A stretch of 64,000 nucleotides of DNA from Neoconidiobolus thromboides FSU 785. Taxonomy: Eukaryota > Entomophthoromycota > Entomophthoromycetes > Entomophthorales > Neoconidiobolaceae. The DNA lies in the NCBI GenBank assembly GCA_025603075.1, contig MU626278.1:1-64000 (forward strand). Reading direction: 5' to 3'. The notes under the pieces were generated by a model, which ran no database searches, was not told the origin of the DNA, and saw nothing but the letters and a program-made list of their open reading frames with translations. A program made the position numbers and the translations under genes. Positions 1 through 64,000 of the stretch are shown piece by piece (position 1 is the first letter of the stretch; the number at the start of each line of letters is the position of its first letter).

Positions 1-282
1 TTCCTTATTAATGATTCCATCTTCTGCTTTAGGTTCAATTTTAATAGTTAAATCATTACGGTTCAATGTCAACCAAGGTAATAAAGCACCAAACTCATTT
101 TTAGTACATATTTGTATTCTAAACTCACCATTATGACTATTGTTTAAATCGTAAGCTCTGATATTATGAAAGTCTCGTAATAACATTTCTCTTAATATTT
201 GTGCTTTTGATGCCTCAGTTTGATTTCTAAAATAGACATGAGCATCAAAGTAAGAAATAGGACCAGTAAAATCAGTAATCAT
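1..282 (-). CDS. DOPA 4,5-dioxygenase family protein (5' part only)
   Basis: An open frame of 94 codons runs from an ATG at 282 off the left edge of the window. It has the layout of the small DOPA 4,5-dioxygenase family (extradiol cleavage of L-DOPA-like catechols): an N-terminal HVYF strand with a conserved His (residues 15-18), an aligned alpha-helix containing LREMLLRDF, a second His in the SHNGEF segment (around residue 50) and the closing motif PWLTLNRNDLTIKI. Family members are about 110-130 residues, so only the C-terminal end is missing. The substrate in this organism is unknown; many fungal members have no tested function. Family assignment is from motif recall, not from a search. 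Confidence 0.75.
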   Translation of the reverse strand, partial: MITDFTGPISYFDAHVYFRNQTEASKAQILREMLLRDFHNIRAYDLNNSHNGEFRIQICTKNEFGALLPWLTLNRNDLTIKIEPKAEDGIINKE

Positions 283-1174
283 ATTGAATGTAGTTTGTTG
301 ATAGATGTTAATTGATAAGATGTTAATTGATAAGATATATGTTTGAATTTGTTTTATAATATTTTAGTTTAATTCTATATTCATTATATACTTTTTTGTT
401 TTTCAATTTATTTTAATGTATTTCAAATTATTAAGCATAAGTTATAAGACAGTTGATATTCTATTTAAGACCTTAGTTAAATTTTATATAATTTAAATGA
501 AAATCATTTAATTCTATAAACCGCCGAGTTTGAAACTAAAATTATATACGTGATCATATAAATATATAATATTATTTTAAAATATTGCTGTAAAGATCAT
601 AATTATATCATTATACCACTTTTATAGGGATATTTCAATATTAGCTTGTCACTATCAATATGAATATAATATTTCAGCTATTTGTCTATAGAGTTGAAAT
701 TTTAAAATGGAAACACTAATGATAAAAGTAATCCTTATATGATTTTTCTTATACTAGTTTATTCGATTTAAATTGTATTATAGAATCAATTAATTTCATT
801 GAGATATTAGATTGAATACTAGAAACTTTGTTAAGTACTTTTATTAAGTACTTTAGTACTAAATTCAATTAAAAATTCTCTTTTTAGTCTAATATTAAAT
901 AATATTCGTATTTTTATCGAAATATTTTAGATTTTTATCATTGAGAAATGTAATATTGATTTCAAATAATATATGCTAAAACAGGTATTAATTAATTGTT
1001 TTCATTTATTTTTATCGTTGTTTTTATTATTTAAAATAAAACTATAAGATTTTCATTTTCATTAATAAAATAAATAAAGGAGGATAGAATTGATAATTCA
1101 ATGGGATTGAATTATTGAATATTAAAAAGGATCATCAAACTTGAAATTTTTAAAAATTATAAACAGCTAGATTG
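283..1174. other. Intergenic, divergent promoters
   Basis: 892 A+T-rich bases between two genes transcribed away from each other. The direct repeat GATGTTAATTGATAAGAT near 305-335 is a short local duplication. I see no coding frame, RNA gene or mobile element here. Confidence 0.6.
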
Positions 1175-3172
1175 ATGACTATTATTTATTTACTTAGGAA
1201 AAAGTGGAATATTCAAACTCAATTAATTAATTTTAATAGATGTATAAGCCTTAATAGAACATTATGGAATGAAGATAATGGAACGAATCTTGAATCAATT
1301 GCTATTAAATATAATAATAAGGATGTAAAAAGAAATGGGGTACTCGAAAATATAAAGGAATTAAGGAATATCAATATAAGTAGTAAAATCAATATAACTC
1401 GAAATAAGCTCCATATAAATTACTTAATTGAACAAATATATCAACATAAATCATTAATAACTTTAACTGAGATAGAATTATTATTAGAGAAGAGTCGACA
1501 GATTGATAATATTAAAAAAATATATCAATTAATTGATTTAAGTGATAATAATGGAATTCAATTAGATGAGATGATATATTTGAGATTAATCGAAAATTAT
1601 AGGTTCAAAGATAATTATTTAACATCCTTTTTATTTTTACATTACTTTAAACAAAATGAGAATAAGACAAAGAATATTCATTTATGGTTTTTAGAATATA
1701 TTCAATATTTGGAGTTAAAGGAGCAATATAAATATTTTAAGAAATTTAAAGAGTTGATTAAAGAGAGTCAATATTCAATCGAAATTTACAAATTATTATT
1801 AAGGAATGTGTATTCAAAATGGATTATTTATAATGAGGATAAAGAAAAAGAGAATGAGATTGAAGAAGAAGAAGAACTCAAGGTTAAAATAGAAGAAGAA
1901 GTTTTGGAAATTGAAAAAGAAATAGAAATAGAAATGGAAATGGAAACTAAAGAAGAAGAGTCAAGACAATCAATAGAAATTCAAGAGTATTTTATAAAAA
2001 TTAAACAAGAATTAAAAGAGATTTATTATTCAGATATTGAATTGTTCAATTTAATATTAAAAATTGAAATGAAGTTTAATAAAAACAGTGAGTATTTTTA
2101 TAATCAATTAATTAATTTAATCAATAAAAATAAAACAACACCAAATAGTGAAACGTTTTCAGTCTTATCTTATTTATTTGCATATAATAAAGATAGTGAA
2201 AAAATACAACAATTATATTTAATAACAAAGAATTATCAAATTCAAAATAATCAACAATTATTTGATTTTACATTAAGAGGCTTTATTGATGGTCAATTTT
2301 ATCAACAAGCTAATTCCTTATTTTATAATAATATTGAATTAATATTATTAAATAATGAAGATAAAAATCCATTAGTAATATTAAGTTTTATTCAATATTT
2401 AATTCAAACAGATCAAATAAATCAAGCTTGGGATTTAATTTCAAAATATCAATTGAAATTCAATTCATTTTTAATTCATTATTTATTAGTCAATTTAACA
2501 GAGAAGAATGATTTTATAGGTATTTTGGAGTTTATAAAAGATATTATAGATAATAAGGAAGATAATGAGAATAATAATAAGTTGGAAATCAAGACTATAG
2601 AAATAATAATAAGTAAAGCATTTCAAAGAAAAGAATATTTATTTATATTAAATTTAAGAAATGAACTAATTAAATATAGTAATTATAAAGTAAATAGTAA
2701 ATTATTATATTATTTTATTTATTCAAATATAAAATTAAACAATAGAAATCATCAACATCAATACACAATTAAACCGTTAATTAAAGAAGTAAGAAATTAT
2801 TTAATAAATAAACAAATTATAATTAAATGTAAAACAATAATGAAATATGATTATAAATTATTTAATTTATTATTACAATTCGACTATATAGATTCAACTT
2901 ATCAATATTTTAATTATTTAAAAAATCAATCTAAAAATAAAAGAATCTTATTTAATTTATTATTAGCAAAGAAGAAGAATTTTATTATAAAATTAGAAGG
3001 AATTAATTCAATATTAAATTTATTTCAATTTCATCAATTAGAATTTAATTTATTTACTTTAATTTATTGTTTAAGATATTTTATATTAAAATTAAATCAA
3101 AACAAAATTAATTATTATTTAATTTTAATTTTAAATTATCAAAAGTTAAATAGAAAAGATTGTAATTTATTA

Positions 3173-3203
<31 letters not shown>

Positions 3204-4228
3204 TAGAAACGTTGGAAGATAGAGAGAATAACGATATTGTCAATATATTAGAAAATATAGACGAATATTTCAATAAAATCAATAATAATCCATATTTCAA
3301 TAGTAACAAATTCAAAGGATTATTAATTGAAGCTATAATAATAAGTAAGGAAAAAGAACAAATAATTGAATTTTATCATTCGATAAATAACATTGAAATT
3401 CAATATAATAGTAAAGTATTAGAAATAATTATAAATAATTATTATTTAAAACAAGATATAAGATATCAACAAGAATTAGAACAACTCATAGTTCAATTAT
3501 TAAATTTAGATAAATTTATTCATTTAAATATAAATACTTATTTTAATTTAATTCAATATTATTTATTTATGAAAGATAATAAATTCGTTGCAGATAAATT
3601 TTATAATAAACTATTATTACAAATTCAATTATGTAATAATCTCAATAATAATAACAATGAATTAAATGAAAAAATTATTATTAATGACACTTCAAAGATA
3701 TTGACATTATATTTGAAATATTATATAAAACAAGGTGATGAATTACAAATTCAAAAATATATTCAACAATTAGAAAAAAAAGAATATTATCATTCAAGAA
3801 AAATGATTCAATTAATAATTAATTATTATCAAAATACAAACAAAATTTTATTATTAAATGAACTAATTTCCAATTTGTTTTTAATGAATATAAAATATGA
3901 TATAAATTTCTATAATTCAATTTTTGAATATTATTTATTAAATTCGAATATAATTTTATTTGACATAATATTTCAATTATATGATTCTATATTATGGTTT
4001 AAAATTAATATTAATTTAAATACAGTTAAATTGATTATTCGAATTTTATTAAAATATCAAAAATTAGATGAATTATATTCTTTTCTATATTCATTAAATG
4101 GTCATTTTTATTTATTTCCATCTCCAATTTGGTTCCAAACTCAATTAAATATTGACAACTCTTTAAATTTATCTTATTTAAATGATTATTATTTATCATT
4201 ATATAATAAGAATCAAGAAATCAAATAA
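1175..4228 (+). CDS. Large Asn-rich helical-repeat protein, PPR-like, probably mitochondrial
   Basis: Intronless 1017-residue frame; the ATG at 1175 is the first real start (an in-frame TTG lies just before it). The N-terminus is basic and hydrophobic with no acidic residues for about 30 residues, as in mitochondrial targeting sequences. The body is almost all predicted alpha-helix in roughly 35-residue units; stretches such as the one around residues 405-430 (LSFIQYLIQTDQINQAWDLI) read like degenerate PPR repeats. A Glu/Lys-rich coiled segment sits at about 220-275, and a poly-Asn run encoded by AAT repeats lies near base 3180. Fungal PPR proteins bind organelle transcripts. That role is inferred here, because no repeat is canonical. 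The stop faces the metacaspase stop, with one short inverted-repeat element between them. Confidence 0.5.
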
Positions 4229-4310
4229 ATAATTGAACTTTTATATAATAATATTTAATAACATTTTATTTTATATTTTATTTTATTTTATATTTTATTT
4301 TATAGAAACT

Positions 4311-4417
4311 ATATGGGGATGTATTTTTGTGTTTAACAATTTTACCAACAAATTTTCCGCTCAAATAGCGCTTAAAAAATGGAAAAAATAATGAAGTCAA
4401 AAAAAACACTCCCATAT
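4311..4417 (+). mobile_element. Short inverted-repeat element, copy 1
   Basis: 107 bases, nearly consensus. Left end ATATGGGGATGTATTTTTG, core CCGCTCAAATAGCGCTT, right end CAAAAAAAACACTCCCATAT. The ends are inverted repeats of one another, and each TGGGG/CCCCA-type end is flanked by TA, as expected for a TA-targeting MITE. It lies in the shared 3' region of two convergent genes. Confidence 0.8.
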
Positions 4418-4465
4418 GTTGATCTTAAAAAAATTGATATACATATATATATATATATTAATATA

Positions 4466-6221
4466 TTACATATTAAATGGCATATTCATATCCATTGGTC
4501 TACCAGAAGATAATTGGGGTACTTGAGTATATTTACCACGTAAGATATTACGAACTTCATGAAGTAAAGTAAGCATGGACATACCATGAGGATTAGTTGT
4601 TAATGCTTTAATCAATGCAAATGACATAGCACCTGTAGCCTGGGAAGCAATGACAGCATCAGCTGAGGTTTGATTGTCCATACAACTAAATTAAATTAAT
4701 TAATCTGTATTTATTAAATTTAATAATGAAAATTTACCCTGAAAACATGACTACATCAGCTAAAGAGCCTCTAGTTTCTTTACTAATTTTATCCGCTTTT
4801 TTCCCACTAGTTAACTGAGAAACACCACCTTTCAAGCCCATTAAAGCACCTGCAATATCACCCATCATATATTTTTTACCCAGATCCATAACTAAAGATT
4901 GTGCCGTTTTAGCTGGAGAATAAGATATCAATTTACCATCATGATTATAAACATATGGTAAATCTAATGCTGTACCCGAATGACAGCAATCCATAATAGC
5001 TGTTAATCTACATCCTTGAGGTAAAGGTCGAACCATAATAGCATTCATTTCATCATCAATAATCATACCTGCCTTTGTATAATCTACTGGACATATAGTT
5101 TCATCATATCCATCATCTTCATCACCATCTTCATCTTTTTGTTGACTACCATGTCCTGAAAAATGAAAAAATAAAGAATCATTAGGTTGTGCTCCTTCAA
5201 CTAACCATTTCATTGCTTGTAACATGTTTTGTCGAGTAGGCATTCGAGTTGGATTATTTTTTTGATCATCCGTTAAAATAACCATGTTATCAGTTGAGAA
5301 TTGATAATATCTACATATAAAATCTTTAACATTTTTTACATCATTAATACATCCTCTTAACTCTGCTTTAGTTCCATAATAATTAATCCCTACTAATAAT
5401 GCTTTCTTTCTACCCTGGAAATTAGAAGTAGCTACATATTGCCCTTGTCCATTAGGTAAGGGTTGATTTGGAGGTACATGTTGCATTGGAGGTGGTTGAT
5501 GAAACATTTGATTGTTTTGTGGTGGGGGTTGACTTGGTCCTTGGAAATGTTGTTGATTTCTATTATCATTGAAATTATTATTGTAATTATTATTATTATT
5601 ATTATAATTATTATTTTGTTGATAAGGAGGTGGGGGTACTGGATTATTATTATTCATATCCGGTTGTGTAAATGGGGAATTATTAGACCCTGGAAATGGC
5701 GAGTTATTAGATCCTGGAAATGGGGCATTATTAGGTCCTGGAAATGGTGAGTTATTGGAGCCTGGAAATGGGGCATTATTAGGTCCTGGAAATGGGGGGT
5801 TGTTGGATCCTGGAAAAGGGACACTATTAGGACCTGGAAATGGAGCATTATTTGCTCCTGGAAATGGAGGGTTATTTGCTCCAGGAAATGGAGGATTATT
5901 AAAATTACCTCCAGGCATGGGGAAACCATCGGGTTGGGGCATCCCCATTGGACTTGGAAAATTATTGTTGTTATTGTTATAGTTATTTCCATAATTATTT
6001 TGACCTTGATTATAATTACCCTGTCCTGGGAATGGAGGATTCATAGCTGGAGAAGGTCCTGGAGGTCCTGGAGGTCCTGGAGGGAAGTTATTATTGTTAT
6101 TATAGTTATTGTTGTTATAATTGTTATTATTATAGTTATTATTGTTATAATTACTATTGCCTTGGCCAGGCATATTATTGTTTTTATGATCTTGTCGATA
6201 TTGTTGTCCAGGATATGGCAT
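4466..6221 (-). CDS. MCA1: Type I metacaspase
   Basis: Two exons (4738-6221, 4466-4685) with a 52-base intron give 567 residues. Metacaspases are Cys proteases that cut after Arg/Lys and act in stress responses and protein-aggregate clearance. Residues 1-268 are a low-complexity prodomain of Asn, Pro and Gly: poly-Asn/Tyr blocks, a PPGPPGPPGP stretch and about ten tandem copies of a PFPGxNN unit (about 109-185). The caspase fold starts at GRKKALLVGINYY. The catalytic His is H357 (HFSGHGSQ) and the catalytic Cys is C413 (MDCCHSG); the acidic Ca-binding-type loop DEDGDEDDGYDETICP follows the His. The splice restores the family motif VVMFSGC-x-DNQTSADA, which supports the intron. Fungal metacaspases usually have Pro/Gln-rich prodomains; this one is long. 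Confidence 0.95.
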
Positions 6222-7697
6222 CTTTATTGTTTATAAATTAAAAATTAAAAATTTTGAAAATTTTAGTTTTTGTTACTTAAACGTCTTTCTTTATTCAGCG
6301 CTTTTTCTTTATTGGTTGGCAAGGTTTGACTTTTTAATTCAGCCTTCTTTTTAGAATTTAGTTAGATTCCAAATTAAAACATTAACGTCAAAGCTATTAT
6401 TAATTTTTATAAATGTAAAATTGTGAGCACTTTGATTTTGTAATTGAAAAATTTAATACAGCGATATTTTATGTTTTTGTATTCACAAAATACAAACTTC
6501 AAGTGCCCAGTTTCATATTTAATAAAATTTAGTAATATACTATTCCTAATAGTTCTTTAAGATTTAAAGAAAACAGCTATTCTAAGTAATATAGACAAGT
6601 AAGGAACTATAGATAGATATTTATAAGTTTAAAAGCTTGCTTAAAAAATAAAATTTTCTAACTCACTTTTTGACCATTTTATATAATGTAAAATTTAAAA
6701 AACTCTAAAAATTAGACAAACCATTTTAGCATTGAGGGATATATTTTGATGATTTTACTAGCAGTTTTTCCACTCAAATAGTGCTTAAAAATAGAAAAAG
6801 TGATGAAACCAAAAAACACCCCATGCGTTAATATAAGATTAAGCAAAAAAGCAAAGCAAAAAAAGTTATTTGGTACTTAATTGTAACTTTGCTAAAAATC
6901 AAAATTAGATGAAATTTGAGCTAAGTTTCTAAACTAATTCACATATAAATAGCATTCATATCAAACATTAATTAGTTTGATTTAATATCATATAGTAATC
7001 AAAAATAAATAATCGAGACATTATTTTCTATAAGCAATAAATAGTAAAAGATATTTATAAATTGAAAAAATACTATTAAACTGAATTTGTAATATAATAT
7101 CCTATATTTGCAATTATTAATACATAAAAGAAATAAACAATTTACATACTTTAAAAAATTAGTAAATATCATTTTTAGCTTGATATAAAATAGCAATAAA
7201 ATAAAATAAAATTGATTACTAATAATAAGGAAACTCAGGTTTGTATTGTTAAAGTTTTAGTATGTTTCAAAAAATCAATTATTTAAATAAAACTACTTTT
7301 GTTTTGTTTTTTATCTTATGTCTTAAACAATTCTCAGCAAAAATTTGATATTATAATAAAGCTAGAGTTATCACTATTGATCCGATCATTTTGAAACTTT
7401 TCGAGCAATATACTACATTTTCATAGATTATTACAATTACAAAAGATTAACCCTCATCATCTTTCTAACCCCAGTTATTCTTTGGACTTTTTGAACTACC
7501 CCCATAGCTGGTCAACGAGATGCTACAAAAGCTACTTATGTTCTGCATTAAACGAAGATAGTATAAAATTAATATTCATTTAACAAAGATAAAATGATAT
7601 TATTGTTTTCAAAAATAGTAAAAAAAAGTAGTAAAAACTTTTGTTAAAATTGTATATAAAATCAGAAAAAATTTATTAAAAACAAAAATTAAGTAAA
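6222..7697. other. Intergenic, 1.5 kb, with one repeat element and one possible coding relic
   Basis: Upstream of the metacaspase and downstream of the P450 gene. It holds the degenerate repeat copy 2 at 6731-6835. A GC-richer island at 7425-7583 (+) has about 50 open codons after an acceptor-like TCATAG (reading PSYSLDFLNYPHSWS and onward). It has no start codon and matches nothing I know, so it could be a gene relic. The rest shows nothing. Confidence 0.5.
6731..6835 (+). mobile_element. Short inverted-repeat element, copy 2 (degenerate)
   Basis: Recognised by the core CCACTCAAATAGTGCTTAAAA and the right end CAAAAAACACCCCAT. The left end has decayed to ATTGAGGGATATATTTTGAT. Edges are approximate. 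Confidence 0.7.
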
Positions 7698-9197
7698 TTA
7701 GATAGGAACAAAGTTGAGTTTGAGGTCTTTAGGACTAATAAATCCTAAAGCTGGTAGTGTAGGGTTATCATAATGAGGGGAATTTTCAGGTAATTCGACA
7801 TTAAAAGTGGATAATATTAAAATTAAAAAAACTTTTTGTTCTAATAAAGAAAATTGACTACCAATACACATTCTAGGCCCATAGCCAAAACCAAGTAATT
7901 CTTTAGTTAATTTCTTATTGATCGATAAATTTCCCAATTCATTAACAATTAAAAATCGATTAGGATTAAATTCTTCCGGGTTTTTAAAGTGAGCATTACC
8001 CTTCATTGCTAGGGCAAAATTTAACATTAAAGGTTGTCCTTTTTTGAAATAAATTTCATTTTCAAAATAGTAATCTTTTGTACATTTCCTTGGTAACATA
8101 TTAACTGTTGGTAAAATTCGCATCGATTCACTTATAACAGCTTCTAGATAAATCATTTGATTAATTTCATCTTGAGTTATAGTATGTAATTTATTAGAAT
8201 CCTTGATTTTTTCACCTACTATTTGATAAATTTCATCTCTCAATTTAGTTTGAATATCTTGATTCTTAGATAAATAATACAAAATAGTAGATATTGTATG
8301 GGCTGTAGTATCATGACCAGCAATAAAAAATGCAATCATATCATTAATAATTTCTTCATCTGTTAATCCATTATCATTAGTGTTATTATCTGAAGCTTGA
8401 ACTAAAGTAGTCAATAAATTAGGTTGTATATCATCAATGTTAACTTGTTGTAATTGTTGTCTTTTTTCATCAATCATTAATTGAATTAATTGACGAAATC
8501 GTTTAGCATCTTTTTTTAAAGTTAATCTTGAAGAAATAGGAAGATAATTTAATACAGGTAATACATAAAACCAAATATTATCCATAGCATTAATTAATTT
8601 AACATATAATCTGGCCATTTCATTAGTTTCATTTTCAATATAATTGAATTCAACATCAAAAACAGATAAACCTAAACTATCTAAAGCTGCTCTTTTCAAT
8701 GTACTTAATAAATCAAATTGTTTATTAGTTTGATTTAATTGAATATGTTGAATTAAATTAATTCCTATATTAAAAAATACATTGATATCCCAGCCTCTCT
8801 TAAATATCGGATTAATCATTCGTCGATGTCGCTTCCATTCTTCTCCATCAATATTGGCTATGTTATCCCCTAATAATTCAATTTGTTCTAACGGTCCATC
8901 TTGCATAAATTTACTAAAATTATCAGTATCTGATAATATTTTATGAATTGTTTCTAGATCTGCTACCATAATAAACCATTGTGTAAACCAATAATTGATA
9001 TATTTATACTTTTTAAATAATGGAACTATTAAATCGGAATCTCTTGTTTGTAAGGGTACATTATTTATAAAATAATAAATCAATTTAAATATATTAACAC
9101 TAACTATTTTACTACTTTCTTTCTCTTCTTTCTTTTTACTAAAATTGAATCTTATTAGAATTAAACTCAATAGGGCTATTAATATATAAATAATCAT
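7698..9197 (-). CDS. Cytochrome P450 monooxygenase
   Basis: Intronless 499-residue P450 with ATG at 9197. An N-terminal membrane anchor (residues 1-18, hydrophobic, then KKKEEK) places it on the ER facing the cytosol. The oxygen-binding I-helix motif AGHDTT is at 293-298, the K-helix ESMR (ExxR) at 357-360, and the haem loop FGYGPRMCIG has the thiolate Cys at 444. Length and all key motifs are intact. The PRKCTKDYYFENEIYFKKGQ segment before the meander resembles class E, CYP3/CYP4-like enzymes. The substrate cannot be inferred. It needs a cytochrome P450 reductase encoded elsewhere, and no biosynthetic cluster partners lie nearby. Confidence 0.93.
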   Translation of the reverse strand: MIIYILIALLSLILIRFNFSKKKEEKESSKIVSVNIFKLIYYFINNVPLQTRDSDLIVPLFKKYKYINYWFTQWFIMVADLETIHKILSDTDNFSKFMQDGPLEQIELLGDNIANIDGEEWKRHRRMINPIFKRGWDINVFFNIGINLIQHIQLNQTNKQFDLLSTLKRAALDSLGLSVFDVEFNYIENETNEMARLYVKLINAMDNIWFYVLPVLNYLPISSRLTLKKDAKRFRQLIQLMIDEKRQQLQQVNIDDIQPNLLTTLVQASDNNTNDNGLTDEEIINDMIAFFIAGHDTTAHTISTILYYLSKNQDIQTKLRDEIYQIVGEKIKDSNKLHTITQDEINQMIYLEAVISESMRILPTVNMLPRKCTKDYYFENEIYFKKGQPLMLNFALAMKGNAHFKNPEEFNPNRFLIVNELGNLSINKKLTKELLGFGYGPRMCIGSQFSLLEQKVFLILILSTFNVELPENSPHYDNPTLPALGFISPKDLKLNFVPI

Positions 9198-10847
9198 TTT
9201 TGAAAAATTATGTATTTATTAATTCATTGTTTGTTTTTATTTTATCAATGTATTTATATTCTATTCTTTTATAAAATACTCTTAATGTCACCCTTTTGCC
9301 ATTTGCAGCATAAGATTAGCACATTTTTGTTTAAAATATTTTAATTGTAAGAACTGTTTCGAAGTTATACTCAATTCAATTTTCAACACTCCATAACCGT
9401 AAATCTTTTCTTTATTATTCTAACTTTTTAATGAATTCTATCATTTAGTGATTCAAAACTTCCCAACAATCAAAAGTAATATATCCTTTTTATTCATATG
9501 ATTTCATTAGTTAATTGTGTTATTTAATATTTTTATTATATTGAGTTAGTATGTTTTAATTATCTGTTAACATGATTTTATAAAAATTAGAATAAATGAA
9601 CCATAATCCTTTTTATAATGTAATGTTGACCCATATTTGATATAAGGTAAAATAGAAGTAAATTGTTTATTTCAGTATTATTTTTTATTAAATATCAATA
9701 ATACTTTTCAATTATTAAAAATTGAATCTATTTTTTTAAATTCAACAACCAAATTTGAAACGTTTGAAAACGAATTCTTCCTTTGTAATGTTACTGCTAA
9801 TTATTAAATTTGTAATAATAAATAGCATAATCGTAATCAGTTATTATTAGGAACTTAAAAATTAAAAAAATTAATATCATACGTAACGTTTTCTAAAAAC
9901 TCTTAACTCAAGAAATCAATTTTAATTTAAAAACATTAAAAAAGGGTGAGTATTTTTTTATTAAGTTAACTTATTTTTATAAAAAAAGGATAAAAATGTC
10001 TTTTATAAAGGGGAATTCTATTATTTAAAATACGATAATTAAAGTAACGTTACATTGTACCAGATAATTGATGCTTCTAAAAACTGGTTAATAAAATTTT
10101 CATAGAACAAGTAATATTCTCAGTTTGAATGTTAATAAATATGGCATGTGAAGTTCCATTGACGGATTATTCCAACTTAGTATATGTATACTAGCGGATT
10201 CGTCCATTTTTAATCATTTTTATTTATTTGATTTAAAACTTAAAATTAAGTAAAAAAATAAAAACATATTAATCGAATACTATATTACTTTATTAATAGC
10301 AAAAAGAGCTATTTTTATAATAGTATTTATTTTTCTATTGATGTTATGTTCACTTTAATGTTTTAAAATTCAAAATAATTCGTAGTTATATAATGTTTAA
10401 AAAAACATGATATGGGGTGTTTTTTTGGCTTGATTGTTTTTTCCATTTTTTAAGCGCTATTTGAGTGAGAAAATTGTTAAAATTCTTACAAAAATACGTC
10501 CCCATATGTTTTTTAAGAATTTGGTATTTATACAAAAATTGAGCCACTTTTTAAGAAAAAATCACTAAAATTCTTAATACTTTATGTTAAATATTAAAAA
10601 ATCTACTTGGAAAGAGTTTATTTAAAAAATCCAAGTTATCTTTATATTATTTTTAAATTTATTAAATTTAGAAAATATTATAAAGCAAGTAAAAATAATC
10701 AACTTCTATAACAATATATATAATGCAGTTTTATCAATAATAATAATAACTTCTTATAATAAACAGAATAAAGGTAAATAATTACTAAAATAGCTACAAA
10801 GCTAGGATAAAAGTAGTCTATAAGGGGTGATTAATTTAGAAGTTCCA
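9198..10847. other. Intergenic, 1.65 kb
   Basis: P450 promoter side and RPC1 3' side. Apart from repeat copy 3 (10410-10507), I see no open frame above background and no RNA gene. Confidence 0.6.
10410..10507 (-). mobile_element. Short inverted-repeat element, copy 3
   Basis: 98 bases in reverse orientation: ATATGGGGTGTTTTTTTGG at the left, core AAGCGCTATTTGAGTG, right end TACGTCCCCATAT. TA dinucleotides flank both ends. Confidence 0.8.
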
Positions 10848-15902
<5,055 letters not shown>

Positions 15903-16106
15903 TTTAAACAAATCCAAATTTCTATGTGCTAGAATTAGCTAGACTTTAATCTGATTTTATTTTCGATGTTAACAAACTTCCATTTGTGCTTAAACTGCGA
16001 ATTTTGCAAAAATTGGCCAATTAAACTTGAATGGGATGGATCATGATTAAGATGAGATTTGATTTATCAAGATTAAAAAAATAACTAACTTATGTTCAAA
16101 TCCTAG
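15903..16106. promoter_or_regulatory. Short divergent promoter region between RPC1 and a PPR gene
   Basis: Only 204 bases separate the two start codons, so both genes must share this regulatory space. No clear TATA box is seen on either strand. Confidence 0.5.
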
Positions 16107-17906
16107 ATGATAGTAAATACCATAGAAAGAAGGATCCTTGACCATGTATCAATATTAAGCATAAATGTCAAATTAACTATTAGCTATTTGAGGCAAAGTA
16201 AAGAGGTATTATATAGTCACAAACGTACATATAATAGCCACTATTTATGTTTTGGTTGCTATTATCTAAGGAAAGCAAGTATCAAGTCAACGTTGAATAG
16301 AGAGTCACAACTACTATTTATTAATTCGAGAAATTATTCAACTTTCAGTAATATAAAATACTTGTCGTATGACAAAGCAGCAGAATCAAGTGAGAAAATA
16401 CAAGAACTAATTAATAATGAAGATAGACTACTAAAGATAATAAACCCAATAATTAATCCCAAGCTTAACCTTGGCTCAATTTCAGAAAGCAAAGATGAAG
16501 ATATAAGGTTGATTAAATCAAAGCTATTATTAGGAATAACACCAACTATAGAGACCTTTAGAAAAGTAACATTCAATAAATTAATACAGAAAGAGTTTGA
16601 AACTTTATATGAGTTGATAGAAATTATATTAGAAACAAATATTAGAATAGAAAAAGATTTTTATGCAGAGATTTTTGAGCAATTATTAATAAACAACCTT
16701 CAAAAAGAGATAATCAAGCTGCTAACTTTTATTAAAGAAAGACAGCCTGAAATGGGATATCCTTTAAGTAATTGGGTGTTTGAGAAAGCAGTAAGTAACG
16801 GTAATATTGATTTAGGAAAAAAGTGTTTTAAATTTATGTTTTATAATGAATATTTAAGAAAGAATTCAAACCTTGATTTATTTTTGAAGTGTATAAATTT
16901 AGCTGATGCTCATCTTTTGCAGTATTGCCTAAGTCCATCTCAATTAAGGTATACATTCTCAAATTTTTCTATTAGGAATAATATGGAAGGTTTATTGAGT
17001 CTAGTCTCATTAACTTTCGCACTTGAAATTGATTTGGATTCAACTTATTATCTTATATTTCTTAAGCCCTTAATAAGCTATTCGCCCGAAATAGCTATAA
17101 AATTATTTGAACACCTAAAGACAAAATCAAACAGTAACTTGGATATTAAAGTTTATACAAACCTCATCGATGGAATATTGAGAAAATCAGAAAGTTTTGA
17201 AGTTGCCTATAAATTGATTGAAGAGATACCACCACAGCTAAAGACAATTAAAGTGGAGAGGACCATTTCAAATGTTTTGTTACAAGCTTATTTTCGTTAT
17301 TATGATATGGAAAGATGTCTTAATTTTTATAGTAATATGTTGGAGAGCCCTGGAACGGATATATATACGTATTCAATATTGTTTCAACGATTTTCTCATT
17401 ATAAGAAAGCAAATGTCAATCCTACCTATGAACCAAACCTTGATATGTTTAGAGAGGATATGAAGAAATACAATATAAGACCAAACGGTATCATCTACAA
17501 CATGTTAATCAAATGTTATTTGAAAATAAATTATTCAAAAGCATTGGAAATTCTGGATGAAAGGATAGCATGTGATTTTAAACCAGATGAGTATACATAC
17601 GCTATGTTTACAATTTATGCCTCAAAGGTTAAAAAGGACATATCTTTGACTTTATATTGGTTTGAGAAAATCATTGAAGCGGGCATGAAACCTATTCCAG
17701 AGGTAGTGACGGCTGTTTTGAATGTAATTAAGCGAGAACACGATATAGAAAGCGCCAAGTTAGTAAAAGATCTACTAAATAGGTGCAGATATAAACCAAG
17801 TTTAAGTGATCATATTGATAGATTTGTTTTTAACGTTGAAAATAATATCCCTCCAATTAATATTAAAAAGCCAAAAAAGAGGTGGTTAAAAGTTAATATT
17901 GGATAA
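16107..17906 (+). CDS. Pentatricopeptide (PPR) repeat protein, mitochondrial
   Basis: Intronless, 599 residues from ATG 16107. The N-terminal 80 residues are basic and Ser/Tyr-rich with almost no acid, fitting a mitochondrial presequence. The rest is helical repeat. Clear PPR units lie in the C-terminal third, for example RPNGIIYNMLIKCYLK followed by KPDEYTYAMFTIYASK at 35-residue spacing (about 460-530), and an earlier TDIYTYSILFQRFSHY unit. Mitochondrial PPR proteins bind single-stranded RNA and act in transcript stability, processing or translation. The C-terminus ends in a basic KKPKKRW tail. Which transcript it serves cannot be told. It is head-to-head with RPC1. Confidence 0.85.
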   Translation: MIVNTIERRILDHVSILSINVKLTISYLRQSKEVLYSHKRTYNSHYLCFGCYYLRKASIKSTLNRESQLLFINSRNYSTFSNIKYLSYDKAAESSEKIQELINNEDRLLKIINPIINPKLNLGSISESKDEDIRLIKSKLLLGITPTIETFRKVTFNKLIQKEFETLYELIEIILETNIRIEKDFYAEIFEQLLINNLQKEIIKLLTFIKERQPEMGYPLSNWVFEKAVSNGNIDLGKKCFKFMFYNEYLRKNSNLDLFLKCINLADAHLLQYCLSPSQLRYTFSNFSIRNNMEGLLSLVSLTFALEIDLDSTYYLIFLKPLISYSPEIAIKLFEHLKTKSNSNLDIKVYTNLIDGILRKSESFEVAYKLIEEIPPQLKTIKVERTISNVLLQAYFRYYDMERCLNFYSNMLESPGTDIYTYSILFQRFSHYKKANVNPTYEPNLDMFREDMKKYNIRPNGIIYNMLIKCYLKINYSKALEILDERIACDFKPDEYTYAMFTIYASKVKKDISLTLYWFEKIIEAGMKPIPEVVTAVLNVIKREHDIESAKLVKDLLNRCRYKPSLSDHIDRFVFNVENNIPPINIKKPKKRWLKVNIG

Positions 17907-18344
17907 AAATTAATAAAATTAAGTTAGAATTTATTTTTATGGTTTAGTTATTAGTTATTTTGATTCTATTAGACAGTATAATCTGTTAAAAACCATTTAT
18001 TTGATTTTAAATTTCATAAATATCGATGAATAACAACTTTAATAAAAATATTGACATTAAATATAACGCATCATCAGTAAGCTATTGGTTTGTTTTATAG
18101 ATAGCACTGCCTATAGTATGAATACGTTCAAAAAATGGCAGGATCTAATTACATTATATAACCCTCTAGTAAGTACCTTTGTTTTTATATTCGTTTTATG
18201 CTATACCTTATATGTTAGCTATAGTCATAATAGAGCATCATGAATTTAAAGCATTTCCTTTTATTTTTGATATTAAATGTATTTCATTTTAAAACTTGGC
18301 TCAAAAAAAGAACAATAGATACAAGCCAAAGTATTACCCTCGTT
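17907..18344. other. Convergent intergenic region with a possible 41-codon membrane ORF
   Basis: 438 bases between the PPR stop and the ATP23 stop. The only feature is the small ORF listed at 18118-18243. Confidence 0.5.
18118..18243 (+). CDS. Possible 41-residue single-pass membrane microprotein
   Basis: The ATG at 18118 opens 41 codons ending at TGA 18241. The product has a polar N-terminus (MNTFKKWQDLITLYNP), then one hydrophobic helix (LVSTFVFIFVLCYTLYV), then a short polar tail. That layout fits a small mitochondrial or ER membrane protein. Against it, a GTAAGTACC donor-like and a GTTAG acceptor-like site lie inside the ORF (about 47 bases apart), so this could be part of a spliced transcript or chance. 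No family recognised. Confidence 0.22.
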   Translation: MNTFKKWQDLITLYNPLVSTFVFIFVLCYTLYVSYSHNRAS

Positions 18345-19164
18345 TTATTTATCGGATTTAAAAGGTTGTCTATCATAGTAACAAGGGTTGAATACTTTAT
18401 CCACTGCTTCTTCCGCTTTCCCTGGTTCTGAACAATGAGGATTATAGCTTATCGATAATATCGCTCTCCTTCTAACGCATTCCTGTTTAATTAGATAAAA
18501 TATAGAAAAAAAACTGACATCAAAATCATACCTGATGCTGTTTTTTTATTCTCAAATTACCTCTAAGAAATTCGTTGATCATCGAACAATCTTCACTCAC
18601 TGCTGCTGCTCTAATCTAATATTATGAAATTAATTGATGATATCTATATATATATATATCAATACTTCGGTACATGCGTTATGATAACAATTTTCATATT
18701 TGTAATTGAAATTCCACCTTATTATTAATAAAATTAACTAAATTTTAAAATAGGTACCAGTCATAAGCATGAACCAATTCATGAACTACTGTATTTTCAA
18801 TCTCGGCTTTAGATCTTATATTGTTTTGGCATATCAAAATCTTAAATGTTAATAGCTTAAAATAGGTACCTAAATAAAAATACCCCTTTGGAATCATCAA
18901 AATAACCAATTGCAGTGTCATTACAGGGCTCACACTTAAAATGAGAATCCTTCAAGTCGCAACCAGAAAGCTTCAATGAGTCTCTTATAATCTTTATCTT
19001 CGGGCCTTGAATATAAATAAACAAATAAAACAATGATAAAGCTTACTATTTTCTAATATTATTTTCTTTATCTTTTCGCATGACAGCCTCTCACTTTTAT
19101 TCTCTTTGCTTTTGTCTAAAATTGATTCATCACTGTTCCTGCTTAATCCATCTGGCTTGACCAT
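18345..19164 (-). CDS. ATP23: Mitochondrial inner-membrane metallopeptidase ATP23
   Basis: Six exons (19047-19164, 18884-19005, 18758-18840, 18666-18717, 18532-18615, 18345-18482), introns 40-50 bases, 198 residues. Atp23 (peptidase family M76) sits in the intermembrane space. In yeast it matures ATP synthase subunit 6 and helps assemble the Fo sector. The zinc motif HELVH is present in VVHELVHAYD. Upstream comes the family signature SGC...CEPC followed by ILICQNNI, and downstream NACTEIRAA, with exactly 16 residues between HAYD and the end of NAC as in other members. The C-terminus ends KAVDKVF-like (EEAVDKVFNPCYYDRQPF). The Cys residues typical of twin-Cys import are kept. Short reading frames hide this gene; only splicing reveals it. 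Confidence 0.93.
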
Positions 19165-19585
19165 TTTTGTATTTTTTTATATACTGGATCCTTTAATTAT
19201 AACTATTTTAATTATAACTATCAATATATTAAATGTTAAAATTATCAATAAATCTAAAGAGAATAATAAATTAGTCGTTCGTTTTAAAATAGAAACAATT
19301 TCGGATCAAAATTAAAAATTGAAATACAAAAAGGCATTTTATTAAAGAATTTATCTACATAGCTTTCCAGGCAATCCTTATCATAGGCATTGGATTCCTT
19401 TATTTAAAAGGATATATTTATGACCTTAAAATGATATATAAAATTCTGTCTGCCATATAATTTTTTTTAAATTATGATTTTATATCAAATACTATATTTA
19501 ATAATTGGTGACATCACTCAGACCAAAGTAATATTGGTATTTAATTTTTAGACTCGAATTTTTTAGATTTATTTTTTGATTCAAC
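19165..19585. promoter_or_regulatory. Divergent promoter region between ATP23 and the DED1-like gene
   Basis: 421 bases between two start codons. A+T-rich, with direct repeats of TTAATTATAACTA around 19193-19215. No recognised binding site and no other gene. Confidence 0.4.
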
Positions 19586-22500
19586 ATGAGTAGTCAAGGC
19601 CAAGAATATCAATATGATAGGCAATACATATCAAAAGACAGAAGGCCGCCTGATAACTCAAGAGGTCGATATCATGATGAGGATCAACCTTATAGGCCTT
19701 CGAGAAGCTACAATACCAATGAACAATTAGATCTAAGAAGTTCAATGAGGAGAGACAATTATCGAGGCGATTATAAACATGAAGATGAAGATAGATTCCA
19801 TTATAGTATACATGGCAATGACAGTCACAGTGCTTCTAGATATGAGAAAAATGACTCTAATATTGTTCCTAGAAGGAATCTAAGAGGTTATGAGGATGAG
19901 AACGAAAATTTATACCATTCCAAAAATTATGATAATCCAATGAATTTCCAAAGGAATACAAGGAACGAATACAGCAGACAAAACAATTTTGAGAGTCTTA
20001 AAAGCCAAAGGTCAGATACAAGAAGATTTAATGATAATGAGGATTATGAGAATAGATTAAATCATTATGATAAATACGATAATGGTTCAAATCGTAATAA
20101 AAATAACAATTATGAGAGACCAGACCGCGGATATAATTCTAGACAATATGGCTATGATGGCAGAGAGGATCCTAGAGGATACATTTATAATTCTAGAAAT
20201 GATGATTATAGTCCAAGAAGCAACAATAGTAATATTTTTATATTTCTATAACATTATACTAATTTTAAGGAGATAATAACTTTCGCTCTAGAAGAGATTT
20301 TGATGGTAATAAAAAGGATGGCTTCAGCACTGGCTACAACAGAAGCAGATTCGATTTAGGTGATCATAATGACAGACATGATTATAATAAAAATACCTCA
20401 TCACGTGGTTATAATGACGAAAGGCACATAAACAATAATGGAATGAGGCCTAATCGACCTTTTATATCAACTGCTGCTCCGAAATCAGGCTGGGCATCAT
20501 CTAGAAAAAGGTATGAATGGGACGAAGGCCAATCTGAGCTCAAAAGAGATGAAGCTCTTGAGGAGGACCTTTTTGGTGAAGAGAATCACGTTAATACTGG
20601 TATAAATTTCAAAGAGTATAAACAGGTGGATATAAAAGTTAAAGGAGAAAGTCCACCTCCAATCAAATTGGTAAAACGTTCATAACTTATTATATTTTTA
20701 ACTTCTATTTAGTTTAGCGACATTGACTTACATCCAAGTATTATGAATAATATTAAGTTAGCTAAATATGTGGAGCCCACTCCTGTTCAGGTATTTGGTA
20801 TTTTGTAATTTAAAATATATAAGTTTTTATTCCACAGGCATATACCATTCCCATTGTACTTGAAGGCTTAGATCTTATGGCATGTGCACAAACAGGTATA
20901 TTAGCTACTTATGCTGTGTTTGATTAACTGTTTTAGGATCCGGCAAAACTGCTGCATTTTTAATTCCAATATTGTCAAACTTATGTAAGAACCCACCATC
21001 AAATACTAGCGACGAAATCAAAGCTAACATCGTGAGTCAATGGTCTAAGTATGACAATGGGCCAAGGCGTACATCGGCGTGTGCAACACCTAGTGTCTTG
21101 ATAATTGCACCTACTAGAGAACTTTCTATCCAAATTTTTGAAGAAAGCTGCAGAGTACATTAATTTGGATTAATTTTAACTATACTAATTTTTTAAGTTT
21201 TCCTACTTGAGCAAAATGAGACCATGGTAAACCAATATGACACAACTTTAAAATCATTTAATTAGTATGTAGTTCAGTGTATGGAGGATCTTCTATCACG
21301 GAACAAAAAGCAGAGTTAGCCAGAGGGTGTAATATACTCACTGGAACCCCGGGAAGATTGAAAGATTTTATCACTCGACGCGTTGTATCCTTAAAAAATT
21401 TAAAGTAAGAAGTTACCATCACCTGTATATTGTTTAATATTTTTAGGTTTTTAGTAATTGATGAAGCAGATAGAATGCTTGAGATGGGGTTTGAAAATGA
21501 CCTTCGCGCCATTTTGGAAGGAGGTAAATAGCTATTTCTGTGATACAATTTATACTATATCAATGCAAATAGATTGTCCTAAGCCATCTGAACGTCAAAC
21601 TTTGTTGTTTTCTGCTACTTTTCCCAAGTCAATTCGACAATTGTGTAAAGATTTTATGAGAAAGTATCTATTCTTAGCTGTTGGAAGGTAAATTTAATCA
21701 TACTAATTTACTTTTCAACATTTAATATTTTTTAGAGTTGGTGGTACATCAAAAAATATTACCCAAAAAGTAACAACTTTATGTTTATTTAATGATTTAA
21801 TGATTTAATGATCTAATGATTTAGTTAGTATATGTTGAAGATAGAGATAAAAAGAAGGCACTTATGGATATTCTAATGAAAAGTAAACCTTGTAAAACTC
21901 TTATATTCTTAGAAACCAAAAGGGCAGCAGATACTTTGGATGACTATTTGTTTAACGAGGGTTTACCATGTACATCCATCCATGGGGATCGTACCCAAGC
22001 TGAAAGAGAAGATGCATTGTCAGCTTTCAAGTAAGAAATATTTTCTTTATATTGATAATTTACTAAAAGCTTTTAGAAACGATCAAACTCCGATATTAGT
22101 CGCAACTTCTGTTGCTGCAAGGGGGCTAGACATCAAAGATGTTAAGCACGTCATAAATTATGATTTATGTAGCACAATTGATGAGTATGTCCATAGAATT
22201 GGTAGAACTGCTCGTGCAGGAAATATCGGGACTGCCACTAGTTTTTTTAATTATAAAAATGAAGGTATTGCATATGATTTGGTAAAGCTTCTTATTGAGA
22301 CCAATCACGAAATTCCAGAATTCCTAAAGAAGTATGCACATAAGTATGCTTTACTATCTAAACTTATATATGGTGCTAACAATTACACTTTAGGATCTCG
22401 ACTCTTGTCGAAGAAGAAGAATATAATCCGAACGAAAAAGAATGGGAAAGTCCTTCAACTAAATTTGGTGAACGTTCCATAAATAATGATTATTATCAAA

Positions 22501-23270
22501 ACTATGGAGATAGACAAGGTCATGGAGATAAGCAAAACTACAGAGACAACAACAACTATGACATGCCAGATAATAGGGGTAATTATGGAGACTGGTCCAA
22601 ATCTAATGAGAATAGGAACAACGATTTTAACAGACATGGTGAATGGGGCGATAACAAAAATATAGATATCTCCCAAAAAGGTAATTGGGCACCTGCCCCT
22701 TCAGTCAAACACGTTGTTGATAATACTTGGAAAAAAGAACCAGATAACTTCAACCCAAATGCCAAACAAAGCGGAGAAGAGTGGGATCGCTTAAAGTCAT
22801 CAAACAATAATCAACATAGCTCTGAATGGAATCAAAAACAATCAGATCCTTATGATTCTTCAAGCAATTATAAGAACGAAGATTATGGGTCTCATAAATC
22901 TGAGCATAGATCAGATAGCTCATGGCATCCGAAACCTTTAGAATCAGTATCAAGTCATGGATATGATGAAGAGAAAGCAGACCATCAAGAATCATTAAGA
23001 AACATATTAAATAGTGAGTCACTTCCAAAATTAAAGGGAGGGGATAAAAGCCCAAGTAGCGAGCTAGTTGATCATGCTTCTACTCAAACACAAAAGAGTA
23101 TCCAAAACAAAAATGTAAATGTAAATAATGAGCTTGATAAATTGGCTCAAGATTTGGAAAACACTCACATTAATGGGGCTAATAAGAATGGTCAGAAAAA
23201 AGCTGATGATCTGCCAATTGAACAGAGGCCATCACCACAGATTAAAAGTTCATATAGTAGCGGGTGGTAA
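19586..23270 (+). CDS. DED1: DEAD-box RNA helicase, DED1/DDX3/Vasa type, with long low-complexity arms
   Basis: Thirteen exons: 19586-20228, 20270-20670, 20713-20790, 20838-20895, 20937-21154, 21198-21226, 21273-21404, 21447-21523, 21573-21687, 21736-21769, 21825-22030, 22077-22343, 22394-23270. Introns are 41-55 bases; the product is 1044 residues. ATP-dependent RNA unwinding; DED1 proteins promote scanning in translation initiation and enter stress granules. The core (about 350-740) has the Q motif PTPVQ, Walker A AQTGSGKT (about 390), PTREL, TPGR (here GTPGRL, where most have ATPGRL), DEAD (about 524), SAT (about 560), RGLD and [10 protein letters not shown] (about 703). Residues 1-340 are Arg/Asp/Tyr/Asn/Ser-rich and 750-1044 Asn/Ser/Gly/Trp-rich, ending SSGW. 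It is far longer than yeast Ded1 (604). The exon starting 21273 needs the second of two possible acceptors to restore VYGGSS. Confidence 0.93.
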
Positions 23271-24235
23271 GGATACTACCTGCTTTCATTCTAAAAACTA
23301 ATACGGAAGTGTCTCTTTTTCGACTTATTCTTTTTCCTACCTTTTGGTAACTTAAATTTTGAAAATCGTTAGTTAAACCTTTAAAAAAAAGACGAACTCA
23401 AATCAATACCTTTTAAAGTTTTATCAGTAATGAAAAAATGCTCCATACTTTCAATGCCACCTATTTGGATGACTTTCATTTTGTTGTTTATATTATCAAA
23501 GTTTATTATTTTGTTTTTATAATGTTATTATTATGGAATCATTAATTCAAGTTTTTCCTTTAATATTGTTTAGATAAGATAGTTTATTGAAAGAACCCTT
23601 TAAATTTAATTACAAAGTTTAGTTATGTTACATCTAAAAATTTGAAATAACAAAACAAGCGTTATAAGCTATTAAAAATATTCTATAATTAATACAACTC
23701 TTTTTCAAAATTCTCAATAGCCTATTTAAGAGTAGAATCTAAGTATTAATCCTGCTAAAATATAAGGATTAGGCTTTAAAAAAATTTGTTAAATAAACAA
23801 GCTAACTGTAAAACCCCCTTCCCCACTAATTCTTTCTCAAAAGAGCTGGAACAATTTTATAGCTGCTATATTTTTTGCTTTATGATTGTTATATTTGTTA
23901 TATCTGAAACATATTTAGAGCTTACTAACAAGTTAGAATAAACTATAAACTTAGGAGTATCAAATATAATAAATTCATAAGCATTTATTATCGTTTAGTT
24001 ATTTTATATCTCAAAACCTTAATACATTGAGGAATCCCCAAAAACACTATGACCTTAAAATAAACAGACATACTTTAATCGTCATACCTTGTCCATTACT
24101 CTTTACTCTTCAATAATTAAATACAGTTTGAAACCTCAAAGTATAACAATCCATATCATTGAGTCAAGAAGTTAATGTTGCTATTTATAAATTAAAATAA
24201 ATAAACTTGAATTAAGTTATTTTTTATTTAATAAG
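23271..24235. other. Convergent intergenic region, 965 bases
   Basis: Between the stop of the DED1-like gene and the stop of the secreted-protein gene. A+T-rich; nothing recognised on either strand. Confidence 0.6.
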
Positions 24236-24928
24236 TTAGTAGTATGGAGTAGCATTATTATATCCATTGAAGTTAGTACCAGCACCAATGACACCAAGTC
24301 CACTAGATGAACCATAATTATTAGAAGTGCCAATAGAGCCGGCACTGTTAGTAAGGATAGCAACATTGTTACCAGCATTGGTACCCGAATAAGGACCAAG
24401 GGATTGACCATAACTAGTACCTGAAGCAGTAACACCCGACGAGTTAATAGCATTACCTTGAGAAGCTTGGAAACTAGTAGAAGCACCAAAACCAGCGGTA
24501 CCCAAAGTGACACCAGATGTAGATCCAGAACCATAAGAAGCAGTGTTACCACCACCAGCATTACTACTTCCAGTACCAAAACTAGAACCCACATTAACAA
24601 TCCCATTGTCTCCAGTAGCTCCTGAAATGGCATTATTACCAGATGAAAACGCATTGCTATATGGGCTAGCAGTGCCTCCAGCTACATTGGAACTAGCACC
24701 AAAGGAGGAATTTGGCCCTGATGCAATACCAGCTGAATTACCAAAACTGGTACTAGTACCACTTCCTGCTGCTGAGCCAAAAGAGGAATAAATAGAGGCG
24801 CTTCCTCCATTAGTAATACCACCAATAGCACCTGAACCACTAACTTGAGATACAGAGTTATCTGGAACTGGGACAGCAAAGACAGAAGTCAATGCTAAGA
24901 CAATCATGAAAGGAACAGATTTAACCAT
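24236..24928 (-). CDS. Small secreted Ser/Gly/Asn-rich protein
   Basis: 230 residues, intronless, ATG 24928. Residues 1-18 form a clean signal peptide (MVKSVPFMIVLALTSVFA). The mature part is almost entirely Ser, Gly, Ala, Asn and Thr with loosely repeated Ser-Phe-Gly and Gly-Ser-Gly units. It contains no Cys, Lys, Trp or His, and a few N-glycosylation sequons (for example NSSF, NSSG, NATP). This points to an extended cell-wall, adhesin-like or surface polymer rather than an enzyme. No family recognised. Base composition is clearly richer in G+C than the neighbourhood, partly forced by Gly/Ala codons. A TATATAAA box lies about 86 bases upstream, suggesting strong regulated expression. Confidence 0.85.
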   Translation of the reverse strand: MVKSVPFMIVLALTSVFAVPVPDNSVSQVSGSGAIGGITNGGSASIYSSFGSAAGSGTSTSFGNSAGIASGPNSSFGASSNVAGGTASPYSNAFSSGNNAISGATGDNGIVNVGSSFGTGSSNAGGGNTASYGSGSTSGVTLGTAGFGASTSFQASQGNAINSSGVTASGTSYGQSLGPYSGTNAGNNVAILTNSAGSIGTSNNYGSSSGLGVIGAGTNFNGYNNATPYY

Positions 24929-25013
24929 TTTATAGATTAGAGATATATTAATGAATATAAATTAAAGAGATAATATATTTGTTTGATGATAATCTTGAAT
25001 GTTGCTTCGTTCG

Positions 25014-25021
25014 TTTATATA
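25014..25021 (-). promoter_or_regulatory. TATA box of the secreted-protein gene
   Basis: TATATAAA on the minus strand, 86 bases before the ATG and followed by CGAACGA. The hexokinase gene carries the same TATATAAACGAA string at the same distance. Confidence 0.6.
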
Positions 25022-25377
25022 GCATTTTTTCTCAGTTCTGTAAGCTTATAGTTTACTCTAGATAAGGCTTGATATTAAAAATAAGCTTTAATATTTTTGT
25101 GTATTAGGTGTCATAAGGGAATATCCTCACAAAGTTTTATTTGAATCCATTTTATTTTACTCCTTATTTCCCTGAACTTTTAATGTATTGAACTCCTAAA
25201 TTTAATCCATTTAACTAAACCTAGTGTTTTATAATTTATACTTTAACCCACCTTTGAAGGTAAAACTTTCTATTCGCTTTTTGGGTGCATGAAAAGTTTA
25301 ATTTTTTAATAAGTTAAAAATAAATTAAACTTAATATCAAATAAGGGGTATATTTACTATTTGGTTAGAATAGGTTG

Positions 25378-25518
25378 CAGTTAGGTGTCTTTTCCTGTTT
25401 TTAATTTGTATTCAATATTTTTTAATATGAACTCAAAAGTTGTAGATTTTGTTATATCCTTAAATTCATATTGAAAAATATTAAATACAAATTAAAAACA
25501 GCAAAAGGCATCTAACTG
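25378..25518. repeat. Fold-back element with 55-base arms
   Basis: The left arm 25378-25432 begins CAGTTAGGTGTCTTTTCCTG. The right arm 25464-25518 is its near-perfect reverse complement (ends GGCATCTAACTG), with about five mismatches. The loop is about 31 bases. No coding content. It resembles a MITE or a hairpin-forming non-coding transcript. No second copy was seen in the window. Confidence 0.75.
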
Positions 25519-25988
25519 TAAATTGCACTATATTATTTTTATTTCATTTGACATCTTATACAATTTGTGTTTTATTACGATTAGATATTTTAACAAGTTT
25601 AACGATTTTTGGGTACGATTAGTTTAAAATCTTGATATTTTATTAACTATTTCTGTAAATTAATGGCGTTAGTCCAGCCTAGCTTATTTAATTATACTTA
25701 AATTAATTTAAAATTCAAGAATTGACTAATAACGTTTAAATTTCAAGCTTAAAAAATGAAAATAACTGAAAAAATAATTCAGTATAAATTACATTGAATA
25801 AATTAATATCTATAAAACATTGTCTAATTTTTTAATATGAATATGAAAAAAAGAGAGATTACCTATTATACTTATTATTTTCTTGCTTCATAAAAACCAA
25901 TACCAGAAATACTTTTCAAATAAATAAACCTTTTATTTTATTGTTAATAATATATATATTAAACCAAGCTGATCTTAAAACAATTTAA

Positions 25989-26096
25989 ATATGAAGATGT
26001 ACTTTTATGTCTAAGAATTTTTTTACTAACAAATTCTCCGCTCAAATAACGCTTAAAAGATGGAAAAAGTAATGAAGTCAAAAAACACCCCCATAT
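25989..26096 (+). mobile_element. Short inverted-repeat element, copy 4
   Basis: 108 bases: left end ATATGAAGATGTACTTTTAT (slightly decayed), core CCGCTCAAATAACGCTTAAA, intact right end CAAAAAACACCCCCATAT. Confidence 0.8.
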
Positions 26097-26506
26097 CAAA
26101 TAATTTTTTTATAGCTCTTGAATTGAGTTTAATGTTGTAAATGTAAAATGATAGAATAGTGAATCAAAGTTCTAATATAATCTTTTGTGTTTCATTATTA
26201 TTATTTAGTTAACTTGTAAAAATTTTGGTTATAAAAAAATTGAACTCTGGATTTAAATTAACTATTTAAATTAACTATTTAAAAAAAAATAGAATATTCA
26301 AATAATGATATTTAAATAATAAAATTAATGTATTTACAGTATTATAAATATTAGTATAAGTAATATTACAAATATTAGCATCATCATATAAAGGTAATTT
26401 AACTCATTAATTCGGTAGTTTCAAAATAGTATATTACATATTGACATATCAAATACCTTTTTAAAATCAATATAGTTTTTTGACCTAGTTCATCATAGCA
26501 TTTAAC

Positions 26507-26608
26507 ATCAGGGATATATTTTTGTGTTTATGAATTTTATTAACAATTTTTCCACTCAAATAGGGTTTGAAAATCGAAAAAAGTAATGAAACCAAAAAAC
26601 ATTCTTAT
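26507..26608 (+). mobile_element. Short inverted-repeat element, copy 5 (degenerate)
   Basis: Core CCACTCAAATAGGGTTTGAA and right arm AATGAAACCAAAAAACATTC are clear. Both ends have lost the ATATGGGG/CCCCATAT tips. Edges approximate. Confidence 0.65.
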
Positions 26609-26659
26609 TAAAAGTTATTTTTATTTTTATTTTTGCAACTTTATCTTTATTTCTAATTA

Positions 26660-27260
26660 AATTATTGTTCAATAGTATTATTATCTTAATCTTAAGGCCA
26701 AGCTATATACATTTATAATAAATATAGTTTAAATAACAATTAATCAACGGATAGTTTGTATTCGGTACATTCATATCGACTCATATTTATTTAATCGTCT
26801 GGCTATAGGTTATAAATAAAAGATAACAAAACAATAAAAAGAGATTAAGATTTTTACTTGCATATTCTATCATTTATTAATAGCATTTTAATTATAAATT
26901 GAATTTAAATTAAACATTTTAAATTAATATAGTTTGAATAATAAAATATCAACTGATAACTCATATTGAAATCCATTCATTATCAAGTTATATTTTTATT
27001 ATCGGGTGATTATTGATAAAAAAACATATAAAGAATACTTCAATTTTTATTATATTTATTGCTTATTAAATAGCATTTTAATTTTAATTTGAAGGTCAAA
27101 CTAGAAACATTTCCAATAGACATAGTTTGAATAATGAATAAGGGTTAATAGGCTGATTGTTGATGTTCAGTATATCTATGTAGAATATATTCATTAATGA
27201 GTCACATTCAATATAAAAACAGTTGATAACAAATACTCAAGAAGCTAACAAAAGGATAAT
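26660..27260. repeat. Degenerate tandem repeat, about three units of 190-210 bases
   Basis: Units starting near 26671, 26879 and 27069 each share the order TAGYATTTTAAT, then ACATTT, then ATAGTTTGAATAA, then a TCA-rich stretch and a run like AAAACAATAAAAAGA. Similarity is low and has many small gaps. No coding content. Confidence 0.45.
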
Positions 27261-27670
27261 AAAACATGAGTTCTATATAACAATATAAAAAAAATTTAAA
27301 GTGCTGTTTTAGTCAATAGGAATTTTAAATTTAGTAACTGAATAGAAGATAAGTGAATAACTTACATCTGGATTACTAAATTAAGGATATTACAATCATA
27401 TTTAAATGAATAAAAATTCATTAAAAAGATTTCAAGTGGTTTGTACCGAGCTTTGAAATAAGATGGGGTGGTGGGGTAAAAATGAAAGCTCATGCTTTCT
27501 ATATTAAGCTTGTATTTTCAGATGTAATCTTCAATGGTGAAAAAATAAGGCATAGTCGATATTTGATATTTATATTAGTAAATAAATTAAACTAAAAACT
27601 AATCGAAACAAAAAAGCTATTAATAATTCATGTAATAATTTATTTATAAATTTTAATTACTATTCGCAGT

Positions 27671-27720
27671 AAGAATAAAAGAATAAAAGAATAAAGAGTA
27701 GCCAATAAAGAATAAATTAT
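27671..27720. repeat. AGAATAAA microsatellite-like tract
   Basis: Three perfect AGAATAAA units, then two imperfect ones. Confidence 0.5.
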
Positions 27721-28226
27721 TACCTTCTAATAATAATTTGTCCACTCTCAAGAATAAAAAATATTAAAAATAGCGTCATCTTTAATGGAAAAGAGCCAAT
27801 GTTACTCATGATCTTATGCAGATTTGGTTTTTTAGCCCTGAAAATTTAACCACACTGTTTAAGTTATTTTCCATAAGTTCATATGTTTTTTTATCACTTA
27901 GTTTTAAACCAATCAGTTTTTAAATTCTAGATTGTACTTCAGGTTTGTAGAATGTCTAATTTAATTTGTGTGGATCTTATTGGAAGTTTTTATTTATAAG
28001 TTCTAATCAGTATTTCAAATTTTAAACTAAAAAAAGTCCCTGTTTAAAAAAGCGTTAGAAATTAAAAAATAAACAGGGTGCAGATTAGAGTCAATTAACT
28101 TATTAAAATAATCTAACTTTTTTTAAAATTGCTTTTTTAATCGTTTTTTTAATTTTATTTTAAAAATCAACTCTTTCAATATTCAATTAAATTGACTTTA
28201 AAAACAATCAATATACGTATTTAACA

Positions 28227-29384
28227 ATGACAATCCTTGGTACAATTAGACATAATTCTGCATTTGAAATTCAGCTACCTGAAAATGAGGTTTTGTTTTA
28301 TGGTCCAGCAAGTGAATGTAGTGGTAAAATATTACAAGGAACATTAATGGTAACTGCAAATGATAGTTTTAAAGTGCGTTCCATTAGTTTACATTTCATT
28401 GGTCGTGCACAGGTCCATTGGACAACAGGAGCCGGTACCCTTCAGAGGGTGTGCTCAGAAAACCGAATTTTAATAGAAAAACGATGGACTTTTTTACAAT
28501 CTCAAAAAAAATATCATACTTTAACACCAGGTCATTATTTTTATGATTTTGAAATTACCTTACCAGGTGATTTACCAGCTAGTTTAATCACTGATTATGC
28601 TTCTATTGAATATAAATTTAAAGCTATATTAGAAAGACCAACTTTTTCTTTAAATTATACCTCTCGTCAATATCTCACTATTAAAAGGGCATTATTACCA
28701 TCTGCACCAGTATTAACCGAATTAATTTATTTATCCGATACATGGAATAATAAATTACATTATGAAGTTTATTCCCCCAATAAAGCGTATGGATTAGCAG
28801 AAATCATACCCTTACAATTTAAATTATTAGCATTAGAAGAAGGGTTAAAAGTACAAACGATTACTTGTTTATTAAAAGAGTATATCACTGTATGGGCACG
28901 TGGAGAAGATGGTAATTTAGCAAGTAAATGTGATGGACGAGTTCAAGCAAGAAGTAGTAAAACATTACATTCACAAGATAGTGCTATTGAAACTGTAATT
29001 AACATTCAAATTCCATCAATTGAAGATGAAAATTGTCATGCTTTTATGGAATATGAATTAATTAAAGTGGAGCACAAAATCAAAGTATTATTAGTTTTAT
29101 CGGATTCTCAAGATCGATTACATCGTATTTTAGCTAAAGTTGGGGTTGTTGTACTTTCTATTAAAAGGCAAGACACCTTAAATGCATTACCGTTATATCA
29201 AAGTTTACCACAAGAAGAAGTGATTCCTATTATTGGTAATGGTTTTACTTCAAATACTTTGGATGGTATGGAAGAAGATGAACCTCATTTACCTTCATAT
29301 AAAACTCAATGGTGTCCATTACCTACTTTACCTTCTACTTCTTCACTACCTGGATATAATAATTCACCTGCGTTGAATATTTAG
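28227..29384 (+). CDS. Alpha-arrestin (arrestin-domain protein)
   Basis: Intronless, 385 residues from ATG 28227. Arrestin N-domain strands start at FEIQLPENEVLFYGPASECSG, with the typical KILQGTLMV and SISLHFIGRAQVHW strands; the GHYFYDFEITLPGDLPAS stretch (about 110) is the family's polar-core region. The C-domain runs from about 165 to 325 (IIPLQFKLLALEEGLKVQTI). Alpha-arrestins recruit Rsp5/NEDD4-type ubiquitin ligases to plasma-membrane transporters for endocytosis. No PPxY is seen, but LPSY in the tail (about 351-354, DEPHLPSYKTQW) fits the LPxY form used by these adaptors. Cargo unknown. Confidence 0.9.
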   Translation: MTILGTIRHNSAFEIQLPENEVLFYGPASECSGKILQGTLMVTANDSFKVRSISLHFIGRAQVHWTTGAGTLQRVCSENRILIEKRWTFLQSQKKYHTLTPGHYFYDFEITLPGDLPASLITDYASIEYKFKAILERPTFSLNYTSRQYLTIKRALLPSAPVLTELIYLSDTWNNKLHYEVYSPNKAYGLAEIIPLQFKLLALEEGLKVQTITCLLKEYITVWARGEDGNLASKCDGRVQARSSKTLHSQDSAIETVINIQIPSIEDENCHAFMEYELIKVEHKIKVLLVLSDSQDRLHRILAKVGVVVLSIKRQDTLNALPLYQSLPQEEVIPIIGNGFTSNTLDGMEEDEPHLPSYKTQWCPLPTLPSTSSLPGYNNSPALNI

Positions 29385-29791
29385 ACCCTTGAGTGAAAAT
29401 AAGTTAGAACTCAAATTCTCCCCTCTTATATTATTTTAAATAATTTTTTCCTTAGTTTTTTTACCTCCTTTGTTCTCTTTTTCCTTTATTTACAAATTAG
29501 AAAGTATTAGTATTGCATAATAAAATGTATATTTAAATTTAATGTCTATGTTTATTTGTTTAGATTTGTATTCAGTTTACTATTATATAATATTCATATA
29601 GTATTTGGTTTTTATTATTATAATAAATTTTTGTTATTTTGAGTTTTATTAGTAAACCACTCTAATTTACTTATTTTAAAATTCTATTTAGACCAAGTTA
29701 ACCAAACCAATCAAAACAATAGTTTCAAATTCCGTTTTTTAGCATCAACAAAGAAATCGAAATCTATCGATTTTATTATATATTTGTAAGG
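29385..29791. other. Intergenic, 407 bases
   Basis: T-rich 3' region of the arrestin gene, then the PET127 promoter. Nothing else seen. Confidence 0.5.
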
Positions 29792-31746
29792 ATGAAATTT
29801 TATACTAATGTATTAAAAACATCATCGTCCATTGTAAAAAGCGTATCAATCAAAAGATTCCACAATGTACGAGTATTTCAACAAGAACAACAACAAGAAG
29901 ATAGTTTAATTGATGTGATGAGAAAACAATTAGATATACAAGAAGAGGATTTACTGGAGGAGACAAAAAAGAATAAAAAGAAAAAGAAAAAGAAAAATGA
30001 TATGGAAGGTATTCAATTTTCGAAAATGAATTCAAGGAATTTTAAATTAAAATGTAAGTATATTGTTAATTAATTAATTTTTGATTAAATTTATCTTTTA
30101 TTTTTTTCGTTATAAATAGCAATGAAACAAAATGCTATTAAAGACTTACCACGATTAAAATTTGGCTTAGATAGAGCTTTATTTAAGTAAGTTTATTAGT
30201 TTTTATTTTCATAACTATTATTAATTAATTTCTGTTATCAGTCCTGGTGTTACTTATTTACAAGATCCCAATAGTAAAGTATATAATTTTGATCCATATT
30301 TAGAGTCTATTCTTGATATTGATGAGTTTAATTTTGATAAAATACAAGGTTATATACCTGCTGGTGAGGATGAGGTAAATTTATTATAAAAAAATAATTT
30401 TATACAAATTCGATTTTAATTAATATATATTTTTAGTTATTACAACAAATAGCTGCTAAAAATGATAAAAAATACATAGCGACCACATCTTCAATCACTA
30501 GATTATTATGCCATATCTCATTTGTTATTACTAATTGGAGAACTATTGATACTTCCACATTAGGATCTGAGTTTTCAAAAATGGTAAGTCAATTAAATTT
30601 TATTGAATTAGTTAATTAATAATAATTCAAAAAAGACAAAACGATATTCACGTACATTAACATGTCCATGTTCTATTGTCTTAGAACCCCATGAAAATGG
30701 AGTATATTCTATCAACAGTGATAAAAGTATGGAGAATGGAGATAGTGTATTAAGCAAATTAGGGCAATTAATGGAACGTATGTTAACCCAAGAACCGTCA
30801 GTATTTTCTAAATATTCACAATCCTCCAATTCATCCGTGGAAGAAATTGAAAAGAATTCAATCTATAATTATTCATTTTATGATAAATTTGCGTTGAGAT
30901 CTCAGTTAGATTGTATTCATCCTTGGCTACCAAAAAAAGTATTTGATTTAAAAACAAGAGCTGCATTGCCAATTCGATTAGATAAAGAAAATTATAAAGA
31001 TTATTTAGGTTATCAAATTAAATATTTAAATGGTAAAATGCAATCGTTTGAAAGAGAATATTATGATTTAATGAGATCTGCTTTTATGAAGTATAAGTAA
31101 GTCTATATAATAATAATAATAAAATAACATATTTATTTATTACTTTTATTTTAGTTATCAAGTACGTATAGGTAATATGGATGGGTGTATGGTAGCATAT
31201 CATAATACATCTCAGATCTTTGGATTTCAATATATAAGTTTAAAAGAAATGGATGAAAAATTGTTTGGAAATAGTATATTAGCAGATCAAACATTTGGTA
31301 ATTCAGTCCAATTATTACAACAAATATTAGATCGTATTACTTTTGATTATCCTAACAAAAAATTAATAGTTACATTAAAATCATTACAAGATTCTTTAAT
31401 ATTAGATATCTTTGTAAATGTAATTGAAAATGAAACTTTTAATCCTCATCCAGATAATTTAGTTATTAAGTATCAATTAATCTGTTATTCGGAAGTTAAT
31501 GGAGAAAAAGTAATTACTCCTATTGAATTAAATGATAAAAAGATGAAATGGGATATTCATTATGTTTTAAGAAAAGTAGAAGATAATCCATTAAATTTAT
31601 ATAATGATTATGTTAAATTAAGATTATTAATTGCTAATTTTTTTACGGGAGATTTAAGAAGTTTACCTTGGTTAAAACAATTAAGGAATTTAGTTTTAAA
31701 AAAGGATTTGGCTAAAGATAAGAGTAAAGTGCGAGTGTTTAGATAA
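29792..31746 (+). CDS. PET127: Mitochondrial RNA-processing exonuclease PET127
   Basis: Six exons (29792-30053, 30120-30186, 30242-30374, 30437-30583, 30636-31096, 31155-31746), introns 52-66 bases, 553 residues. Pet127 acts on mitochondrial RNA 5' ends; the family has been assigned to the PD-(D/E)XK nuclease fold and reported as a 5'-to-3' exoribonuclease. Family hallmarks are RSQLDC...VFDLKTRAALPIR (the DLK carries the D-x-K nuclease pattern), SFEREYYDLMRSAFMKY, YQVRIGNMDGCMVAYHNT and IFGFQYISLKEMDEKLFG. The N-terminus (KRFHNVRVF after a Ser-rich basic stretch) is a typical presequence. A poly-Lys tract sits at about 70. It is complete and somewhat shorter than the yeast protein (about 800 residues). 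Confidence 0.92.
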
Positions 31747-32059
31747 AAAAATCAAGTTGAGGTTTATTTAATTAGGTGAAAAGTAAAGATTACTAATAGA
31801 TTATATGAGATTAAAATTATTATTAATTGTTTAATAAAGAATAAAAATTATAGAATATAAAAATTAATTTAAGTTAGACATTTTAAAAAATTTTAATCTT
31901 CAATATTTAATACTTATTTTATAAAATATTCAAAAATTTAATTTTTAATAAGACAGAGAGAAAGAATCAATTGCAAGAAAACACACTATTAAAAAACATT
32001 TGTAACATAAAAAACAATTCAACTTCAATATTAATCATCTAACTAAATTCCTATTATTC
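31747..32059. other. Convergent intergenic region, 313 bases
   Basis: A+T-rich 3' flanks of PET127 and the second arrestin gene; nothing else seen. Confidence 0.6.
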
Positions 32060-35000
32060 TTATTCCCATTCATCGTCTTCCATCTTTTGTTGGATTTGTC
32101 GATATTTGCTTATTGCATTCTTTTTTTTCTTTTTACCCTTTGTATTACTAATAGTATTAATATTATCCGAATGTTGAGTCAACATTATATTAGGACTATT
32201 ATTCACATTATTAGATTCAGGACTATTCATTCCACTATTAGTGGTTTGTTGTTGACTTCCTAAAGTTGATAATAATAAAGACATTTGTTGTTGCAATTGA
32301 TTTAATTGATATTCCATTTTAATCATTTCTGAGGTTTTTTCTTCATTTGGAAATTCCAATTTATTGGAATTAATGGGTTGTTGTTGTAAAGATCGTTGTA
32401 AAGGTTGTTGAGGTTGAGGTTGAGGTTGAGATTGAATATTATTAGTTTCTATTTTTAACTCTTTTTTTGGAATTTCTACTGACTTATCGGTGATTTCAGC
32501 TCCTTGTTTATTATTGAGTTTTATCGATTTATCGATGGTCTCACTATATTGTTTATTATTATCGACTTTATTTTCTTTTTTAAAAATATCTTCCATTTCC
32601 TCCTTACTTTTCGCACTTTCATCATCCTTAATACTGTTCGTTTTAACCCTAAACGATCCTTTACTTCTTACATTTGTTCTAACTCTACTCGATTTGACTC
32701 TTTTAATACTTAATCTTTTTAATGAATTAAATCGAATAAGATCTTCTTCTGGTGTAAATGTACCAGAAGATTGTTGTGGATTTAAATCCGTTTTCCATTG
32801 ATATTGTTCTTCATTATTATTGTCATTATTTGTGTTATTATCATCAAATAGCCCATATAAATTAGTTAATTCTTTTTCAAATAAATTGTTACTAGTAGAG
32901 GTAGTGGTCACGGGATTAAAAACTTCAAATATGGGGGAATCAATTAATGAGGTCTCATTGAAAGGGATTTCTTGAGGTTCTTTAATTTCTTTGTGGTGGG
33001 GTTCTTTAATTTCCTTTTCTTTTTGCAAAACTTGCAAAACTTCTTTTTCCTTCTCAATTTCCTTCACATCCTTTTTAAATTCAAATGTGTTACCATTACT
33101 CTCTTCATTATTAGAATAAGAGGAATATCTCATATATTCATTATTAATTGGTAATCTTTTACCAATTTGATATTGTGTTTCATTACCAACAATAGTATGC
33201 GGACGTGAATCCAATTCTTTGTGTAATTTAATTTCACTGGCATTCATCGTTTTATATCCTCGGAAAAAGGCACTTGAAGTGTCTGAATCTTCTCTTTTAC
33301 TTGATAATTCTTTTTCTATTGAAGATATTAGTTAAACACTATTTATAATCAATTATTATTCATTTACCTTCAACTTTTTCACTGTTTATTGATTTAGATT
33401 CTTTATTTAATTCTATTTATTTAAATTAATATTAATTATTAGTACTATCAACTAATTAACTTACCATTTGGTTGTTTCACTACGGTAAATGCTTTATTTT
33501 GTACATTAACTCGTTGTTTTATTGGTTGAATTTGAGAAGTGAGCGATGTTGGGGAGGGTAGATCTAAAATAATATTAATAATTAAATACAAAATTACAAA
33601 ATCATTTAAAGTACCATAATTAATATTTTCAGCTGATAAATCTAAATAAAATTTCTATTTAAGCATATATAAAATAAAAATAATCAACTGATTTTTACTT
33701 TTAAAATTATTTTTGCTGTTTGAAGCATAATTGATATCTCCTTCTGAATGACTAGTTAATAATGGATGATCATAATCTAAATAAATATATATTAATCAAT
33801 ATTTTAACTCAACAAAAGAATCAACTTTAATCTTACCATTAATATTTTCATTACTATTATTATTATTGTTATTATTAATACTTTCGTTACTTAAATTATC
33901 ATTATTATTGTTATTATTCAAGTTAGTATTATTATTGTTATTTTCATTATTATCATGTGATTTCAGACCCTCATTATTAGGTAATGGATCCATCCAAGAA
34001 GATGGATGGGAAATATAGATGGGTAGATCAACGGCTAAATCTTTACTATAAAATAAAATAAAATAAAATATATTAATATATTCTGTTATAAGTTTACCTC
34101 ATATTACATAATACAGCTACTTGTAACATGTAATTTACTTTTAATAAAGAAGTGAATCTTAAAGATAATAAATCATACTAAAATTAATAAATTAATAAAT
34201 AAATTAAATTAAAAATAATTATAATAAATCAAATAAAACTTACTGGTATCGGGATAGCACATAAGTATTCAATCGAATCATTAGGTTCTACTTTAATATC
34301 TTCTTCCTTAATAATTTTATCATAAACAGATCTTAATGGATCCATTACTTTGTTTGCAGGCTCATCTGGTGTAACAATACTTTGTAATAATGAAAGTCGA
34401 ATTCCTTGAACCTGTAAAACAAAAAAAACAAGTTGATTAATTTTCTATTCTTTAAAAAGGTATGAATTTCAAATTTACCTTTTTACTTGTCCTATTACAA
34501 ATAAAGAGCTTACAATAACCCAATCCCCCTGCTACTAATAAAGAACTTTGTAACTCACATTCTAATTCTAAAGGCATTTTCCCTCCCAAAAATAATCGTT
34601 TTCTAGATTCTGCTTTAATACCATGTTCTCGATAAATTTTGACTTCTTTATCTTCCCATCGTTCATAAATCACTACCTTTCTTGATTTCTTCAATTCTTC
34701 TTTTAAGATACCCGCTTTAAGTTCAATTTTTCTATAAGTGAAAACGAGATTAAAATCAATAGAATAAAATAACATCATTGACTTACCCTTCTAATTCGTA
34801 TTCTACTTTACCACTGTTGGTGGAAATACTATTGGGTAAGTTAGAAGCTAATTTTAACATGAAAGGTAAAATTGCCCGTCCTCTTTTCATAGTCCAATAA
34901 CCTTCATGATCTATATAAAATTATAAGTTGGTATTAATAAAATAATTTACAAATAATAATTTAAAGTAGATACTTACCATGACCTTTAGTTAAATCAACA

Positions 35001-35503
35001 CAATTACTCGGATGTTCAAAATCTTGTAATAATAATCGAGTACGATAAAATAATTTTTTGATTTCTTTTTGGGTAGAATAAATTTCTATTTAGAAAAATA
35101 ATAATTAATCCAAAATCCAAAATAAGAAAACTTTAGTTTCTGTTAATAAAAACTTACCTTCATATCCCGTTAATGTCAAGCCAATCTGTTTAATTTTAAT
35201 AGCTTCTTTGTTCAAATTAACAATCTCTAATCTACCCTTCAATACTTGATTAGCATTAACAAAAGGGCTATCATATAACACTTTAACTTTCAATCTACCA
35301 GTACCCTTATTATTATTGTTATTATTTAAACTTGAATTTGAGATACTAGAAACTGAAGATGCAGTGATGGCATTTTTTGCTATAGAGCCAAAAGATACTT
35401 TTTTTCTATGTTGTTGATAATGAGCAGATTCAGATTTTAAATTCAATTGTTGTTTGCTTTTTTTACCTAAAGTAGTGACAAAGGGTAAGTTGGGGGTTTC
35501 CAT
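32060..35503 (-). CDS. Long alpha-arrestin with low-complexity C-terminal half
   Basis: Twelve exons (35158-35503, 34978-35085, 34787-34910, 34479-34731, 34244-34411, 34098-34177, 33837-34045, 33699-33776, 33615-33641, 33465-33563, 33368-33412, 32060-33315), introns 51-67 bases, 930 residues. After a short basic leader, the N-domain begins at RLKVKVLYDSPFVNANQVLK. GHEGYWTMKRGRAILPFMLK corresponds to the family's proline-containing core, spliced here as GDHEGYW. The C-domain runs from about 195 to 390. The remaining half is Asn, Ser, Glu and Gln-rich and ends in a very basic stretch followed by MEDDEWE. An LPIY motif sits at the end of the C-domain. Probably an endocytic ubiquitin-ligase adaptor like the other arrestin here, but they are not tandem duplicates: layout and intron content differ completely. 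Confidence 0.85.
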
Positions 35504-36594
35504 TACAGTTCTAGGAGGAAAGATTGGGGATTCTATAACTGGTGGCTTAGCTAAGCAATTTAATGAGGTGCAAGTTGGGAGCTTTATGATGTTTATATTA
35601 GTAAGGGATTAATTTTAACTTGAGTTTGGGGTTTTCGAGAGAGCGTTTATATTTGATTACAAAAGAATGGAATAAAAGGAACTTTGAATTTTTTAAATTT
35701 TTGAGTTTATTAACTTCAATTAAGCAAGAATTGGAACTTCTGTAAGCATTGGGTCATGGATTTGACTAGAATTCAATTGAAGTTAAAAATAGAAATTTGG
35801 TTGGGTTAAAAATAGTTTCCACTAAAGTTTTTGAAGTTTAAAAATAATGCCAAGTGAAAAAATTCTCAATTTATTAAATGTGTTAGCATTTGGAGTGACA
35901 ATTATACAAGCATGTGGTTTTTTTCATATTAATTTCATTTAAAATTTTAGGGATCATGAATTAAAATAATATTAATTTAATGTTATTGAATTCAATAATT
36001 AAAATTTATGTTATTTAGATATAGTAATTGATATTAAAAATAAATATTTAAATTGTATAAATAGTTTATTTTGATTTTATAAATAAATTCTTTTAAAAAA
36101 TTACAAAATTCAATTTTTACATTAAAATGATCTAATAAATTAAAACTATCTACGGTTGATTAATATATATATGTTTTACATTACTTAGCTGCAATAGCTA
36201 ATTTTCCACTAAGTGAGCTTATCTATTATCTGAGTTATTTTTTTCTATTTATTGAAAAGAAATTAACTTTAAAAATTTTATTCTCTTCACTAAAAAGAAT
36301 AAATGAGTATGTCAGTTTATCTAGAAGATTGAGATTGGTAGTAATTTCTAGAAAAAAGTTGACTAAATTACGGTTGTTTTTTTCGCTAAAATATATATAA
36401 AGTAGAGTACTCAGGTTTATTTTTAAATTAAAGATAAATAAAATTCTTGTGTAAATAAATGGTTCGAATAGTTAGTTTACACTTGAAAGACTAACCAGCA
36501 ATTATAACTCTAATGATGACTATAAAAAAAACTTTCGAATACTTATTGATCCTTCAATCACTCTTAATATGGCTTTTGCATAACTCTCAGTTTC

Positions 36595-36700
36595 ATAAGG
36601 AGATGTCTTTTATGTTTAAGAATTTTACTAACAAATTTTCTGCTCAAATAGTGCTTAAAAGGATGGAAAAAGTAGTGAAGCCAAAAAAACATCCCCATAA
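36595..36700 (+). mobile_element. Short inverted-repeat element, copy 6
   Basis: Core CTGCTCAAATAGTGCTTAAA and right end CAAAAAAACATCCCCATAA; the left end has mutated to ATAAGGAGATGTCTTTTAT. Confidence 0.75.
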
Positions 36701-36980
36701 CTTATCATAAATTACTTTATGTTATATATATTTAACCGAGTTGTTCTTAAATTAATAAAAGAATGTTTAATTTATTTTATTATAATACATATTGTAAATT
36801 AGCAGAGTTTCCATTAAAATTTAATGAAAATTCCCACATTAATAAGGATTTTATTGATATAATCTATGTATTAATATTAGTTAAAGCTATAATATGTAAA
36901 CATATATTTATATTTCTAAAACTTAAGAAATGTTTATTGACTGCTTTATAGTCAACGTTACAGGTTTGGTATTAAACGAA

Positions 36981-37085
36981 TTAGGAAGGTGTTTTTTATT
37001 TCATTACTTTTGTATTTTTTTAAGCACTATTTGAGCGGAAAATTTGTTAGTAAAATTCTTAAACACAAAAACACATCCTCCATAT
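36981..37085 (-). mobile_element. Short inverted-repeat element, copy 7
   Basis: Reverse orientation: AGGAAGGTGTTTTTTATTTC, core AAGCACTATTTGAGCGG, right end AACACATCCTCCATAT. Confidence 0.75.
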
Positions 37086-37410
37086 TTACATTTATATTTT
37101 ATTAGATGTGATAATAAATTATATTCTTGTCCAGTATTTAATAAATCAAAAGTATCTAATATAATTTTAACTAAATTTATAAATTTTACAAATAGAAAAA
37201 TAAAGATTAACCTCGGTTTATTTTATAAAGAATGATAATAATTTAAAACCTTTAATGTTTATTAAGGAAGTATTTTATCAAATAATAAAAATAAGTTATT
37301 AAACATTAATATCATTTAAGTTATTAATGTTTAAACTGGTAAATAATTAGAAAACAAATAGTTATAGTAGTAAACAAAAATTATTATTATATTGCTTGTA
37401 TTATATAAAG

Positions 37411-37495
37411 ATATAAGGATGTATTTTTGTATTTAAGAATTTTACCAACAAATTTTCCGCTCAAATAATGAAGTCAAAAAAAAACACTCCCATAT
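37411..37495 (+). mobile_element. Short inverted-repeat element, copy 8 (internal deletion)
   Basis: 85 bases. It jumps from CCGCTCAAATA straight to ATGAAGTCAAAAAAA, losing about 20 bases of the core. It shares its terminal TAT with copy 9. Confidence 0.75.
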
Positions 37496-37583
37496 GTTTT
37501 TTTGCCTAAAAATTTTATTATAGTTATTTTACTCAAATAGCATTTAAATAAAAAAGTGATAAAATTAAAAAAAAACTCTCATA
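37491..37583 (+). mobile_element. Short inverted-repeat element, copy 9 (degenerate, abuts copy 8)
   Basis: ACTCAAATAGCATTTAAATA core and right end AAAAAACTCTCATAT. The left arm is reduced to ATATGTTTTTTTGCC. It sits directly against copy 8, as if one had inserted into the TA end of the other. Confidence 0.6.
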
Positions 37584-37866
37584 TAAAGAGAGTTAATTAT
37601 AGCTTTGAAGCTAATTATTTTTTTATACAACTATTTATTAACTTGGTAATATTTAATAATATAGCTATAATATTAAAATTGTTTCTTTATTTAATAGTAA
37701 ATCTGCAATATTAGCTATAAAACAGTCAATAGTAAATACTTTTTAATAAGGTTTTATAAAAAGATGTATTTATATACTAATTTTAACTAATTTTAATATA
37801 TAATCTATATTAATAAATTTTTTTCTAATCTGACAATTTTTATTCAACTTAATAAAAACTCTACTA

Positions 37867-37980
37867 ACTTAAATACAAAAATACATTCCCATATTATAAG
37901 AATTTTACTACCAAGTTTTCCACTCAAATAGCGCTTAAAAGATGGAAAAAGTAATGAAGCCAAAAAAAACATCCCCATAT
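37867..37980 (+). mobile_element. Short inverted-repeat element, copy 10 (left arm inverted)
   Basis: The right two thirds (AAGAATTTTACTACCAAG to CATCCCCATAT) are normal. The left end is instead TACAAAAATACATTCCCATA, which is the left tip in reverse orientation. This looks like an end-inversion or the join of two copies. Confidence 0.7.
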
Positions 37981-38011
37981 AGTAATATATATATCATTTA
38001 TTAAACAATAA

Positions 38012-38114
38012 ATATGGGGATGCATTTTTTTGCTTAAGATTTTACTAACTTTTCTATTCAAATAGAGCATAAAAAATGAAAAAAGCGATGAAACCAAAAA
38101 AGACACTCTCATAT
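38012..38114 (+). mobile_element. Short inverted-repeat element, copy 11
   Basis: ATATGGGGATGCATTTTTTT left end, core ATTCAAATAGAGCATAAAAA, right end AAAAAAGACACTCTCATAT. Confidence 0.75.
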
Positions 38115-38218
38115 AATACCACTTTATATTGCTAACTTTAATATCATGTTGACAATAAAAACAATATTCTAAATAGCCATTATAAAAAATTTCTGGTAGT
38201 ACTGGCATACACTATACT

Positions 38219-38322
38219 ATATGGAAGTGTTTTTTTGGCTTCATTATTTTTTCCATCTTTTAAGCGCTATTTGAGTGGAAAACTTGGTAGTAAAATTCTT
38301 AAACAAAAAAATATCCCCATAT
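38219..38322 (-). mobile_element. Short inverted-repeat element, copy 12
   Basis: 104 bases in reverse orientation. Its interior (ACTACCAAGTTTTCCACTC when reversed) matches copy 10 more closely than any other copy, so the two form a large inverted pair and probably share a recent origin. Confidence 0.8.
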
Positions 38323-38435
38323 GGTTGTTTATTGTATAGTACACAATATTAATTAAAATTATATTTTCTAAATACATGATAGCCTAAAAGTTAATAGCAG
38401 GTTTCTTACACAAATGCAGGAGTATAATAAGGTAG

Positions 38436-38711
38436 GCTAATCATCAAGCCTGTTACACAAATATCAGAGTTATTTACGAATACCACTTCGAAGAGTGGAT
38501 AACTACTAATAATCTTCGGCCTAATTTGAGATCAATTTTTAATATTATAAATAAGACCAAGCTTACCTTTGATCAAAAGCAGCTATCCGAAAAAGAATGC
38601 ACCCAAAGAAGTGATACAATTGAAATTTTATATAATAAAAGTAAGATTCCTGTTCTTGTATATAAACTAGGTACTATGAGTAAGCGTAAAGATTTTGGTG
38701 AGGAGAGATGA
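38436..38711 (+). pseudogene. Decayed ORF of unknown family
   Basis: An open frame of 91 codons without an ATG near its beginning, less A+T-rich than its surroundings, reads like real protein (EYHFEEWITTNNLRPNL... VYKLGTMSKRKDFGEER). After the stop at 38709, plausible protein continues in other frames (GLRIFIDSNQS, then ALKQYFYNNVSPVTSNIKGK to about 38830), as if frameshifts had broken a longer gene. No family recognised. It could also be an unplaced exon set. Confidence 0.3.
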
Positions 38712-39047
38712 AATAGGGGCTTAAGGATATTCATTGATTCGAATCAATCAGAATAGCTTTAAAGCAGTACTTTTATAATAATGTTAGTCCTGTGACTTCC
38801 AATATTAAGGGGAAAATCGTTTGAAAGGTTTAAAACATCAACCTTTTCTGAAAATATAAAGAGGCATAAGTTGTAATATAAAACAATAGATAATAAAGTA
38901 AAAAACTAATTTTAAAATTTTATTGTCAGAGTGAAAAGCTATACAAAAGTAAAAAAGGTTAAAACAAATCAATTGTTTATACTTTTTTTTATACCATTAT
39001 AGATTAAGTAATGTATGGAGAAATAGAGTAAACAATGATTGTGTTAT

Positions 39048-39644
39048 TTAGTCTATTTTATTCCCGCAACAAGAACAAAAAGATGCTGCATTTTTGGATT
39101 CATTATTATCAGTATTGGTAACAGCGGTGACTTTTTGGACAATTTTCTTATCAATGTAACCCTTTTGGTTTCTACGCCAGATCACTTTGTTTAAATAACC
39201 GACAAATACAGACCAAACTAAATAAGGTACTAATAGTTTAGCAGCAGTATCATCAATAGATTCAAATATGACCACAGTGGTAATTAAAGAAAGTAAAGAT
39301 AAAGCTTGGGTAAATAGAGCTAAAATGTTACTTTTCAACTTAAAAAATGCTGTAGGCCATACAAAGGAAAAAAACAACTGAATAGCATAAAGTAACAATG
39401 CTGTTTTAATACCTAAATCCTGTTCCATACTTGCATTAAAGACTAAATAACTACTAATCCCCATTAGGCCATAAAATAAGGTTTGTAATGGCCTTAATAC
39501 AAAGTGAGGTGGCGCCCATATCGGCTTATTTATACTATTATAATATTCTCTTCCTTGGCTAATAGCACTGGTACTAATAAAACCTGCGACTTGGGGGATA
39601 CCAATAAACGTTGTTACTAAAATAATGTCACTTGCGATACTCAT
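39048..39644 (-). CDS. TSPO: TspO/MBR family membrane protein
   Basis: 198 residues. I start at the ATG 39644 (MSIASD); the frame is open 11 codons further but only from a TTG. Five hydrophobic segments match the five-helix TspO/MBR (peripheral benzodiazepine receptor) fold, which binds porphyrins and sterols in mitochondrial or bacterial outer membranes. Signature stretches: INKPIWAPP before helix 2, LRPLQTLFYGLMGISSYLV and FFSFVWPTAFF. The C-terminal tail after helix 5 is soluble, Asn/Lys-rich, and ends with a CSCCGNK cluster that is not typical of the family and might bind metal or be lipid-modified. Confidence 0.9.
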   Translation of the reverse strand: MSIASDIILVTTFIGIPQVAGFISTSAISQGREYYNSINKPIWAPPHFVLRPLQTLFYGLMGISSYLVFNASMEQDLGIKTALLLYAIQLFFSFVWPTAFFKLKSNILALFTQALSLLSLITTVVIFESIDDTAAKLLVPYLVWSVFVGYLNKVIWRRNQKGYIDKKIVQKVTAVTNTDNNESKNAASFCSCCGNKID

Positions 39645-41856
39645 TTTAACAAAAATGAAATAGAATAAAAAGAGCAATTGGACAGCAAAACTTAGGTATA
39701 TATAATCTTTAATATTGATTTATATTGTAAGTTATATTAAATTTTTATATTTTTAGATTATAGATTTCGGATTATCAATTTATTTAAATTTTCATTTTAG
39801 ACTATAATGTTCGATTCAGATGCCACCAAGATCGTCGATCCTTGAAATGAACTCAAGAGTTTAAAATAATAGTAAATTATATAATATTTACGATTAAAGG
39901 CATTTTAATTTGATATTGATTTTATTAAAATATGTCTTAGTCCGTATTTTATAAATTCTCTACTATTTTTAGCACTAAACTTTTATTTAGTTTTTTAATC
40001 TTTCATAACTATTTTTTACTTTATCATACGTAAATTAAAATGATCAAACTAATGATTTGCTTACTTGTTTAGTTATCAATTTAAAACTAGAAATTGATAT
40101 AAAATTTCTAGCCATATTTTTATTAAATTAAAGCTTATAGATAAATCCTAAACAAAATAATGAAATTTCATATATTATTTTATACTTTTATTTTATCGCA
40201 TATAGGTTCCATACCTATCCCAAGTAATTTTTTAGTTTAGATTTTTATCATTAATTTATTGATTGATTTTAGAGCAAAATTTGGTTCTAAAAAATAACAA
40301 TTTACTCATATTTCAACCTTTTAAGCCTATTAACTAATTTAGATACTTTCTTTAATATTATTAATAAACAGTAAGATTTAGTGAATATAGGTGAAGGCTA
40401 GTGTAATCCTTATCCATTTGCCATAATATTGACAATTATAATGAAAACAAAGTTATTTAAAACATGAAATAAAAATTAAATAGAGAACAAATTTTTCTTA
40501 GTAAATTTCAATAAGGGCTTATGTTTGTTTTAAACTATGTCCATTTTAGCCTTACATTGGGTTTAATTTTATATACTTTCTTTGTGAATCAATGGCACTC
40601 CTTAAAAATATGTCCCGCCACGTTATAAATAGTCTTTAAAAATCTTAATTACTTCTTCAAATAACAAATAGTTTCATTTAAATAGATTAAAATATTGGAA
40701 TATAATATTGAAAAATTACATAAAAGATTAGTGATAAGCAATTTTTATAAAAAACAGTGTATAAAATCTAAAACTATCTATATCTATCCGAATGGGGGGC
40801 TTTCTTGGAGCAAAAATTATCACTCCCCTTTTTCCTTCTCATCTATTACGAAAATAATATAGAGTTGTTATTGAAGACCCTCTGATACCAGTAACTACAA
40901 TTTGAAATACACTATTTAGCTTTATTTTGAAACAATTCTGATTTTTAGCCTAGAAGATTAAAAGCTACAATGTTCCCAAAAGGTGTGCCCAAAGTGGTGT
41001 TTATTATGACAAAAGGAAGAGATAATTCAACTATGTAATCCTAGCATCAATTAAATCAATCTCTAGACTAAAATATTTTTCGTCAAATTTTTTATTAAAT
41101 AGACAGTTTAATTCTTTTATTAAATTCAAATCATTATTGTATTTCTATAATACCATAATAAAGACTATGAAAGCAACTGGTTTTTATAATAGCTAAAAGC
41201 TTCGCTTCTACAACTTTTGCAAAATAAAGTAGACTGATTTATTGAGGATCATCTAGTAAATTAGTCCACTTTATTTTGCAAAAAGGTGAAATATAAAAAT
41301 ATTTCATATTTTCAAACATTTGAGGTTGGTTTAAATGAAATTATATTCTTAAGTCTCTAATTTTATCATACTATCTATATACAAAATATTTGGACTTAAC
41401 AATTTTTGTAAAAGTACTAATCTTAAAGTGTTTTTATTATTTTAGTAGTGGAAAAGCCAAATTGGATATGTGAGCAATAGAGCTAGTAGGCAAGGAGGAG
41501 GAGAGTCCTTATGAATTTAAAATTATAGGGGTTTGGAAATAAGTTTACTCTGATAAAACTAATCTTCAAGTTAAACTATTTTCCGTAAAATTCTTTATTA
41601 AATAATTTAATCTTTTTGCTAAATTTATAATATCATATAGGTAAATAGAATATTATTTAATATTGCAAAAAAAAAGAGCGAAATCTAATTTTTATTAAAT
41701 TAAAGAAGACTTAGGTAATGCAAATTGCCATTTTATAAGTCGAGAAATAAAAAAGAATTTCGAAAAATTTAATAACTTTCTTTATATTAAAATTATCATT
41801 TTAAACAAGTTATTTATATGATTAGAAACATAATATTTAAAAAAAACATAGAATTA
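39645..41856. other. 2.2 kb intergenic desert
   Basis: Both neighbouring genes point away. Only one structured element (41211-41288) is seen; otherwise A+T-rich with no open frame of note. Confidence 0.6.
41211..41288. repeat. Fold-back element, near-perfect 30-base inverted repeat
   Basis: The left arm (CTTTTGCAAAATAAAGTAGA then CTGATTTA) and the right arm (TAAATTAGTCCACTTTATTT then TGCAAAAAG) are reverse complements with few mismatches around a loop of about 14 bases. Non-coding. It looks like a second MITE-like or hairpin element, unrelated in sequence to the ATATGGGG family. Confidence 0.65.
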
Positions 41857-43134
41857 ATGAATAGAGCATGTTTAACTTCAGGTAATTAAGTATTGAATTT
41901 GAAGCTATAGAACCGATTTATAATTTTATTTTAGTTAAACCTAGATATATTAGACTTCAACCTAATTTAATTAACTTTAATCACTATTCCTCCAACTCAC
42001 TTAAACCGGAATATAAAACGGACCCTAATAAATATTTGGGGGATAAAGAGCAGATTAATGAAAAAGGGTTTATGGATAAATTCAAAGAGTTGTTTTACTT
42101 TTACAAGAATGGAATTAAATTAATTTTTAAAAACCGAAAGGAAGCATCCTTGTTAAAAGCCAAACAAAATCAAGGAGAAGTTTTGACTAGAAGGGAGTTC
42201 CAATTGGTAATATTTTTATTTTTATTTTTTATATAAACTTATTTTTAGATTTATAATAGTGGTAAAGATATGAAAAAATTAATACCTTTTGGACTCTTGC
42301 TTCTTATATTACCAGAATCAATTCCTTTTGTGCTTGTATTTGCCCCTCAATTTGTACCTTCTACTTGTATAACTGAAGAACAAATGGTAAAATTAAATAC
42401 TATAGGAATAAACTTTTACTTACTAATTTTAGTTGAAAAAAAGAAAGAAGATTCAAGAGAAGAGAGATAACATTACTGAATTTGCTTTAAAGAGTACTAG
42501 AAATAACCAACAATTGGTAAAATTATATCAATCATTATCTTTAAGTCATTTTTATAATTCTTGTTTAGCTTACTCAAAAAAATTTCACTCAAATTGAAAA
42601 TGTTGCCAACGCTTTAGCTAACTACCATAGAAGTTTTGAGTTTAATTTCATTCAAAAAAAAGCTTTACAAGGCTATTTGAAGTAAGTATTTACAAATATA
42701 GTAGCTATCATTGTAATAATATTATTTAGATTTATGGGTATATCTAGTTTTGGTCCACTTAGCTTATTACAACGTCGAGTTTCTCAACATTTTGACTATT
42801 TAAAACAAGATGATCAAGTAAGATTTAGTGTTGTTTTATATAAATATAAAGCTAATCAAATAAAGTATCTTATAAAAGAAGGGGTTGAAGGATTGAATGA
42901 AAAAGAATTAATATTAGCCTTAGAAGAGCGTGGATTGTAATTTATTTTTGCAATTTATTTTTAAAAAATAATTAATTATATTATAGGAGAACTTTGGAGT
43001 TAAATACTACTCAAATGAAAAATTCATTGAATTTTTGGTTAAGTGCTCATCAGTTAAGTAACCCATCCCCTCCACCTATCTTTTTAATTCTTATGAATAT
43101 TTTCCGTAATAACGTGTCGCCACAAAAACAATAA
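41857..43134 (+). CDS. LETM1-domain mitochondrial inner-membrane protein
   Basis: Seven exons (41857-41881, 41935-42206, 42249-42386, 42433-42516, 42569-42681, 42730-42936, 42987-43134), introns 42-53 bases, 328 residues. LETM1/Mdm38 proteins act in mitochondrial K+/H+ (or Ca2+/H+) exchange and bind mitoribosomes. Seen: a basic acid-poor presequence, GEVLTRREFQ (the family's LTRRE motif), a membrane helix KLIPFGLLLLILPESIPFVL followed by FAPQFVPST, and the C-terminal helical region ending with an ERGLRTLELNTTQMKNSL stretch and PPPIFLIL, as in the family's RG.R.LGL...WL pattern. It lacks the C-terminal coiled coils and EF hand of LETM1, so it is closer to the short LETMD1/Ylh47-like forms. The 25-base first exon is inferred from frame and splice sites. 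Confidence 0.85.
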
Positions 43135-43432
43135 ATATGTTTTAGACTAACGATGTTATTTTATATCTCAAATTTTACGTTCTTGTATTCTTATATTTTA
43201 TATATTCTGAAATAAATTTTGATTTCTATGAATTTTGTTTGGTACTAGAGTAACTCCAAATTAAGCTATCGTTTTCATAGTGCTTAAAGCGATGTCTTGT
43301 AAAGAAACCAATCAAAGTTGAAGTTTAAAAAAACAAAAATGAGCAAATTGTAGACAAAGTTCTTAAAATACCAAGATTTATGGTGGCTTTAAAACTTCGA
43401 TATTTTTTAAAAAAGTAAAAACAAAATAAAAA

Positions 43433-46400
43433 ATGGCAAGTAGTAGTGCTGCACAACCCAGTATGGAGGATCAAGCGAAGAGATTAGAAGAGGCCTTAAA
43501 TGTAGTAAATAAGCAATCATCATTTATGAAAAAATGTTTAGATGATAATAAACTTATGGACGCTTTAAAACATTGTTCAGCTATGTTATCTGAGCTAAGA
43601 TCTTCTTCATTGTCCCCAAAAAATTATTATGAGTTATATATAGCTATCTTTGATCAACTTCGTTATATGACTTCTTATCTTAAAGAAGCTCATATTCACG
43701 GTATTCATGACTTAGCTGACCTTTATGAATTAGTTCAATATGCTGGAAATATTATTCCAAGATTATACCTCATGATTACCATTGGTTCCGTATTTATGAG
43801 CTTACCAGACGCTCCAGTTAAAGAAATTATGAAAGATATGATTGAAATGGCTAAAGGTGTTCAACACCCTACCCGTGGTTTATTTTTGAGACATTATCTT
43901 TCTGGTATGACTAAAGATTATTTGCCAATTGGGGACTCTGATGGGTAAGGCTTTAATAATATTTAGAATGATTAAAAATTCATATTCTAAAGGCTACAAG
44001 GAAACCTCAGCGATAGTATTAGTTTTACTTTAGAAAATTTTGTCGAGATGAATAAATTATGGGTAAGACTTCAACATCAAGGTCACTCTAGAGAAAGATC
44101 AAAGCGTGAAGCTGAACGTAAAGAGTTGCGTACCTTAGTAGGCACCAATTTAGTAAGATTATCTCAATTGGAGGGTATGAATTTAGAGTTGTATAAATCT
44201 CGTATTTTACCTGAATTATTGGAACAAATTATAAACTGTAAGGATCTTATTGCACAAGAATATTTAATGGAAGCAATCATCCAGGTAATTAAATCTTTTT
44301 TTGAAGTTTTAATGTTTTATTAAGTTTAATATTTGAGGTTTTTCAAGATGACTTTCATCTTCGTACCTTAACTCCATTTTTAGCATCAATTGCTAATCTT
44401 CACCCACAATTATCAGCTAAAGGTATTGTTATCTCATTTATTGATCGTTTAGCAGCATATGCTTCTAGGGAAGCAGAAAATGAAGAAAATGAGGAGATTG
44501 AAGAAGAAAATATAATAAATGAAGATCAAAAAACATTAGCTGAAGAAGAAGGAGAAAATGCTACTCCAGTCACTACCAAAAAGCAAGAAGATAAAGTAAA
44601 AACTCATCGTGGTATACCAGAAGATGTTAAATTATTTGAAGTCCTTTGGAAGCAAGTCATTGATTTAATTGAAGTACACATATATAATTCAATCAGTTTT
44701 TAAAATATAAATTATCCTTTTCTAGGCTCGTAAGGAAATTCCTTTTGATGATATTACTGCCCTCTTAGTTTCTTCCGCTAATTTAGCTATCTCTTGTTAC
44801 CCTGATAACCTTGAATATTTTGATCAAGTATTAACAAATGCTAAAGAACGCTATATTGCTTTAGAAGATAGGTAAAAAGTCTATATTTTTATTTGCTTGT
44901 TTAATTAATCCATTTTTTAGCCCAGATGCACAATCAACTACTGCGTTAGCTAACTTACTTAGTTTATTAAAGGCACCAATTGAAGCCTACCCAGATTTGT
45001 TAACTTTATTAAAACTCAAAAATTATCTTGATTTATATAAATCACAACCTTATGAATCACGTCGTACTATTGCCAATACACTCATAACTGGTCTTTTAAA
45101 GAGAGAAACTTTATTAATAAATAAAGTCGAAGTGGATGGAGTATTAGATGTTATTTCAGTATTGTTAAAAGATCAAGACGATGGTGGTATTCGATTTAGC
45201 AGAATGTTTGGAGATATATCTAAAAAACTAGCCTATGAAAAAGAAGAAAAATATGTAACTGAGTTAACTTCAGTTGCTAGACTTCTTAACTTGATTCATA
45301 ATGAGAATTCGGATGTTATGCTAGAGGTAAATTTTATTGATGGATTTTTTAAATTTAAATTAATACTTTTAGCTTTTGAAATCTGCTTTTACATTTGTAA
45401 TTCAAGGTGATGTTAGAGTTAAATTTACTTTACCACCTCTTATCCATTCAGGTATCAAATTACTACGTATCAATGCACTTAAAGAAGAGAAGGTAATTTA
45501 TTTACATAATTCTTAATTTACTTCTTTTTAAATATAATTTTATCATAGCCAGAAGATCCATTTGAAGCATATAGATCAATATTTTCATTTTTACATAATT
45601 CAATTACCAATTTGTATAATAAAACAGAAGGTCACGATATTACTTTCCGTTTATTTTTAGCATCGGCTTTAGCTGCCGATGAACTCAATTGTGAAGCTCA
45701 AGCTTACGATTTTTTTGTTGAGGTAAATAATAATCAAGTTCGAAAAACATTAAAAATTAAAATAAATAAATAGGCATTCACTTATTATGAAGAATGTATC
45801 AGTGAAAGTAAAGCACAATATGAAGCTATATTACTGTTGATTGGTTCTTTACATTCTACTCGCTCTTTTGGTGCTGAAAATTATGATAATTTAGCTACTA
45901 AATGTGTATTACATGCTGGCAAATTATTGAAGAAACCAGATCAATGTCGAGCCCTTTCTCAAGCTTCAAGATTATTTTGGGTTGTTGCTACTCCCCAAGC
46001 ACAAATTCCTGGTTCGGATCAACTTCATTTACCTTTATTATCTCAACGTGAGGTAGTGTTATTATTTACAGTAAATTTATATAAAATTCATTTTTTAATA
46101 GGAAAACTTATATCGTGAGGGTAAAAGAGTATTAGAAACCTTGCAAAGAGCACTTAAAATTGCGGATGGAGTCATGGATCCCTTAAGGAGGTTTGAATTA
46201 TTTGTTGAATTAATTCAACATTATTTATATCATTTTCGTATGGGATGTAACTCCATTGAAGCACGCTATATTAATGGCTTATTTGAAATTACGCGTACTC
46301 ATTTAGATAACTTAGAGTTAGAAAATGAAAGTAATAATGGTATTGGGTATCAAAACGTAGCACCTGATTTAGCGTTTGGCTTATCAAAAAGCTCTGTTTT

Positions 46401-46512
46401 AGATATGTTTCAACGTTGCTTACAGCAAGTTAAACAATTAAAACAAAATCCACCTAAATTGGATTATCATGTAGATTTTCAACTTTTGGAACCAGAAACT
46501 GTGGATTTTTGA
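43433..46512 (+). CDS. VPS35: Retromer subunit VPS35
   Basis: Nine exons (43433-43944, 43993-44284, 44338-44673, 44726-44871, 44921-45326, 45373-45492, 45549-45722, 45774-46052, 46102-46512), introns 46-56 bases, 891 residues. VPS35 is the alpha-solenoid core of retromer; it binds VPS26 and VPS29 and recycles cargo from endosomes. The N-terminus ([20 protein letters not shown]), the PRLYLM motif (VPS26-binding), [29 protein letters not shown] and the C-terminal helices ending LLEPETVDF-type are all recognisable. Codons from about 44474 to 44602 encode an acidic Glu-rich insertion of about 40 residues between FIDRLAAYA and [15 protein letters not shown] that animal VPS35 lacks. All intron phases close. 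Confidence 0.97.
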
Positions 46513-46826
46513 TAGTATAAGATGATTTCTTTTAATTAAAGTTGGGATATAAAACATTCTTATTTAATTTTTATTTAAACTCATTATGTAAAATATATTA
46601 TCATGCTATTTCTGGATTTTGTTTTAGTCTTAATAAGAAAATATGAATAATATGAAGGAATATTTGATAGTAAATAAGTTAAATTCTCAACAAATACAAA
46701 TTTAACAATAATGATATAAATAAGTAAAGATTAAAATCCAATTTTAATTTAAAAAGATTAAAGAATAAAATAATGAAAGGGGGTAGAAGAAATACCATAC
46801 AGAAAAAGATATGTTCAAGAAGAAAC
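46513..46826. other. Convergent intergenic region, 314 bases
   Basis: 3' flanks of VPS35 and hexokinase; nothing recognised. Confidence 0.6.
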
Positions 46827-48332
46827 TTAAGTAGAAGCAATCATAGCAGTCATAGCAGCACCAATACCAGAACCATCTTTAGCAATAACTAATTTAACTT
46901 TAGTAGCATCATCACCCATTAATTCTTCTAAAGCTAATAACATGTCCTTTTTAAAGTTAGGATGATGTTCAAATAAAGAACCATCAATACCAATGGTAAC
47001 TTCATCTTCAACACAATCCATACGTTTTTTAACTACAGCCGATAATACAGTAGCAGATAATCTAGCAGATCTTCTAGCTACAATATTGCAAATTCCTTTA
47101 ATAGTTTCCAATTCTTTAAGTGTAATAGAATCTCTTGAAATACCAATAATATCTTCAAAAATATGACGAGTTTTAGTTAATCTTGGTGAATCATCTGCAG
47201 AGATTTCAGAGAGATAGGAAGTAAGCAATTGATATGGAGAATTTAATATAGTAGTAGAACGTCCTTTAAACAAAGCACGATTATCAATTAAATACAATAA
47301 AATATTACGAACAATTTCTCCTAAATAACGACCTGAAATCATTTTTTCTAATACCATTTCATATGGATTTTGAGTTTCCCTATCTAATTTATGATCAAAA
47401 GAAGTACATGGAATATATTCTTTATCTGTATCAAAGGAACCCCATTCAATATTTAAGATCATCTCATCTGAAATATTTGGATCTCCTTTCCATTTTTTGA
47501 TATTACTTAATTTTTCATAATAAGCAGCATTAGTACCAGTACCCAAAATAACACCAGCTAAAGTATTTGGATAAGTATAAGCGGAAGATAAAAGAGTACC
47601 AACAGTATCGTTAACAATAGCAGCAACAGTAACATTTAATAGACGGCGATCTAAAGCATCTTGGAGTAATTGAACAACATCTTTACCTAAAGCACCAGGG
47701 CAAGTGAAACCTTTATTCCACATCAATAGTTTACCTCTATTAATAGCTGTTTGGGTTACTGGAAAAGAAAATGTAAATCCCAATGGAATAGTATCATTAC
47801 TATTAGAACTAGAAACTTTATGTTCTAAGATAAAATTTTCAATATGAGTGGCAATATAATCGAATAGTTGTTTGGCTTCAGCAGATTTTAACTCTTCCGG
47901 TACAACAAATTTACGCTGTAATACCTGTACTGGTTGTTTACTACCTCTTAAATGAACTAAACAGATTCTTAAATTGGAACCACCTAAATCAATAGCAAAA
48001 TAAGAACCAATTTCTTCACCTGTTGGACGACCTGTGACAAAAGTAGGAATCATTGGTAATTGACCACCATCACGACTTAAACCTAATTCCATTTCATTAA
48101 GGAAAGCTTCTTGAATGGACTGTAAAGTGGATAAACTAAGTTCAAATTGAGATTCAACTTCATGGAATAAATAAGCGAGCTTTTGAGTTTTAATTTCACT
48201 CAATATATTTTCTTCTTGACCAGGTGGAGAACTTGGTTGGGGTTGAGAAATCGAAATTTTAGAATTATTACGAGAGATAGGAGCTTTAGGGATATCTTGC
48301 CCATTAATATCAGTAGTACTTTGAGTCATCAT
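46827..48332 (-). CDS. HXK: Hexokinase / glucokinase
   Basis: Intronless, 501 residues; two ATGs in a row at 48332 and 48329. It phosphorylates glucose with ATP, the first step of glycolysis. Motifs: phosphate-1 loop FAIDLGGSNLRICLV (about 113-126; most relatives have GGTN), sugar-binding LGFTFSFPVTQ (184-194) and GFTCPG, catalytic Asp in VNDTVGT (242), phosphate-2/adenosine loop LGTGTNAAY (263 onward), and the C-terminal GIDGSLFEHHP and KDGSGIGAAM segments. Residues 1-45 are a Ser/Pro/Gln-rich extension absent from yeast Hxk1/2. One complete catalytic unit of normal fungal size. Whether it is glucose-repressing like Hxk2 cannot be judged. A TATA box lies 84 bases upstream. Confidence 0.97.
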   Translation of the reverse strand: MMTQSTTDINGQDIPKAPISRNNSKISISQPQPSSPPGQEENILSEIKTQKLAYLFHEVESQFELSLSTLQSIQEAFLNEMELGLSRDGGQLPMIPTFVTGRPTGEEIGSYFAIDLGGSNLRICLVHLRGSKQPVQVLQRKFVVPEELKSAEAKQLFDYIATHIENFILEHKVSSSNSNDTIPLGFTFSFPVTQTAINRGKLLMWNKGFTCPGALGKDVVQLLQDALDRRLLNVTVAAIVNDTVGTLLSSAYTYPNTLAGVILGTGTNAAYYEKLSNIKKWKGDPNISDEMILNIEWGSFDTDKEYIPCTSFDHKLDRETQNPYEMVLEKMISGRYLGEIVRNILLYLIDNRALFKGRSTTILNSPYQLLTSYLSEISADDSPRLTKTRHIFEDIIGISRDSITLKELETIKGICNIVARRSARLSATVLSAVVKKRMDCVEDEVTIGIDGSLFEHHPNFKKDMLLALEELMGDDATKVKLVIAKDGSGIGAAMTAMIAST

Positions 48333-49909
48333 GGCTTAAATAATAAAAATAGAGAGGTTATTTAAACTTTAAGAGAAATTAAATATTTTTTTGATTAAAA
48401 ATGTAATTGTTTTCGTTTATATACATTTTTTCTAATTTGAACCCAATTTTTTCTGTAACATTTTGATTGGTAAAAAGGAGTTTTTCACAATATTTTATTG
48501 GATAATAATTTAAAATGGCACCTGAATAATTTAGTGGAAATTTTGTATGAATGAAATACTAAAAATTTTAAAGTTGTAGGAAGCTATCAATAAATGAACA
48601 TGTTTTCACTTATAGTATAATAACAAGATGTAGACTATATCCTCCTACATAAACAATATATAAAATAAATAGGATAAATTTTGACTATAAAATAAGGTTC
48701 TTAATAAAATATCTTGTCACCCGGATTTTCATAAAATTTAAATTTCTTACAAATAAAATTACCATATTACTTAAAATATATAAACTAGTCAATGGAAATT
48801 TAAGAAGAGTGGAGCACAACTGTTAATTATAGAAATCAATATAACATTACATTGGTCATGTTTTATTTATCCTTTTTTTTAGTCACCAGGTCTAAATATT
48901 GACCATCAACCAATCAATTGAATTTTAGATGAGATTTATCATCCATTCACTTGTTCTTTCAAGTTTACCATTATCCCTTATTTAGAGGAAGGTGTCTTAT
49001 ATTTCATATTTACACCTATTTTTATATATTTGTGTTTAAAAATATAAATTTTAGCACGGAATAAAGAATTGTTATTATGTTTATTTAGGGATTATTTGAT
49101 AAGTTTTATAGGTAAAGGTATAAAATATGAAAATGGTAATGTAAAAATGAAGTAAATTTTGAAAAAAGAATTACCATTTCTATGTTATATTATATCGTTA
49201 ATGCTTCTCATTCTTTCTTATTTTATATTTTACCATAGATTGATCTAAGATAATTTCTACATCACGAGACAAATAATCATATCTTCGTTTTTTTTCTTGT
49301 CTTCTTTTTATGTCATCCTTTTTTATTTTACAGAACCATTCGATTATCTTTTTGTAAAGGAATAATTAAAATTACCAGATTTGATATCTTAAGGCTATAT
49401 TATATCACAATGTTTTAAAAATCTATAAAAATTTCTCTCAATCTATTTTTAACCTAATTTTCTCACGTTCAAGGTTTTAATTTTTATTTCGCTTTAAACA
49501 ACTTTTAAAAATTATTAGCCTTTTTTTATTTGTAGAGTATATTGTATTATAAAATAGACTTTACATTTATGATAATTTATAATAATTTACAAATAATCTA
49601 CATTGAAACCATTTTTACAGCCAACTTTAATATTTAAAGTTTGATTTTTTATTTTCAATTGTATATGTTAGATTCTATATCTATGTTTGATATTTAAACT
49701 ATAATTTACATCAGATGGATTTGAAGATAACATATTAGCCCTACCAATCTAAAATCAACTATTTCATCCCTTATTTTTTAAATCTTGAAAATATACTAAA
49801 AGCAATTAACAAATATGTAAAAGATAGATTTAAAGGATAATATATAACTTGTTCTGATTTTAAAATATAGAAATAACCCAATTTAAGATGATTAAGCATT
49901 ATATAATTT
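48333..49909. other. Intergenic, 1.6 kb, with a possible short coding relic
   Basis: Hexokinase promoter side and 3' side of the next gene. On the minus strand, 49198-49350 has about 48 open codons with a protein-like, charged sequence (KKDDIKRRQEKKRRYDYLSR, then DVEIILDQSM) but no start or convincing splice partner. Otherwise nothing. Confidence 0.5.
48416..48423 (-). promoter_or_regulatory. TATA box of the hexokinase gene
   Basis: TATATAAA on the minus strand, 84 bases before the ATG, in the string TATATAAACGAA that also precedes the secreted-protein gene. Confidence 0.6.
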
Positions 49910-52900
49910 TTATTTTAAATTAATAAAATGACCACAGGCACATGGACAAAATATAATACTGTTATCTTTAATTAATGATTTTTTTAATAGAAAATCATCT
50001 TCAGTACTGTTTAGCATTGCATTTAAATCATTTTTGCCATCCACTAATAATTCATTATTATCAAATTCTATACTTTCTAATAAATTTAAAAATTCAAATT
50101 GAATTTTAAGTTCTAATTTTCTTTTTTTTATCCAGAGCTTTATATTTTGATTATTACACGAAGCAAGTAAAATTGGAACTACCATATCTTTTAATTGTTG
50201 ATTACTATTGTTATTTTCAACTCTAAACTGAAATTTATTTGTTTTGATTAACTGTAATATCATTAACTCGATTTTTAATCGATTTTTATTGTTCATCTCT
50301 TTCTCTGTTAGTTTTAATTTAGGCTATTTTATGTTAATAAATAATAACACTAAATAATGTAAATAGCACTTACAATTCTATTAAATAAGATAGTAACTAA
50401 TTTAACAAATATACTTAACTCTAACTTCAATTCAATTGAATGGGAAATTATACTTATTAAACAAGAGGTAATGGAATTGATATACTAAAGTAAGGAATAA
50501 ATAAATGAATGATAAATTGATAAATTGAGATTTACTTCATTTTCATTATCTAGAATAGATTCATAATATTTTTGATACAAAGATATACAATTAGTGATGA
50601 TTTTTGTTGCTAATTTTAGTGATTTAACTTCCTTTATAGTTTCTGTTGGTATTAATATTTGAATTAGATTTAATTGTTGGTTCAATAAACTTTCAATATT
50701 GTTTTCTAAATAAATTATTATATTATTATTATAGCTTGATATATAAAATATTAAATTACCTTGGTGATTAAAATTCTCATCCAATTCCAAATAGGAAAAA
50801 TGAGAAATAAAATAAGTTAAATTAGATTGATTTTCAGATAATAATAGATGTGGTAAAAGGGGAGGAAAGAATAGATAAAAGAATGAATTTAATAGTTTTA
50901 TATTATCAACTATTTCACTATTATTATTATTCTCCTTACCTAATTTCTTTTTTAATTGAAAGATCTTTACAACTAATCTTAAATTTCTGTTAATTAATTG
51001 ATAGTTCTAATTGTTATGATTAATATATTATCAAGTAAGTAGTTCAAAACTTACTTTTTTATCAATTAAATATCTTATATAAATACGTAAACATAGTATC
51101 AAACTTTGAATTATTAACTTAATTTCTGTTTTTATAATATCATCTAAATATAATATTTACTACTATTATTTATTAAGTATTATATTAAGTTACCAATATG
51201 ATTAACACAGCAATAAATAATAAAGTGATAAATATTAATGAAATGATTAAATAATTCATTGTTATTAACAAAGTAGCTTAAATATGTATTATTTAACAAA
51301 ATAAATTCAAGTTGTTTTAAAATGCAATTTAAATCAAATTCTATCTTATTATATGGATTGTCTAATTGAATCCGATTATTTAGCTTATCAACTAACTCTC
51401 GATTGTTAATTGATTTCATTATATTGTATTTGAATTGAACAATCATTAATTTAACGTAATCATTATAATAATCAATTTTAACAAAATAATTTATAATTGT
51501 ATAGTTGTTATCATTGCTTGATGCTATAATATTACTACCATCCTTTTTATTTAGTTTATTACTACTATTATTTGATAGTAATAACTCTAACCCTAACTGA
51601 ATATAATTATGATGCTGTTGAATGTTATAAATGTCACTATCAACTAAGCAATTGTCTTGAAGTTGAAAAATAGTTGATAATAATTGAAACAAGATAATTT
51701 TATCACTTTCATTAAGTAACGAATTCATTCGATTGACGAAGTTCAAGTTTAACCAATTAAATTCCTAAATAATGTTAGATAAATTACTTTAATTGATTGC
51801 AACAATCTACAGTTAATAATAGTCTACCTCGTTATCATTTAATAAATTATCATTATCATTATCTAATTCAATAAATCGACTTAAATATGAATTTAAATAG
51901 GATAATAAATATTTGTTAATCCGTTTATTATTGATATTATTTGATAATTCATTTTTGAAACAATTTACATGTTGAATTATATACTCTTTATTATCAATCA
52001 ACTTTAATAAATAAAACAAATAAGAATTACTTGCTTTTAAATCCAATTCACTCAATCTTAGTAAATAATTCTTTTCCTTTTCATAATTTATATTCTTTTT
52101 ATTACCATTCTTATTTATGTTAATCTCATTAAACGATATAATTTCCACCATTAAATTAATTAATTTGCTCTCTGTTTGTTTATTCTCCAAGAATACCAAT
52201 AGTTTCAACATCTCTTCCAACTTGATGATAGTAATATTAAATTGATACTCTTTAGTTAAACTAAAGATGAAACTTAATAATTGATATATTAACTCTTTAC
52301 TAGTACTATTATTAATATAATAAAATAATTTGATTTTAAAATAGGTAAAATAAGTAATCAATTCACTATCAACCTTATTTCTATATTTTATGAACTCTCT
52401 AGTCTCATAAATGATTCTTTGAATAACTCCTTCATTTTCTTCATTCATCAAAATATGCTCATAAATCCTTTCAATGAATAATATTTTAAACTCCATGTTA
52501 ATAATATCATAATACTTTTTAAATATTATAAATAATCCAATAATACTTTGTTTTCTTACTATAAAACTTGGATCAATTAATTGTTTCTAAAAAAAAATAA
52601 ATCAAGTTAAGAATTATCATGCTATTAACTACTTACGTTGATAACTTCTAACTGGTTATAAAATTCCGATTTAAAATTGTTGTCATTACATAATGGAAAT
52701 AACCAACAAAAAAAAGTTATAGCATTAGCTCTAACTATTGAAGATCAATAACTAAACGCTGCAACAAAAAAATACAAATAACAGTTACCTATCGGATTTG
52801 CCACAAATAAATAATTATAATAAAACGGTGAAAACAATTGAAATAATATTTTTTCTGCTTCGTTTAAATCTTCACTACTTCTCAACTCTAAAAACGCTTC

Positions 52901-53111
52901 AATTTCCTCTTTTACTTTAGCTTCTATTAACTCTATCTCTCCTTCGTTTCGCGGATTTAACAAATATCGTTCAATAACTTTGTGAAGCACTTCCTTTTCT
53001 ATTATAATTAGTTCAGTATTTATTTCAACAACCGGCTTAATCTTTATTATAATTACCTATACTCTCCTTTTGTCTGCATTCGCTTGTACTCCATTGTTTG
53101 TAGATGCTCAT
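49910..53111 (-). CDS. Helical HEAT-type protein, possibly condensin II subunit G2-like
   Basis: Nine exons (53057-53111, 52789-52998, 52637-52734, 51828-52586, 51194-51764, 51055-51143, 50536-51006, 50374-50484, 49910-50323), introns 48-63 bases, 925 residues; every phase closes, so the model is sound even though the family is uncertain. The most conserved-looking part (about 75-150) joins LFQLFSPFYYNYLFVANPIV, RANAITFFCWLFPL and, after one helix, KQLIDPSFIVRKQSIIGLF plus FKKYYDIINMEF. This pattern of VRANAxxLF...FP followed by DPxxxVR recalls the condensin HEAT subunit NCAP-G2. The remainder is extremely Asn/Ile/Leu-rich helix. The first exon (MSIYKQWSTSECRQK) is inferred. Other HEAT proteins remain possible. 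Confidence 0.45.
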
Positions 53112-54570
53112 AATTGATTTAAATCAAGTCTATGTTTATTTTGAAATTGATACTTTATAAAATAAAAACAAATTGGGTTGATATTAAAACTACAATTAAA
53201 CTGATCTATTCTTAAAATTTAGAAATTTAAGCTCAAATTTTTAGTGACGAAATCTAACTTATTTTAAATTTTAAATTTAGGTTACATTGTATGTTTTACA
53301 GAGGTGAGGTGGTTCCAGCTATTAATTTGTTTTTAATAAAGTTACATTTTAAGATAAAAATAGAAATTTCGAAATTTCGATAAATTTTTCAATGTAGTAC
53401 AGTATTTATTAGTAAAAAATACTATTTTCTAAAAATAAGCAGCATATGTTGATATTTATAAGTAAATTATGAGGTATGATATGGCAAAAAACCCTTAATA
53501 GTAATGTTAGTAGATTATTCAAAGACATAACTCTTTACTAATAACGTTATGCTATTTTTTGTCAAATTTAGTGAGATTTTGTTATTTTTATTTTTATCTC
53601 AAAATGTGACTTAATGTAAAAAATAAACTAAAACTATAACTCCATCCCTGTAATTGTAAAATGTATCTAAAACATATGTTGAGGTTTGTATATTCGATAA
53701 TTCTTATTTTTTGGTATTATCTAAATGATTCGTACTATCAATATGTTATTAAATTTTGAATCAAGTTATCAACATGATTGATTTAACAATAAATAGCAAA
53801 ACAATAAGTATCAATAAAATAATCAGATAGTTTATTATAATTAATAAGATGAATCCAACCTGTTCTAAAACACAATCTAAATTTTGTTTCATCTTATTGT
53901 TTAATTGAATATCATTATTTTAACCACTAGCTGAATCTCAATTATTAATTGATTCATTAAGTTATATTAAAGCGAATAGTTAGTAAATTAATACACTATT
54001 AAGATTGATTTTAAAAAAATACTTTGATTTTATATGATTATTATCCTTGCTATTATTCTAATTTCATTTGAATCGCTACTACTGTTATAATTCAATAGAA
54101 TCCTAATCTTAACTGAATACAAACTTAATATTGATGGATTTCATGAATCTGACTGTTAGTTTAATGATTATCTCGAGATTAAAAAATCAATAGTGCCACA
54201 CCACACGCTTCTCTATACTTCATATCTCTTTTTATTGAATTTTTATACTCTCAGAAAAAAAGATGCGCAGATCCTATTAGTCTTTCAGAAGTTTAAGGAA
54301 ATCAATTGTATTAGATGTGTTTTAAACGTAATTTGTATATGTTTAATTTATTTCTTTTCTATTTTAATATTTTGGTAAATTTTTAATGAATATTTTAAAT
54401 GAAAAACAGCAAATTTAAAATACAAAGGTTACATTTAAATTGAATCAGTAACATTAGCTAAAATAGAGATGTAAATTATTCTACAAAATATTCATGTTTC
54501 ATAAAAAATGGTGAATTAATTAGCCAAGTGATAAAAAATAGTTAAGTTTAAATCTTTTTTAAATAGAAAA
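53112..54570. other. Intergenic, 1.46 kb, containing a partial gene duplicate
   Basis: Divergent upstream regions of the HEAT-type gene and AHA1. The middle third is the decayed gene fragment annotated at 53755-54192; the rest shows nothing. Confidence 0.6.
53755..54192 (-). pseudogene. Decayed partial duplicate of the HEAT-type gene
   Basis: About 440 bases align, with many substitutions and small gaps, to 51186-51680 inside exon 5 of the neighbouring gene on the same strand. Shared anchors include ATATGATTAA / ACATGATTGA at the start, TCTTATTnTnTnATTGTnTAATTGAAT, TGTTAATTGATTTCATTA versus TATTAATTGATTCATTAA, and CTAACCCTAACTGAATA versus CTAATCTTAACTGAATA. Stops and frameshifts break the frame. 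It lies 5' of its parent, so it probably arose by local tandem duplication of an internal piece. Confidence 0.75.
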
Positions 54571-55707
54571 ATGGATAATTGGAAAAATGTTAACAACTGG
54601 TAAGCTAAAACTAAAATTCAATCTGTTTATTAACATCTTCTAAGGCATTGGACTGAAAAAAATTGCATAAAATGGGCTACAACATATTTCAAAACTTCTT
54701 TAACTAATTTGCAAGTTGAAGATAACGAGATTAAAGTCGAAATCGTACCTGAAGTAAAAGTAGATGGAGATTGTGACTTAAACCATCGTAAAGGAAAGTT
54801 ATTACCTTTATTTGATATGAAATTAGAGCTACCTATATCATCTAAAGACAGCACTGGTAAAGAGGTAATAAAAGGAACTTTGATTGTTCGAGAAGTATGC
54901 CATGATTCAGATCTCTCAGATTACGTATTTGAGTGGAATGTAATCACAAGCTATAACGATAAATATAGAAGTAAAGTAATACAGCTTATAAAAAAGGAGT
55001 TAGAAACCAAAATCAAAAAAATAATCACCAGCTTTCAAAAAGACTTAATTGAACAACATAGTAAGGATGTTTATATTGAAGGGGAAACAAAGAAAAAAAG
55101 CAGCTTGAAAACACCAACTAAAAAAGATGAGGCTAAAAAGAACGATATCAAAAAAAGTGCTAAGATCAGTAATAACGTTACCATAAAGCTAGATCACTTA
55201 TTCTATGCTGCCCCTCACGATGTTTATAAAGTTTTTACTGATGCTAAGTTAATCAGTTTATGGTCTAATTCAAACACTACCTTTGTTGCAGCACCTAACC
55301 TTCCGTTTAAACTATTCAATCATCAAATTAAAGGGACTGTGTTAAAAGTAATCAAAGATTCATATGTATCACTACTTTGGAAAGATGAAGACTGGGATAA
55401 AGGTAAATTTTTTCATTTCATTAACCTTTACTAACTTTTTAAAATAGATCATAACTCAACAGTGAGTTTGTTTTTTGAACCCGAAGGTGAGGCTACAAAG
55501 TTGACTATTGTACATGAAAGCATCCCTGAAAGTCAATTACAAAGCACCGAAATGAAATGGAAGAACAAAATTTTACAACCTATAGAAAAATGTTTTGGTT
55601 TTAATCAACAGCTGGCTAATTCTTGGCTTAAATCCCCCAGTGTACTCATTACTAGCACAGTAGCTTTTGCAGCAGTTTATTTGGGATTTCAATACTTTTC
55701 AAGATAA
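54571..55707 (+). CDS. AHA1: AHA1, activator of Hsp90 ATPase, with a C-terminal membrane anchor
   Basis: Three exons (54571-54599, 54645-55402, 55448-55707), introns of 45 bases, 348 residues. Aha1 binds the Hsp90 middle domain and speeds its ATPase. The N-terminus WKNVNNWHWTEKN is the signature NxNNWHW motif, exposed only after splicing the 29-base first exon. The N-domain runs to about 150, a Lys/Ser-rich linker follows to about 195, then the C-terminal AHSA1/START-like domain (LFYAAPHDVYKVFTDAKLISLWS ... EMKWKNKILQP). After the domain ends at about 320, the protein adds SWLKSPSV and a hydrophobic helix of about 19 residues to FQYFSR. Known Aha1 proteins are soluble, so this looks tail-anchored, facing the cytosol on ER or mitochondria. 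Confidence 0.95.
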
Positions 55708-55753
55708 GAAATAAAAAAAATAAAATTTTATATGACATTTATTCGCTTCAAAT

Positions 55754-58911
<3,158 letters not shown>

Positions 58912-59318
58912 TGTAAGAATTTTATTTTTAAAAAACAAAGGTTTTTAAATCAAACTAATCAGCTTTTGAGTGATTTGAGGAATTTAAAATTACTGCACAT
59001 TCTTAAAATTATTTTAAACGCATCTAGTAGAATTTTCTTTAACTAATTTAATATACGGGAGTGTTTTTTTGACTTCATTATTTTTTTTCATTTTTTAAGC
59101 ACTATTTAAGCGGAAAATTTGTTAGTAAAATTCTTAAGTACAAAAATACATCCCCATAGTTTGAATCATTTGATATTGTAAGGAACTGTTAACTTATTTT
59201 ACAATATATTTTTTTATTTATCGTATTAAAATTAACGTTAAAAAACTGAACAGATTAATATAAGATAGGCATATTATGCCACATCATCGAACTTTTAAAG
59301 CAAATACCCTCTTTCAAA
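58912..59318. other. Intergenic, 407 bases, with repeat copy 13
   Basis: AlaRS promoter and the 3' flank of the Kelch gene. The repeat element 59053-59158 lies about 140 bases upstream of the AlaRS start codon. Nothing else seen. Confidence 0.6.
59053..59158 (-). mobile_element. Short inverted-repeat element, copy 13
   Basis: 106 bases, reverse orientation: ATACGGGAGTGTTTTTTTGA, core AAGCACTATTTAAGCGG, end CAAAAATACATCCCCATA. Well preserved and close to a promoter. Confidence 0.8.
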
Positions 59319-62300
59319 TTACGCCGAATGTTTATTACATAGCCAGGCATGCCATATGGGCTGAATACCACGCGGTGTCTCGCTTTTATGATTAAAAGCC
59401 GTACACTTACGGTAACTTACTCCCAAGACTAAATTTTCATTCATACCCATATTGTCCTGTATAAACATTCTGGTTTCTTTTAGAGCAAGGTGTCGAATAC
59501 TAAGAAGTGCCTCTTGTGCTTTATTGATCCAGAATGAAATCCAGTTTGGATTTTCTCCATCTTCGTTGATTCCTCGAGAATTGAACATTTCTAGTGCTGC
59601 TGCTGTAATAGAGGAATCTACTGACTTATGAGAAGAACAGAACGATTCAATAACACAACTGAGTTTCTCAAAGTAAGTTACAAGATCCTTCTCATTAGAC
59701 GATACAATTGTATTAATGACGTCTGAATGAGCATTTCCTAGTATCTTTGAATCCGAATAAAAGGAGCATAGTTGAGAAACTATTGATAGAAGTGGCCCAG
59801 CACTACCAATAAAATCATGGGGTCTATTAAGTGGAATACCTGGGTGATTTGTAAAGTGAATGCTTAAAGAATCTTCACATAAGAAGTGGATCCTGAAAGT
59901 TTCGTGATTCCATTTATTTGGGTCTATCCAGGCATTCCCACAGTTCATTGTTGGTAAGACGACAACAAGACGTGGTGCTTGTATTTCGCTTGTAGCAACT
60001 ACTTGCTTACGAAGGGATGCAGCAAGCGAAAAAAGTTCTGGTGATAAGGGCTCTCTGTAAACTATAAATTTATCAGTTGATATATTGGGGGAGAAGCTGG
60101 GCAATGACTTGCATTGTAAAAGAAAATCTGAATCTAGGATATCAGAAGTGGTACTTCGTTTTAAGGGATTTTGATTTAAAAGTGATCTTATCACATCCGA
60201 AGCTTCAATCGGAAGTTGATTTACTTCTGGAAGGGTTAATATACCTTCTGAATCCCAATAAATTCCCTTTGAGATAAGATTTTTAGCATTATCAGAATTT
60301 AATAGTTTCAATATCTCTATTTCTGGAGTTCCAACACCCATATATGGCTTACGAACATATAGCTCCTAATACATATTAATAAAATATCAAACTAAATATT
60401 GAATAAACTTACATAGATAAAACAACCAAGTGCCCATACATCCATAGCAGGAGTTGCCGAAATTAGATTAGTTGAACTTTTTAAGAAAAGTGAAGCAAGT
60501 TCAGGAGGGCAATAGCGTGGGGGTTTGGATCCTTTAACTATATCGCCTTCAATTAAACAACGATCAATACGAGTAAGCATAATCCTGTTTGAAATAGAAT
60601 CTCCGGAAAAACATAAATCAATGGGTTGAAGATCTGAAATAACAACTCCCCTTGCATGACAGAAACTTAATAACTGTGCTACTTGTTTAACAATCATTCG
60701 AAGGTCATCATCAGATAATGGATATTTTTGTTTACGCAACAAATCAGTAAGTCCCATTCCACATGCTGAGTGTGTAATTACATAGCAAGACTTGCTCGAT
60801 GTATCAGATAAAGTATAGGTTTCTTTGATATGAGGTACATAAGGACCTTCTAAAATTTGAAGCATTTCAATCTCTTTTTCCCAAAGGGCCTTATTTAAAT
60901 AAATGAGTATTGTTACTGAGTTAGAAGAGGACACTTCTAGTGCAGTAGTGGCAAACACATCTTCTCTAGCGAATACTATAGGAGAAGTCATTTGATAAAA
61001 GTTACCTAATTTTTTAGCCAAAAGTGGTTCTAAGCCTAAATTTAAAGTATTAGGTAAGGAACGCTGTGAGAAACCTGAATTAGAAATTGGATTTGATTGA
61101 ATATTTGACATGCTTTGGAACAATTGAGCAGATTCTTGCCCTTCCCTAAGATTCGAATGTGTTCTTGAAATTACTATATCTTCTCTATATGGCCAATTTT
61201 GTATTGAACTAGTCGGTGTAGATAATTCATCTGGCGATCTGGAAAAAAGATTGACATTATCGATAGTACGCCCTAAGTGGGATATTCTTTCAAGTGGGCT
61301 CATCCTCTCATCATTTTGTCTGATTGACGTTGTACGAAACAAATTTGTATCAATTGAAAGTTGGGATGTAGCGTTGTGAGCAAGGGTCTTTGAAGGAAAG
61401 TAATCTATAGTCGGCGAAGCGGGCTCAGCCAAGGAGGGTTCTTTAAGTTCCTGTGATATACTTCTAGTATGATTTATTGTACTAGCAATATTTTCGCTTC
61501 TTTTTGAATCTAATGGGGAAAGAGGCCTCATGAATTTGATTGGAACTGGTGCAACAGAACTAGTAGCATCATCTTTACCTGAAAACATGCTATAAGATGT
61601 ACCATCAATCATGTCCCATTTATCGCTATTATCATTGTCGTCTTCACTTCTACTAACAGGGCGAGAAATCACCCGTGGTGTAGAAAGTAGCTTTGACTCA
61701 GAGGATGATTTTATTGGACTCAAATATTGGCCATTTATACTTGGAGTATTTGAATCATGAGCTGAGTATTGCGAATAACGTCCAGGTGTACCTATATTAG
61801 AATCTGGGAAAGTAGGTTGCATTAAATTACTATGATTCGCATTACTTTTATCGCTTATTGATTTATCTCCTTCTTTTTGATGCTTTTTGTTTTTTCTACG
61901 CCAGTGCCTTAAGCCTACTCCAATTATAGCCCCCATCATAAGAACTCCAAATAAAGCACTTACAATAGCTATTATAATAATATTATTAGATGAAGTTCCA
62001 GAGCTATTAGTGGTTCCACTATCATCACCGTCGTTAGGATCGTTTACGGATGTAGTACTAGGAGTTAATGCAGACCAGCTCCAATTAGTCGTATCAAGTT
62101 TATAAACAGCTGTACTAGAGGTTCCAACACCACCATAAATATATATATTCTTACCATCATCAGCTGCTGTATGTCCCATTAAATTTGAGGGTCCAGATTC
62201 AGAGTTGGAAGTTGACTGTTTTTTCCACTCTAACTGGAAAGTTTGAGTGTTCCAATTACTCATATCGAGAGTGTAAACCGACAATAAGTTAGGCTTCCAA

Positions 62301-63151
62301 TCAAGACCTCCTCCTCCAATTAGAATAGCCTTGCTACCTACGCATGATAAAGTTGCTCCTATTCTAGAACCTGGATTGTTTGCTAAGGCAGGATAATCAA
62401 ATTTAGTTTGAGCATTAAAAACTATTTCCTCTGTTATTGAAAATGTTTGAATTCTTTCCTCGAATTTCGTGCCATCATACCCTCCATAAACTATAACAAC
62501 CGATTTATCTTTCATATAACATGATGAATGAAAAGCAACAGGTTGACTATTCATAGAACGCAACCATTCAACTCTATCTATTTGATAGGATGAGAGCATT
62601 TCAATTGCTTTGTTACCAGGCTTTCCACTTGAATCCGGGACAATGCCTCCATATAACAACAATCGTTCTTTTATTGCCATTAATGTTGCGCCTATACGTA
62701 CTGGATCATCTAATGGGAAAGTAGGTGAATTACTAGAATTAGTCCACGTCCATTTGTCAGTGTTTAATGACAGTATTGGAATGTTTTGTTTTGATAAATC
62801 TGAAGCTGCTGTAAAAGTATGTACATAGTTTGAGCTTGTTACTGAAGAGTGGAATTTCATTGGGTATGTCGTTTTTTCCGTTTTCAATTTATACCATATG
62901 TTTTGATTTAGATCGAAAACCATTGTATCTGCATAAGGCTTTGCTGAATAAACATCAGCTGTCGGTTGTATACCGCCATGTATTATTAATTGGTTATTGA
63001 CTATTGCTGAAGAGTGAAGAGCTAAAGGCTTTGGATCAGCCTTTACAAGATTTGAAGACCCTAGAGAAAGTATTGGAGTTATTGATAAAAAAAATGAACA
63101 AATTAAAATGGGAAAGTCATTTATCTTTGATTTTATTAGAACTGAAAACAT
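59319..63151 (-). CDS. Kelch ectodomain / transmembrane / pseudokinase receptor-like protein
   Basis: Two exons (60413-63151, 59319-60365; intron 47 bases), 1261 residues. Residues 1-38 are a signal peptide; 40-360 are Kelch repeats (HSSAIVNNQLIIHGG, RIGATLMAIKERLLLYGGI, HSSCYMKDKSVVIVYGGYDG, RIGATLSCVGSKAILIGGGG, GHTAADDGKNIYIYGGVG). A Ser/Thr/Gly stalk leads to one membrane helix at 391-414, then RHWRRKNKKHQK marks the cytosolic side. 420-710 is Ser/Pro-rich with many Ser-Pro and Thr-Pro sites. 718-1010 is a kinase-like domain: HRD has become VISDLQPID (D840 kept), DFG has become RIDR, the VAIK Lys is missing (TILIYL), while the PPE and DVWALGCFIYEL motifs remain. 1045-1261 is a further globular module (PRLVVVLP...FRIHFLCED...HFTNHPG...WLCNKH). 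Expected at the plasma membrane as a sensor or scaffold; ligand unknown. Confidence 0.88.
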
Positions 63152-64000
63152 TGTTAGTTTTGGTGTTAGATTGATTCTATTAATTATTTTAACAAAAATT
63201 TCAAGGAATATTAATTATAGTATATTTGTAAACAGTTAATATTGCATTTGAATTTTGAGATGCTATTGCTATTTAACTTATTCCTAAAAGTTATCTTTAA
63301 GTTGTATTATTGAAATTAAATGTCCTAAGCCCTTTAAAAATAGAAAATAGAAAAGATATTATTAGATTTAATTAAGGGTAAAAGTTGACAATGTTCTTGG
63401 TTTACTTGATTTGTAAATTCAACTCTAACTTGAATTTCATTGGTGAATACCTTCATTAATCCACTAAAATAGGAATTAATTGTGGTAATAAGGACTAATT
63501 AGAAAGCATCTTTTAATAGAACTAAAATTAGAAATTTTATTAGACCAAATCACTTCGAACTCATCAAAGTTATTGGTTGAAAATTAGCTTTAAAATCACA
63601 TGAACCCCACAGAATCTGATTTCAACATGTTTTCTGCTGTTAAAACTTGGTGTAAAATTATTACATGGTAAAAAGTCTTCTGTGGAGAATATATTTAAAT
63701 ATTGCCAAGCGTGTAATAGAATTAATAGTAACATAAATATTTAATAGCTTTAAAATATACAAAAAATATAAACTTATTCAATGTAATAAGAGTGTATAAA
63801 AATTAAAAATTTATAGCTAATATGAAAACAGCAACTTTTTTCTTTTTCTTTTTAAGTCTTTTAAATGCTGAAATGAGAACGCTTTGCTTATGTTTTATTT
63901 TTAATATAGATTGCAATATTTGATGAATACTAAGCAATAGATTGTAAATAGAATAACTGTCAATAATATTCTAATGGCTAAACTTTACATTAAAAGAAAA
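63152..64000. other. Upstream region of the Kelch gene, right edge of window
   Basis: 849 A+T-rich bases with no open frame or repeat that I can support. Confidence 0.6.

What the first reader, a model, noticed from the sequence alone, without database searches (positions are those of the whole stretch)
59319..63151. Single-pass receptor with a Kelch ectodomain and a cytosolic pseudokinase in a fungus
Signal peptide, about five to six Kelch repeats, one membrane helix, a phosphosite-rich juxtamembrane region and a kinase fold are joined in one 1261-residue chain. Fungi generally lack receptor-like kinases, so this plant-RLK-like layout is unusual. The kinase lacks the VAIK Lys and the DFG motif but keeps the HRD-type Asp and the PPE and DVWALG motifs. 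It is therefore probably an allosteric scaffold or a sensor of extracellular carbohydrate or wall state. Ectodomain Kelch propellers can bind glycans or proteins.
Basis: partly seen in the sequence, partly recalled or inferred. Interest (0 to 1): 0.75.

Follow-up and report, generated by a model that had tools for sequence, protein, structure and literature searches.

The report
Fungal surface receptor with dead kinase
A fungus of the insect-infecting order Entomophthorales and two of its relatives carry a membrane protein with a propeller domain outside and, inside, a kinase-like domain that has lost its catalytic parts; this receptor layout is little known in fungi, and its most conserved piece is the membrane helix that joins the two halves.

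Summary
On the minus strand, 63151-59319, a gene with one 47-nt intron encodes exactly 1261 residues, identical to K502DRAFT_363189 of Neoconidiobolus thromboides FSU 785. Pfam confirms a Kelch propeller and a kinase domain (67 bits, cut-off 31.7); hydropathy gives one helix at about 391-414. Massospora cicadina has the same order over its whole length, Entomophthora muscae up to the middle of the kinase, where its model ends; so it is no gene-fusion artefact. Best reading: a receptor pseudokinase signalling without catalysis. Ligand and partners are unknown; both AlphaFold models failed.

The parts
59319..63151 (-). whole coding region, 1261 aa, two exons
60413..63151 (-). exon 1, residues 1-913 (Kelch, membrane helix, linker, kinase-like domain through the DVWALG motif)
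60366..60412 (-). 47-nt intron, GTAAGT..TAG
   Evidence: spliced product equals the public protein
59319..60365 (-). exon 2, residues 914-1261 and stop
63053..63151 (-). hydrophobic N-terminus (residues 1-33), probable signal peptide
   Evidence: SignalP not run
62054..63034 (-). Kelch propeller ectodomain, residues 40-366, six blades by my reading
61910..61981 (-). single membrane helix, residues 391-414, most conserved segment, small residues at spacing four
61040..61909 (-). Ser/Thr-rich linker, residues 415-704, with SP/TP sites at 545, 618 and 645 kept in all three orthologues
60105..61039 (-). pseudokinase domain, residues 705-1000 (interrupted by the intron)
59322..60020 (-). C-terminal domain, residues 1029-1261, conserved in Massospora, no known family

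Best explanation
A conserved type I receptor pseudokinase of Entomophthorales. Shown by sequence: Kelch propeller, one membrane helix, Ser/Thr-rich linker, catalytically degenerate kinase domain and a conserved C-terminal domain in one chain, in two genera over the whole length and in a third (whose model lacks both ends) from the propeller to the middle of the kinase. Inferred: the propeller is outside the cell and binds a ligand or wall component; the membrane helix pairs with itself or with a partner helix; the change is passed to the pseudokinase, which works without phosphotransfer, as an allosteric scaffold for an active kinase and for whatever binds the C-terminal domain; the conserved SP/TP sites of the linker are targets of proline-directed kinases (MAPK or CDK type) that tune it.
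For: Exact gene model and public protein. Massospora orthologue, 429 of 1245 aligned columns identical, 34%; E. muscae, 292 of 844, 35%. Pfam Kelch and Pkinase over cut-off in this protein and in the Massospora one. The catalytic loop DLKPEN reads DLQPID, NFQPAD and DFQPTD; the DFG place reads LTR, LAR, LAR; beta-3 reads VTIL or VAIL in place of VAIK, in my own register. Membrane helix plus basic stretch: 27 of 32 identical to Massospora and 26 of 32 to E. muscae, against 33% and 37% in the Kelch part; the best 32-residue window elsewhere has 22 of 32 against Massospora. C-lobe 46% and C-terminal domain 43% are kept better than the ectodomain, which argues for a working inner part. Three proline-directed sites kept in all three.
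Against: No experiment, ligand, partner or localisation is known. The signal peptide rests on hydropathy, is weak in Massospora (no N-terminal 19-residue window over 1.6) and lies outside the E. muscae model. The Massospora protein has four further stretches over 1.6 (peaks 1.61 to 2.18) inside its kinase-like and C-terminal parts and E. muscae one at 590-610; N. thromboides has none, so I read them as buried core, but one membrane pass is less certain there. AlphaFold gave mean pLDDT 28.9 and 34.3, so no fold is confirmed. Only three sequences, one incomplete. A degenerate kinase may still have some activity.
Confidence: 0.6

Rival explanations
1. The pseudokinase is a regulatory hinge, like the kinase homology domain of receptor guanylyl cyclases (recalled), for an effector function that sits in the C-terminal domain 1029-1261.
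For: C-terminal domain 43% identical to Massospora, about as well kept as the kinase-like part; its start (window at 1031, 22 of 32) is the best window outside the membrane helix. Order ectodomain, helix, pseudokinase, extra domain.
Against: No Pfam match listed at E up to 10, nothing significant in PDB (best E 0.81), structure model unusable; no enzyme motif recognised.
Confidence: 0.2
2. A static wall or polarity landmark: the Kelch ectodomain fixes the protein at a cortical site and the cytosolic part only recruits polarity or MAPK proteins, with no ligand-driven switch (Rax2-like logic, recalled).
For: Many other Kelch membrane proteins with short tails in the same genome (38 of 43 frames have a helix); a wall-anchored role needs no diffusible ligand.
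Against: A landmark would not obviously need about 500 conserved cytosolic residues nor so constrained a membrane helix.
Confidence: 0.15
3. An active but unorthodox kinase that uses relocated residues.
For: HRD Asp present in N. thromboides and E. muscae; Lys, Arg, Lys at place 754 just after beta-3.
Against: The Asp is Asn in Massospora; DFG and the catalytic-loop Lys and Asn are missing in all three, and no glycine-rich loop is visible.
Confidence: 0.05

Closest known systems
Plant receptor-like kinases and pseudokinases such as EFR with BAK1
   Same: Single-pass, ligand-type ectodomain, cytosolic kinase fold; non-catalytic activation of a partner kinase is reported for EFR (abstract of PMC11259431)
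   Different: Kelch ectodomain; kinase not shown to belong to RLK/Pelle; fungus; additional C-terminal domain; EFR itself is an active kinase
Animal receptor pseudokinases (ROR, PTK7, ErbB3; recalled)
   Same: Receptor layout with a degenerate kinase; the helix scores weakly against Pfam TM_ErbB1 (E 0.00098 in E. muscae, 0.004 in Massospora, 0.15 here, all under the cut-off)
   Different: Ectodomain and C-terminal domain differ; no tyrosine-kinase kinship shown
Attractin and Rax2-type Kelch membrane proteins (recalled; the ATRN-LZTR1 propeller model matched)
   Same: Kelch propeller outside, single helix
   Different: To my knowledge no kinase-like domain in them
Other Kelch membrane proteins of the same genome (e.g. 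L017-L026)
   Same: Kelch propeller and a following membrane helix, many with a hydrophobic N-terminus (24 of 43 have both)
   Different: Tails of 1-166 aa in 37 of 38 and 438 aa in one, read without introns; Kelch part only weakly similar (best E 6e-8)
Kinase folds in PDB (PLK4, CDPK, Snf1, Tribbles and others)
   Same: Detectable kinase homology (best E 4.9e-11 with the three-sequence profile)
   Different: Degenerate motifs; no clear kinase group

Membership tests
Protein kinase superfamily (fold) | Pfam PF00069 over curated cut-off | tested here: met
   67.4 bits vs 31.7; Massospora 45.9; the incomplete E. muscae model 18.5, under the cut-off
Protein kinase superfamily (fold) | predicted structure with kinase fold | tested here: inconclusive
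   AlphaFold mean pLDDT 28.9; no fold search run
Active protein kinase | beta-3 Lys, HRD Asp, DFG Asp all present | tested here: not met
   the beta-3 register is my own reading
Pseudokinase | kinase homology with loss of catalytic residues, shared by orthologues | tested here: met
Pseudokinase | no phosphotransfer | not testable with these tools
   needs an assay
Single-pass type I receptor | one membrane helix between ectodomain and cytosolic part, basic residues on the inner side | tested here: met
   N. thromboides, hydropathy; Massospora and E. muscae have the same helix plus weaker stretches inside later domains
Single-pass type I receptor | cleaved signal peptide | tested here: inconclusive
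   hydropathy only; weak in Massospora, outside the E. muscae model
Single-pass type I receptor | ligand-dependent signalling | not testable with these tools
   needs an experiment
Kelch propeller | Kelch or propeller models over cut-off | tested here: met
   PF24681 98.8 bits vs 50, PF24981 82.8 vs 50
Plant RLK/Pelle | kinase domain of the RLK/Pelle clade | tested here: inconclusive
   the PDB matches shown are mainly CMGC, CAMK, PLK4, Snf1, CK2 and Tribbles (60 of 1104, 60 of 697); no tree was built
Receptor guanylyl cyclase | C-terminal cyclase domain | tested here: not met
   no Pfam match listed for 1031-1261 at E up to 10

The most novel reading that the evidence does not exclude
Entomophthoralean fungi evolved a receptor system of their own: a repertoire of some 38 mostly short-tailed Kelch membrane proteins that recognise surfaces, and one long-tailed Kelch receptor pseudokinase that serves as their common signalling partner through its nearly invariant membrane helix and feeds a pathway through a so far undescribed C-terminal domain.
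Probability: 0.15. Interest if true: 0.85.

Novelty: new variant of a known kind. Interest (0 to 1): 0.6.

Why it matters
A survey that included 49 fungal genomes found LRR receptors almost absent from fungi (five examples kept), listed LRR receptor kinases for land plants, oomycetes, a choanoflagellate, some metazoa and one Chlorella, and saw no evidence of LysM receptor kinases in fungi (PMC2939053, passages and section 6). A conserved receptor pseudokinase in Entomophthorales would be a way in which a fungus reads its surroundings through a kinase fold without catalysis, and names one gene with which surface sensing can be tested in the order that holds E. muscae and Massospora.

Tried and rejected
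Two separate genes or a fused gene model: rejected, since one 919-aa frame runs from the Kelch part through the helix into the kinase-like part, and two other genera have the same order.

Structure prediction: the three-sequence alignment led by the Massospora protein (1154 aa) gave mean pLDDT 28.9; the C-terminal domain with two sequences gave 34.3. I ran no fold search, because such models give meaningless matches.

They returned the protein itself, and with the Kelch part two orthologues (in some only 7988 candidates were scored, in 22 there were 105). Searches missed the Massospora orthologue although it shares exact words with the query (QVVATSEI), so nothing can be said about absence from Conidiobolus, Zoophthora, Basidiobolus, Mucoromycota or other fungi.

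Paralogues: in its own genome the whole protein finds itself and three weak kinase matches, E 8e-5 to 8e-4; the C-terminal part finds only itself at E up to 10; a degenerate DNA pattern for its FRIHFLCE motif hits only this gene, with 0 in the reversed control. I recall a similar pattern in Mucoromycota proteins but could not test it.

Kelch and kinase matches of the genome were compared by eye (147 rows, 67 rows): no other Kelch-then-kinase pair on one strand lies within a few kb; the one close same-strand pair (C72, about 3.4 kb) has the reverse order. This would miss kinases as degenerate as the present one, which itself did not list.

Kinase loci with long frames: 7 loci looked at (L002, L005, L008, L062-L065); none of their nine frames of 300 aa or more reached the 1.9 used for membrane helices (best 1.73). 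A small sample, single frames only.

Papers: 10 of 10 searches used. In the rows that I saw no paper on this protein or on a fungal Kelch-kinase receptor appeared: searches (20 of 155; 20 of 177; 5 of 5; 15 of 63; 15 of 19; 12 of 567; 10 of 82; 3 listed of 5; 10 of 29), 77 (1 of 1); open-licence papers only. The E. muscae genome paper (PMC11105155, term counts and passages) has 0 mentions of Kelch, receptor or pseudokinase in its main text. The paper on the origin of pseudokinases that I wanted (PMC6997932) is not held.

Full report
Identity. The window is contig 21 of a 23.1-Mb, 392-contig genome. The spliced protein is letter for letter K502DRAFT_363189 of Neoconidiobolus thromboides FSU 785, of the Entomophthorales. 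The gene lies on the minus strand, 63151-59319, with one 47-nt intron at 60412-60366 inside the kinase-like domain. Its downstream neighbour on the same strand is an alanyl-tRNA synthetase gene (PF01411, E 1.3e-152 for the frame 56834-58564), unrelated to the finding.

Anatomy. Residues 1-33 are hydrophobic. Residues 40-366 match propeller models; PF24681 has 98.8 and PF24981 82.8 bits, both over the cut-off of 50. In PDB the nearest by sequence are KLHDC2 chains at E 6.9e-7 (11 sequences matched). GG doublets at 59, 168, 223, 279 and 340 with the Trp places fit six blades, the second without GG (the count is my reading). A helix at about 391-414 follows (peak 2.81) with RHWRRKNKK after it. 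Residues 425-700 hold 71 Ser/Thr in 276, and nine SP/TP sites lie in the linker. PF00069 covers 758-995 with 67.4 bits against a cut-off of 31.7, profile positions 46-263. Residues 1029-1261 match nothing in Pfam and nothing significant in PDB (best E 0.81).

Orthologues. A search with residues 1-480 returned three proteins: the protein itself, Massospora cicadina L0F63_004843 (P0002, 1154 aa) and Entomophthora muscae DSO57_1027147 (P0003, 741 aa). Massospora aligns over the whole length, 34%. The E. muscae model lacks the N-terminus and stops inside the kinase after RYCP; I think that an intron was missed there but could not check. Identity to Massospora by part: Kelch 33% (101/309), membrane helix plus basic stretch 84% (27/32), linker 30% (59/196), N-lobe 39% (37/94), C-lobe 46% (84/184), C-terminal domain 43% (98/230). 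To E. muscae: Kelch 37% (108/293), helix 81% (26/32), linker 32% (67/209), N-lobe 39% (37/94), C-lobe part 52% (43/82). Of all 32-residue windows compared with Massospora the top twelve overlap the helix (up to 28 of 32); the best elsewhere has 22, the median is 10. All three helices carry small residues at spacing four (A395/A399, S398/G402, G407 with G or A at 411), a pattern known (recalled) from self-associating helices. Against a simple topology, Massospora has four and E. muscae one further hydrophobic stretch inside the kinase-like or C-terminal parts (peaks 1.61 to 2.18); N. thromboides has none over 1.6 there, so I read them as buried core.

Catalytic residues. By HMMER's alignment to Snf1, HRDLKPEN corresponds to ISDLQPID (838-845) and DFG to LTR (859-861). 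Massospora has VNFQPAD and LAR, E. muscae VDFQPTD and LAR. The beta-3 place reads VTIL here and VAIL in both others; this register is mine, because the Pfam match starts later. No glycine-rich loop is visible. PPE and the DxWALG motif of the C-lobe are kept in the two proteins that cover them. So all three have lost the two lysines, the metal-binding Asn and DFG, and Massospora also the catalytic Asp. The kinase group cannot be named: with the single sequence the best PDB matches are Snf1 and then mainly p38, PLK4 and CDK12 (60 of 1104 shown), with the profile PLK4, CDPK, Snf1, CaMKII, RSK, CK2, CDK12 and Tribbles within a narrow score range (60 of 697 shown).

Setting in the genome. PF24681 finds 67 six-frame matches. 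The loci around them other than the window's own (46 loci, L015-L060) hold 43 distinct frames of at least 250 aa with at least two GG marks. Of the 43, 38 have a membrane-helix-like stretch after residue 100, 26 a hydrophobic N-terminus, 24 both. The tails after the helix are 1-166 aa in 37 of the 38 and 438 aa in one (L025), in which Pfam finds Kelch-type domains only. Frames were read without introns, so some tails may be longer, and a few of the 43 may not be true Kelch proteins. The Kelch part of the finding is only weakly like these (best E 6e-8, L046) and far closer to the two orthologues (E 1.5e-50 and 1.0e-48), so I infer an old lineage of its own, not a recent fusion of a local copy. 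No whole-length paralogue was found in its genome.

Mechanism. Shown: domain order, degeneracy, conservation pattern. Inferred: ligand binding outside, helix pairing, scaffold role. Strong constraint on the helix and the cytosolic parts with a faster ectodomain is what a receptor with fixed inner machinery and an adapting outer surface would show. The EFR/BAK1 case shows that a receptor kinase domain can activate a partner without its own catalysis (abstract of PMC11259431). The C-terminal domain is about as conserved as the kinase-like part and is the best candidate for partner or effector contacts.

Literature. In a survey with 49 fungal genomes LRR receptors were almost absent from fungi, fungi are not among the groups listed with LRR receptor kinases, and no evidence of LysM receptor kinases was seen (PMC2939053, passages and section 6); a later paper cites it for complete absence of LRR receptor-like kinases in fungi (PMC11376283, passage). 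A fungal kinome survey reports one exceptional expansion of TKL kinases, in Laccaria, and has 0 mentions of Kelch or transmembrane in its main text (PMC2838846, passages). [quoted passage not shown] the receptor layout is what stands out.

Limits. Three sequences, all from annotated gene models, one incomplete; no usable structure model; no eukaryote-wide search beyond three capped ones, two of which missed a known orthologue. Statements on rarity therefore rest on the literature seen, not on my searches.

Noticed in passing
own genome, loci L015-L060: A large set of Kelch proteins with a following membrane helix and mostly short tails (38 of 43 Kelch frames), an expansion that could be a surface-recognition repertoire.
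   Followed up: partly
L017, L018 and L025 frames, after the membrane helix: Three of the Kelch membrane proteins printed share a P-(I/L)-W motif in the cytosolic tail (NPLWS, TPIWS, QPIWC), perhaps a shared binding site.
   Followed up: no
window 59874-59897 (-): The C-terminal domain carries a FRIHFLCE motif that a degenerate pattern finds nowhere else in the genome; it reminds me of a domain of Mucoromycota proteins (recalled, untested).
   Followed up: partly
window 61187-61534 (-), residues 540-655: Short linker motifs R(P/S)LSPL, SPLxRI and TPxxSxQNWP are kept in all three genera inside an otherwise variable linker; possible docking or phosphorylation sites.
   Followed up: partly
P0003 (E. 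muscae), C-terminal end: The public E. muscae model ends just after RYCP inside the activation segment, probably a missed intron.
   Followed up: no
window 56834-58564 (-): Alanyl-tRNA synthetase gene directly downstream on the same strand; ordinary.
   Followed up: yes
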